The notes beneath the pieces are model-generated. The model did not search any database. It saw nothing but the letters and a program-made list of their open reading frames with translations, and was not told where the DNA came from. Made by a program: the position numbers and the translations under genes. DNA of 64,000 nucleotides from Sistotremastrum niveocremeum HHB9708 (taxonomy: Eukaryota; Basidiomycota; Agaricomycetes; Sistotremastrales; Sistotremastraceae): assembly GCA_001630475.1 (NCBI GenBank), contig KV419430.1:299841-363840 (forward strand). The letters run 5' to 3'. Below are positions 1 to 64,000 of this stretch, in pieces; position 1 is the first letter of the stretch; each line of letters starts with the position of its first letter.

Positions 1-570
1 CCCCGGCTTATTCGATTTCTTCTTCGCCGGCTTTGCGCTGGTCGCATTGGGCTTATCTAGAATCGATTCAAAGAATAATGAGATGCCACGAATCACGGAT
101 GTAAATGAAACACGCACTGATCGCATGCTTTGACCGAGTCTGCACCTTCTTGAACAGAACGTTGGCCTCTGAGGCATCGGCGAAGACGAATCCAATCTGG
201 CAATCCTAGAGACAACGAACTAATCAGTGAGTCAAGATAATCAGACTTCATCGACACTCACATCGCCAGGGAAAGAATGGAAGAATTCTCGATCCTTGTA
301 ATATTCGAAGTCCCCTTCGTATATCTCATGCTGCCAAATGACACCTCTTGTGCCACTCAGATCAACCATCTTGAAGTAGAATCCACCCTTGTTGTTGTCG
401 CGGACGAAAGCGAGACCTCCTTGGAGGCCGGTGTACGTCCATCCCGTCGGTGATGGATAGGCATAATAGATGCGTGCAACGGTAGCAGTGAAGATTTTAT
501 AGTTAGAATTCGGCAATTCAGACTTGATTCTGGATTTATCTTGACTGGTTATGGTGGACGAGCTGGGCAT
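1..570 (-). CDS. LAS17: WASP/Las17-type actin nucleation promoting factor, N-terminal part (runs off the window)
   Basis: The exons are complement(<1..56, 118..205, 262..570), and the protein continues beyond base 1. The visible part is a WH1/EVH1 domain: an N-terminal SSSTITSQDKSRIK segment, then IFTATVARIYYAYPSP, WTYTGLQGGLAFV and GFYFKMVDLSGTRGVIWQHEIYE, followed by CQIGFVFADASEANVLFKKV, and a basic Lys/Pro stretch after residue 135. WH1 domains of WASP-family proteins bind WIP/verprolin proline motifs, and the full protein activates Arp2/3 at cortical actin patches (family knowledge). The ATG at 570 is the first in frame that places the WH1 at the expected distance. Both introns are GT-AG and keep frame. 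The proline-rich and VCA regions that would prove the family lie outside the window. Confidence 0.9.
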
Positions 571-879
571 CACGAACGATCGTGGAGGAAGAGAGCAGAG
601 AGTGTTGGTAAAGGGCAGGCCGCAGTGGTATCACGGTATGTCAACCGCGCACGCTAACCCTTGCCTTGCGTCTAACAAGTCCGCACTATTGAATTGTAGT
701 CCCAGGAACAAATATATGTATGACCTCAGTCAAGTAATATGATAACATTACAATGAGAATGGGTATCAAAGTCCGAAGTAAAATCCTATCCCGCCGGGGT
801 ATGAGATGGCCTGATAGTCTGGTAGAAATAAAATGTCGATGTCCCGCATTGCCCTGAAAATTTATCTTATCTCGTTGCT
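571..879. other. Intergenic, promoter side of Las17
   Basis: This 309-bp stretch lies between the start of the Las17-type gene and the stop of the upstream kinase gene, both on the minus strand. It must hold the Las17 promoter and the kinase 3' UTR. I see no coding signal and no clear TATA box. Confidence 0.5.
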
Positions 880-3800
880 CTACTCGTCTTCTTCTTCTTC
901 CTCTTCCTCTTCTTGGATAGGAAGCTGCCTCTCTCTGAAACCGGTTCCAGTAGGGAGCTGACGCCGTACGGCCTGGGACGTGGAAGGAAGGTTTTCCTGA
1001 ACAGGCAGGGCCTTCGGGATAGGGGAATGAGCGCCCTTTGACCTATCCATCCCACGATTGACGGTAAGCAAACCCGCTGAGTTGTTTCCTGTGGATTGCT
1101 TCCCGGTACGCTTTGCACGGCCTGAAGTTTTCGCGACAGACAAGACCACATTAAGGTCATGTTTCTGTTTACTGAAAGTTCCGGATGGAGTATCGCTGCC
1201 TGTGCTGCTGAACGAATCCCTATGAGATGCAGGAAGAGCGCCTTGTCCCAATCCGCCAGCGAATACAGGGCCGTCGTCGTCGATATCTTCCCATTCGTCG
1301 TCATCTCCGCCGGTACTCAGACTGGGTCGTCCAGTGAATACATCTCGTATACTAGTCTTGAGATCGGCTGTGGTCGGTAAGATTTCCACGGGCGAATGAG
1401 TTGAACGATATCGCCAGCCAGGTGGCTCAGCACCCCACGTCTTGCGCCAGCTCGAACCGCCACGTCCGATACTTGCAGAAGTGGAGGGACTGGTGAAGGG
1501 AGTTTGCCTTTTGTGAGCCACGAAAACGCTGTTATACGTAAGCCTTCGCGGCGTCTGCTCCTCCGTAGGAGAACGTGAAGCGTTGGGACCTCCGGGTGAA
1601 TCAGGTGATTGAACCTCTCCTTCCGACCCTTCATTCCCATAGATCGACGTCGGTCGAGAGGAAGCTCGTGAATGGATGCTGGAAGCAGAAGAATGGGTGC
1701 GTCCATGTCCAGGCCTCGAAACGGGCACATATTGTCGAATGACAGTAGTCGTCGATGACTCTCCTGACCCCCTCCTGCGATGGTATTTTTGGGAAGGAGA
1801 AGCAGCACGAGCGGCAATGGATCCATTTGAGCTGTGTGATGGGCTCAATGAACGGCGTTTGTGTCCAACGGGGCCTATTGAGAAACTTCGGATAGAGGAA
1901 GGTCTCGACCCACGATCTGACATCGGGGTTTGGGTGCCGTTGTTCACGCTCTGTCGACTGGCATCGCTACGCGATCGAGTGGGACCAATGGAAATGATTT
2001 GTTGAGGTGAGTCCAGGCGATGTAGGTGAAGGCTAGCACCGCTGGATCTTCGGGAATTGACACTACTCGATCGCCTGGAACTGACGCTCGCGCGCTTAGG
2101 ACGATGAGATCCTCTTCCTCCATAACCACCTCTTCCCCTCCTAACAGACCCCCGGTCACCAGCAGTAGACGGAGGCGTGGCCGGTATTGTTGCTTTCCTC
2201 TTGCCCTTGCGATCGTCACCGAACCAGGATTTGAAATTGAACGAGAGTAGCAGACTGGCCCGGTTTTTGCTGTTTCCCTGACCCTCGCCTTTGGTAGTAG
2301 GTGTGGCATCTTTCCGGCCGCTTGTGGAGAAAGTGGCAGATCGTGTGACGCCGATTCGCAAAGGTGACGGGGCTTGGTTGGCTGCCGGAGTTGATGCACT
2401 GGGAACCATCCAAGGCGAGCCCATTGACGTAGAAAGCGAGGGCTCCTCACGTTCAGGAGTTGCCGGTTCGTCCTTTGCGCGAGGGGGAGGGCTTTTAGTA
2501 AGCCGAGAGCTTGAGGTACTTGACTTGCTCTCTTCAGCTTGTGCTGCTTCTTTCTCTTTCTCTTTTTCCTTCTCCTTCGCTTTCTCTTTCTTCTGTTCTT
2601 TCTCCTTCTCCTTCTCCCTCACTCTCTCGTCACTCTTCTTCCTCACCAAGCCACTTGCAGCAGCTTCGAGTGCCGTCGTGGCCCTCTGCAACATGCTGAC
2701 ACTGCCACTCCTGGGTTTGGCTGCCCGGCCAGACTTGGGGCTCTCTCCCCTTGGTGTCGTATCATTAGACGTGTGGGATGTACTTGGAGTGCCGGGAATA
2801 GATGTTGTGATCCCTGTATGTAAGAAGGGTATAGGCCCCGGTTTGACCTTCGGCGGAGTCCTGGGCCGCTCGGAATGTGGGTGGCTCGCATCCAGTCGTT
2901 CGGAAGCGGTCGGAGTCGGGGGAACGATGCCCAGTTGTGGCGCTGATTTAGAATTAGATAAGGTAAGGGAGAAAGTCCTATGACTTGAAGGAATAATAGG
3001 TGGTGAGGGAGTTGAGCGTTCTGGAGGGGGGGTTATGGTTTCCTTTGCCTTAGATTCGACAGGGATTTCAACCGAGGTCGAATCATCTATCTCGCTATCA
3101 GCCGACAAGAGCCTGCGCTCTCGATCTGCTTTCCGTTTGGCAAGGAGCATCCACCAAATTGCGCTAGACGCGTCGCATGCGTCCGATACAACAGAGTGGA
3201 CCATTTGAGCTGTGTCAAAGCCCATTTTCGCCAAGTCGTTCAAAAGTTCTCTCTCCAGAGGCGTTGAGAAGACTAGGGGAGTTGGGGCAGAAGAAAGGAT
3301 TAAGTAGTCTGGACGCTCAGGAATGACCTTGAGGTTAGAGGTGGCGGGGAGTGTAGGAGACTGCGGCGGGGAAAGATCAATGGGTGTAGACCTTCGTTTA
3401 GTTCGGGCAGGGGTACGTCGTGTACTCCCTGAGGGAGGCACTTCCTCTTCAATGACAGCGTACGGCTTTGATGGAGTTTGTAGACTAAGAACGCCGAGTT
3501 CATTTGGAGTTTTGATGGTGCTTTGACTCAAATTATGGCGAAGAGACATGATCCCATCTTCATCAAAAGCCTTGTCGTCGTCGTCATTGGAAGCAGGAGG
3601 CAACGATCTGGCTTGCTCTGAAGGAGTCGTCGGAGGTGATGACTCCGGTCCGTCTGAAAAGTTTGACAAAGCTGAATGAAAAGCAGTGTTGTTGGTGGAA
3701 TCTGTGGCAGCACTTGAAAGCCCAGATTCAGACATTGGTGCATCTGCTAAGACCGGAGCATAGATCGGACTATTGGCTCTAGTTCGTGCTGGAGTCGGTG

Positions 3801-4846
3801 CTGGGTTCCGAAACCATGCATGACCAAGGATCTGGGCCACGGTGAGTCGCTTTGAAGGGTCCGGTTGAAGTATCTTCCGAATCAAGTCGCGAGCGTCTGA
3901 AAAATAAGGACAATAATCAGGTGGAGCTGGGCGTCGTCATCAACATGTCTGCGTACCTTCACTAAGCCAATCCGGATCCTCGTAGTCTCCTTTCAGTATA
4001 AGCCGCTTCATTTCGGCCTCGTCGTCGTCATCAAAAGGGAGGGATCCTGTGAGGAGAGTATAGAGAATAATTCCCAATGACCAGACATCTGTTTCCGGCC
4101 CAGAATATTTTTGGAGTCGAATCATCTCGGGGGATGCATACCTAGAGATGAATGAGTTTGTTTCAAGTAGAGACGGAATGTCGACATACGCAGTAGTTCC
4201 ACAGTATGTATCCAGCAGTGTGCCTCTCTCGAACTCTCTAGTGAATCCGAAATCTCCAAGCTTCACCCTACATCTTTGATCCAGCAATACATTCTCTAGC
4301 TTGAGGTCCCTATGGACCACCCCTCGTCCATGGGCGTATGCTAAGGCCAAGCACAATTGGCCGAAGATCCGTTGACAATCTTCCTCGGTGAGGTGCCTCT
4401 GCTCGACAAGATAATCGAACAGCTCTCCACCCGAGCAGAGTTCTGTCACGAGCCAGACATATGTCTCTGTCGCAATGACCTCATAGAGCTGGGCGATGTG
4501 GGGGTGGTGCAGTCGTCGGTGATGATGTATTTCTCGTGTCAGAGATGCAGAGACCGCTTTCGGAATCTGTTTGATAGCGACGCGGGTGGATGTGAGACGA
4601 TGTGTTCCCAGACGAACTTTGCCATAAGTTCCTGAGAAGAAGTCAATATCCTGATCGAAATGCAGGCAACGTTGCACGTTTCTTACCCTCGCCGATCACT
4701 TTGCCCAATGTATAGTTGCCAACGACACGTATCTTCGAGGAAGAAAGTTCTTTGCCTAGTTCCGAATATGCTTGCGCGAGTGTTGCGCGTTGATTTTGAG
4801 ATTGAGTATGCCTATGGCCGTGTGTAGTCGACATCAGGCATTCCAA
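880..4846 (-). CDS. CAMKL-group Ser/Thr protein kinase with UBA-like domain and long disordered tail (Kin4-like)
   Basis: The exons are complement(880..3896, 3957..4141, 4190..4631, 4687..4846), giving 1267 aa; all introns are GT-AG and the phases close. The kinase domain spans about residues 43-290. It has a glycine loop (GKVIGEGTYGKVRLG), VAIK lysine, HRDLKLEN catalytic loop, DFGFTREF, an ASPE activation-segment end and DVWSLGIILYTLLTG. A UBA-like segment near residues 475-525 (LLNDLAKMGF...ASSAIWWMLLAKRKADRE) follows, as in AMPK/MARK-related kinases. The rest is low-complexity Ser/Pro/Arg, with a highly charged Lys/Glu stretch (REKEKEKEQKKEKAKEKEKE) and a polyglutamate C-terminus. The catalytic residues look intact. 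The CAMKL assignment is firm. A Kin4-like role in polarity or the spindle-position checkpoint is only inference. ATGs at 4846 and 4834 are both possible starts. Confidence 0.9.
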
Positions 4847-5657
4847 CGGTGATGAGAGGGAGCGTGACGTGACATTTCTGTGTCACCGTTTCCATCCCTG
4901 CAAAATTGCAAACGCGATCGCAACGCCTCTTTCTGTTATTTGGGGGTTTGCTGCAGCCAGTCACGCTCAAGAGCCCTAACATCTTGCCGTTCCATTACAC
5001 TTCTTCTTGGCTGAGCCGGTTATGAGAGTTAATACTGGCTCGGAAGCATTTTTGTGGAGAGGGCTTGAACAGATGACCCTCATCCTCATGCGCACTCTCA
5101 GCAAGCCAGGGTGGCTTCTTTCTATTGCCAACCATACGTGATGACTATTGCGTCAACATGATATTTGGAACTCATTTTCCCGGGGCCTATTCTTAATGGC
5201 TCTGGGTCTCGAGATTGTCTCTGTCGTGTTGTCATCGGTGGTACCCTTGGTGGGCTCACAGGGTCTCATACTAGCCAAAAGCGATCGTCGTAATAATCAC
5301 GTCTAGGTAAATCTCTTGGCCGATACATTACCAGTAACAATACGAACTGCGACTAAGATACTCTCTTTGCAGGGCTGGTTCAGGAGCCGCAATCAATTTG
5401 GAAACTTGATAACGCCGCCATCTCTGCACACGGACGCCGGCGTCTATGAACGAGGTCAAAGAGTAATCGCAGACCCAGCGGTAACCATATGGGGAACTCA
5501 TTCGACTAAAACCTCCGGACAACGAGGGAATGTCAGGGTTCCTTGCCACAGAGACAGAAGAAAGGAAAACATAGCCCTAATATTCGAGGTTAGCATCCAG
5601 CTGTGACCTTGAACTGAATGATGAACTAACAGTGAATTCGCTTTTCAGGAATCCTTC
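4847..5657. other. Intergenic, no gene seen
   Basis: This 811-bp region separates two minus-strand genes. Open frames here are short (under 100 codons) with no recognisable protein pattern. It should contain the kinase promoter at its left edge. Confidence 0.4.
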
Positions 5658-6461
5658 CTAATGAATTTCATTCAGTGAATGGTCTTGATACGCAGGTGGC
5701 ACTAGTATCAGCCCACTACTGCCCGACATAGTGGGCGAATGTGATCCACTGCTCATGATCGAGACTCCTCCGTCCACCTCCTGCATCCGCGGAGCTCCCG
5801 TGAATTCGTCTCGGAAATCCAGAAGCATTGGCGTCGGATGCATCTTCGATGGAGACGAGGGTTCAGATTCTGTCGCAAATTGTGACGACGTCGACGGCAG
5901 AGAATCGGTCTTCAAGGTAGTGACAGGATAAGGATGAACCAAAGCTGGTTGACTTCCTGATCGTGTCCCCGGCGCCGCCGAGTCTCCTATTAGATCCATG
6001 TGATCTTCCGCAGATCCTCTTCGCCGACGTGAGATACGTCTATACAACAAGAAAGCCAACGCTAGAATAATAGCGCTGCCAACGAATGTCGGGACCACTA
6101 TTGCAGCGATTATGCCAGGTCTCAATGCAGCCGCACGCCCATCAGACCCTGCAATACCACCGATGGCCGATGGCGAGCTGGATCCTAGAACCGTTGAAGT
6201 GGCTGTGGTGGAAGGAGTGAAGTCGTGGCCATGGTCTGTGTCTGAGGAGGAGGGGATCGAAGATGGCAACGACATCGACACTACCGAGCTGATGGTCGAA
6301 CTAGACGAGCCAGTCGACGACCCTGATGCTGCCGTCGACGAACTCGCAGGAGGGGCTTCCTCAGAATGACTCTCTCCCCCACCTCCCTTCGCTGACACTC
6401 CAGTGGCGATCGTTGCAAGGCCTAGGATCAAAAGCTCGAGTTTCTTGGTTATGAGGACCAT
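5658..6461 (-). CDS. Ser/Thr-rich single-pass membrane protein (type I, Wsc/Mid2-like architecture)
   Basis: This is a single uninterrupted frame of 267 aa. It starts with a signal peptide (MVLITKKLELLILGLATIATGVSA). A Ser/Thr-rich, probably O-mannosylated ectodomain follows (about residues 25-115), then one strong membrane segment (PGIIAAIVVPTFVGSAIILALAFLLY, about 118-144) flanked inside by RRISRRRRG, and a polar cytosolic tail of about 120 residues. This layout resembles fungal cell-wall stress sensors and many orphan basidiomycete surface proteins. No WSC cysteine domain is present, so a sensor role is only a guess. The frame opens with a good signal peptide, which supports the start chosen. 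Confidence 0.8.
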   Translation of the reverse strand: MVLITKKLELLILGLATIATGVSAKGGGGESHSEEAPPASSSTAASGSSTGSSSSTISSVVSMSLPSSIPSSSDTDHGHDFTPSTTATSTVLGSSSPSAIGGIAGSDGRAAALRPGIIAAIVVPTFVGSAIILALAFLLYRRISRRRRGSAEDHMDLIGDSAAPGTRSGSQPALVHPYPVTTLKTDSLPSTSSQFATESEPSSPSKMHPTPMLLDFRDEFTGAPRMQEVDGGVSIMSSGSHSPTMSGSSGLILVPPAYQDHSLNEIH

Positions 6462-6694
6462 TCAGCGATAGTTTGGGGAGGAGAAGAGTGGGTGGGAGGG
6501 AAGCGGTGTTTCCCATTTGACTTTCTTCAACCCTCTCATGTAGTCTCTGGGCGTGGGTGTTGCTTTGAGTAACGATGTGAACGATTCCAGGCTGCGGAGC
6601 TATGCTGACGTAAGAAAATCGAGAGTTCTCACGACCTCAAACAACTCAAACGCGTCAACAACGCGCCCACTAAGCTCAGTCTGCTTCCGTTCTC

Positions 6695-7145
6695 ATGTCG
6701 TCGAAAGTCAGGCCTCGTCAATCTACAGACCTTGGCCTCAGGCTCATCGCATTCTCAGAAAACTGATATCAAAGCTCGCGCTCTGGCCCTCCAAGCCGAA
6801 ATCGATGAACTGAAGAGCAAGCTCGGGTGAGGCAGTTTGTGCCAGGGGGTTATAGGTCTTACATGAGCGGTTCAGCAAGGATGTGGTCGCAGAAGTCGTC
6901 GTCAACAAGCACATCAAGCTCTTGCATCAATACAATGAAGCTAAAGATGCCACACAGGTCCGTGCTATGTTCACCGTCTACATCCTGTAGACATTTCTCG
7001 CCTATGTTCTAGATACTCATAGGACGGGTATGTTTCCCTCTTTTGACGGGTCTAAAAATTTATTCCAGAATCAAAGCTCGCCGCCGCTCGACAAACCACC
7101 GTAAAGAATTTGCACGAAGAATATGGGCTTGGTGCTGAGGATTAG
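6695..7145 (+). CDS. SWI5: Swi5/Sae3-like DNA repair (recombination mediator) protein; one junction out of frame
   Basis: The likely exons are 6695..6706, 6759..6826, 6856..6957, 7013..7027 and 7077..7145. The peptides read ARALALQAEIDELKSKLG, ERFSKDVVAEVVVNKHIKLL, HQYNEAKDATQ, ILIGR and LAAARQTTVKNLHEEYGLGA, which is the Swi5 C-terminal family pattern (KxHIKLLHxYNExKDxxQ...LIGxxA...HEEYGL). Swi5 with Sfr1 helps load Rad51/Dmc1 in fungi (family knowledge). Exon 4 is only 15 nt and the last acceptor is AAAG. The intron after exon 2 does not keep frame with any GT-AG pair: one extra G in the GGG run at 6825-6827 would restore it. That suggests either an assembly error or a real frameshift. Exon 1 is tentative because its donor, GTCAGG, is weak. 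Confidence 0.7.
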
Positions 7146-7566
7146 AGTTCCGAGTCTTCCGTCTTCGAAACGACAATTATTGATAATCTTAACCTAATGA
7201 CTAAAGGGTCGAGTACCCTGTGTTTAATATAAGAAGATGAACCTCGTACATCATTGCTTTTGACCTCCTATTGTCAGGCACTCCAGATCCATGAATTCTA
7301 ACGAGCGTGCGTGCAATTTCATCCACCGTGACGCTGCCTTTCCTTCGTTTTCTGGAAGATTAAGCATTGCCCGAACATGGCGCTAGACCCCGGACGCGGT
7401 CGTCAATCGTCTCGTATCCACTTCTGTTGCAACGATCGTACCATCTGGAGACGGCGCCCTTCTTCGAGGGTACCAGTACCGTACAGCTTGATGATTGCCT
7501 CGGTGCCGCCTCCACTGCGACGCGATGAATTTGACTAGAGGACCAGAGCGCTCTAGCGATGGCTCA
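7146..7566. other. Intergenic, convergent gene ends
   Basis: This 421-bp stretch lies between the 3' ends of the Swi5-like gene (+) and the membrane-protein locus (-). No coding or repeat signal is seen. Confidence 0.4.
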
Positions 7567-9716
7567 CTACCGGCAGCTTTCGCTGTGAGGTGTGCAGCGA
7601 GAGCGAAAGCTCTGAGATACGATTATTAGGCTTGCAGTATGGGCTAATGGGCTGAAGAGACTCACTGGTCGCAGAAAAGGATCTGCATTATAAGAAGTGC
7701 CGTCAACAACATCACACACCAAGCTAGCCAGAATCTTCCCAGCGCGCTTGCTTCTGCTAACTCGGTCCACATACGAACCAGCCAATAGATAGTCAAGGCT
7801 ATCGGCACCAACTTCTGAAAGTACCCAATCCAACTGGCGAACGTCATGATGCGCGCAGCCCAGGACAATAAGTGCTTTTGTCGGTTTGGGTGATTGCCAA
7901 GAAGCTTGTGATAATTGGACATGTGAGAGAGCAACATTCCAAGGTAGGTAGCTTGTTCGGTTGACGCTTGAAGGATCCACCACTGACCGAGACGAAACAG
8001 CTCGAAGTCTACATCAGGCAATCAGCAAGGAAGTCATTGATTTCAATTTCTTGCGCTATACCTCTTGTATAAAAGACGGTGATTTGACCGAGGAAGAGGA
8101 GTGCGAATGTAAGAATATGATGGATATATATATGCGCATGCGGCTCGCTAAATCTGATCCGTTGGACTTGTGAGCATCCATTTGTCAAGTAGAAATGGAG
8201 AGTGCTGAGACGAACATCAATTCCAATGCATACGCTGAGTAAAAACATAAACATCTCGCTGAATGGTGCGACAAAAAGGACTTACGCAGGACAACTAACT
8301 TTATAGCAATGATTATAAGCTTGTAATCCCTTAAAGAGATATAGGTCATTGGAACGCGCAGAAGGTCAAAGGCAGCCAGTTGTATGCCGAGAACAATTGT
8401 AGATAAAATAAGATTCGAGCCTTGACGGAAACTGGGCGATTTTATTTAGCAACAGACAAAGAATGATTGAGTAGAAAGACCAACATTTGTTTGACACGCG
8501 ACTCTATCTCTAAACGTCTCTCAACAGTCATCATATCTCCCGACGAAATTGAAGTTTGTTCCAAGTCAGATGTCGTCTTGCCTCGTGCAGGGCTGGGACG
8601 GCCAATTCGAGGCACACACCAAAGTAGCACGAGCTTTGAAATTATGGCATACATGAAGACAAATACAATGCTATCCAACATCACAATTAACGTTGAGCTG
8701 GGCCAAGTCGAAAGCGTTTCTCACCTCCAAGTTTCCGGTGCCCAAACTGTCATTAAATCGTATTTAGTAGCTGCAATTGATATTAACTCGGCAATCTGTT
8801 CCGTGGACGACCTTCCGATCTCAGCAGGGGGGAAACTGGCTAAGGCCCCTTCGTACGCTTGGAGATTTGAGTTCACGGAAGTAAGGTTTGTGGCAAGGGC
8901 TTCGATCGTTGCGTTAGAAAGGGTGGCTGTAGCGGGAGATAGAACATTGGAGAGGGATTGTAGCAGTGTGGCAAGTTCAGTCACGTTAACTTCGGCGTTT
9001 ATATCTCCAGGAAGGGCATTGAGAGTAGCAATCAAGCTACCGGTGACATCACTGAGGGACGTAGAGTTGTGCGAAACAGGCAGAGAGATGATGGCCATAT
9101 GAGAGACCGCGATGAAGCTCAACGTCCCGACAGCGCCACCAAGTCAAAGAGCCCAGAGACATTGACCAAGTGTCTAAGCATTTGAACCACTCCCGAAGAG
9201 ATTGTTTGCACTGGACGAGAAGCTTCTCGGTGACCCCATAGGTATTCTTCCACAAGACGCTGCCTCAGGGTTGATCAGGATCAAAAAACAGTTGATAGAG
9301 TACTCCATGCCACCGGACGACCCTAGACGCATCACTGAACTTGATGGTCGAAAACCAAGCCCGAGTTGGATCAAATGCACCTTCTCAGGCCTCGAGACAT
9401 GCTTAGTACGGCTTTCGTCCTTCGTTTCACAGAGTTGATGGGCCCGGGGACAACAGCCAGAACTCAAGCAGGCCAAATACCGAAACATAGCACCAATCGT
9501 CCAAGTCAAGACCGAGAATGATAAGAAATGAAGGTTTCTCTCAGCATGAGCCCACGACGAATCAAGATGTAAGATAGCATGGCTCAGTCGAGATGGAATA
9601 CCAGCAGGAAGCCAATGCTGTGTATGATATGATGGATCATTGATGGTTTCGTCGGTGGAAAAGATGGGCAATATTGAGACGCAAGATGCATCGCCTCCGT
9701 GGGAGGCGTCGGTCAT
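7567..9716 (-). pseudogene. Multi-pass membrane protein locus, unknown family, probably disrupted
   Basis: Reading leftward, peptides typical of a multi-exon membrane protein appear in order: an acidic N-terminus (MTDASHGGDASCV), a hydrophobic segment, VVRWHGVLYQLFFDPDQP followed by WKNTYGVTEKLLVQCKQSLR, a luminal domain with N-glycosylation sequons (NSTSL, NVTE, NATI, NLTS), VMLDSIVFVFMYAIISKLVL, LGIQLAAFDLLRVPMTYISL, a further hydrophobic segment at 8150-8254, and LVPIALTIYWLVRMW plus LAWCVMLLTALLIMQILF at the C-terminus. The pieces are coherent in order and strand. However, an in-frame TGA (9265-9267 on the plus strand, where an Arg CGA codon would fit) and at least one frame change near 9130 are not explained by clean introns. 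I do not recognise the family. It could be an intact gene with unusual splicing. Confidence 0.5.
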
Positions 9717-9876
9717 CTCGGACGACGGTGCGATTCTTCCCCATTTTCTCTTTGCGTGCCCACCGCCATCAATCAGGGAACCGGAACACGATTTTCGATT
9801 TCAAGCCTGAATATCCCACCACTATATACAGAAACGGAAATAAAGCTGAATGGTATTATATTCATGATGCCGCGGG

Positions 9877-11080
9877 TCACAGCCAGACGAACGATGACCG
9901 TTGCTGAGCATTGGTGTCTGTACTTCTTGCTAACAAAGTGAGATTTGCTCCTCCCTGGCTTCGCTCGTATACCGCAACACCTCCACCAGTTAAACCAGCG
10001 GCAATAATATACTCATTATTGGGCCCACCGATCCCCATCCCTCTTATTTGATTGAGGCCGGTGAAAACTTGTGTGACCAACTGCAGCGGATTCGTCGAGA
10101 AAATGGCAATGGAATCCCCTCGCGGATCGGGATTTCCGTTGTTAAGGCGGTTGGAAGCGTAGATGTATTGTGTAGGGTATTGTGAGTTGGGATTTGGCAT
10201 CAAAAGCTCCCCGGCACCGTATTGGCTCGTGGTGGCGCCAGCAGGGGTGATTGGCAATGAAGAAACGATAGGAGCCGTCGTTGTCGTCGGTGAGCAAGGT
10301 ATACATTGCTGGGTTAAAGTGTTTGCGTCTTCATGTAGGACATACATCGTGGTCCCGGATATGGCTATACGGCGAGGTCCACTTCCCGAAGGTTGAGGAA
10401 TGTACCCATTGATGGCCCAGGTACCAGTAGAGTTACTCATTCTCCACACTTTGTCGGCGCCCTTGTTACAAGGTCATGAGCATCCGCGCTCTGGCCTAAA
10501 CAGATGAACGTACTAGATCGGCGATGAACATTTCCGGGTCGTAACGTGCAAGAAAGTGAGGATGTGATTGTCCCCCATTCGCGGTAAACGAAATCAAGGG
10601 AGGATTGGAGTTGGCAAAGTGAACGAGATCAGAGCTCAGAGGGAAAAATTCTGCATTTCCACTGTTATACTGCAGCCGGCTATAAGATTTTACTAATGCG
10701 TGAGCGAAAATGAAACTCACATTGAGAGCAGCAATTGTCTGTCCGTCGGGCAATGGGGTCGCGAACGCCGGTCCATTTCCTCCCGTGTAAACCGTCGAGA
10801 CTTGAGTCAGAGCACCTCCAGAACCGATGTTGAAGGTCAGCAGTTGTCCGTATGAATTCTCATTTGTAGCGCTATGAATTCCGCATCAGCCCTTGTCATT
10901 CGCAGAATTAAGGCAAGCTCACTAGAGGACATTGGGGTTGATCGGGCTCTGGGCGATCCATGATGGATTTGTGCCCGCTGGTGACGTGCCTTGAACAGTC
11001 AACGAAGGAGGCGAGCTTTGGAATAAGAAAGATGTAATGACAGATGTGTAGCCGCCAGCCAGAATAGTAAACGAGACCAT
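9877..11080 (-). CDS. Lactonase-type seven-bladed beta-propeller protein, copy A
   Basis: The exons are complement(9877..10461, 10514..10669, 10721..10871, 10923..11080), giving 349 aa. Motifs run in order: MVSFTILAGGYTSVITSFLF, NPSWIAQSPINPNVLYATNE, NGGQSHPHFLARYDP, SGSGPRRIAISG, YIYASNRLNNGNPDPRGDSI, and GLNQIRGMGIGGPNNEYIIA near the end. This is the pattern of the 6-phosphogluconolactonase/carboxy-muconate-cyclase-like propeller family (family knowledge). There is no signal peptide, so it is probably cytosolic. The substrate cannot be read from the sequence; in fungi such proteins hydrolyse or form lactones in sugar or aromatic catabolism. The next gene upstream is a tandem paralogue with the same intron positions. 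Confidence 0.88.
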
Positions 11081-11525
11081 AGCGATTGCACCGAGGGTCA
11101 AGAACGCCACCCAAGAAGGTCCCAATTACTTGCAGCGGTACATATAGACAAGTATTGCGCCAGACTATGTCTAAAAGACATCCTCGGACAGTCACCGGGT
11201 ATCCAGGAAGCTATTTCACAGGTGGTGAAGTCATATGCGGCATATCTATGGCTGCTTTCGGCTGAATCTAGCATTCACCGTAGAAACTCCTGGATAACCA
11301 ACGGCGGGTCTTTCGAAGGTACCATTTATTTTAGAAACAGCTTCAATGTTAGAAGTCGCGGTCCTGAGATCTCATCGTCACGGCACAGATGGGAAGCATG
11401 AGCTCATCGTCATTTATAGGAGGTCGAGGCAGCAGAGCAGAACATCGGCTGCGTCAAGGCAAGGCTCAAAAAGGCTTTCAAACTCCGATCCTAGCTCTGA
11501 CCAACATCATATATTTCAGGATAAA
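11081..11525. other. Intergenic between the tandem lactonase-like genes
   Basis: This 445-bp stretch holds the promoter of copy A and the 3' UTR of copy B. No further gene is seen. Confidence 0.4.
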
Positions 11526-12732
11526 TCAAGTCAGCCATATGAATGTGGATCGGTCTTGCGAGACTGCTTCGGTGTTACGCGCCAACAATTTCAGACTCGC
11601 CCCACCATCTATTCTCTCGAATACAGCGACGCCACCGTCAGTCAAGCCCGCCGCGATCAGGTATTCATTGTTCGGGCCGCCCAACTCCATGCCACGTATC
11701 TGGTCGAGTCCAGTGTACACTTGCGTTACGAACCGCAGAGGGTTAGTGGCAAATATAGCAACGGAATCGCCTCTTGGATCCGGGATGCCCGTATCTCGGT
11801 TAGATACGTACAGAAACTCTTGAGGGAAGAGTAGATTCGGCTTAGGGAAAAGAAGTTCGGCGGCATGGTAGGTCCCGTTGGTGGTGTTCACTCCTGGAGG
11901 AGTGGTCAACAGAGTTTTGATCGTCGGATCCGCTGTGGAGAATCGGGAAGCAGGAATGATTTGTTCCGATAGAGAGTTGAATAATTCGTGCAAGACGTAT
12001 ATGGTATTTCCCGAGATTGCCACCCGACGAGGTCCACTTCCAGATGGTTGAGGGATGTATCCGGTGACAAACCAGGTGCCATTCGTCTCTTGCGATAATC
12101 GCCAGATCTTATCGGCACCCTACCATGACGTCAGATGGGGAAAGAGGCACACGACAAAATACTTACAAGATCTGACACGAACACCTCCGAGTTATACTGG
12201 GTGAAGAAATGAGGATGCGAAAAGCCGTTGACAGGCGCTTGAAAGGTAATAGTCTGAGGCGATCCGAAATGCAACAAATCGCTGCTGAGGGGTACGAATC
12301 TGCCGTTTCCAGTGTTGTACTATTTTCTCAACGTCATTCTCCGTGATCTTGAGAAAAGATTCAACGCACATTTAGAATTAAGGCTTGCTTGCCGTCCGAC
12401 AGAGAGGCCGTAAAGGCCGGATCGTTCCCCAAAGACGGAATACTTGAAACTTCATGCACCGCTTGACTTTTGTCTATCGTAAAGGATAACAAGGATCCGA
12501 TGGTATTCTCATTAGTGCCACTTGATGAAATTAAGCAATGATCCTGATTCTTGATCAAAGGTGCAATAACTCACTAAAGCACACTTTTATTCAAGGGACT
12601 CAGTGACAGCCAGGACACATTGTTGCCAGCCGGATAGGTATCCACCACACTGAGTGAGGGAGGCGAGGTCTGGAATAACAGCCTGGTGATAAACGTGGTG
12701 TATCCACCGGCTAAGATGGTGAATTTGACCAT
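11526..12732 (-). CDS. Lactonase-type seven-bladed beta-propeller protein, copy B
   Basis: The exons are complement(11526..12119, 12167..12319, 12370..12520, 12575..12732), giving 351 aa. The four-exon plan equals that of the neighbouring copy; exons 1 and 2 have exactly the same lengths (158 and 151 nt). Key stretches are MVKFTILAGGYTTFITRLLF, NGFSHPHFFTQYNSEVFVSD, SGSGPRRVAISGNTIYVLHE, YVSNRDTGIPDPRGDSVAIF, and a C-terminal GLDQIRGMELGGPNNEYLIA. It belongs to the same propeller family as copy A and clearly arose by tandem duplication. Exon-level similarity is high in the blade cores and low in loops, so the two may differ in substrate. Confidence 0.88.
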
Positions 12733-13653
12733 GATGCGTAGAGGCGAAAGGGATGATGCTCGACAACATTGCCCTCGGAGTTTTATGTGCAGGAAGTATC
12801 CTCGTCAGCTGGACAGATCGCCCAGATACATGGTGCAAGGGAGCTTCTTGGATTCTTGATTTCTCTCGGTGACCCGTCGCGTGCTGACAGTGACACATCG
12901 AGACGACTGGCTGTCATCTCGAGCAAATTGAGTAGGAGGAGACAGCAAAGCGTTCGATTATCATGTTGGAATACGACTCCTGCGCTCCTTTATCGCATTT
13001 ACTCCCTTCCAGGTCTCCGAAGTGGATTGTGAAATAGGTTTGATCACATTCGGAAGGCGTTTGCGATGTCGATTGGGTACAATCTCGTGGGGTCGATGCA
13101 CCCCCTCCATGAGATGATCTGAGCGAAGGATGTCGCAAAGTCCTTGGAGTAACATCGCTACAACTCGGATTGTGCAGGCAGAGGAGATGAATCGATTCGG
13201 TGACAAGGTGGATGAGATCATGGCGTCTGTTAGCCATATTGGATCAGAAGCCATATTCTAACGAATCTAAGAACTTCAGCTGCTGACCTAAGTATACTGT
13301 CGTAATTCTGCGCTCTGAAACGAAGTGCTCTGCATTTCTCCGCGAAGATCTTGAAAGCCTCTTCGGCAGTAAGCCAGACGAGGCCAGCTTATTGGGCGAG
13401 ATAGCGGTCGTAACGTATGAGCTCGACAAGTTGGAGAATGATTTCCACGATCAATTTAGTCACAGAGGCAGCATGATAGGTTGTAGATGTGCGTGATGTA
13501 AGATAGAATGGAGAGAAGCAAAAAGATGTTTGGTTTGGCCGTAGAGTACTATGCACGGCAGCAAGAGAGAAAGAGGCACAGGCGCCGTCCTTTTCTATAC
13601 ATATCTCGCTTACCAGTAGTCCCTACAGTACGGATTAAATTTTCACTTTTTCT
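12733..13653. other. Intergenic with weak coding-like debris
   Basis: This 921-bp region separates lactonase copy B from the short-chain dehydrogenase. On the minus strand around 13250-13450 a peptide-like stretch (LIVEIILQLVELIRYDRYLA, a stop, then GLVWLTAEEAFKIFAEKCRA) looks like relics of a coding exon. It has no start and an internal stop, so I do not call a gene. Confidence 0.3.
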
Positions 13654-14820
13654 CTAGAAATCAGTCCCAGTTGACCACTCCTTCCACTCCTTGGCTTCCG
13701 TCATGCGCCTTGCACTCCAATCTAATATATTCCCATACGAGTCGTCTCCTAGGGCAAGACGAACCGGCAGAGTTTTGCCTCGTGCAAAACCTTCGCCTTT
13801 GAGAGCCTCGAAGATACGCTGAGCACCTTTTATCGGATCTCCCGGTTGATGAAAGTCCTCGGTCAGGTGTTTTGCCATGACACCTGCCGTTTCATCATAA
13901 TCTGGAATGTGCCTTGCAGGTTTCTTGCTGTTGTCACCCTATAAAAAACGATGGGGTCAGGGTCACGTTCGAACGTATACAATGAGGACGTGCAGACCTT
14001 CCAGACACTTGTTCGAAAATCACCGGGCTCAATACAAGTCACTTTGATATTCAGCGGTCGCAATTCACAGGCCAAGCACTCGGTGAGTCCTTGGGGGAAG
14101 GTTAGCGTGAATCAGCTGTCAGACAATAAAGCGTACCAGCTAAAGCATATTTTGTGGCGATGTAACTTCCGACCCCAGGAAATCCCATGAAGCCTCCTCG
14201 AGAACCAATCATGGCAATTGCACCACTTTTCCTCTCACGGAAATGAGGGAGAAATGCTCTCGTTACATTTACTGATATAGTGAGTCAACGGAAGCGTTTC
14301 TATCATCATGAAAGGCACTCACTGACTCCGAAGAAATTCGCGTTAAATTGTTTCTGTATATCTTCCGCACTGAATGCCAGGTTCACCGGGTAAGCAAAGG
14401 ATGAGTAAAACACTAATATACTTATTCTCTTCCATGGCGCCTTGCAGAACATATCTACAAAACGATCAGTTCATGCCAAACTGCTATATGGATTGAGTGA
14501 GAATACCCCGCGTTGTTGACCAGTATGTCCACAGCTCCATAAATCCCAATAGCCTGCTTTGCTATGCTCTCGAGCTCGGTTGGGTCAGCCGTGACGTCCA
14601 AAGCAAGCACATCTGCCCCGGCTTGCTTCAAATCGACGAGTCTTTCTTCAACGTTGCCTCTTGATGTCGCAATGACCTTATCTCCTCGTTTCAGAGCGCC
14701 TGGGATATGAGTAAGACCAGGATCAAGGCCGCACCGGGGATTTTGAAAATAATACGCACATAAAGCGAGATCATGTCCAAAACCCGAGCTACACCCCGTA
14801 ATGAGCCAGACGGACGACAT
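13654..14820 (-). CDS. Classical short-chain dehydrogenase/reductase (SDR)
   Basis: The exons are complement(13654..13938, 13998..14089, 14137..14271, 14323..14369, 14422..14454, 14507..14699, 14760..14820), giving 281 aa; all phases close. The cofactor motif TGCSSGFG is at residues 8-15. LALDVT and the NNAGY motif follow, then the catalytic Ser in AMIGSRGG and the YIATK Tyr-Lys pair, and PGDFRT after strand 6. These mark an NAD(P)-dependent oxidoreductase of the SDR family. The downstream GDPIKGAQRIFEAL and LGDDSYGNI segments are typical of the fungal oxidoreductase subgroup annotated as ketoreductase-like SDRs. The substrate is unknown. It sits near the lactonase-like pair but on no shared transcript. 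The donor of intron 6 (GTCTGC) is weak. Confidence 0.88.
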
Positions 14821-15625
14821 GACTTGAAGTTTTGGATTGATAGATTGAGTCTGACTCTTGGTCTGACTTCAAACTTCGAGCTGCAAGCGGAAGCAAATTT
14901 ATAGCATCAGGAACGAAGCTCCCACTGTATGGACAAGTGACGTCGTTCAGTGGGCGGCGATCGGCGGTGAAATGCATGACACAGCTGAGCCCAAGTGTTG
15001 CCCTCGGTGTTGCTCGGTATATAATGCTCCTATCAGTGAATTTCTTCGGGATCTGATGCCCTGAGGAGTCCTGAATTTTCAGCATGTTAGATGTATAGAA
15101 ATGTGAGGAGAAATGACTGACAAGTGAGGTGTGTTTGGACATGTTTGTGCTCTCGCAAAATTTTCTACTCCTTGACCACCCAGTCAACCCAACAAAATTC
15201 AGCTCTGCGCCTCATATACAACACGATCGCACACTTTACTGAAATCAATACAACGTTTTCACTGCGACATTGTTGGTGTTGCTATTGGTTTTAGTTGTCC
15301 CGAAAAGCTATCTGTGAATCCTGTCCGAGCCCTGTCGACGCACACTTGTGTACAGAGTCAGCGGGGTACCAACCGCAGTCTCTGAAGTGGTATATCTGTG
15401 CAATAGCAATAATGTGGCATTTCCTGGCGTTCCTCTCGGTCACGCAAGGCTGTCTTTGATCCCAAAGGAGACGGTCATTGGAGCATCCGCACATCTGTCA
15501 TTTTTGAGTATTTTATTCTGTCCTCCTTCCCTTTCGTATTTATTTGTATTTGAACTATGTACACTTGACAGGACCGATCATCCATAATCCACTTCCTTGC
15601 ATCGCTGTAATTCGGACCATTGGAT
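14821..15625. other. Intergenic, no gene seen
   Basis: This 805-bp stretch runs between the start of the SDR gene and the 3' end of the helix-turn-helix mini-gene. Short frames on both strands show no family pattern. It must carry the SDR promoter. Confidence 0.35.
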
Positions 15626-16070
15626 TTACTTGGTCTTGTGAGCTGAATCATGAGGGGGCTATCATGCACCATTCAGTACGGCCTTCAAGTCGGGATTTGC
15701 GCAAGACTTCTCACCGCGTCTTTGATGTCAAGAGCCTTGGCAAGAGCATCGAACTCTTGTTTGGTTGGGGTCACCTTTCCAGTGCAGACTGCATCTACGT
15801 TCAGGACCAGATATTGCTCCGCGACAAGAATCACTCACCATCGATAACATGTTGCTCAGGTTGGCCGATCTTGGCCGCGATTTGTGCATAGGAAAGCCCT
15901 GGCGTAGCGTCCTCAATGACTTGACCCAAGCGGATACGGAATCGAAGGTCAACGTACCTGAGCGTTCCTTAGCGGCAGCAAGAGCCTAGCGGAGGGTGAG
16001 TCGAAGTCGTCTTCGTCTTCATCGAAACCATCTTCGGGGTACTTACAACACATTGAGGGTTAGGGGGCAT
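15626..16070 (-). CDS. 74-aa helix-turn-helix mini-protein, cyanase N-terminus-like
   Basis: The exons are complement(15626..15658, 15715..15794, 15839..15898, 15958..15985, 16047..16070), five very small exons (24-80 nt) coding for 74 aa. The core reads ALAAAKERSGLSYAQIAAKI, then GQPEQHVIDDAVCTGKVTPT, KQEFDALAKALDIKDAPPHD and SAHKTK. The spacing SGLSYAQIAxxIGQPEQxVIDxxxGKxxPT matches the lambda-repressor-like helix-turn-helix found at the N-terminus of cyanate hydratase. The cyanase catalytic C-terminal domain is absent, so cyanate degradation is unlikely. A DNA-binding or dimerising role is inference. The coherence of five spliced exons argues strongly that the gene is real. Confidence 0.75.
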
Positions 16071-18130
16071 TCTGATGGTATAGCAAGGATACAAGGGTGG
16101 TGTGGGGTTTCCGAGACTCCAATTGACCCTTTATGATGAGGCTGCGGAGATCCGGCGCGCCCTGAGAGGAATTGCTTATTTTTTCGGATTATTATCTGAA
16201 TGCATCCGCCAATGCGATCATTGATCCCGAAATACCAATCCATGCTCCCTGAGTCGTACACGTATCCCAATACCGATTGGATTCGTGCACCGCTGTCGGG
16301 GGTAGCTACCGTTCGCTCTATTTTCGCCCTGAACTCATCGCTCAGCAAAGTTGCGATTGCGCAAATGGAGTCACTTTCCCCGGATTTCCCAAATTGCCAT
16401 AGTAGTCAGCTGAGTCGATCAACCTCCTGAAAGTCGTATTCTTTCGGCTACCCCGTCGGTATCTCCGCATAGCATTGGCTTCTTACGACTACATACTCTC
16501 TCATAGTCAATCTGATGGTATCACTTGAATCCATTACTCGATTTGTACCTGTAGATCCACGCGACTTTACTGTAATCCTTGCGTATGGCTTCATTTTGGC
16601 TTCATTGCTCTGCTGTCAAGGTGGCGGACTTTCAAGAGTATAATGATTGATATTCGAGAACTTACACCAACTCTGACATCGATAGAGATTGCTAAGCAAC
16701 AAGAGATCGACTGAGACAAGACTCCCTGCTGCAAGACGCAACTTGACGATGATACGGAACGGAGTCGTAAACTCAATAGCGAGGTACATCGGTAAGACCG
16801 CCCGGAATACGATCTTCGAATTTAACCAGATGCTTCAGCTGCCCACTGTTGCCGCAATGGATCAGATCCATCTCATCAATGCAAGAGAGCAACCAAGAGA
16901 CCGAGTCTTCATGGGACCACTGGCAGTGATCGCATTGAATGAAATGTTGAACGTCGAGATATCATCGTCGAATGGTTTTTAGGGATAATATTCCCATCAA
17001 GTGAAATAGGGAGGGCCTAAGATGTCGCCATGTGTCGGTAAAACAGAGCAGTGTATGGAGTATTGGCTTGACTAAAACAGCGAGGGCGATAGAAGAGACC
17101 AGGAACACGACGGGCCTGCCAGTGAGTACTGTACTTACACGACCACGACATACTGCCGTTACGGCGTTACGTTTTTGAAAATACGACATACAAATACCAA
17201 AATATATTCAAATATTCGCAATCGATGATATATTGTGTTTCCGAGAGTTATGAGGTGTGTCGACACATGTGTTTGCGCAGGAAGGAGCTGAGAGTGTCGA
17301 AAATCGTGCATCTCCGTGGGCGCTCCGTGGGCGCTTAGCGTGTGAAATATGTCAAGGTCATGTAGGTACAGTAAATCCGCGACCTCGAGCGTTTGCGGGG
17401 GCGTGGACGGGGCTCTCTCGCCTCAACCAATCTTCGTGTGTGTATAGAAGCTGAAGCTGTTCTGATGACAGGCATCCTTAGATGTCCCACAATCGTACAA
17501 AGTGACTTCGCTCCAGCGCTGAATCAAATTTCTGAATCATTTCGAGGGAGTATAATCATAGAACTCACTCTCTGCACGCAGCTCGTATCTCAATTGCACG
17601 AACGTTTCTCCTCCAGCGCAAATTGGCATGCTCTTGGTACGACAGCGCACGAGCGAGCAGATCCTGCACAAGCTGAAGGACGATGACAGGTCAAGAGCAT
17701 TCTTCGTTGGTTCTCAAATAATATAATTCGCTCAGCTCCAATTTTGCGCAACTCTGAAGCACCGGAAATTTCTCCAACGCCGCGTTATTTTCAGGTCGTG
17801 AGCGTCGCTTCCAGCCTGCCAAAGTGGTCAGCCTGAGTACAATTTTGGTTTCCGTCCGAGTTCCGTGGTGATCATTGGCTGACGGCGCTTGTTTGCTCCT
17901 AACTTCTTCACCCATAGTCTTTCGGTCTTTCTCACCATTATTTCTAGACCTGTGCCATTCAAGTACAATGAGCCCTGGTTCTTTTCAGCTGGGGATAACG
18001 CTCGTCCCGTCGACGTTGATCCGTGGCCCGTTACACCTTGAACCCTACATTGACCTCGATCTTCGCAACAACACGCGTTGAAGGCTACCCAGCGACATAC
18101 AGATATAACTCTTGCTAGTTCAAGACTCAG
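16071..18130. other. Long intergenic region; possible membrane-protein relic on the minus strand
   Basis: This 2.06-kb stretch has no gene I can support. On the minus strand between about 16600 and 17190 hydrophobic, coding-like pieces occur (VFLVSSIALAVLVKPILHTL; FRIIVKLRLAAGSLVSVDLL), but they cannot be joined into one frame. They may be a decayed membrane-protein gene. The last few hundred bases before 18131 hold the promoter of adenylate-forming reductase 1. Confidence 0.3.
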
Positions 18131-21100
18131 ATGTCTTCATCTTTCATCCCTCCACAGAAAATTCGGGACCAGCTCGTGTCAGAATTGTTCATCCAGACAG
18201 CCATTCTCAATCCCGACCGCACGTTTGCTCACGTCATAGACGGGGATGTCGCACATCCTGTCGTAGAGAGTATAACATGGAGTCAGCTTCTCGCTCATGC
18301 CCATTCTATTTCAAAAGAACTGTCAAACTGGGTGCAACCACAGGAAAGCGGGCTTGCTCCGCGTACCCTTGGTCTATTGGCCAGGAATGGCTACAGCTAT
18401 GCAGTGCATCTTTTAGCAGTGTTGCTGAATGGATGGACGGTTAATATCGCCTTGAATAACGATATTCTCATTCACCAATTCTCTGGTAGGCGACGTCGAT
18501 CTCGATCAAGAACAGCCCTTCTGCTATCGATCATCTCCTACACACCTCAGGAGCAGAATACCTCCTCACCGACCAAGACTCTCGTCCTCTAACTGTGGGG
18601 TGCTCCTTCAAAATCCCCGTCCTCGAATTCCGCAACTTGTCAACTTTGCCTTTCCACGGCATGCCTTCTCCCAAGTCTGTCACTCCGGAGGCGCTGGACC
18701 AAGCGGTCCGGCAGACTGCTTTCTATTTTCATACTTCGGGGTCCACCGGACACCCGAAGGTCATCCCATGGGTATGTCGATTCTGAACCGTCTTCCCCCC
18801 CCCTTGATACGGACTGAGATTCTCTGCAGACCCATCAGTTTTTTGGTCAGATTGTGACATTATACTTACCAGATGTAGAGGGTTATCATGGTCACCCGAT
18901 TTATTGTCTAGCGCCAATATATCATGTAGGTATCAATCAGAGATGACTCCAAAACAGTGCTCAACCCGCTTATAGGCTATGGGGACGATATTTTCTTTAG
19001 CTTCTGCATTAATCGTTGGGAGCCCTTTGATTTTTGTCGAAACTCGGAAGCCTATAACCGGAGAAGCTTTGGTTCGGCATCTTCGTCCTTTTTCGGAAGT
19101 CATCGTTGTTGCTGTACCATCAATATTACAAGAAGTCGCAGAAGCCGGTGAAGCTGTGATCAAGGAATTTGCAAGTCGAGTGAAAGCGGTATTTGTCGGA
19201 GGTGCCGCTTTCGATGTTGCAGCGGGAGACTTATTGAGTGCATATGGAGTGGCCATTCAGACTGTCTACGGAATGTAAGTCCATTTCTGTGATTTGAGTT
19301 TCACGTCTGACAGTATCTCAGGACTGAGATCAATATGGCGGGTCGTCAAACAGTCCCAAAGTCTCCTCAAGGGAACGGAGAGTGGAGATACGTGCAGTGG
19401 AGGGATGGATATAAACCTCACCTTATTCCGATCGAAGGCTCGAACGCGAAAGAATTGATAATCGAGGTATTCCTTTGCGGCTCGGTTTCGAGATTTGACT
19501 TGCTGACAAGCTGTTAGCCAGCTGAAGACTCACCGGCAGTCATCGACCACGATAATTTGCGAGGATTCCGCACCAGGGATACATGGCTCGAGCATCCTAT
19601 CAGACCTGGATGGTGGGTTCATGCGGGTAGATTAGATGACATCACAGTGTTGAGCAATGGAGAGAAGACTAACAACAAGCAGCTTGGTGAGCTACCTGTT
19701 CCTTCTGCTGATAAATCATCTTATTCTTCTGAAGAAATAATTTTACTCCGGGACCGTCGTATACGAAACGTAGTTGTCTTCGGGGAAGGACGGCTGCAGA
19801 ACGGAATACTGGTCGATCCTGTCACGGATATTCAGGACCCGCAGTCATTTATTAATGACATCTGGCCGACAGTCGTGGCCATGAACCAAGAAGTTCCGTC
19901 GCATTCTCGTCTGGTTAGAGAACTCATTCTTGTCGCGGATCCTGATCGCCCGTTCGCCTTCACTGATAAGCGCACTGTCCGTGGGAAAACGACCTTGGCC
20001 CTCTACAAGAAAGAGATTGATGCAGCCTACAAGAATCTGGAAGGAAGTGAAAGCCCTGAGTGGGAAATTCCTAGGACTTTCGATGCTCAGAGCATTCAAA
20101 CATTTATTGCTACCGTCGTTCGAAGCGTTCTAGCTCGTGAGGTGAATGAGACGGAGGACCTCTTCGCCCAGGGTGAGCTCATCCTGCATCGTGTTACGAG
20201 CTTTATTGACATGTATCTTCTCGGATTAGGCATGGATTCCCTTCTTGCAGTCCGAATCAGATCCTCTCTTCTGCCTCTCATAAAAGCGTCACCGCAGCTA
20301 GCGTTAGACCTGCCCAGGAACGTTGTGTACACTTACCCAACAGTTTCTTCTTTAGCTGCTTTCCTCTCCGCCAAACTCGATCCCTCTTCTGAAGCCCCTG
20401 CTGTTAGCGAACACGACAAAGCCCGTGATCTCATCAAAAAATATTCCGAAGGCCTTAATCCACACTCCCCCGATGTCACACAGAACGTCAGGTCAGGATC
20501 CGTCGTGGCTGTTACCGGGACTACGGGCAGCGTTGGATCTTTCCTCGTGGATCGCTTGCTTCGGGATCCCGAAATTGACAAGATCTACTGCTTGAACAGA
20601 AAATCATCGAAGAAGACCACGGAACGCCAAACAGGTGCATTCCAGGACCGAGGCCTCGATCATTCTCTGCTCGAGACCATGCCAGACCGTCTGCGGTTCA
20701 TCGATGTTGATCTCTCACAGAGCAATCTCGGACTCTCCGAAGTAGACTACGACGAGGTATGTGTACCTGAATGCTTCTTCTCGTGATTTTCTCAAGGTTT
20801 ACGCAGCTTCGGAATAACATTACCCATCTTATCCACACAGCGTGGCATCTGAACTTCAACCTCTCTGTCGAAAGTTTTGAGAAGCCTCACATCGCCGGCG
20901 TACGCCATTTGATCGATCTCGTCCTCTCTTCTCCCCGACCGGTCTGCCCTCGCTTTGTTTTTCTGTCTTCAATATCGGCTGTCTCGGAATACAAAGAAGC
21001 TCCAGAAGTCCCGGAAGTGCCTCTGGACAATCCTTCTGTTGCAAAGATGGGCTATGGTCTGGCTAAATTCGTCGGCGAACGCATCATAGATAACGCTGTT

Positions 21101-21754
21101 CGTAGAGCCGGACTTAACGGTATTGTCGTCCGTGTAGGCCAAATATCGTAAGTCTTCAATTGGACTCGATTTCCTTTCACTCAACTAGGATCATTAATAT
21201 CACCTCAGCGGAAGCGCCTCCGCATCGGCAGCCTGGTCTAGAACCGAGCAATATCCAATGATGTTCATCTCAGGCATTGAACTTGGGATGTTTCCGAGTG
21301 ACCTTCCTGTAAGTCATCGAGTTTTGTTGTAGCCGTTTGATGTCTATTCTGATCGGTCTTGTAGGCTGCGCGTTGGATTCCAGTCGACGTGGCTGCCCGA
21401 GTAATTATTTCTCAAAGCTTTCACTCTGACGCTAGAGCCCTCGATTATTTCCATCTTGAGAATCCCGAAGCCACGCCATGGTCAGACGTCGCAGAGGTTG
21501 TGTCGGGGCACAATGGGAGAAATATACAGCTTGTTTCAATGAAGGAATGGCTCGCCGAACTCAAGCAGCGTTCCCAGGAGCCGGATTTCGACGCAGAGAA
21601 GATCCCAGCTTTCAGGCTACTAGGATTTTATGAGGAAGAGATCACGATGCCGATTCTTGGAGTTGGCCGCACGTTACAAATCAGTCCGGAGCTCAGGTTT
21701 GGGCCCATCGCACGAAGTCTAATCACAAAATATCTCGAGTATCTTCGGTTATGA
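18131..21754 (+). CDS. Adenylate-forming reductase 1 (NRPS-like, A-T-R)
   Basis: The exons are 18131..18439, 18490..18771, 18830..18925, 18976..19274, 19322..19466, 19518..19686, 19735..20172, 20230..20756, 20807..21147, 21209..21308 and 21365..21754 (1031 aa, phases close). The adenylation domain (about 1-540) has YFHTSGSTGHPKVIPW, VYGMTEIN and WVHAGRLDDITVLSNGEKTN. The thiolation domain carries its phosphopantetheine Ser in GMDSLLAVRIR (about 580). The reductase domain (about 665 on) has VAVTGTTGSVGSFLVDRLL for NADPH and the MGYGLAKFVGE Tyr-Lys pair. Family knowledge: such enzymes activate a carboxylic acid as its AMP ester, tether it as a thioester and release it reductively as aldehyde or alcohol. 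Several basidiomycete members act on aryl acids. There is no condensation domain. The substrate is not readable. A paralogue with the same exon plan lies at 47725-51337. Confidence 0.92.
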
Positions 21755-22119
21755 ATTGGGACTTTCTTCTGAGTCACACTGTAATAAAAGTGTAGGCTGC
21801 ACTGGCTCCAGTGAAGTCCAGAGATCTGAGCGGTGAGCATCGATGAATCGCGTGCTATGCAAATGGTTCCCTACGATGGAGCTTGCTGTGCGTTGGAACG
21901 CCGTCTGTTGACCGTGAAGTGATCTCGTTCGATAATCCACGGGAAAGATTGCTGTGACGCAAGATACCGGCAATCACCGAATGCTCGCCGTTGGCGGTTG
22001 CCGGGATGGCGACGGTCTCCTAAAAGCAAAATGCTGCTCGCATGAGCTCACACCTAGGTTCTGTTCGAGCCCTCCGGCATTCTTGCTTCGCATCTATCTT
22101 CATGTCTATTTCAAATAGG
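21755..22119. other. Intergenic
   Basis: This 365-bp stretch lies between reductase 1 and the following plus-strand membrane-protein gene. No distinct feature is seen. Confidence 0.4.
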
Positions 22120-23861
22120 ATGCCCTGGAAGACAGCGAATGCTCTGATACAGCTCATTTGGCTGGCGAGATTACCGACCGCAGTCATTGGGCAGCAATTC
22201 GCCTTTACCTGGGGGTTCAATACGGTGCGGATTGGCCCCTCTATGGTATTCTTGTTCATAGCCTTATCCTCGAAATTTGTAGTGGACCAATACCTCGTTG
22301 CCGCAATGCCAGCCTTTACAACTTTTTGTTGGCGTTGACGCCGGAACAGTTAAACCATCCCCGCCATATTATTTACTCGCCTATGAAGTCAATGGGTCAA
22401 CGTCGCTCAGTTCCTTGGGCTCGGATATCAGCAACATGTATTGGACCGCCCAACAATCTCAAGGTGCGCTCAATTTCTGTGGCTTGTTGAGAAAAACTTG
22501 TTAACTGCCTTCCTTAGGATCCCAACTAGTGCTCGCTATGTTGGATGACGCGGGGAACTCAGGAGGGATCCTGAACGGCACTTATACGATTGGTGCGTCA
22601 TAGTTCTTTTCCCTGATCGATATCTGTACCTGATTATTCCAAATCAAGCACAAGGCAGCAATAACTGCAGTGCACCTGCCACCCCCAAGACCGACTTCTC
22701 TGTCAGTACCAACGCTTCAACATCTCTTGACACTTGCTCCGCGATCGAAATCTCAATAAAGGGTGGAACGCCGCCTTATACGATATCTATTATCGAGGAG
22801 AACGCGGTTGCTCCGTATAATACGACCCTGTCGACCAATGATGATACCTATCTCTGGGTCAACAATCTGTTTCCCGGAGTCACGATTATTTGTAAGTGTC
22901 TGGATTTTATGCTGAGGCTGGAACTCATGTGTCACTGTTATTCTTATAGTGGCTGCTAGTGATTCGTGAGTCGGATTACTTTTCTTGATCAATGCAATTA
23001 ACGCACACCTACAGGGCCGGAGCTTGGGGCAAGAACACGGAGTTGATCACTCTCACGGGTAATTCAAATACACATTGTTCGTATACGTCGACAGCGTCAA
23101 ACTCGTCATCCTCCGGCAATAACTCATCTTCCTCGACCTCACATTCCGGTATGGGAGCAATAATTGCCGGGGTGATCATTGGTATTGCTGCTTTTGCCAT
23201 TCTTGGCTGGTTTTTCATCTATCGAAGACGTCGGCGTCGGCATAGTCAGGGCGGATGGGATCTCAACGCTTTTCCTGGGAGGAAGAAAAACATTGAAAGA
23301 TCGCCAAGCTTTGCTTTCCATCCCATGCCTTCGGATGCTGAGCTGACACCCTTCGAGCTGCCTCCATCTGGGCAATCCCACCAGCGGGAGGGTTCTGGCG
23401 TTGGATATCCTGTTGATCCTAGTGAACGAAATTCCTATACCGACGAGCCACCTCGGACATCGCCCAGGGCGGGCTATTTCGGCGTAGCTGACAGCGCAAA
23501 TACCTCGACATTACACTACCCTCCTTCGAATTATTCGCCTTACGATAAAGGACGAGCTGCTGGGACTTCACGACCCACTTCCTCTCTACACCCCAGTTCA
23601 TCTGGAGGGACCTTGTTTACCCGGAACCCAGATGCTAGCGCGTCGACAGCCTCATCACAGAATGCCGTAGACAAACGACGGCAGATGATGGAGAACAGTG
23701 CAACAAGTAGCACTGTGGGCCAAAGACCAGTGTATCAGCACGCAGACGCTGGCTCTATCTCAAGCCCAGATATTGAAGAAGTCGAAGAAATTCCTCCTGC
23801 ATATCCTGGCCCTAATTCTTCGAGACGTGCAGGAGACACCTCACCTGATGAACGATCGTAG
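22120..23861 (+). CDS. Ser/Thr-rich single-pass membrane protein with secreted N-terminal domain
   Basis: The exons are 22120..22224, 22283..22463, 22518..22592, 22655..22891, 22950..22965 and 23015..23861 (486 aa, phases close; exon 5 is 16 nt). The N-terminus MPWKTANALIQLIWLARLPT is signal-like. The ectodomain reads FTWGFNTWTNTSLPQCQPLQ, later GGTPPYTISIIEENAVAPYN and AASDSAGAWGKNTELITLTG. It looks like two beta-sandwich repeats each opened by a Cys (QCQP; DTCSAIEISIKGG). A Ser/Asn-rich stalk, one membrane helix (AIIAGVIIGIAAFAILGWFFIY) and RRRRRRH stop-transfer follow, then a long polar cytosolic tail ending in an acidic/Pro motif. The architecture is common among Agaricomycete surface proteins of unknown role. 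Upstream in-frame ATGs at 22042 and 22102 are less favourable for a signal peptide. Confidence 0.8.
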
Positions 23862-24108
23862 CGCTTGCTAGTTTCTTGATGTGGATGATCTATTTTTCGG
23901 ACAGTTTCAGTTTTTCGCTCTCACAAGTTTTCTCAATGCATGTTGTATAGCACTTTCCATCTATCCATCTCAAATGTATGTCGGACCATTACATTATAGC
24001 GATACTAGTATATTCAGCGTATCACTCTCCTCCTTGCCTGGTGGACCTGCTTCCTCAAATGCTGTGACAGCGCGCTGTGACACGCACTTTCTCCTCATCC
24101 CGCCGACT

Positions 24109-27100
24109 ATGGCGCGCGGCGGATTCGGTGGCGGAAATCGCAAGACTTTCGGTCTCACATCTCAATCTCAATGGCGTGGACGAGGATCATACAGAGGTGG
24201 GAGAGGCCGTGGTAGAGGCCGTGGAGGGGGCAACAACAATAACCTCCCAGCGCCGGAACGACAAGACGACGCCACGCTGCTTCAGGAACGCTTTGAAGAG
24301 ATCAGGATCAGAGACGAGGTTGATGAGAAGATGGGGTTTCCCAGAATAATGGAGGGACCTAAGAAAGAAGGGTGGCTTGTGAACATGGCTCCTGTACGTT
24401 TGTCGCTCCACCTTTTGATCTCTAAATTGAAGTTATCCAAAGACTTTAGTGAAGGATCCGGATTGGCCGGGCGGCAAATCTGCAGTGGAATTTTACTTCA
24501 TCGAAAATGATGGCAGTCTGTTTAAGACGACGCTGGTGCAAGAGCCGTACTTCTACATTGCTGCCAAGGTGCGATACACCCGACTTCCCAATCGCTTTTC
24601 GCTCATGATGATCGCAGTCTGGAATGGAGACGATGGTCGAGGAATATCTCCTCAAGAAATATGAAGGAACACTCTTCCGCGTCGTCCGCGACAAGAAAGA
24701 AGATCTCAAGCTGCCCAATCACTTGCTGGGCCATCGCAGGCTATACCTACAACTCTGCTTCCGGAATGTTTCCGACCTTTTGACAGTCCGTCGTGATCTT
24801 CTTCCTCTCGCACAAGCCAACGCTGCCAAAATCGATGCTGTTGATGCCTACGCCGAGGTGGTTCATGCCGAAATGCACATCGAAATCGACGAGGATGTCG
24901 AGGCATCAAAGGCTGCCAAGGACCCGCGAGATGCCATCATCGATATACGAGAATATGACGTCCCATATTACCTTCGTGTGGCCATCGACCAGGACATCCG
25001 TGCCGGTCTGTGGTATGCAGTTACGTTTGTGGACGGAAAACCATTGTTCCACCACCTCGCAGATCGCGTGAAGCGTGCTGAGCCTGTGGTTATGGCTTAC
25101 GATATCGAGACTACGAAAGCTCCTCTGAAATTCCCGGACCAAGCTATTGATCAAGTTATGATGATTTCATACATGATCGATGGCCAAGGTTTCCTTATCA
25201 CGAATCGCGACATTGTCAGCGAAGACATTGAAGACTTCGAATACACCCCGAAGGATGGCTATGAAGGCCCTTTCACAATCTTTAACGAAGCTGACGAAGA
25301 AGCGGTGCTTCGTCGCTGGTTCGAACACATACGGACGGCTCGCCCCACAGTCATGGCGACGTTTAACGGCGACTTCTTCGATTTTCCATTCGTCGCAGCA
25401 AGGGCCAAGGTTCACGGCCTAGATTTGTATCTCGAGACTGGCTTTGCCATCGACTCCGAAGAAGAATTCAGAAGCCGTACTTGTGTACACATGGATTGCT
25501 TCCGCTGGGTAAAGCGGGATTCCTACCTTCCTCAAGGAAGTCAAGGCTTGAAGGCCGTCACGGTGGCCAAGCTCGGTTATAACCCGATCGAGCTTGACCC
25601 AGAACTCATGACACCGTAAGTCATTTTCCAAGTTTTCTTGTTTTATTCTAAAATTGCTCGCTAGGTATGCTGTTGAACAACCTCAAGTCCTCGCGCAGTA
25701 CTCCGTATCCGATGCCGTTGCTACGTATTATCTATACATGAAATACGTCAACCCGTTTATCTTCTCTCTCTGCAACATCATTCCTCTGAATCCGGACGAG
25801 GTTCTTCGGAAAGGATCGGGGACATTGTGTGAAACTTTACTGATGGTATGTGTAGCTTTTTCCTGATTGAAATCATTGTCATCATTTTGCATCAAGGTCG
25901 AAGCATATCGGGGTAACATCATCATGCCCAACCGACACGAAGAGGAGCATGGTAATATGTTCGAAGGTCATCTAATAGCGTCGGAGACCTACGTCGGAGG
26001 TCATGTGGAAGCTCTCGAAGCAGGCGTATTCAGGAGCGATATTCCGACCCATTTCAAGATTGATAAAACAGCGGCCCAAGAGGTGCGCGATTTATTATCT
26101 GCAGGGCATGTCATATACTCAACGGCGGTTTTAGCTCATTGACCAACTCGATGCCGCTCTCAAGTTTTGCATCGAGGAAGAATCGAAATCCTCGCTTGAT
26201 CAGGTTGCCAACTATGACGAAGTCAAGCAGCAGATTACCGAAGCCCTTGAGGAGATGCGGGACAACAACATCCGGAGCGACAAACCTCTGATCTACCATT
26301 TGGACGTTGCTGCGATGTACCCAAACATCATGTTGTCAAATCGGCTTCAACCCGATTCGGTTGTGGACGAATCTGTATGCGCCGTGTGCGATTACAATCG
26401 ACCTGGCAAACAATGTGATCGTCGAATGAAGTGGGCATGGAGGGGCGAGTACTTCCCTGCACACCGTGACGAATTCAACATGGTCAAGCATGCTCTCGAC
26501 CAAGAACAGTTCCCTCCTAAACGCCCGAACGATCCGAAACGCCGCTTCCACGATCTGTCCCCCGCCGAACAGAGCGCGTTGCTGCATAAGCGATTAGGGG
26601 ATTATTCACGGAAGGTCTACAAAAAGACGAAAGAAACCAAGGTCATCGAGCGGGAATCCATCATCTGTCAGAAAGAGAACCCATTCTACATTGACACTGT
26701 TCGTCGGTTCCGTGACCGTCGATATGAGTACAAGGGCCTCCTGAAGACCTGGAAGAAGAACCTGGAGGGCGCCATTTCAGGAGGAAAGCCGATTGCAGAA
26801 ATAGAAGAAGCCAAAAAACTTACCGTTATATACGACTCCCTCCAACTCGCTCACAAGTGCATTCTCAACTCCTTTTACGGATATGTGATGAGAAAAGGCG
26901 CTAGATGGCACTCGATGGAGATGGCGGGCATCACCTGTCTGACAGGAGCGACGATTATCCAAATGGCGCGTCAACTCGTCGAGCGCATAGGTCGTCCGCT
27001 TGAATTGGACACCGACGGCATTTGGTGTATGCTACCCAGTATTTTCCCCGAGAACTTCAAGTTCAAATTGAAGAGCGGGAAAAGTATTGCGTTTTCGTAC

Positions 27101-30100
27101 CCTTGCACCATGCTAAACCACCTCGTTTATGATGGGTTCACCAATCATCAATATCACGATCTAGACCCGGACACAGGCGAATACAAAATTCACTCCGAAA
27201 ACTCCATTTTCTTCGAACTGGACGGCCCTTATAAGGCGATGATTCTTCCGTCTTCAAAAGAAGAGGACAAGCTTTTGAAGAAGCGATACGCAGTCTTCAA
27301 CGACGACGGCTCCTTGGCAGAGCTCAAGGGGTTCGAAGTCAAACGTCGCGGGGAACTCCAGTTGATCAAGATATTCCAGTCGCAGCTCTTCGAACGATTC
27401 CTTCTCGGAACAACCACAGAAGAATGCTATGCTGCTGTTGCGGAAGTCGCTGATCGATGGCTTGACGTGCTCTTCACCAAAGGCGAGAGTCTCGAAGATG
27501 ATGAGCTTGTCGAACTCATCGCCGAGAATCGAAGCATGTCGAAAACGCTGGCTGAGTATGGCGCGCAGAAATCTACGTCTATCAGTACTGCAAAGCGTTT
27601 GGCAGAGTTCTTAGGAAATCAAATGGTCAAGGACAAAGGATTGGCCTGCAAATTCATCATTTCCGCGCGACCCATGGGCGCTCCAGTGACTGAGCGTGCG
27701 ATTCCTGTCGCCATTTTCTCGGCCGAAGAATCTGTGAAACGCACTTATCTGCGTAAGTGGCTGAAGGACAACAGCCTTGCAAATTTTGAGCTGAGATCCA
27801 TCTTGGATTGGAATTACTACATCGAACGTCTGGGTTCAGTTGTTCAAAAGCTTATCACAATTCCGGCAGCCATGCAGAAAGTGTCGAATCCTGTTCCCCG
27901 CATACACCATCCTGATTGGTTGCAGCGTCGCGTAGCTGCGATGGACGACAAGTTCCAGCAACACAAGATGACCGACTTCTTCAAGAAAGAGGACAGACCC
28001 CGTCGCGAGGTGGCCGATATCGAAGATTTTGGAGACGAAGATGATGAAGCCCCCTCTAAACGAGGCGCATCCGAAGAGCGCACGGTGGCTCCTGTACCAG
28101 CTCCTAAGCCATTACCAGATCCGAGCAGAAACTATCGGGCGTGGCTTCGCGCTATGCGTCCGCGGTGGAAGGAGCGTCTGGAAGCTCGAGCAGCTGGTTC
28201 GGGTACCCTTGTGCCATCGATGTTCCGAGGCGTGAAAGCTAAAGCTGTCCCAAGCACCTGGGACATCCTTCAAATCAGGCCGGGCAGAGGTCACGGAAAA
28301 TTTATAATGTGGCTTTCTCTGGCAAATGAGCTGGTTGCCATACCCTTGCGAATTCAACGCGAGTTCTATATCAATTTCAAGACTTCTCCTGATGATGGGC
28401 TCTTTCTTCCGGACTATACACACGAAGCCGTCACTCGAACACTGCCTCAGAACCGCCCTTGCCTTTTCCTTACCAAAGTGACGGTGGCAGAGTTCTTTTA
28501 CCACGAAGCCGAATCTCATTTTATGCATCTCACAAGCAATTCCGACATTGACGGCATTTACGAACGACAGGTAAGTTCGCTTGAAATAGTCGGCTAGCAC
28601 TGCTTAACTGTTCGACTAGGTCCCATTAGTCGTTCGTGCCTTGCTGAAATTGGGACTACGTTGCTCAGCCTCTCAGCCCGATTTCACACTCAACAGAGCC
28701 CGCAATGTTGGTTTTGATCTCCAACAACTAGAGACGTCGGCATCTTCCAAACAACGTCCATATCTCGCTGATCGACCCAAATTTGAGCCCGTCTTCCTCT
28801 TTCACGCTTCTTCGTCGGACTCTCGTATCCACGTATTTGCGCTTTTCGACCCCGTCGGCGGCGCCCGCATTCACATCATCGATCCTTCGTCTCAGCGACA
28901 GCGATTGGTGCAACTGCAGGAGACTTATGCTGAGTTTTGGAAGCAACGTCCGACTACCGAGACCCTGGTCAAGCCACCTAAGAATGTGTCTTTCGAAACT
29001 GTGTACCATGGTAGCTTGTCGACGGCTTTCAAAGGCCTCACGCGAGAGCTGAACAATCTCGAGAATCAGTCTCACGTACTGGTGATTTCGTCCCATAAAG
29101 ATGTTGATTATTATGAGGCGAACATCAGCAATCTGATCAAGTTTCCCGTCTTCATGATGGCTGGACCGAAGAAGGCTCACTCGCTCGATGGCCTTCTCTG
29201 GCAGAAGGACGTCTCCAAGAAAATGTTCAGTCGATACATCTTCCTGGGTCGTTGGCTGTACGAGCTGACCGAGAAAGCTAAATATTTCAACGTGCCGCTG
29301 GGGAATATTGACGGGGAAGATTCGTTGTCTTGCCAAGATTTAGATTTCGCACGACGGCTTGTCAAACAAGACATGCTGCTTTGGTGGTCACCATTGCCGA
29401 AACCCGACCTTGGTGGAGTCGAAGATCTTAACACAGTCGTCGAGGAGCCCAAGAATCCCGAATACTGCACTCCTGGATTATATACAAACGTGAGCATCGC
29501 CGTCAACATGTATAATCTTGCCATCAACTCCGTCATCCAATCATCACTCGTCAACGAGATGGAAGGAAGTGGAGGTACTACCGCATTCGACGCCTCCCAT
29601 ATTTTAGAAGACTACACAAATAAGGGCCCACAGACTGCTCTCACACTCGGAGAATCGGCAACATCGGTGCAAGTTTTCCAAACGCTCAAAACGATGGTCA
29701 AAACATGGGTCATAGATGCTCATCGAATCCCAGGAGGACCGGCAGAGCTCTCGGTCGAGCACTTTTGGCGCTGGTTGTGCTCTAGTGCCTCGGCGATGCA
29801 CGACCCGAGCCTTCAAAGGTTCGTGCATGGCTTGATGAAGAAGACATTCTATCAATTGCTAGCCGAATTTAAACGTCTTGGCTCCAATGTCATCTATGCT
29901 GATTTCAACACCATTTGGCTTGTGACATCGAAGCCGCCAGGAGCAGCCTACGCTTATAGCACCTATATTACGACAGCCGCAACATCTCATGATCTTTTCC
30001 GACATATCCTTCTCCGCACAGAAACCTATTACAACTTCCTGTTGTTCTTGGACAACGCGAACTACGGCGCTATCGTCTGCGAGAACCCCGAGGAAGATAA

Positions 30101-31094
30101 GCTACCAGAAGATGGACTTCCCCTTGCCATGAGCTGGAATATCGCTGCCTTCCTTCCTCCCGCATTCCAGCCTCACTTCCGACAAGCTGTTGCTTTCTTC
30201 ATCGTCGAGATGGCTATGATCAAGACGCGGCAGAATGGAGGCTTGCGGATGCCGCTGCGAGTGCTCCAGAACTTGACGCAAGACACCGCACCTTCCCAGG
30301 ACGCTGCGAAGATCAAGGAGTTAGAAGTGTCTCAGGCGTTTATCGCAGAACGCTTGACGCGCAAACTCCTCAGTATGGTTTCCAAAGTTATCCATGAACA
30401 TCAGGCAGCGATCATGAATAACCCAACATTGCCTACTGAACACCGCTTCCCAATTCTCCCGGGGTCTCACATCAACATGGAAGACCCTGCTTTTGAATTT
30501 GTCAAATTCGTCTGTGCGGCTTTCTCCCCCGCATCTAAGGATTATGGCAATGAGTTGGGGATCTTGCGTCGCAATCTCCTCGAGATCGTGGGCGTCAAAG
30601 AATTCAACGATGCGGCGATATTCAAGAATCCTTGCGAGCCTTTCAAATTGCCCATGGTCATATGCCAATTCTGCGATCACGTCCGAGATTTCGATTTCTG
30701 TCGCGATCAGGAGTTGATGACTTCTACCGGCCCTTCCGCGCGTTGGCTGTGTCCTATGTGTGATGGCGAATACGATCGATTGGCGATTGAGTTCATGCTT
30801 GTCTCTTGCGTCGATAAGATAATCGAACTTTTCGGCGCTCAGGACTTGCGATGCCATCGTTGCAAACAGTCAAGGGCTGAGAATGTTTCGAGGAGCTGCA
30901 CGTATTGTTCCGGCCATTATGAGCTTACGGTCAATAAAGTCGAGTTGAGGCGGCGGTTGAGGACCATTGTTAATATCAGCATTGTCCATGGCTTAGACAA
31001 ACTAAAGGTAAGAAGAATCATAACTGCACGCTGTTCGCTTCTGACTTATGCACGACAGTCTTACGCACAAAATGTATATGATTCTTGGCAGTAA
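24109..31094 (+). CDS. POL2: DNA polymerase epsilon catalytic subunit
   Basis: The exons are 24109..24393, 24443..24568, 24618..25615, 25665..25845, 25897..26082, 26135..28570, 28620..31007 and 31059..31094 (2211 aa, the usual length for the family). After an Arg/Gly-rich N-terminus comes the 3'-5' exonuclease: [11 protein letters not shown] (Exo I Asp/Glu near residue 299) and [13 protein letters not shown] (Exo II). The B-family polymerase follows, with motif [21 protein letters not shown] (about 649), [20 protein letters not shown] (motif B region) and LELDTDGIW (motif C). The C-terminal half is the inactive polymerase-like module. The C-terminus has two Cys clusters: CQFCDHV...C...CPMC and CHRCKQS...CTYC. 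One carries the iron-sulfur/zinc site that binds the Dpb2 subunit. It is the leading-strand replicase in the nucleus. All catalytic residues I can check are present. Confidence 0.98.
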
Positions 31095-31207
31095 GGCCAA
31101 GGATCTGGGATGATGATATTACAACGGATATTGCTTTCATTCTTGCATTACTGTATCATTAGACACGCTACGTTTCGCCATGCTTGTATTCATTATACCA
31201 TAACTAA

Positions 31208-32037
31208 TCAATGTTTCGCCCAAGAAGGAGGCTCATCTTTGCCTGGGGGTACCATCAGTTCGCGGGAAGAAACAGCAAGGCGAAGAGTTAACTCACCAGC
31301 GTCTTCCAATTCGTCGCCTTCTTCCTTAGTGTGATGCACTGTCTTCGCATTGTGCTCCGCAGGCGCATATACTAACAGAAAAGAATAAATTTCATGATGT
31401 GAGGATAAAGGTCGAAGCTCGCACCGGTGTAAAGGACCAGGGGCGTCTTTCCGATATTGAGGAAATTGTCTGTGTGAAAGTTAGGCCTGCCTCGGAGGGC
31501 AATGGTCAAAGACGGGCATACGTTTGGTACCAGCTGGGACAATCACAAGATCTCCAGGGTTAATTTGCTTCTCCTCTCCGCCGACGATAGCTTTGGCAGT
31601 GCCCTCAGTGAACGACAGGTGTTGGTCGACGGTATGGATCTAAAACTCGCTCAGTCAGATGGGATCTACTGTGCTTGACGGAAGTGGGAGCTATACCTCT
31701 TCTCCAATTTCTCCTCCTACAGGGATGGTCATAATCACGAGCTAGATATATGCGCATTAAAGACTATCTCGCCATCGCTGGAAGGCAGAAGGCATACCTG
31801 GCTATGTTCGCCAGTCCATAGGACTCTTCGGAACTCTGTGAAAACGATGAGACATGCACAATGTAGGTTGTAGATAAACGTACCTGCAGACGAATGAGCC
31901 GTTGAGTCGATCTTGGGGAAGTAAGCCATCTTCTTGGCTGGAGGTGGTGGTGAGCTACGAGACATGTTTGCTGCTTGGATTATTGGGCGGGAACGGGGCA
32001 AAGCGCGGATGAGGTTGGAAGTGAGGGGACGAAACAT
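31208..32037 (-). CDS. Single-domain cupin protein
   Basis: The exons are complement(31208..31242, 31297..31371, 31425..31469, 31522..31639, 31697..31741, 31798..31835, 31884..32037), giving 169 aa with phases closed. The cupin core is EFRRVLWTGEHSQLVIMTIP, GGEIGEEIHTVDQHLSFTEG (the first metal-binding motif, G-x5-H-x-x-x-x-H/E type), GGEEKQINPGDLVIVPAGTK, and the second motif HNFLNIGKTPLVLYTVYAPA. The C-terminus is acidic and ends DEPPSWAKH. The first 24 residues are Arg-rich and free of acidic residues (MFRPLTSNLIRALPRSRPII), which could be a mitochondrial presequence. A second ATG at residue 25 would give a 145-aa cytosolic form. The enzymatic role is unknown, since such small cupins include many metal-dependent enzymes. 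Confidence 0.85.
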
Positions 32038-32378
32038 CGAGAGGGCGGATTGGAGAACGCATATTTATATTTCCTCGAGACCTTTATATGCGGTCACGAT
32101 CGCAGGAAAACGAAGATGAGAACTCAAGATCGATTCCGGAGTCCGACCTACGTAATTCCTCGGGATCGTGGAATTTGAAGCCGAGATGTCCGGGAGCGCT
32201 GATGCAACGCTGAGGAGCTCATTGAGGTCATAGGCCCGACTTATAGAAGTTTAGATAGAAGAATATAGAATTAGTATGTCCATCGCGTTACGCACATCCA
32301 CTCGTTCGCGACCTTATATGTACATACACCAGAGAAATAGACCATTAAGCATGTACTACAATGAAACAAGGTGGGACT

Positions 32379-33296
32379 CTAGTGATGAGTCGACTTGACG
32401 ATGGGTACGACAATGATGATGATGAGGATCACAATTCCGACGCCGATGATGATACGCATCTGTAGCGCAAGAGGTCAGAAAGTGATCGACGCATTGGATA
32501 CGAAGCCGGCTGACCTTCATGTCTTTCCACCACATATTCTGAGAGTCTAATGAGCATCGCTCCGTGAGACCAGACGACCAAGGAGACGCACCTTTCGGAC
32601 ACGATTTGCGCCCCGGACGAAACCCTGAGCACTAACAGCAAGGTTGTCTGTAAGATGAAGAATCAATACGACTGCTGCAAATGACGAAACGCGCAGTAGT
32701 TCGCACCTGTCTTATCCTGAAGCGAATCCAGTCTCTCTCCTCTCTCAGCGACTTTGGTGATGTTCTCTCTCATTATCCCGACGGTGTCGTCAATTTGTTG
32801 TTGGATAGCAGCAGTTTTAGGGTTTCCCGGACGACTGCCTCCAGCTTCTGGACCGGCAGAGCCACCTCGGGGAACATAAGGGTCGTATGGTTCGGACCTA
32901 AGCAGTATCGGGGTGAGCCAGCCAGTATGACGATTCCCAGGAGTGACAAGACATTCAAGACAGCATCTTGCGTGTCCTTAGCCAGGGAAACCACATACAT
33001 TATTTAGAGTTCGGGACTGAGGTGGATTCGAGATGAGATTCGGCCAACGGCATTCATATGGAGTGCAAATACATACATTGGTATATGAGGTCTTCGGTCG
33101 TAAACTGCGACTAGCGCAGAGCTTAAATGTCTGGAGGATGAGTGATGGGAGCAGCGAGGATGAACGACGGTAGCCAAACAATCGTCAACAAAGCCACCTC
33201 CTTTCGAAGTTTCACTCCAGGCCAGTGCTGCGCTCTGCACAGTCTGATTTCCGCTCGGCTCAAAAGCTGTCCGAGACGAACTTACGCGTCTGCCAT
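32379..33296 (-). CDS. SNC1: R-SNARE, synaptobrevin/Snc1-like
   Basis: The exons are complement(32379..32459, 32515..32538, 32592..32647, 32707..32897, 33286..33296), giving 120 aa. After a Gly/Pro-rich head ([20 protein letters not shown]) the SNARE helix reads [20 protein letters not shown], then [20 protein letters not shown], with Arg at the zero layer of the VAERGERL heptad, and [16 protein letters not shown] before the anchor. The C-terminus is one hydrophobic tail anchor ([19 protein letters not shown]). Family knowledge: Snc proteins on secretory vesicles pair with Sso/Sec9 at the plasma membrane. Exon 1 (11 nt, MADA) is inferred from phase and lies behind an unusually long 388-bp intron. 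Exons 2-5 are firm. Confidence 0.88.
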
Positions 33297-34896
33297 GGCA
33301 AGATTGCAAGTGGGCAAGGTGGATTTGTCATACAATGAGAGGCGGTCATGAAAGAGCGCCCTATAGTTTCGACTCTTTTCTCAGGACGCGAGGTTCAATT
33401 CAGAAGAAAAGATCTGGGATAGCATGGCGATTCATCATCCTCTTTGTGTCGTCTCCGGCGTGCCTTTCTCCTCGTCCTTCTTCCTAGATCACCGTGGTAA
33501 GTAAACACTAGTCTCTCTCGTCGACATGATTTTGAATGCTGACTACTTAGATTAACTGCAGCTTCTGCGCCTTTCCATCGTCCGGCCAATTGTCCATGCC
33601 GCCTTTCTTCCACCTTCAGAATATCAAGGTTCTTTCGGCAGCCATGAAGTTTAATTTGGTACTCTGGTCGCACTTCGACGAGCAACGGGCCGCCCTTGAG
33701 GCATGATCTTGTCTGACACTGCTGGCGTTTATCGGTGCTTCAACCCGGAGGTTGAAGGGTTGTAGTGCCATGCTCAGTTAGCTCTGTCCACGATTCTTGC
33801 GATTCCGCTTTTCTTCAAGTTGGACCCTGTAGAGACTGGTCGTCTGAAAATGCATCATAATCTTCGGCATGTTGGAATTCCTCTGTAAGCTTCTTGAACG
33901 TCTGTTTGCGCCACACAATAACTGTTATTTCAGTTATCATTATCTCCAGCGACGGCGACGGCGAGGTCTATAGCAGTGGTGCATGTGGCAATTTTCGAAT
34001 GCTGTTGCCGCGAGAACTTATATCGCTCTGCATGAGGGCATTGCCTGACTCCATTCTCTCAGCTACTCGTTCCCTTCGATCGTGCCGATCTCGTCACAAA
34101 CGCGCGTGCATACAAAGATACAAATGGCTGCAACGTCCGGTCGACATAGCGCTAAACAAGTCCAGCTGATATTAGTGTTACAATCAGCCCATCGTCCGAT
34201 CAATTTACCACAAGGCTTCACGTCGTCCATACGAAATTCGGTGGCACCATTGACACATTTCCTCATCTCGTTTGGCGCCCACGTTAACGAATGGATCCCT
34301 CCAATGCAGGCCCAGTGAAACTCTGAGCGGACCGATCTCAAAAGGAGACAAGGAATCATGGCATCATACTATCTTCTCTGGTTACACCTTCTCTTCCGTG
34401 CTTCACCCTCACTCTTCGTACTGTGTTTTCTGATGGTGTCTTAGGTGACATACCCCACCAATGTGAACGTTCTATAGCCGACGACAGATTCGGGCAAACT
34501 GGTAATCAGATGTGGTGAATCTGCCTCGAGGACGGATATTCGTTATCTGAAGTTATCATTCGTTGACTTGATCTGAACTATCTCGCTCGGATACAGCCTC
34601 ATCGAGGGCGCCGTCCGCCGCTTTGGATCGCGATTCGAAGAGTCGACGGTTGTCATACAGAGGTCACTCTATGATGAAGGATGCTTCAAGAACCCCATAT
34701 ATCCTCCGAATCTCTAAGCTACTGTATGGCCGAGCCGTATTAGACCGTCCTATCGCTCGTTTCGTCCGAAACTCGGCCTCAACGCATCTAGGTCTCGCCT
34801 CAAAAGCGTTCAAGTTCAATTGAATAGAGAGACTACCAAGGCCGGTAGTTTTGAGGCGGACACAAGTGATAGGTTATGATAAAGTCGAAGCATGTT
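33297..34896. other. Gene-poor region with degraded coding-like fragments
   Basis: This 1.6-kb stretch starts a gene-poor block. On the minus strand 33395-33685 a frame reads LVEVRPEYQIKLHGCRKNLD then LKVEERRHGQLAGRWKGAEA. On the plus strand 34590-34716 another reads LGYSLIEGAVRRFGSRFEES then VVIQRSLYDEGCFKNPIYPP before a stop. Neither has a start or continuation that I can join, and neither matches a family I know. They may be relics of mobile elements or decayed genes. Confidence 0.3.
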
Positions 34897-34996
34897 AGAC
34901 ATAATCATAATTAAATCATAGACATGTGCATAGGCATAGCGGCATCAATGCAGGCACGTACTGTACAGAACGAGGGCATTCAACAATAAAATAAAA

Positions 34997-35285
34997 GAGT
35001 AACAGACGAGAATCCCGACTTCCCTCACCTAGTGGTTAGCACTACCCCCACCATTCCAGGTAAGGCGTCACCCCGAAGGATGAGGTGCTCCAGTTCGGCG
35101 TTTGCAAGGAGAAGCCGCGACTCGTCCACCGGCAGACTATCTCACCGGGCCGGTCGTCGGCTATGATACCAGCACGCCCTTCCGGACGTTTTGACTGAGT
35201 TGAACCTGGGTCGCGACATCCAGTTACTCAGCCCTGTGGCTCATAGCGTTCTTCCAACCAAGCTACTTCATCTGACGTTAGTCTA
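34997..35285 (+). repeat. Left arm of a large inverted repeat
   Basis: This arm matches the reverse complement of 37243-37531 over about 290 bp at roughly 80 percent identity by eye. Shared blocks include GAGTAACAGACGAGAATC, GGCGTCACCCCGAAGGATGA and TTGACTGAGTTGAACCTGGG. Both arms can be translated as LTELNLGRDIQLLSPV followed by HSVLP in the same sense, which suggests the repeated unit was once protein-coding. Confidence 0.75.
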
Positions 35286-37242
35286 TATGTGTGTACCATT
35301 CCTATAAGCATTTGTTTTTCCCCTTTGTTGCCCCCATTGTGAGATGCGGTGCACTCCGGTTTCCGAAATATGCTTTCGCACAGAGCAAGTGCTTTCAAAT
35401 TACTTATTCAGGTGGTCCTCTTTCATGTCTAGCATACACAGGAATGTCTAGCCTCTCGCTATCTGACCCTCTTTTGAGCCTCAGATTCGTATTGTGGTCT
35501 CGCATATACTGTTGCCATTGAGGGACGCAAGACGTTGATGAGAACGTTGTCGGTGGCCAAGGATGTTGCCCCAGTCAGTATCTGCAATTCGCCAACTTGT
35601 ACTGGGGTCTTGCTAAAGATCCGATAGCACTCGTTGTATACTATCCCCTGTCAAATCGAGGGAAACTGAGTGAAAATGGTCCTATATTAGAGTCTCAGGC
35701 TCATCGAATCCGCCCCGCTTGACTAACTTGCGCCATCATCCCCTGGACAACACTATATTCATCTGGAGAGCAAAGGCTCTGGACTTGACCAATTTGCCAT
35801 CCACAGCCATGACATCAATCACGGCCATCAGCAGAGAAAATTCTGGTGGCATGGAAGCGAAATGTCAGTAAAATCCTTCAATTCCATCGGTTCAATCCCG
35901 CTGATCATTCAACAGGCATATTCTACGAAATAACCTCTGGAAGGATCAAGCAGTCATTCGCTCAGGCTGTTGGGATGGATGCTATGAGAGAATGTTGAGA
36001 GCAGGGCGCAGTCGTCGTCCACCGCACGAGCACACTATTGGTCGCGATGAACGGCGGTCGTGCCACCCCAGGTGAGTCACAATTTCCATCACCTTTGAGC
36101 TGCTTGTAACACTCCTGTGCTCTCTAGGCTAGTCACATTTGGTGGGCCCCCAAAGAGTACACCGACACATTCGGTCCGCTTGTTATCATTGATTTTCCAT
36201 TCATAACGTTTGACACGATTTCGTGTAGGTTCATCTTCAGATCTCCTCACCACTGTTCTCTGACTCTGCTCTCTGGATTGAGCTCTGCTACGCCTTAGTC
36301 GCATGCGAAGACGGGCTCTCTTGGCCAAGGTCCGTAATGCCAGTGAAAGTCCGCGAGAGCGATCTTCAGCGGTCAGAAGAATCAGAGCGACTGATGCTAC
36401 GATCTCAAAACCTATCTGTCAAATGCTTTCTTGCAATATCTCGGGCCTCCGATCTTCAAGCGTGTACAGGCCTTCGTTCACATGGTTCATTTATCTGACG
36501 ATCAACAACTTTGCCTCGACGCAACCCTGTTCCAGGGATACATATGACTTCCCTCTTGCATAGGCCACTTTCGTCGTCATGATAAACACGCCACTTTTGT
36601 CAGATCGTTGGCGCATTTCTTGCGGCTCTTATGTCTGGTATAGTCTTTTACTTCTTGGCTTTCCGCTGTTCATGAGATCAATGTTCACAGATTGCTCGCA
36701 TACAATTTGGTGGCAGCTTGCTCTGTCCAATGTCTCCAGCTTTTCTTGGTCGCGTCAATGGGAAGAAAATTGGAATCCGACTTAGAAGAGAGAAATGATC
36801 ATTCCCATCAGGAAATGGGGTCCCGAAACCAAAGTCGATCCATAGATGCAAAGGACCGTGAAATATCCCATAGCCTTGCTCTCGATGTGATCTCGGTCTT
36901 GCCATATCCGTGCAGGCTTTCCTTCCAAGCTCTCCCCACACATCTGGTCATCAATTGCACTTCCAGGACGCACCTTTTAGCTTTGAACAAATACCGCCGC
37001 ATATTCTGATTACAACATCTATCTGACGACATGACTGCTCTCTCCTGCGCTATTGGCGGACTCGACAGCACACACACTCGGGATCGGACAATGCTGATGG
37101 AACTGCTTTACTCTGGTAGCAGATCTCGCACCGTCCCGAATATAGATGCGTTCGTCGGAATCCGGAGCTTCAAAGCGCACTGCCTTGCGAGAAGTACTGT
37201 CAAGGGGATAAAGAAGTGCTTATTGTCTGTCGCTACCCTATA
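35286..37242. other. Spacer between the inverted-repeat arms
   Basis: This spacer is 1.96 kb. I found no transposase, reverse transcriptase or other recognisable protein, and open frames are under 125 codons. It is either a degraded mobile element or host sequence trapped between two oppositely oriented insertions. Confidence 0.4.
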
Positions 37243-37531
37243 TACTAACGGTGGGCGAGGTAGCTTAGGCGGAAGAACGCTGTGTATCACAGGGCTGAGT
37301 AACTGGATGTCGCGACCCAGGTTCAACTCAGTCAAGCGTCCATGGGGACGTGCTGGTACATGGCTGACAACCGCCCTAAGTGAGACCGTCTAGCGGTGGA
37401 CGAGTCACGGTTTCTCCTTGAACACGCCAAACTAGGACCATCTCATCCTTCGGGGTGACGCCCGATCCATGGGGAAAGGGGTAGTGGACCTACTAGGTGA
37501 GGGAAGACGCGATTCTCGTCTGTTACTCATT
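37243..37531 (-). repeat. Right arm of a large inverted repeat
   Basis: This arm is the reverse-complement copy of 34997-35285. It differs by scattered substitutions and short indels, so the duplication is not recent. Confidence 0.75.
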
Positions 37532-37845
37532 TTGTTCCAACTTATTATTATTTCCCCAAAACTCAGGGACACTTGTAGAGCTTTGGGTTCTGCTCTGCCG
37601 TTCTCTTGCAGATTACCGTCATTCTATTGCTTGATGCACTCACGCGTACGGTTAGCAGCAATCGGATGTCGGCGCTTCTCGTAGACGGTAGACTCATCTG
37701 CTCAGGACTTACCGCTGGTGATCTGTGGGACAGGATGGTCGCTTCTGGTGCGATGATGGATGTTGGGCAAATGCTTTCTCTCGGACAGATACCGCGGGCT
37801 ACTACTAAGGAGATAGGAGAAGTTTTGGGGCATGTAATACTAGTA

Positions 37846-37925
37846 TTAGACATAATCATAGACGTAGACATAATCATAAACATAATCATAGGCATAGACA
37901 TAGACATAAGCATAGGCATAGCGGC
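37846..37925 (+). repeat. A/T-rich hexamer-like tandem array
   Basis: This is a run of degenerate units built from AGACATA, ATCATA and GGCATA, for example AGACATAATCATAGACGTAG and CATAGGCATAGACATAGACA. It ends in CATAGGCATAGCGGCATCAA, which also occurs in the same orientation at 34929-34948 beside a shorter version of the array. It is a microsatellite-like expansion of a repeat boundary. Confidence 0.65.
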
Positions 37926-37940
37926 ATCAACGCAGGCAGA

Positions 37941-38631
37941 GCTAAATTCATGACCGCGACCATGATCCTCGAGGTGACCATGGGCATGACCACGCTTCGC
38001 ATAACCGAGACTGCGCCGACCCTGAAGGCCTGAAGCGTCTGCGGAACCGTTCATCGCCCGACTCCAACACCCCTCGACGGAAAGCGATCACACATTGCGT
38101 GCGAGAGGGGGGAGACCTGAATGAAAGTGGTTAGCTGATGTAGACGAGAATAATAAGAACGACTTACGACGAACGGCGAGCCTCGTGCAGCGACCTCTCT
38201 GGGACGCCTTCCCCAACCACACATGTGGCCAGGAAGCAATGCCACTGCGAAGAGCGTCAGAATGTTATGAGATAGATAGAGAATAGACTCGACGTACCAT
38301 AGCACCGCGGCATCCTGCCCCTCACTCCTCCAGAACGACTTACCCATCACACATGTGACAGGAGCGAATTGACCCTGCAGACGAGAGACGGGGTTAGCAC
38401 GAGCGAGACAGACGAGACGATGAGATGGACTTACCATGGCCACGCGTCATTCTTGCTGCCTTGCAGGCATCAGAGTGAGGTGAGAGGAGGGAGCAAAAGC
38501 TATATTGAAACTCCGCCGAAATGGCCGTTGTTTTATAGCTCTGGGACAGAGGAGTTTCATGAATTGTCGCCAGAGATACAGCAGTAGAATACATCTACAG
38601 CAGACTATGTTCGAGACGGAAAACAGAGGTT
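37941..38631. other. Region with a possible tiny spliced gene on the minus strand
   Basis: Starting at an ATG at 38450 and reading leftward, three GT-AG introns of usual size can be drawn. They leave short exons that include SIRSCHMCDGG and ASWPHVWLGK, ending after about 50 codons. Alternative frames across the same exons are also open, for example VALLPGHMCGWGRRPREVAA, so the reading is not secure. A further minus-strand frame at 37945-38054 is His/Gly-rich (AKRGHAHGHLEDHGRGHEF). I do not call a gene. Confidence 0.3.
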
Positions 38632-38846
38632 GGAAACACAGCGAGAGCTCAGCGTCGGAGTTGGGACGAAGCTCAAAGGGAAGCGCCGGAGAAGCACACC
38701 GGCTACTCTAGGCGGTTGATAGCCGGTGCCGATCCCGTTGCCAATTGTCCTTAGCGCCCGTCGCCGAAGCTCGGCTTGATTCATTTTAGTTCCGCTTCTC
38801 CGGCGCTTCCCTTTGAGCTTCGACGCTGAGCTTTCGCTGCGTTTCC
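38632..38846. mobile_element. Long hairpin, MITE-like fold-back element
   Basis: The left arm 38632-38695 and right arm 38794-38846 are near-perfect reverse complements. A 28-bp core is perfect: GCTCAAAGGGAAGCGCCGGA on the left pairs with TCCGGCGCTTCCCTTTGAGC on the right, with flanking bases also matched. The left arm carries a 12-bp insertion (GGAGTTGGGACG region). A second small stem (CACCGGCTA at 38697 and TAGCCGGTG at 38720) lies in the loop. Size, fold-back form and lack of coding suggest a non-autonomous element. Confidence 0.7.
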
Positions 38847-38976
38847 ATCTCCGTCAATCATTGTTTGGGAGGCACAGAACAGGGTATACAGAGTTGAGAT
38901 TGGCAGAGGATGAGCTCAAGCGCTGAAGCTAAGTATGATCCAAATAACGCCGCTCAGCCTTGTTTCGTCCAAGTCA

Positions 38977-39228
38977 CACAGCGGACCCTGGACAGATTTC
39001 TCAAACGAAAATGGTGGGAATATTGTGAGATTGTGTCACTTTATCCCCGGGTTCTCGAAGGGAGGAAAGTTTGAGAAAATGCTGAGAATAGCGGCCTTTC
39101 CGGGAATATGTTGAGATTATGCCCATTTTCGCAGAACTTTCTCGGTGAGTAAAAGCTGAATTGATGAAACAGGATCTCAGCGTATTCTCAGTATTATCTT
39201 TCGGGATTTTTGTGTCCGGCCCGCTGTG
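38977..39228. mobile_element. Short TIR element with candidate TCA target-site duplication
   Basis: The 252-bp element starts CACAGCGGACCCTGGACAG and ends in the imperfect inverse (GTGTCCGGCCCGCTGTG). It is flanked on both sides by TCA (38974-38976 and 39229-39231), which reads as a 3-bp target-site duplication. The interior is A/T-leaning and has no coding frame. The form fits a MITE mobilised by a DNA transposase. A 3-bp duplication is typical of PIF/Harbinger, although that family prefers TWA, so the superfamily is uncertain. Confidence 0.6.
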
Positions 39229-40444
39229 TCAGTGATCTGCTCGGCCCTTTGCTCATCGTTTCCTCAGGCCTTGCGGAGAACCTTATCTGCTCATGTGAAT
39301 CCTCAAGGTACTGAACTTCGCTCCTCTAAACACCACGAGAGGCGATAGAAAACGTGTAACTCTCCGTATCACCCTTCAAAACCAATGACATGTGGCACAG
39401 TCGACGTCGTTTCAAGTTCTGCCGTATTGTACCTCGATATCAAGGCCTGAAACTACGACGCACTCGTCGAAGATGTCTTTTCAAATCATTGCGACCATGA
39501 ACGAAGAGACACACAAATCGGAAATTGGCAGAGACACTCTGAAACGTTCCGATCCTTAGTCGGCTCCTGTCTTCTTCACCATAGCTCCGTTGGACCAGGA
39601 ACTCAATTCATCTTGGGTACACGGGGTGGGTTTCCTGATGTTGTCGTGGTACAGCACATGCAATCCCGATACAATCTCGTGCGCAGATGAGGATGAGATC
39701 GAGAGAATGAATATGTCCCGCGATGTATCAGGTCTTTTCGGTTTACCCTTAATATGTTTATGCAGCGACGGAAACTCTCAAAGAACCGCGATGTCTTGGT
39801 TCCAATTCCCTACCCTCCTCGCGGACGGAAAACACGAGAATGTTCCAGGATCTGTATTCAAGGATGAACGACGTACTCATTACGCATTGTCGTGCAAGGA
39901 GAAAGGAGACCACACGCACGACTATCGAGATTCCCCTTCGGTTGTGCTCGCCGTGGTAGCATCATTTTGCTCACGCTGTTGCGTACCATGATATTCAAGA
40001 CTTCGCAAGAAGCTATTCAATCCTTTTGGTGCCAAAATCTGAAGGTTATCAATATATCAATCCTCGGATTGCATAAGTCATCTTAGTGCATCATGCATCA
40101 TGCGCCGGTACTATAGTACCACCAATAACTCGAATGAGGGCAAATGATGTAAATCATCGCATTCACTTTGGGCCTCACTTTGAGGCAGAATGTTGCACAG
40201 ACAAGGCCCACCGCTACGCGTACCGTCTCGGCGAACCCTTCATTACGAAGCCTACTATAATGGAATCAAAAGTGGGCTGTTCAAGAGATTAACCCAAAGG
40301 TGCGAATGCGAAGGGAGGCCGGCTTTCACAACGAGCGAATTGGTGGGAGTAGCGAAATTGATGCGATGACATGACATGTAATGTGATTGGGGTGCCCATG
40401 GATCATACGCATACAAAGGAAATATCGACAGCACCGGTCATAAA
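39229..40444. other. Intergenic, no supported gene
   Basis: This 1.2-kb stretch has one plus-strand frame of 134 codons (39590-39991) starting MDQELNSSWVHGVGFLMLSW. It shows no recognisable domain and no spliced extension. The eL24 gene ends at the right edge. Confidence 0.35.
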
Positions 40445-41077
40445 TCAACGACCTCCACCCTTGCCACCCTTCATCTGCTGCTTCGAGACTTTGGGTGCGG
40501 TAGAAGTGGTGGCTGGTCGTGTAGGCTAGGAAAATGGACGAAAGCAAGTAAGCGCTATGGCACTCGGAAATTTGAGAACGACATCGCACCTTCGCCTTCT
40601 TAGTCTCCTTCTCCTTTTTCTCCTCCTTAGCCTTCGACACGGCAGCCTGTCGAGCCGCCAATCTTGCTGCGGGTGTCTGGTTTCTTCTGGCAGCGATAGC
40701 AGCCAGATCTGCACCAACGATACCCCTCTGGTGCTTCACGGTTTTGCGAGATCGCTTCTTGGCGACTTCCTCAGAGAGACCCTTCTTATGCATGCGGCGG
40801 TAAAGAATAGTCCAGGCGATTTTACGGGGGTTCTTGCGTTGGAGGAACAGAGACTCGTTTTTGGATTGGGCGAAACGGAAGACCTATTCGAAATAAAGAT
40901 GTCAGATGTGTACATATCAAGATACACAGTTGCGCACCTTGCTGTCCCCGCGCACAAAGAGTCTACCCTTGCTGGGGTAGATACGGTACCCAGAGAACGA
41001 GTCAATCTCGACTTTCTGCGCTCATTATATCAGCATGATGATCCCGCTCCTTCACATTGGTCAACCAAACGTACCAT
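40445..41077 (-). CDS. RPL24: Large-subunit ribosomal protein eL24
   Basis: The exons are complement(40445..40525, 40590..40883, 40938..41015, 41075..41077), giving 151 aa. The first exon is only the ATG codon (M, then KVEIDSFSGYRIYPSKGRLF). The family features follow: LFVRGDSKVFRF, NPRKIAWTILYRRMHKKGLS, EEVAKKRSRKTVKHQRGIVG, then the basic helix region AARLAARQAAVSKAKEEKKE and a KGGKGGGR end. It is a component of the cytosolic 60S subunit, with its N-terminal domain at the subunit interface (family knowledge). Length and sequence fit the family fully, except that the usual zinc-binding cysteines are absent, as in other eukaryotic eL24. Confidence 0.95.
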
Positions 41078-41753
41078 CTGCAAAAGACACAAAGACAAAG
41101 TCAGTTCAAAGTCTCAAGATAGCAGGACTTCATCCGAGGGACCAGGTTCGCATCCATCGCCTTCCCAACATAGTCTCTTTTCAGAACTTCTCCAGCGTAC
41201 TCTTACAGCCTCCCCGGTCCCATTTCGGTGGTCTTTGGCAATGAAGGATTCTGTGCTCACCTTGAATGTTGCTGGCCGATGTCGAGCTTGGACAAGATTT
41301 AGGGTTTGCGGGCTTCAGTTTCGACCGGAGCTTGAATTCGCGGATCGGCGATCGGCCACCGCTAATCTCCGTGTTCCCAGCTTGTTCAGCAATCACTGGC
41401 ACGATCCCTTTTCTTTTCTTGATCAATGCTCTCTGCGCTAGAAGATATCATGAATCTTTCAATTGATGATACGCGGCAACTGATTGCCCCCTTTCTTCTG
41501 TCTTTTCACGGCGACTCCGAAAGTTGACGCAACAAAGCTCACAGATAGAGACAAGGGTAGAGAGCTTTCAAGAGAAGCAGTTCTGCATGACTCTGACAGA
41601 GGGCTTGATTGATTGGTAACATCACGACTATACACATCAACTGTCGTAGGCGACGTACTCGGACAACCTTAGTCTGCTGTGCTATTTAAATCTGCGGAAT
41701 ACACAATCTCCGTGTTCTTGAATGGGGAACATAATTCGAAGTTTGGACAGGCT
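41078..41753. other. Intergenic, eL24 promoter region
   Basis: This 676-bp stretch lies upstream of eL24 and downstream of the first Gly/His-rich gene. No gene is seen. Plus-strand frames here are antisense continuations of shadow frames over eL24. Confidence 0.4.
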
Positions 41754-42112
41754 TCAGTGCTTTCTTCGGTGTCGATGAGTGTTTGTGTGTCTGTGATTGT
41801 CTGGAGCTCCTTGTCCGATGTCACCCCCTCGACCAGCGAGTCCATGTCCTCTGACATGTCCGGCATCCCCTGTATCTAAGCCGATTTCGTGGGTACATTG
41901 CGCAAGGTACTGGCATTCATAGCACTCACCAATCTGGACCCTGGCACTCGTGCTTTGAAGTGCATCCATCTGTTCCGCAGATAGATTGAAATCTCCACCA
42001 CGTCCGCCTTCTCCTCCAGCGTCTCCTCCGTTTCCGGTTGCTAGATAACGCGTATGAGGAGGCGAATGAATTCAACGATACGGCACATACTGAAGTATGA
42101 GTGATGAGGCAT
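41754..42112 (-). CDS. Small Gly/His-rich protein, paralogue 1 of a divergent pair
   Basis: The exons are complement(41754..41875, 41930..42040, 42091..42112), giving 84 aa with phases closed. The protein starts MPHHSYFTTGNGG. It carries GRGGDFNLSAEQMDALQS, then VQIDTGDAGHVRGHGL, AGRGGDIGQGAP, and a basic His-rich tail (NHRHTNTHRHRRKH). The RGGD motif occurs twice, once in each half. It has no signal peptide, membrane segment or Cys. I do not recognise the family. The gene 0.95 kb away on the opposite strand has the same intron positions and phases and the same motif order, so both are real genes. The His tail could bind metal ions or nucleic acid, but nothing here proves it. Confidence 0.75.
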
Positions 42113-43062
42113 CCTAACACTTTGGGATCGCTGTCGCGAGATGATGCACAGCGATGCTCGCGAGCTATTTCGCTCTTCTGATGTATTGACGTCCAGTCAA
42201 TGACTGGATCTATGGAAAATCCCGACTACGATTCTAGTCTGCTCTAGGTTTCATGACCGTGAAACAGGTACATTAAAAGCGATCATGTATGCAAACGTCT
42301 TCGAATGTCGCCACTCATGCCCTCCCGAAAAATACCTCATCGCTGATCTCTAATCGATCAACAAAGTAGACGCCGCTGATACAGTCGAAGTCAATGAGAC
42401 ATGCTCCGAGATTTACAGTCATGAACAAATTACGCCCTACGCCCGTCCAGAGAAGACAACTCGATCTGGGAGATTGAGCTGGATCTCCCTCATGTCAGGG
42501 GTTATGAATTGACGGTGCCGGGATTCCCCAAGCTGAGGCCCCTGAGCTCCTCAGCAACTTTCCAGACCGTGTGCAGTCTAGAGTTTGGAGAGCAAAGTAC
42601 CAGCTCATTAGTTATTCATGTGTGCCTTTGGCAGGAGTTACACGAACCAAACGCCTTAGAGTTCCACGTGGCAGATCGAGAGAGCGATCTTTGGACTCTA
42701 TGGCAATGAACAGATAATCTTCTTCGCGCCGATCAACGGCCGGCAGCAGGTCTCATCTTGAGCTCGATTGAAATGAAGCTCAAGATTCCAAGCGCACAGT
42801 CAACAAAGTGGCAAACCTTGAGTCTTCCAATTTAATAATGGCCATCGAAGGAACCTCAAATCTATCGAACCTCAAATCTATCACATCCATCGATATCATA
42901 TCTGCTCACCGGCTTTTCATTTTGGTCGATGGCATCCAGCGATCCAAGAAATCGTCCAAACAAGTCTTCGCATGCAAAATTTCTATTTAAAAGCAGGGTT
43001 GAGACCAGTATATAAGATCACAGAACAGGCCGTCCCTCCATTACATCGATCATCCTACGAAC
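42113..43062. promoter_or_regulatory. Shared bidirectional intergenic region of the Gly/His-rich gene pair
   Basis: This 950-bp region separates the two divergent starts. The right end has TATTTAAAA (42984-42992) and GTATATAAG (43008-43016), the latter 47 bp before the right-hand ATG, a plausible TATA box. A short direct repeat, GAACCTCAAATCTATC, occurs twice near 42851-42882. No gene is seen inside. Confidence 0.45.
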
Positions 43063-43421
43063 ATGTCTTCACACTCATACAGTTTGTTCTCTCTTTACCT
43101 TCGTGCTATGTACCAGCTTATGTATCAATCTAGAGACCGGTAAAGGAGGTAGCGCTGGCTCCGGCATCTCCGGACGTGGTGGCGACTTCAACCTTACCCC
43201 GGAACAAATTCAGGCCCTTCAAAGCGGCAAAGCTACCGTGAATATTGGTCAGTATTTTTTGGTGTCGAGATGTCTTTGAATGTGTGTTGAGCCTTCATTC
43301 AGATGCTGCCGGTGGTGGTGATGTGCACGGACGTGGCATTGCAGAGCGTGGTGGTGATATCGGTGCGGGAGCCCCCGCCACTCATAGGCACGTCGGAAAG
43401 CACCATCACCACAAGCACTGA
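43063..43421 (+). CDS. Small Gly/His-rich protein, paralogue 2 of a divergent pair
   Basis: The exons are 43063..43081, 43134..43247 and 43303..43421, giving 83 aa with phases closed. It starts MSSHSYKTGKGG. GRGGDFNLTPEQIQALQS, VNIDAAGGGDVHGRGI, ERGGDIGAGAP and a His tail (THRHVGKHHHHKH) follow. Motif order, exon lengths (19/114/119 nt against 22/111/122) and both intron phases match the divergent partner at 41754-42112. Gly is very abundant, there is no Cys, and the only hydrophobic patch is the short FNLTPEQIQALQ helix. The C-terminal run of four His plus further His is unusual for a natural protein. The function is unknown. Confidence 0.78.
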
Positions 43422-44464
43422 AAGATGCAAGACGATCAATTATCTTGGTCCGATAGCGGTCGCTAGGTTCTGAACTCCGTAGTAAATTTCGGCGAAACCT
43501 CTTATAGCTTGGAATACAAGGATGTTTCTTGAGGGAATTCGCATCTTCATGACCACTGGGACCACGTCACGTTCGGTTGCAATTCTGATGCCTCGAAAAG
43601 TGTGGAGAATTGAAACCAAAGGATCAACCTTTCAGTTCAGGCACTATTTGTGAGATTTGGGGGGCCATATCTCATGGTCAAAGCTCCGCCATTGAATCTG
43701 ACCACAGCGCGAAGAAAACCGGGATCAGAAAATCGATTTCAATCAAACAGCCTCGATCGAGCGGAAATGAACTCCAAATATAGTAGGAGCCTGAGCGCCG
43801 GCCCCGGAATCAGGACCACTCGTGCAACATAAAATCGCTCGCAGCTCTCGTGTGTATTTCTGCGTCTGGATCGGCGATGTTTAACGATGTATAAGGAAAT
43901 AAAAAAAGAGAATCAATCGAACTCCAGGCCCTCAAGATATAAACACAACACAGAGTAGTGAACGGGAATTCCCGGATGTTGATCCACATGGACCCACAGT
44001 TCCCACGATGCAACTTTCGACCCGGAGCCTAGATCGCCTAGAAGGGTATCCATGCTCGACACGTTTTGGTTTTTTCCCCGAACCCGGTGCTGGGTACTGC
44101 TCGGGATCGGTATCGAGGCTAAAGATGTCATCGCACTATTACTTCGAGTGCTGGTTACCCTCATTATTCATGCTACGCCGAGTTGGACTACTGATGTGGT
44201 ATCTAGTGGCTGCCAAAAGGAGGACATGAGGTTTTAGAGTTTGGACTCTATCATGACGTGGGAAATTGCGGGAGTTCCGAGATAAGCTATTACTAAAGAA
44301 GGTAGGTTTCTCCTCGCCTACCATTTCACACTTTACGCGAGCCATCAGACGCATCAGAATATTCCATCCCAATAAATGTTCCATTCTGACAAATCCAACC
44401 CCTCGAAGAGTATAAACACACCCTCGCCATTCGCTCCCTTCAACACGCCTACCTCCCTCCACTC
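43422..44464. other. Intergenic, no gene seen
   Basis: This 1.04-kb stretch runs between the Gly/His-rich gene and the following plus-strand gene. Frames are short and unrelated to known proteins. The right end must carry the promoter of the next gene. Confidence 0.35.
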
Positions 44465-46495
44465 ATGTTCCCGTCCTTTCACCATTCACCGTCAGCACCA
44501 GGCCCTCCTATAGCCCAGAGGGCCGATCCCCCCACATACAGACCTAACGATCATCACCGAGGGCGGCCTCCGAGGAGCTTTCGGGTCATCGATGGTAGGG
44601 CAGATCTCTTTGCTATTATCATCATCATGCATTGACCGAGATCTCTGATAGACAGACGTGCCAGAGACGATCTCACGTCAGAGGATTCGGACGATTGTCC
44701 TCGAACGCCAGAGTCTCGAGCTTCGGGTAAGACTTTTTTCTCAAAGAAAAATATTACATATTCACTCTACGTTATTCCCAGGCTCGAACCAGTTTCCTTC
44801 TACAACACTAACATCGGACAATGCATTGCCAGACGCAAGTCTTGCAGAGCGTAAGTGTATACTAACCAACCTGTCTGAGGTTCGGAAGCTCATTTTGCTC
44901 GCCAGCCATCGAACATCCCGGCGGCGGCGCTACGACCGATGGCTCGCGAGATTGTATGTCTTCTTAAACAATCGAGTCCTCCCGCTCTTAAGGACCTCCA
45001 CTAGTGACGTCTGCGCCTCATCCCAGTAACGAGTCACCGGTTTCCTCGCGAGCCGGCGGTGATCTCTCGGTGAGGAAATTCTCGATCTTTGCCCCGATTA
45101 ATGCACGTGCTTACACTCGGCTTACCTCGAGTACATCTTTCGTAATGTGCCTAGCCAGGTCGAAGAAAGCCATCGGTCTGTCAAATCAGCGTTCTCATTG
45201 TGACATGTCCTCACTCCTGATTGTCCCCTAGCGATCATCCTTCAGAAGAGGACTATTTCGGCGACGATGAGCACGAAACCGGAGAGACATCACGCGAAAC
45301 CCGAACAGCCCGCCTCTACACCAATGCCTTCGACCGTTTCTTCTGCTACTCTGTGGCAAAATGCAATGGAGGCCTCGGCGAAGTGGTCAACGAAGCAAGA
45401 CTACGTGGCCACTTCAAAGCTTTGCATCAGACACAGATAGCAAAGTTGGGAATCATGGATATTGACGATCTGCCGCAAGCGGCTCTTTGGTCGATAGTCG
45501 TATATCATGGCTTGGAGGCATTGGGAGGTCAGGCAACGCAGGTACGACTCCCGCCCATACACCCTGGTTCCAACAATGATCTGATGCGACATGTCCAATA
45601 TCAGACGAAGCGGCACCAGAAGCGTTTATTGGAGCGGTGCAGTCAGATCTTGGATCATCTTGCGCTCACCGATATCAAAAACTCAGCTGTCTTGGAGAGT
45701 TTGTAAGTTATAAATTATTCGTAGGCTAAAGCGGTCGACTTACACGCTCGTTCTCAGAATCTTGTTCGGTGTCGCAAACGCCAAAAAGGGGCCGGACGGA
45801 TGGAAGGACTTCGAACCTGAAAAGAAGATTCCGTTCGCGATTCGCTGCTGGGAAAGTGTATACGGTGGTAACACGGACGATCCTGGTGTACGCGAGGTGA
45901 GTGAAGGCACGTTCAAAACAGAAATAGATCTCATCGTATGCCTCGGACGTAGGCGGCAGCGCTTTCTTGGAATGCCTTGGTCATACTGGATCTTCACAGC
46001 GGTCCATTCCGACGTTACTGGACTGCAGACGGACCTGCGGGCGTAGCTCTAATGAAGCCAATGAAGACGAAAAACAAACTGTTCCTCGCTACAATGAAGT
46101 TTTGCCAACATCAACTGAATCTTGTGCGGACGTATTCCTATAAGACAAATGCTTGAGCGCTGACTTCGATACACAGTATGACAATCTTACCACAGCCCGC
46201 GATGACGATGAGGAGACGGAAATCTTCCAAACGTTCTTCGCCGCCCTGAACCAGACATTTGATGGCCTCCCGGTCGAAATTAGACGAGACCTCGATGGTC
46301 TGCGCAGGGAAATTCGTCGGTTCTGCAGCCACCCTGATTTACTCCGGTGAGAAGTGTATTCAATAGCATTGACAGAGACACTCACCCTTATGTTGGTACA
46401 GTGTATTCGAGGATCGGGGGAGATTCTGCGACGACGAAACGGCTGAAATACTGAGGTTCCGAATGGTAAGGTGGTTGACAGTCATTCAGCTATGA
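44465..46495 (+). CDS. Unknown 464-aa protein, ten exons
   Basis: The exons are 44465..44594, 44656..44726, 44793..44850, 44906..44953, 45027..45069, 45232..45702, 45758..45896, 45953..46123, 46177..46346 and 46402..46495, and the total frame closes. The N-terminal 140 residues are Pro/Arg/Ser-rich and look disordered. The folded part begins at EEDYFGDDEHETGETSRETR and continues TNAFDRFFCYSVAKCNGGLG, ALWSIVVYHGLEALGGQATQ and CSQILDHLALTDIKNSAVLE. Then come KKIPFAIRCWESVYGGNTDD, ALSWNALVILDLHSGPFRRY and, at the end, EIFQTFFAALNQTFDGLPVE. I recognise no domain. The internal exons are well supported by length and phase. The first five are less certain, because alternative acceptors exist. Confidence 0.7.
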
Positions 46496-47724
46496 GTGGG
46501 AGTCCAGGGGGCATGCAGTCATCCAGAAAGATATTTCGCCGGTCATTGAAAGGGTGACTGTGGTGAGAGATGGGGAAGCAGAGACAAAGCGACTTGAGTT
46601 TGTCTTATCAATAAATGTTTGCTTGTTTTGTTCCAAAGTCGATGACGCGGCGCCCAGATAAACGGCAATCTATCGGTAATACTCTGTTGTACCATTCAAT
46701 AGGTCGAGCGAAAGTATGCTACCAGCTTATTGTTCTCATCGATGCATGCCAGGACCCCCATGTGCATCGTGCCTGCGCATGAATCGCAAAGGGTCGATCC
46801 GGCGGATCGCTGGATTAAACTTGGATTTTAAAGTACTGCGTGACTAGCTGATTTCTGAGTTAGTACATCACCTCGGCCATACAGTTCATCGTGTTATCGA
46901 AGGCCTGCGACCTGCGCTCCAGACTAGAGCATCAACAGCAGATGACGGATGGGAGCAAAATCTGTTCCCGAGCCGGCTTCCGAATTCCGCCAATCGCTAA
47001 CTCCGGAAAGGGAGCCGGCGCTTATACGACTTCTACTCCGATGCTTCTTCGCTGTTCTCACCAACAATCCTGGTGTGCAGTCAATCGCAATGACCCTGTC
47101 GGTCAATTGCTCTCAGTGTGCTCCCGTATAGATTCGGTGGTCAAAACCTTGCTGGACTCATCTTAAATTATCTCGAATATGTCTGGGGCTTCAGGACCTT
47201 CAGTTTTCTGTCACAGGTCGACCTGCTCCTGAATAAATATGAGCTGTTGACCGCCACGATATGCTCTGATGGGAATGAGATCCGGCCAATGCAAAAAAAT
47301 ATAGTCCAACTGGACCAGTATTCCCGATTGGGACGTGGTCATCCGTCTCATCGTGATAAATTTTGTTCGGTTGGTCGTGCCACATCCGGATTCCACGACG
47401 TTGTTCTGACATATACTGCATTTGACAGATGCCGGACATTGCTTCCTATGTAGATTATATCTACGCTAATATCCTAATAATGGCTCTCTTTGCCGAAAGC
47501 CTTGGTGGAGTTAGGAAGGTGGGAGCACGATCGAAATCCTGTTTATTCGACACCCGCGAGTACTCGGGACTCCAGCGAAGAACTCTACTCCGGGACTTGC
47601 GGACTTCACTCAACAAGTCTCAGTCGTCCTCATCCTCTCTAAAGAATGGCGTCCGACTCGCGCTTGGAAAACTATAAAAGGTCTGCAGGTGTCGACGTAG
47701 ATCCCCATCATACTTTCCACTGCG
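46496..47724. other. Intergenic, promoter side of reductase 2
   Basis: This 1.23-kb stretch has no supported gene. The last bases carry the TATA element of the reductase. Frames of up to 110 codons show no pattern. Confidence 0.4.
47673..47680 (+). promoter_or_regulatory. TATA box of adenylate-forming reductase 2
   Basis: TATAAAAG lies 45 bp before the ATG at 47725, in an otherwise mixed-composition context. The position suits a fungal TATA promoter with a short leader. Confidence 0.5.
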
Positions 47725-50700
47725 ATGTCTTCCATCTTCAAAGCTCCTGCTCAAGTCCGCGACCAGCTCATGTCTGAGCTCTTCATCCAAGCCGGCACTA
47801 TCAATCTCGATCGTGTTTTCGCCCAAATTATAGAGGGCGACGTCGATCACCCTACTGTCGAAAAAGTCAGCTGGGAGCAGCTTCTCACACACGCTCGTGC
47901 TATCGCCCTAGAACTTTCAAAAGAGATTCAACCACGAGACCTTGGCCTCCCTCCTCGTAGCGTCGCGATCTTGGCGAGAAACGGATACAGTTATGTCCCC
48001 CATCTCATAGCTGTGTTAATGAACGGATGGACGGTACGTGTTTTGGTGGTTATAACGCACGCTCATGATGTCAGCTCATTGGTATTACTTCGGCAGGCCA
48101 TGTTGGTATCCACCAAAAACAGTCCTGCTGCAATAGATCATCTCCTGGCCACCTCCGCGTCTGAATCGCTCCTAATCGATCAAGCTTCTCGATCATTAAT
48201 CCAAAATTGTAACTTCAGCATCCCCATCTTAGAGTTTTTCGACATCGCTTGTTTGCCTTCCCACGGTCTGCCATCTCCCAAAGCAATTGCTTCGGAGGTC
48301 CTAGAGAAAGAGATCCTCCTGCCTGCCATCTATATCCATACATCGGGATCCACTGGACACCCTAAGATTATTCCATGGGTAAGTGACTTTCTGGTCTATG
48401 ACGATTACGCAGTGGGCTCACACGTCGCAGAGCCATCAATTCTTCTCTCAAACGGTCTCCTCCTACCTTCCTGAGATCGAGGGTTTCCGCGACCATCCAC
48501 TTTATTGTCTTGCCCCAATATGCCATGTACGTTCCCTCTGAGCCGCGCTGGACCGTTCTGATATTGTATCTAGGCTATGGGTGCGATATTCTACCTAGCT
48601 TCAGCTCCTATTGTTGGAAGTCCCATTATTTTCGCCAAGTCTCGCAAGCCTATCACTGGCGACGCTCTTGTCCGTCACCTCCGTTCTTTCTCAGATGTAA
48701 TCCTGGCCGCCATTCCGTCCATTCTACAAGAGGTCGCGGAAGCCGGAGAAGGTGCGATCAAGGAGCTTGCCAAACGAGTCACTGTTGCATTCTTTGGGGG
48801 AGCCGCTTTGGATCCTACGGCAGGCGATCTCCTGAGTGCGCATGGTGTTCCCATCAAAACCGCCTATGGAATGTGAGTGCATTCCCTCTTTGACGCGTTT
48901 CGTGACTAAAGTCACCTCGTAGGACGGAAATTAATATTGGAAGCCGATTGACCGTGCCAAAGGGCCCTTTGAAGAACGGCGAATGGAAATACTTGCAATG
49001 GAGAGACGGATTCAAAATGCATCTGCTTCCGGTGGAAGGATTAGACGCTAGGGAATTGGTTGTTGAAGTACGTTGACAACACTATCGTCAATAAACTTAC
49101 CCTGACAGATACTCAGGGAGCAGAAGATTCTCCCGCTATCATTGACAGCGAGAGTCCCAGAGGATTCCGTACAAAGGATACTTGGGTTGAACATCCGGAG
49201 CGCCCTGGTTGGTGGCGCCACGCCGGACGGATGGACGATATCACAGTTCTGAGTAACGGCGAGAAGACGAACAACAAACAATTAGGTGAGTTCTTTGTTT
49301 ATCATTGCATATTCTTTACTTAATGTTGCACAGAAACCATCCTACTTAGAGACCCGCGCATTCAGCACGTGGTCGTATTTGGCAAAGGACGAGCGCAAAA
49401 CGGCATCGTGGTCGAGCCCGCACCAGGAACACAAGGTCCCAGAGCATTCCTCGATGAGATCTGGCCGACAATCGTCGCCATGAACAAAGAAGTGCCCATG
49501 CATTCTCGGCTGATCCGAGAGCTTGTCCTCGTCGCAAATCCTGGCCGTCCTTTCGCCCTCACGGATAAGGGTACTGTCCGTGCCAAAATCACCCTTGCAC
49601 TATACGAAAAGGAGATCGAAGCTGCTTATACCAACTTGGAAGAAAGCGCGAACTCGAAGTGGGAGCTACCGGCCGCATTTGATGAAGGAAGCGTCCAGAA
49701 CTTCCTCTCTAATGTGATTGGAGATATTCTCGCTTGTGAAGTGAATGAATCAGACGACCTATTCGCTCAAGGTTAGTGGGAAGTTGCCAGATGAAGCTGC
49801 CTCATGCTTATCTCCCATTTATAGGCATGGATTCACTTCTGGCGGTTCGAGTGCGATCTGCTCTGCTCCCTCTAGTGAAGGCGTCACCAATGCCGTCACT
49901 AACCCTCCCCCGAAATATCATCTATACCTATCCCACAATTCGCTCCCTAGCGACATTCCTCTCCGCCAATTTGGACCCATCGTCCGAGGCTCAGACGATA
50001 AGCGAACACGATAAAGTATTCAGAACCGTCAAAAAGTACTCCCAAGGCTTCGTCCCTCGCTCTCCTCGCGACAATGCACGCAAATTCGAACCTGGATCCG
50101 TTGTGGCTGTTACCGGAACAACAGGCAGTGTCGGGTCATTCCTAGTTGCTCAGTTGCTTGAGAACCCAGACATTCGCATGGTATATTGCTTGAACCGGAA
50201 ATCGTCTAAAGACACTGCAGAACGACAAAAAGAAGGGTTCAAAGACCGAGGACTTGATCTCGCTCACTTCGAGGACATGTCCGGTCGCCTTCGGTTCCTC
50301 GATGTCGACCTCTCAAAATCTGACCTGGGACTCGCTCGAGCGGAGTACGAGGATGTATGTACTCGCAAAATGCTTTGTCGAACACTGATCTAACAGAACG
50401 TCCTCAGCTCCGCGATAATATTACCCACCTCATCCATTCAGCATGGCAGCTCAACTTCAACATGGTACTAGAAAGTTTCGAGAAAACGCACGTTGCTGGC
50501 GTGCGCCACTTGATTGACCTCGTCCTCTCTTCTCCTCGCCCTGTCTGCCCTCGCTTCGTCTTCCTCTCCTCGATTTCGTCCGTGTCGGAATATAGCAGGG
50601 AATCGGAGGTCCCGGAAGCTTCCTTTAGCGATCCATCGATCACAAAGATGGGATATGGACTTTCTAAATTTGTTGGCGAGCGTATCATTGACAATGCAGT

Positions 50701-51337
50701 TGAGAAAGCTGGACTGAATGGCACTATCATTCGTATCGGGCAAATATCGTGAGTTCCCGAATATCCTTGATCCCAGCAGCCGCTGACGTTATATTTAGTG
50801 GAGGTGTATCTGGCTCGTCAGCTTGGACCAAGACCGAGCAATACCCGATCATGTTTATGTCAAGTGTAGAGATAGGAATCGTTCCTAATGATCTTCCAGT
50901 ACGTTTTTACCAGTTTGCTAGTGTAATTTCGTCTGATCATGCGACAGCCTGTTCGATGGATTCCAGCGGACGTAACTGCTCGCGTGGTTCTATCGCAAAC
51001 CTTCCATCCCGATGCGAAACCACTGGATTACTTCCATCTGGAGAATCCTGACGTAACGCCATGGACAGACATTGCAGAAGTTGTGGCCACTCACAACGGC
51101 CGAAATCTTCAGCTGGTCTCTATGGAAGAATGGCTGGCTGAAATCAAAAGACGTTCTCAAGAGCCGGGATTCAACGCGGACAAAGTCCCTGCTGTCCGGC
51201 TTCTTGGCTTCTACGAGACTGAGGTCACGATGCCCGTGCTTGGCGTTGAGCATGCTTTGGAAGTTGCGCCTGAACTCAAGTTCGGGCCTATTCCTAGGTC
51301 TTTGATCACCAAATATCTGGAATATCTTCATCTTTGA
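47725..51337 (+). CDS. Adenylate-forming reductase 2 (NRPS-like, A-T-R)
   Basis: The exons are 47725..48033, 48097..48378, 48431..48526, 48574..48872, 48923..49067, 49117..49285, 49334..49771, 49825..50354, 50408..50748, 50799..50898 and 50948..51337 (1032 aa, phases close). Ten of the eleven exons have exactly the same length as in reductase 1; exon 8 is one codon longer. Adenylation motifs are YIHTSGSTGHPKIIPW, AYGMTEIN and WWRHAGRMDDITVLSNGEKT. The carrier Ser is in GMDSLLAVRVRS. The reductase motifs are VAVTGTTGSVGSFLVAQLL and MGYGLSKFVGERI. It should activate a carboxylic acid, load it on the phosphopantetheine arm and release it by NADPH reduction. The substrate is unknown. Residues around the A-domain core differ in several places from copy 1, so specificity may differ. 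An F-box-like gene and a CmcJ-like oxidoreductase follow downstream. Confidence 0.92.
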
Positions 51338-51639
51338 CGACACCAGAACCCGGTTTCCCTACTCAATTACATCTTATATAATCGCCTGGCATACCTAGAA
51401 CACATGCACATAGATCAGCTGTACAGTACATATGGATCTCCCTTAATAGCGTTAAAGTTAATACAATCTCTCCCTAATAGAATATTTCAAGCGCAACTCT
51501 TTCGAAACCATGATGAAAGGATTAGCGAAGCCGGGACCGGACTTTGCGGCGGTGCACCTTATTTCTTGTCATCATCGCCCTTCGAAGCCGACTCGGTCTT
51601 TGACAGACTTTGGTCTCCCTCGCCCACCACATCACATCA
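51338..51639. other. Intergenic
   Basis: This 302-bp stretch lies between reductase 2 and the F-box-like gene. Nothing distinctive is seen. Confidence 0.4.
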
Positions 51640-52753
51640 ATGCCACCCGTACTTCCCGTGGAGCTCATACACGAGATAGTGACCCTAGCATGCGTCAAAA
51701 CGCCCAACATCTTCAGTTCCGATCAAAGGTTCTTCTTCAGTCAGCTCACCCCCTGTAAACCGGAGTGGCAGACCATGGATTCGCTCTCTCGGTCGTGCAA
51801 ATGCATCAGGAATATCGTCATGAAGACCTGGTTCAGACATTTATGCATATCATGTCCTGACGATCTTAATATGGCTGTGAAGCATTTCCCAGACATCAAA
51901 ACTTGGGCAGAGTGCGTACCTACCTTCATTCGGCTTTGACGAGGATGCTGACTCAATTCACGACAAGCCGCCTGCATTTCAGAGGTGTAGCTGCTGAACA
52001 GCTAACACTGTCGTTAATCCAATCTTTCAAACGAGTTCGTGCCATTCGTGTCGACCTCGAATTCGGCCGGCTCTACGATCTGCCAGAACTAGAGGCTTAT
52101 TTCAATCAATTACCAACCTACCTCGTCGAGCTGGAATTCAGAAACATCACTTGGCCGGACTACTTTGCTGTTAAACTCATTTCGGAGCGATTTCCCCTCC
52201 TGCGAGTGCTCAAGCTGAACCAGATGAATGTCTGGTGTGGGCTCTGCAACACTTGTTCTCATGTTTCGCTGCGAGATCCTTTCCCTGAGATCATCTCGTA
52301 TGATGATGGTCATGGCCTTCCCGTTTGTGAATTTCCTACCCTTCTATTAAATCCAGGCTTAGTATCGTCCAGTCGAGTTGGAGTCGACTCCTGAGTAAAC
52401 TCGAAAAGCTGGAGTATGTCGAGATATCTGTTCCAGTATCCGAAGGAAAGATACCGTATACTGTTGCATCCAAATTCCAATGGTCAGGGGAATGTGAATG
52501 GTGCATGAAATTGACCGAAGGGGACGAAGACGCGCAGAAGCGGTGGGTGGATAAGAAGAATGAATCGCCTGGACCGCCATCTTTGCGGAGAGTGGATTGG
52601 GTGATGAAGCACAACGAGTTGGGGTTTGGTATCGATTCGGCCCGTTCTGATGCTGGACAAGATACAGAAGATGAGGAGGACGAAGGTACACAAGATTTCA
52701 TACCCGATCACGATGTCGTGAGTTCATATCTTCTCAAGTTTTTCACACTCTGA
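51640..52753 (+). CDS. F-box-like protein, basidiomycete type
   Basis: The exons are 51640..51911, 51968..52322 and 52373..52753, giving 335 aa. The N-terminus MPPVLPVELIHEIVTLACVK has the L-P-x-E-L-I-x-E-I-V pattern of an F-box-like helix, followed by TMDSLSRSCKCIRNIVMKTW. The middle has leucine-rich spacing (AYFNQLPTYLVELEFRNITW, FPLLRVLKLNQMNVWCGLCN). The C-terminus is acidic. Such proteins are a very large Agaricomycete family. A role as SCF substrate receptor is inferred from the motif only. The stop could also be reached through a last intron (donor at 52720, giving a TGA just after), which would shorten the protein by about ten residues. Confidence 0.7.
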
Positions 52754-53637
52754 AAATTTGACCAGTGAATGCACGACCGTTTTGTATGTATACTATACCG
52801 AGGTCAATTGAGCGATGTTATCTTTTTTTAATATGTTCACGAGTGCGTTACATGACCCTTGCTGAAGACATGGTCTCACAAAATACGTTACAGATTTACA
52901 TTGCTCTATGTACCAATCCATGTACAAGATACACTCACTGTATCAATAAGTATTGGCTGCCAATCATACCGTTCCCAGAGTGGTAGTGTCGAAATTCACC
53001 TTTCAGAGCACGAAGCAGATATGGATAGGTCGCACCCAACTTGCCCCAAGTGAATTACTCAAAAATATATTGTTTTTTATTGCCCGAGTCACCTCGCTGC
53101 GGGTGGTTTGATGACTTCAAAGACGCCCAATATTTTCCAGATGCCTGCGCCGCTGCTCGGTGCATGCATGAAATGCTATAGCGCTAGAAGCATTTACTGG
53201 TCGGAATCAACTCGGACTGACGAGTCGGCCGAGTCATCCAAGTCCAGCCAGCAGCTTTGCCACCACCTCGATATTTTCGAGTCTCGCTACAATTTGCCAA
53301 AATGCTTTTAAACTCTTGAGGCCACATCATATCCAAGTTAATCTCCTCTTGCTGTTGTATTTGACCTATTTTGGAGCTCTTTGGATTCGGAAGAACGTTG
53401 GCTGCTGCAAGGGAACTCTTAGTCATCTTTGGCCGTGTGGATCCGATGTCGCCATCGCTCGTGCTGGGTCTCATGCTGTCTATATCCCTCTGGGAATGCG
53501 TGCCTTAGTAAGATATCGATACGGGTTTCCGTCTTATCACTCAGCAGCTGCGAGTCTTCAAGGAGCTGCGCCACGACAAGTTATAAAGGCCTTCACTTCG
53601 CTTAGATCTCCAACACACCTCCATTTCCTATCTGCCA
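52754..53637. other. Intergenic, promoter side of the CmcJ-like gene
   Basis: This 884-bp stretch has no supported gene. TATAAA at 53582-53587, 51 bp before the next ATG, is a plausible TATA box. Confidence 0.4.
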
Positions 53638-54630
53638 ATGTCTGAAGTCACTACCTCCTTGAACTACTTCGTCCCACCTCTTGATGGCTCTAAGCCATGG
53701 ATTGATATCAATCCTGACCCGAAGTCAGGCAGACGAGGCGCCAACTTCGACACGGAAGCATTCCAATCCAAAATCCTGAATATCAGGGGGCATGAACGTA
53801 TGTTCAGCCGCTATTATATTCTCTTCGCATGCTGACGTTTCGGCAGATGAGTATAGCCTTGATAAGAATGGTTTCGAATTTTTCGAGGAGCCTACCAAAG
53901 AGAAGGAGTTCAAAGACGTCAAGTCAATTGAGAACAACTACTACGCCGAGCAATCAGACCTCATCAAGAAGCTGACCGGCGCCTCAAGAGTCGTCATGTT
54001 CGATCACAGTGCGTTCCGCGACTTGCGGCTCGCGGGGTCAAACTAACGCTTGGATGAAACTTCTAGCAATTCGTCACCACAAACCCGGCGACACAGAAGA
54101 TACTCCTGACAACCGCCACCCTGTTCCGCGCGTTCACGTAGACCAAACCGCACAGTCCGCAGAAGCTCGCGTGCACAGACATCTTCCTGCCTCTGACGTC
54201 CCTGGTCTGCTCGCTCGCCGCTATCAGATCATCAATCTCTGGCGTCCAATTCGCCATGCCGCGCTCGATTATCCCTTAGCGTTGTGCGACTTCCAGACCA
54301 TCGACGAAAAGAACGATTTGATTCCCACTACTCTGAGATACCCAGACCGCGATGGCGAGACTTTCAGCGTCAGATATAACCCGCGCCACCAGTGGATCTA
54401 CCAGAGGGGCATGCGTCCCGATGAGGGCGTTCTGATTAAATGGTAGGTTGCCATACTCTAAAGAAACCACGCGTTTCCGGAAGCTGATCGCACTATGTAG
54501 TTTCGACTCGATTCAAGATGGCAGTGTAGCCGTGCTGACACCTCATACCGCTTTTGTCGACCCTACGACACCAGAGGGTGCGCCTCTTCGGGCATCTATC
54601 GAGCTCCGAGCCCTTGTATTCTACGACTAG
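53638..54630 (+). CDS. CmcJ/NvfI (AsaB-like) family oxidoreductase
   Basis: The exons are 53638..53797, 53847..54008, 54067..54442 and 54501..54630, giving 275 aa with phases closed. Motifs: LNYFVPPLDGSKPWIDINPD at the start, HEYSLDKNGFEFFEEPT, the metal-type VPRVHVDQTAQSAEARVHRH (H-x-D), YQIINLWRPIRHAALDYPLA, and HQWIYQRGMRPDEGVLIKCF with a conserved FDS near the end. This is the family that contains cephamycin CmcJ and fungal AsaB/NvfI-type enzymes, thought to be Fe(II)/2-oxoglutarate-related hydroxylases or isomerases in secondary metabolism (family knowledge). The HxD and the later Arg-Trp region are present, so it is likely active. It lies 2.3 kb from reductase 2, which allows but does not prove a joint pathway. 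Confidence 0.85.
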
Positions 54631-54759
54631 TTTTATCTCACCCATCTTGCACTGTATCCTAAGCATTGAACTATGTAGCAAATAATATTTTTCTGATTTA
54701 GTCTTGACTAAGCGCTGCGAGCTGTGCCGGCTGTAACCCAAGTTCGCACGGGTCTATCG

Positions 54760-56828
54760 ATGCAACGCTCGTCCTCGTCGCAGCTAGCGGTCAGGTCACT
54801 GCGGGCGATTCTCCAAGACAACAACACCATGCTGAGTGGCATCAATCTCAACAACGGTTGGATAGGTGCATCGCCTATCGAGACTCTTGTATCCCGAGCT
54901 TGTGAACCATCCTTGGGCGAGCCGCCATACCAGCTACACATCGAGCTCGCAGAGTACATCAACAAAAAGAAAGCTAACACGTCCGTCTTTCAAACCTCCA
55001 CGTACCCTTGATCTCTATGATATCTAACTTATCGAACAGTCCACGCGAAGCAGCTCAGGCCATCGTACGGACTGTCAATCACCGCAACCCTCACGTCTCC
55101 CTCCTTGCCCTTGCTCTTTTGCACTCTCTTGTTCAATCATGCGGATACCCATTCCATCTACAAATAGCCACGAAAGAGTTTTTGAACGAACTTGTCCGTC
55201 GATTTCCGGAACGACCACCTCCTTTCCCGGGACCCGTGATGAGTCGCATTTTGGAACTAATCAATGAGTGGAAGGAAGGAATCTGTTCAGACAGTAGATG
55301 GAAAGAAGATTTAGGGAACATAAGGGACATGTGGAGATTATTGAGCTACAAGGGTCAGCTACACAACTATGCATTCATGCGTGGCATCCCGTCGACTAAA
55401 CCCAATGCGATCTCTCTTCAGGATACCGATTCAAGGACGCTGCTCGCACTGCCGACTCCACCACTCAAAGGGCATCTGTAGGTCTCTTAAGCGCTCAGAA
55501 GATCTGAACTCTGAGATATATGACTCGGCAGAATATCAAATCGGCGGAGGAGTTGGAGAATGAAGATCGAGAGGCACAAGAAGCTGTACGCATCTTCACC
55601 CTTTCTGTCGAAAATTTCACGAGCTCACAATGCGCGGATCTTGTGCAGAAACTTCAAGAGCTCATCCGTCGAGGAACACCGCGGGACCTTGCAGCAGCGC
55701 AAGAATTGATGAAGACCTTGGCCGGAGCGGTGAGCGAGACCCTTCGACCGCTTCTTGTATGGCAATTGATCGAGGCCACGTTTTCCCTCTCGGATGGCAG
55801 AACCCCGACGCAAAGCCAGATTATAAAACACAGGCCCTGACGGAGCTCAATAAACTCGAATCAAAGGTTATCTTGCTGAACGAAATGCTTGATAACGTCG
55901 ACACGTCACGAGGGGAAAGGTTTGCCAGAGGCGATGTCTACGACGTGCGCTCCGTCCAGTTCTTCCCAGGGCCATCCCTTTCTAATGCCCAAATCTAGCA
56001 AGTTGCCAGTATTCTGTCAAACGCAAGACCAAAGATCCAAAAGTGGATATCAGATGCGGAAACTCAATCCGATGACTCAGAATCATTGGGTATGTGATCA
56101 CTACACTCCCGCGTCCCAGAGACACGATGCAAACCCTTTGCCGAACAGATGCCTTTCTTCAAATCAACGACCAAATCAATACGGTTCTCAACCGCTATGA
56201 TTCATTCAAAAAGGGAGATTATGTGGCTGCGGCTAATCCTATACCTTCTGAATTGGCGTACGTTGCCGCTTTATTTTGTCTCGTTTTCTCCTTTAACCTC
56301 CTGCATGATAGTACCAATCAAGCCAAATCAAATCTTATCGATCTCGATTTGGATCCACAACCCACAGCAGCGGGCAGTGGGACTGTCACAGACGACCTCA
56401 TGGGCCTGTTTGGCGGACCCGATCTCTCGTCGTCGTCCACGCCTGCCGCTCAACCTCCAAAACAGACCATTTCCGCTGCAGCCCTAAGCAGTCTCTACAA
56501 CAATACGCCGTCCAACCAACGAACCATGGCATCTCCTCCTCTTGGTCAATCATCGCACATGGCCAGCCCTTCTCTTTCGACATCTAACTTTGGTTCCATC
56601 GCCCTACCCAGTACCCCGGGCGGGAGTTATAATGGGACCCCTGGCCGAGGTGGCGGGACGCCGTTAAGTTGGAGCGGCGGGTCTACAGCCCCTGCTCAAC
56701 CTCAGCTTTTTGGCGGTGTCTTGACCCCAAGTATTGACCTCGGCGGGAATCAGAGCACGACTAGTCAACAGCCACCACAACACCCAGCAGGTAAAGATCC
56801 TTTCGCTGATCTTGCTGGACTCTTCTAG
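54760..56828 (+). CDS. GGA2: GGA-type clathrin adaptor (VHS-GAT), no GAE ear visible
   Basis: The exons are 54760..54980, 55040..55353, 55422..55477, 55532..55585, 55649..55729, 55801..55944, 55999..56089, 56122..56257 and 56312..56828 (537 aa, phases close). The VHS domain covers about residues 28-185: SPIETLVSRACEPSLGEPPY, PREAAQAIVRTVNHRNPHVS, LLHSLVQSCGYPFHLQIATK and FLNELVRRFPERPPPFPGPV. The GAT region starts EAQEAKLQELIRRGTPRDLA and continues QALTELNKLESKVILLNEML. The hinge has a clathrin-box-like LIDLDLD and Gly/Ser/Pro-rich sequence. It ends KDPFADLAGLF. GGAs sort cargo at the trans-Golgi with Arf (family knowledge). A C-terminal gamma-ear domain is not seen before the stop. Confidence 0.92.
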
Positions 56829-57008
56829 CAGTCGAACTGTATTTACATGGGTGTATGTATAATGTTGATGTTGTCGTGCGTCTTTGGTTTACATTGGGAT
56901 AACTCTGTTGCAGTAGAGAAGATGGTACTAATACATGTGATGAATGTGGCACTGACCCCACAAAGTAACACCTACAGAAAACAAGAGAAGGAATGCAAGA
57001 GTGTACAA

Positions 57009-58202
57009 TCAATGTTTGTCGTATTGACTACATATGGCGTTCAGTTCGTCCAAATCAAAATCCAGGGAACCAAAGGAGGTGTCCGACTTGGGATCGTCTT
57101 CGGGAGCTACAGGTTCGGGACAGAGATCTGAAGGTTTATCGCGATCTCGATTCACCTCTGCAGGCGATGGGCTAAGCTCCTGGGCGATACCGTCAAAGCC
57201 TGCCTGATCAGCCGCGTCCGTCGAGCGCCTATATGTGGCTTGTCGAACGTTGGGCGTTTGTGACGGAGGGAGAAGTAAATGAGATTTATTGGGCAGTGGT
57301 ACACGGAATGATCGTCGGGGTCCAGGGGGAGCGAAAGCTTTATTCGACTCGAACTGGGGAATCCGGCGCATCCCTAGCGCTCTGGGACGCTGCGACAATG
57401 CAGGCTGCGTGGTAAGTGGAGGAGGATCGATCGGGTGGATATGCGCATTCGCAGGTTGCTCGGAGGAAGTGTCCGAGAGCCCATTGTGAGGCGAATGGTT
57501 AGCCTGAGCACCGTGGTGATCCGATGCAGCTGACGGGATAATGCCACGTGTAGCGACTGCTTGGGGAGGAACGCGAGGCTTGTCAGGAAGCATTCGGGGA
57601 GGGGAAGGAGGCCGTCGAATGGGCACGATTGGAGGTATCAGCGGCAGAGTTTCGCTTTCGGTGAATGAGTCTTCCTGATGTTGTGCCACTTCGGCTTGAA
57701 GGCTCTGCGGTGATGGTGGATCATCTTCAGTATCGGTTACCGCATCCTTTGCAACGACGGGGCTGCGTTTGGAAGACTCTGCCCGTAGGGTCTTAGCTAC
57801 CGTTTCGGCCGCGTCCTTTGTGCGAGTGTTTACGCCCTCTACTTTCTTCCGCTTCTTCGGGCGTAGCTTGCGAGGGGAAGGCTCTCGAGAAGATGGCTGA
57901 GAGTCCAGCTGTGCATCCTGAGAATCATTCTCATGGACACTTCGCGCAACTTTAAGATCCAGAGAGTCGCGAACTTGGGTGATGAGGTGTGCCAGATGAT
58001 TTCGGGCATCCAAAGTTGGACCCGGCATCTCAATGGCTGGACTAGACCATCGAGGTCCATGAATGGGTCGAACATGGATCGACCTGGGAACGTCATTCGT
58101 AGGATAAGACTGTCGTGCCGTCCGTTTCTTACTGACGGGGTTGGACATAGAGCCATTGCCGTCCGAGGTGGAGTATCCCGACGTCGCGGATGATGAGGAC
58201 AC
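57009..58202 (-). CDS. Unknown disordered protein, 397 aa
   Basis: This is a single-exon frame starting MSSSSATSGYSTSDGNGSMS. It is rich in Pro, Ser and charged residues throughout. It has a basic patch that could be a nuclear localisation signal (SPRKLRPKKRKKVEGV, about residues 112-127) and SPPSP/PPSPP motifs. The only conserved-looking piece is the acidic/aromatic C-terminus (FGSLDFDLDELNAICSQYDK). Long open length and codon-like composition support a real gene. The family and role are unknown. It ends 180 bp from the GGA-type gene in convergent orientation. Confidence 0.6.
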   Translation of the reverse strand: MSSSSATSGYSTSDGNGSMSNPVSKKRTARQSYPTNDVPRSIHVRPIHGPRWSSPAIEMPGPTLDARNHLAHLITQVRDSLDLKVARSVHENDSQDAQLDSQPSSREPSPRKLRPKKRKKVEGVNTRTKDAAETVAKTLRAESSKRSPVVAKDAVTDTEDDPPSPQSLQAEVAQHQEDSFTESETLPLIPPIVPIRRPPSPPRMLPDKPRVPPQAVATRGIIPSAASDHHGAQANHSPHNGLSDTSSEQPANAHIHPIDPPPLTTQPALSQRPRALGMRRIPQFESNKAFAPPGPRRSFRVPLPNKSHLLLPPSQTPNVRQATYRRSTDAADQAGFDGIAQELSPSPAEVNRDRDKPSDLCPEPVAPEDDPKSDTSFGSLDFDLDELNAICSQYDKH

Positions 58203-58252
58203 AGTTCTCGACGATGCAGGGGAGTAGGGATTGGATACTGATCTCTGCAGAG

Positions 58253-58633
58253 ATGGAGGTCGATAACTCGGTCCACTCTGACACGCTATGCGATATTATG
58301 AGCTCCAATTTAGACAAACGGAAGAAAAATAGCGGGTCGCAATCTCAGGTTGAAACCATATACGTGGAGAGCTCTGAGTCAGAGTCATATACTGAGGGAC
58401 GTACATGTAGCCTCAGTGATCATTCGTCCCAGAACATTCCCAACCTGAGTGCCAACCCATACGACTTGATCGCTCGAATGTCCAGCTCCCTCGACCATGT
58501 CCATATTCGCGGAGCTCTTCTGCATGGTTTAGAGCGGATCCCAAGAGATGCAGCTCGTAAAATAAGACAATCCAGTAGTCCGCGAACTCAAAATGAAAGG
58601 GCGTTTCAGGGCTGGGACGCTATTAGTAGCTAA
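58253..58633 (+). CDS. Unknown small acidic/Ser-rich protein, 126 aa
   Basis: This uninterrupted frame starts MEVDNSVHSDTLCDIMSSNL only 50 bp from the divergent start of the minus-strand unknown gene. It contains VETIYVESSESESYTEGRTC (acidic/Ser run) and a more ordered C-terminus (YDLIARMSSSLDHVHIRGAL, then GLERIPRDAARKIRQSSSPR). No family is recognised. The head-to-head arrangement with such a short gap would imply a shared promoter. It could also be a chance frame. Confidence 0.4.
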   Translation: MEVDNSVHSDTLCDIMSSNLDKRKKNSGSQSQVETIYVESSESESYTEGRTCSLSDHSSQNIPNLSANPYDLIARMSSSLDHVHIRGALLHGLERIPRDAARKIRQSSSPRTQNERAFQGWDAISS

Positions 58634-59319
58634 AGGAACGCGTCCACAAAGCCAAACACACACAACTTGAACCTTTTGCTTTTTGCCACATCTTGCATCT
58701 TGCCATTGCCATGCCGGTCTCGTGCCCAGAATTGTAAACCAGCTTGAGGGACATTGAGTGAATTTACGGATAATGAAGCTCTTCCAGCTTGTCCCAACTC
58801 TCCGCTAGGGATCAGCAGCGTCTGCAAACTCTCGAAACACCGCCTTTAGTTTCTGCCCCATGAGATTCCTCTCGCTAGTGGGAGGCGCACAGTCTTCTCG
58901 TCAATCATTAAATGGGATGTAACCCCCAATTTTCCAAGTTATCAAACTCCTGTTCTGGCATCAGGTCCAGGCTTTGTTCAGTGTGAGCAGTTATTTCTTT
59001 GCACGCCTTCTATGATGAAAAATGATAGTATCATTTTTTTCAAAATTCCGACCCAAAGAACTTCGTGTTCGTTTGGGCATGACGTACTATTTAATCTTCT
59101 CTCTGAACGCATTGCGTCATGTTATCATCACTGCTCATACGCACAGACTGACTATCCTGCATTCTATCTAGTGTGTTGCCGAATGAGATATGATTGCGTT
59201 CGTCATGACCAAGCGACGCTCTCTACACTCCGCCGCGTAATACGAATGCCAAGTTACAAAGTCTATTTTATCCTGGCAGCATCGGAACAGTTTTCTAGAT
59301 TTACTCCCAACCAAATCAT
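58634..59319. other. Intergenic, no gene seen
   Basis: This 686-bp stretch is A/T-leaning in its right part and has no recognisable feature. Confidence 0.35.
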
Positions 59320-59603
59320 CTAGTATTGTCCCTTTCCAGGCTTTGGCTTCGGCTTCGGTTTAGGAGGATTCTTAGGCCCTGTTCCTGTGGGGTTGTTCGG
59401 GCCATCTGCGTCCTTATGAATACTGCAGAAAATTATGAGATACTAGAAATATTGGACTCATTTCAGAAGGAATCACTCACCCCCTGAAAGTTCCTCCTTC
59501 GGTTCTTTTTTCGTATGGATGGCCGTGGATATCTACGAGGCTAGATGCTTATCAGGACGCGAGCGATGAACGGGGTGGAGGGATCCTACTTGGCTGAAAT
59601 CAT
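59320..59603 (-). CDS. 58-aa peptide with Lys-Pro repeat tail
   Basis: The exons are complement(59320..59422, 59481..59540, 59590..59603), three short exons in phase. The protein reads MISANLVDIHGHPYEKRTEG, then GTFRGIHKDADGPNNPTGTG and PKNPPKPKPKPKPGKGQY. The four-fold KP repeat and the fit of two intron phases argue for a real gene. It has no signal peptide, Cys or membrane segment. The function is unknown. Confidence 0.55.
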
Positions 59604-60564
59604 TTGCTAGCAGGAAAGTTCTGTGGGTGGTGTTTGTAGATCGAAGACCTGGTACAATCTTGACTGCTTTGTGGATGTCTTATATATCTAACTTCAGCTA
59701 GGCGTCTGCTATTCTCACCGACCGAGGCCATTCGCAAGGGACGCAACGATGTAAACGTGACCCCAAACGTCGAACTCCGTCACGTTCCATCCCAGCGTGG
59801 CGCTATGTCGCGAAAGAACCTTTCATTTCGTAACCTGTGGTTGGTCTACTAGTCGACTTCGCCCCCACTTTCGTTCCTCCTTTCGTCTCGAGCTGCGCGA
59901 CAACTCGTGCCGAGATATCAGGGTTTTGAGAGCCAGTCTCCTCATTTGAGCCGGACCTTTAGACTCTCCAGTCCCGAATCCGGTCAGTCCAAGCTCCAGA
60001 CTGTTCATCAAGCATGTCCTGGCTTCAATTCCGCCACCACCAATTTCTCGTGTTGCATTCTCTCGCGAGACGTGAGTTTACAACAATCACAAGACTGCCG
60101 TAGTCTGATCGATCAAATTCATCACCCTCCGCATGGCACAAATATTGCAGTCTCTCGGCCCTGAGGCTTCGATCTCTTCTGAGCTCACGGCGATTCGACT
60201 CTGGGTCAAGCCTCGTTTCAAAACATCCATTGAATCGTCAGTCCAACCAATCATATCCATCAGAATCTTGAGTCCCTATCGTTGAAACCAATGAACTTCC
60301 TCTTGTTCTCATTTTTTGATGCGCAGGCGGTGAGAAATGAGAAAGGTCTGTCTGCGAATGGCCAGTAGTGCGACCTCTTGCGAGAAAACGAAACTGTCCA
60401 GTGGAATGCATTCTCAATGATCCTCGGGCGTCGTCGGACTGATTCAGTTGCCAACTGCCACCGTTCTCTCTTCGACACGCAAAATAATCCAACAATCGAA
60501 CGTTAAATCCAGCCCTCAGTTGGCGAGTTAACAGAGTCCCCTTTCCGTCAGAACTACGGGATGC
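59604..60564. other. Intergenic next to the retrotransposon
   Basis: This 961-bp stretch lies between the Lys/Pro peptide gene and the LTR. Frames of 60-85 codons have no family pattern. The right edge should hold the target-site duplication of the retrotransposon, which cannot be confirmed because the other LTR is not seen. Confidence 0.35.
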
Positions 60565-60856
60565 TGTGCGAAATATAGCTCAGTGGTTGTGTACAACACT
60601 AGATATATTGAGTAATGCTACCTGTGCGAAATATAGCTATACAGATCATCAGCTAAGACATGAAGATATGCAAAACGAATACTGACCTCAGTGGTTGTGT
60701 ACAACACTGAGGTTCAGTCTAAACTCCGATAAACTACCTATACAGTCGATTGCCATGGTTGAGACTCCGCTCGACCAAGTGGCATAGCGCAGCGAAGTCC
60801 CGAGGCTCCTGCTAACTCCCCCTGCAACCTCAGGGAATGGATCCGGAAATTCAACA
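60565..60856 (-). repeat. 3' LTR of the copia retrotransposon
   Basis: On the minus strand the LTR begins TGTTGAATTTCCGG right after the polypurine tract GAGGGGGAG and plausibly ends GCTATATTTCGCACA, giving TG...CA ends and about 292 bp. It contains two copies of TGTTGTACACAACCACTGAG and of CTATATTTCGCACA, so it has an internal duplication. The left boundary is inferred from the CA end only. Confidence 0.6.
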
Positions 60857-63733
60857 CTCCCCCTCGAGATCATGAATCCTGAGGTTATCCAGGTGGGATT
60901 CAAAGAGAGGTCGAGCTAGTGCCTTGGTAAATATGTCTGCGACGTTGTCTTTTGAGGGAATATAATTGATAGATATGTGTTTGGCGTCGAGTTGTTCACG
61001 GACGAAGTGGTGTCGAATATCAATATGTTTGGTCCGTCCATAACTGGTAGTTCCTTTAGCAAATGCAATGGTCCCTTGATTATCGATGTAAACCGGTGTG
61101 GGACTGAGTTTCCCAAGTCCAAGTTCTTCCAAATTCAATTCTTTGAGGAATTCTCTCATCCAGAGTGCCTGCTGCAGTGCATGTGATGCAGCCATATATT
61201 CTGCTTCAAGCGTCGACAATGCAACGGTTTGCTGCAGCTTTGAACTCCAGCTGACTAAACTCCCAAAGCAGTATGCCGCATAGCCGGAAGTGGAACGTCG
61301 AGTGTCACGATCTTCTCCCCAGTCGGCATCGGAATATATTGCAAGTGGCTCATTAGAATCAGTCCCTCCAAGACGAATTCCGTGGTTCCTGGTCCCTTTC
61401 AGATATCGTAAGACACGTTTTACCGCATTCCAATGTCCGGGGCCGGGATTAGAACAGAACCTGGCCAATTTCTGAGCCGCATGGGCGATATCCGGCCGAG
61501 TGGCATGCACAGCATAGTTGATCGCTCCTATGGCCTCACGATAAGGTACCTTCTGCATTTCAGCAATTGTCTTGTGATCACTGAGTGCTGGGGACATGGA
61601 TGAATCCAAGACAACAGAAGGGTCAAGGGGAGTGGCCACCGGTTTTACTTCAAGACCGTCAAGGTTAAATCGTCGAAGAAGAGTATCAATGTACGCTCTC
61701 TGAGTCAGGATGCAGGATCCATCTGGCTGATTGACGGCTTCGATGCCGAGTATCCAATGTAGTTCTCCACCGAAAACCATTTTTAGCCTCTCGCCAAGTT
61801 CTCGCTCCAGTTCATCGGCTTCAGGATCGGAACTGGAAGTCATAGCCAGGTCGTCGACTGCCATATTGACGATGCTGCAGCCTGTATCGGTGCGTCGAGC
61901 ATATACAGCATGGTCCACATGAATACGCTCGAAACCTAGGTCTTTGTAGATTCCGTTTATGAATAAGTACCAAGCTCGTCCGGCTTGCTTGAGGCCATAT
62001 AATGGTGCCTGCAAAATGCACACATCTCCGTGGTTTCCTTCTATAAAACCTTCCGGCTGCCTGAGGTCGATCTGCTCCTCTAAAACTCCATTCAGGTATG
62101 CTGATTTGACGTCTGCCTGCCGAATGACCCATCCAAGTTTCTTTCCCAGGCTAATGACCATTCTCAACGATTCAAATCGCCCAACAGGGGCAAAGACATC
62201 GAAGTAAGATTCGCCAAATCGTTGCGAAAAGCCCTGGGCCACAAGTCTGGCTTTATACTTCAGGATTGCACCCTTTTTATCGTGTTTGATATGGAACACC
62301 CATTTCGAGCCAACGAGTTGAACTCCAGGACGTCGTGGACCAATATGCCAAGTGCCGTATTCCTGCAAGGTTTCGTGTTCTGCCTTCATAGCAGCAATCC
62401 AGTGCTCTTTATCTTCACTGTTGATGGCCTCCTGATATGTTTTTGGCTCCATTCCCGACGGCAATACTTTGATTTCATCGACTCTGAATGCGTGCTCCTC
62501 ATCGTCATTCATATATCCAGCACCTGGAGGTACGTCTGACAGTTCTGAATCGTTGTCTGAACCTGATTCTGACGCCTGAATTGGCTGAGAAACTGGAGCC
62601 CCTTCCAGTGGCACAAAATGTTCAGCCTCAAGCCCTTCATTTCTCCTGGATTTTCGAGAGGGTGGCCCATAGTCCTTGCGCCGTCTGGGTGCTCTAGGCA
62701 CTGGTTCAGGTTCGTTTGTCTGATTTTCTTCGTCTGCAACAGCTCCTGGTCCGTCGCCGGTACCTTGGTTCTCGGCAGCTCCATCCACCGGTTCCTCTCT
62801 TTCATCCGAATTTTCGAGCCTTGGAGGATTAGCAATCTCGGGAGGTAGATGATCCGATACATGTTCGTCAACCCCGTAGTCGTCATCGGCATCAGGTACG
62901 CTATCGTCCGATGGATGGTCGAAATCTGATTCCAGGAGTTTAACTCCCCCTGCAGACGAAGGAAGGGGCACTTCGACGACTTTGTGCAAGTTTTCATCGA
63001 ATATGACATGAGGCGACTTATAGTATCGCTGAGATTTGAGATCGAAACACCGGTATGCTTTAGAATGCTCGTAGTAACCAAGGAATATGCATTCCACTGA
63101 CTTGGGTTCCAGCTTCTTTCGTAATTCGTCAGGTACGTGGACCCAGCATCGTACACCGAATTCTCGTAGGTGTGCGATGTCAGGTTTTGAACCAGTCCAG
63201 AGCTCATACGGAGTCCTCCCGTTCAAGGCACGTGATGGAATACGATTGCGAAGGTATGTAGCTGTATTGACAGCCTCTGCCCAGAACGATAGATGGACAT
63301 TGCGTGCGTAGAGCATGGCACGAACTCGTTCCATAATTGTACGGTTCCCACGCTCTGCCACTCCATTTTGCTCTGGAGTGTAAGGAGCAGTTGTTTCGTG
63401 AATAATCCCTTGTGAGGTAAGCCAATCTTCGAGTTCTTGGTTCATGAATTCGCCGCCATTGTCACTGCGAAATCGTTTCCATTTTGCATTGACTTCGTTC
63501 TCAGCTATAGCCTTGAAATCTTTCAAGATCTGAGCGATGCCGGTCTTGTCACGGAGAAGGAACACCCAGAACATTCGGGTGTAGTCATCGGTGAGTCCTA
63601 GGAAATATCTATTTCCGCCACGAGAGGGAATGCTAAATGGACCACATAGATCGGCATGAACTCGTTCAAGTGGAGCCTTAGCACGATTTTTGGAAGGAGG
63701 AATATGGAGGCCCAATCTGGTTTTTATACGCAC
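60851..63733 (-). mobile_element. Ty1/copia retrotransposon pol: integrase, reverse transcriptase, RNase H (5'-truncated)
   Basis: A 960-codon uninterrupted frame. The integrase core shows D,D-35-E residues in VHADLCGPF, FRSDNGGEFM and TPEQNGVAERGNRTI. A Gly/Glu/Pro-rich linker follows, then copia reverse transcriptase: WVFHIKHDKKGAILKYKARL, APLYGLKQAGRAWY and the catalytic AVDDLAM. RNase H has IYSDADWGEDRDTRRSTSGY and LSTLEAEYMAASHA with a late VYIDNQGTIAFA. The order integrase-RT marks copia. The zinc finger (HHCC), protease and gag expected upstream are absent; recognisable sequence stops at about 63730, so the copy is 5'-truncated or interrupted there. The stop TGA overlaps the first bases of the LTR. 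No frameshift suggests a fairly young insertion. Confidence 0.93.
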
Positions 63734-64000
63734 CAGTCAAAGTGCTCCGCAACATGGTGAAAATTGCCTTATTTGGGCAAGGTTTCTGACAAATCTGGGG
63801 AGTTTGGACCAATTTTGGACGCCAAGGCACACTGTGGCGTTGGCGCAGAAATTGCCCTGGTACACGCGGACACAAGTGCAAATTTTTGAGTTTTCAGCGC
63901 CACTCTTGAAATTTTGCTGATTTGCGCCACTAACTTGGTTTTTTTCTCAGCGCACGCCAATCACTCATTTTTACAAACACACGCCAAGGTCTGGCAGTTT
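63734..64000. other. Sequence abutting the truncated end of the retrotransposon
   Basis: This 267-bp stretch does not continue the copia polyprotein. It is rich in recurring CGCCA/TGGCG words (ACGCCAAGGCACAC, GTGGCGTTGGCG, GCGCCACTAAC, CACGCCAATCAC, CACGC CAAGGTC), which look like another degenerate repeat, perhaps a second element inserted into the first. Confidence 0.4.

Follow-up and report, generated by a model that had tools for sequence, protein, structure and literature searches.

The window, which is the whole stretch of DNA analysed here (64,000 nucleotides), forms the final 64 kb of contig C37 (363,840 bp) in a genome of 34.7 Mb and 111 contigs. We detected two small divergently transcribed genes in it, gene A on the minus strand (42112-41754, product of 84 aa) and gene B on the plus strand (43063-43421, product of 83 aa), each with three exons. 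The coordinates agree with an earlier sequence-only reading, which had described an 84-aa and an 83-aa gene with 950 bp between their starts. The splice sites of A, B and a third copy, gene C, were placed by eye from the sequence and the agreement of the three copies, and then checked by a script. The introns of A (50 and 54 nt) and B (52 and 55 nt) are all GT..AG and phase 1, and they lie at homologous places, as that reading had stated. The features, in window positions and with their basis, are:

41754..41875, minus strand: gene A exon 3 (Gly module 2 with RGGDIG, cationic His/Arg tail, stop); splice-site reading, repeat test
41930..42040, minus strand: gene A exon 2 (Gly module 1 and FNLSAEQMDALQ helix segment); splice-site reading, repeat test, purifying selection
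42091..42112, minus strand: gene A exon 1 (MPHHSYF, phase 1 end); splice-site reading
42113..43062, no strand: upstream region common to A and B, 950 bp; splice-site reading
43063..43081, plus strand: gene B exon 1 (MSSHSY, phase 1 end); splice-site reading
43134..43247, plus strand: gene B exon 2 (Gly module 1 and FNLTPEQIQALQS helix segment); splice-site reading, repeat test, selection, model
43303..43421, plus strand: gene B exon 3 (Gly module 2 with RGGDIG, His/Lys tail, stop); splice-site reading, repeat test

Intron 2 of gene A (41876-41929, minus strand, 54 nt) is without an in-frame stop and, if retained, would add GECYECQYLAQCTHEIGL with three Cys to the product. Intron 2 is 55 nt long in B and 56 nt in C, so this feature is peculiar to A.

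Gene C was first found by a search of the same genome with B, which gave a match at C37:264690-264815 (minus strand). The gene (C37:264892-264511, minus strand, 86 aa) is located outside the window, 77 kb from A and B. It has three exons, and its two introns (65 and 56 nt) are phase 1 and homologous in position to those of A and B; the exon plan and phases are identical in all three genes. No further loci were detected genome-wide with three protein queries at E up to 10; these locus counts are lower bounds, and two of the queries carried small errors where exons 1 and 2 meet. A fourth copy was also absent from 3521 ORFs in 110.8 kb of C37 when these were scanned with HMMs of the full-length protein and of the single exons 2 and 3, the best match outside A, B and C having an E of 0.49. 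On the flanks of gene C, we observed a frame at L006 211-1833 (plus strand), by eye glyoxal-oxidase-like, and a P-loop frame with GKGGVGKST at L006 2039-3154 (minus strand), by eye presumably of the Mrp/NUBPL kind.

The likeness of the A and B proteins exceeds that of composition-preserving shuffles by far (z = 24.5, 2000 shuffles), and low complexity therefore does not explain it; the same comparison gave z = 16.6 for B/C and z = 13.5 for A/C. Nei-Gojobori counts over the whole alignment gave dN/dS of 0.34/1.61 = 0.21 for A-B and 0.50/2.19 = 0.23 for B-C, while dS was saturated for A-C. The pN/pS ratio, calculated on the three pairs for the whole alignment and the core, was 0.41-0.51 in all six comparisons, and 0 of 500 neutral simulations was as low in each. 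Substitution between the copies, proposed earlier as a check on the genes, is thus purifying and far from neutral (0/500 simulations as constrained). In five of the six intron comparisons the likeness was no better than in shuffles, the one above them being intron 2 of B-C (7/300 shuffles as high).

Constrained exons beside introns that are scarcely alike indicate that selection keeps the reading frames, that the introns have drifted and that the duplications are old. A, B and C are almost certainly real genes, and they are anciently duplicated members of one selection-maintained small-protein family. The earlier statement that A and B are real, functional paralogues is supported by the same data. 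At the DNA level, the inverted likeness of A and B (minimum 18 nt) falls within their first two exons and extends just a few bases into the introns, as would be expected for an old inverted duplication.

The proteins have a common plan, which opens with a short head. Exon 2 then provides a Gly-rich module with FNL at its end and, after it, a predicted short helix, and exon 3 a copy of the module and a cationic tail. The glycine content is 21.4% in A, 22.9% in B and 25.6% in C, and module 1 is followed by FNL-[TS]-[PA]-EQ-[IM]-x-AL throughout the family. The motif order recognized previously (HSY, GRGGDFNL, EQxxALQS, RGGDIGxGAP and a His-rich tail with a final KH) is present in both A and B, and the composition check found zero Cys, in accordance with the absence of Cys reported for these proteins. 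By eye, none of A, B and C has a signal peptide or a membrane segment. The tail past module 2 has a net charge of +4 in A, +3 in B and +5 in C and contains 5, 7 and 2 His, respectively, and the overall charge of the A protein is balanced (9 K+R vs 9 D+E, pI 7.15). An AlphaFold model of B exon 2, a low-confidence model of a 37-residue fragment with B and A as the only alignment rows, contains one helix at residues 22-30 (PEQIQALQS) with the remainder as coil (mean pLDDT 66, pTM 0.28).

Gene C keeps the glycine spacing, FNLTPEQIxAL and the cationic tail, and is without the RGGD motifs and the His tail. RGGD occurs in both modules of A and of B, while C has DGGA and DGGQ at these places; His is found 9 times each in A and B and twice in the 86 aa of C. 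Since C lacks RGGD and the His run, the family traits are the glycine spacing, FNL-EQ-AL and the positive tail, and the RGGD motifs and histidines, previously noted as common features of the pair, belong to A and B only. The His-rich segment is retained in two of the three members.

The two modules of each protein resemble each other. When exons 2 and 3 of a gene were aligned locally, the score beat shuffles with P of 0.001 for A and 0.002 for B, and 0/3000 for C. With joint columns, 0 of 3000 column shuffles was as good; on the first 24 columns alone, the Gly-rich ones, 2 of 3000 were. Profile-profile comparison (HHalign) gave a weaker signal, with a probability of 25% and E of 0.00077 for a single comparison over 15 columns. 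By whole-exon scores, A and C each match their own partner exon best, and for exon 2 of B the score is 42 against its own exon 3 but 47 against that of A and 50 against that of C. Exon 2 of B thus prefers a foreign exon 3, and matching of modules within a gene is not general.

Codon usage and the upstream region were analyzed for hints of expression. The CAI of gene B (0.57) was above all 2000 draws of a low-expression model built from three open stretches of POL2 (1969 codons), and only 0.2% of 2000 draws of the high-expression model were as low. The high set is small, with 710 codons in 7 pieces that come from RPL24 and from 5 of 12 loci for EF-1alpha and histones, and it includes two near-identical histone H3 copies; the CAI of RPL24 itself (0.63) is circular because RPL24 belongs to this set. 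Genes A (0.405) and C (0.388) resemble the low model and POL2 itself (0.40-0.45). With B falling under nearly all high-model draws and A and C without codon bias, there is at most a hint of abundance, and it concerns B alone.

The 950-bp intergenic region has TATATAAGA upstream of B, and the longest word common to its A-side and B-side halves (475 bp each) is 10 nt. Nine promoter motifs were compared with 300 Markov simulations each for A/B and for C. STRE, CCAAT, heat-shock, metal and CRE-like elements at A/B were near or under expectation. Above expectation at A/B were ATCGAT (7/300 and 10/300 simulations as high in two runs), CGATC (16/300), CACGTG (35/300) and TATAWA (67/300), none of which was prominent at C in its own 300 simulations. 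No stress or metal element was prominent at both A/B and C. The window contains no Rfam family over the gathering score and no tRNA.

Past the 3' end of gene A there is a ribosomal L24e gene, and about 4.3 kb separate the end of gene B from a reductase-like gene (adenylation domain just under the Pfam cut-off, NAD_binding_4); no clear functional link of the neighbouring genes to A and B is evident. The contig shows a local expansion of NRPS-like reductases, four stretches of about 3.6 kb that are 63-69% alike in long DNA alignments and span 278.7-351.2 kb of C37. They were located by DNA likeness:

window 18130-21746, no strand: reductase stretch
window 47716-51337, no strand: reductase stretch
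C37 278682-282302, no strand: reductase stretch
C37 ~292939-296591, no strand: reductase stretch

Three frames of the two window copies matched AMP-binding and PP-binding (both just under the cut-off), AMP-binding_C_3 and NAD_binding_4 in Pfam. Elsewhere in the window, we observed a fold-back inverted-repeat element (34993-37532; arms of 41-97 nt, 83-93% complementary) and beside it a 1-kb piece (37831-38845) with 83-85% likeness to a palindrome of 2.2 kb at C37 290640-292853. A long copia-type retroelement frame (RVT_2, rve; 60851-63736, minus strand) is located near the contig end. An open frame at 9877-10473 (minus strand) has a Pfam match to the 7-bladed Lactonase family, and the neighbouring frame at 11526-12119 (minus strand) is alike to it by eye.

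The absence of a described family, suggested by the sequence-only reading, holds among Pfam and NCBIfam (all three proteins), PDB (gene B) and viral and prokaryotic contigs (alignment A1). With the three proteins as queries and E up to 10, Pfam listed three matches, all of them under the cut-off. NCBIfam, a prokaryotic library, gave no match over the cut-off for the three proteins, with three Obg models listed for one member (best E 0.097), and the four PDB matches of the gene B protein had E of 0.75 or worse. The pattern of alignment A1 selected 270 stretches in viral contigs, none of them confirmed, and 554 in prokaryotic contigs, one of which was confirmed. This match, in a Phycisphaeraceae bacterium MAG contig (L024, 4254-5240), has 45% identity over query residues 7-42 and an E of 1e-7 relative to the candidate stretches alone. 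An open frame of 328 residues there carries in its tail FNLTPEQIQALQ, 12 consecutive residues identical to the gene B helix segment. We rejected it as a relative, the likeness being mainly that one 12-residue string and the frame having no Gly-rich module, and judge it a probable convergence singled out by the search pattern. The string RGGDFNL was absent from the literature searched, and among the matches listed none was judged to be a related protein, some of them being general Gly/His and antifungal peptides.

We tentatively propose that A, B and C are small and flexible, with two modules for weak docking, one short helix and a cationic tail that serves as an anchor, a role that we consider possible but short of probable. 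Such proteins would be mostly disordered, cytosolic or nuclear, and adaptor-like. The conserved helix would dock to a partner protein, the pair of Gly modules would present a bivalent surface of weak contacts, and the tail, cationic through His/Arg/Lys in A and B and through Lys/Arg in C, could bind a polyanion, for instance RNA, polyphosphate or the surface of a membrane. Specialisation among the paralogues may lie in the tail and the module motif, RGGD in A and B vs DGGA/Q in C. This proposal is consistent with the exon plan common to all three genes, the low pN/pS, the internal repeat, the cationic tails of all three proteins, the single helix with coil around it in the model of B exon 2, and the codon usage of B over the low model, as expected of an abundant protein. 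On the other side are the balanced overall charge of A, the lack of codon bias in A and C, the HHalign repeat probability of 25% and the low confidence of a model built on 37 residues and two sequences. It is very unlikely that the two Gly modules within a protein recognise one another or share one repeated target. On this idea the module motif would be a specificity code set twice in each protein, with A and B mutually compatible and C insulated, in a tiny self-pairing system of two modules built by exon duplication. One event, gene conversion or a common bias, would produce such a pattern as well, and at the whole-exon level only A and C fit their own partner; we slightly lowered our estimate for this idea because exon 2 of B scores higher with exon 3 of A and of C.

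As for the role in binding metal or nucleic acid suggested earlier, A and B do carry two RGGDs each, but they have no RGG box, and the His tail is missing in C. The chelation of Zn, Ni or Cu by the His tail of cytosolic buffer proteins would fit the 9 His in each of A and B and the end of B in THRHVGKHHHHKH, but C, with 2 His and a Lys/Arg tail, shows that this is not a family trait, Cys is absent, and metal-response-like heptamers are close to expectation (1 vs 0.77 at A/B, 0 vs 0.56 at C). We regard metal buffering as unlikely for the family and possible for A and B alone. An RGG-type RNA-binding function, for which the cationic tail and the two RGG and three RG that A and B each contain could be cited, is improbable: the RGG of A and B stand at residues 21 and 60, and C has none. 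The definition of di-RGG is RGG-X0-4-RGG, with a gap of 0-4 residues (PMC9957100), and the spacing in A and B is far outside it.

Protection against desiccation or osmotic stress in the manner of hydrophilins would agree with the small size, the Gly content of 21-26%, the GRAVY of -1.15 in A and the mostly coil model of B exon 2. We consider it a doubtful explanation, somewhat less so than an RGG function: the hydrophilicity index, for which we take the sign-changed GRAVY, is over 1.0 in only one of the three (1.15 in A vs 0.74 in B and 0.38 in C), STRE-like sites are close to expectation (2 vs 0.98 at A/B, 1 vs 0.88 at C), and no KGG match was over the cut-off. The glycine content of all three proteins exceeds the 6% that, with an index over 1.0, is given for hydrophilins in an excerpt of PMC11277543. 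Least probable of all is that the genes encode precursor peptides of a ribosomal natural product tied to the NRPS-like reductases. A/B and C do share about 87 kb of the contig with the four reductase-like stretches, but the linkage may be mere local duplication and the stretch nearest to C is about 14 kb away. By eye the proteins are without a signal peptide and without repeated Kex2-type cores, and Pfam assigns the window copies as adenylation plus NAD_binding_4, domains that are not known as RiPP tailoring enzymes.

Small fungal protein families of unknown function are common and seldom studied, and the general surprise of another one is therefore limited. The genes are a clear example of a three-exon family that selection maintains and that is small, easy to overlook and without an accepted match in the libraries searched. 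The three natural variants, RGGD with a His tail twice and DGG with a Lys/Arg tail once, could be used for asking about the roles of module and tail.

Compared with known systems, the family is like hydrophilins in its small size and a Gly content far above 6%, and unlike them in that the index is over 1 only in A. Gly/Arg-rich stretches and a cationic tail recall RGG/RG (GAR) proteins; unlike these, A and B have single RGGs 39 residues apart, and C is without them. GRGGD followed by a hydrophobic residue is found in Obg proteins and resembles A and B. The Obg N-terminal glycine-rich fold (PF01018) was a weak Pfam match of A alone of the three (E 0.28; 11.2 vs 27 bits), and with the NCBIfam Obg models (TIGR02729; E 0.097, one of three members) this does not place the family in Obg, from which A, B and C also differ in having 83-86 aa and no GTPase domain. 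The unit of the KGG / Con-10 / GsiB stress repeat (PF10685) resembles GG-x-F-xxx-PE, but A, B and C were unlisted for this model at E up to 10 with the HMMER filters on; its two matches in the genome were on other contigs, both under the cut-off. A and B are also like the Shepherin-type peptides, which are plant antimicrobial peptides, in being Gly- and His-rich (PMC10698721).
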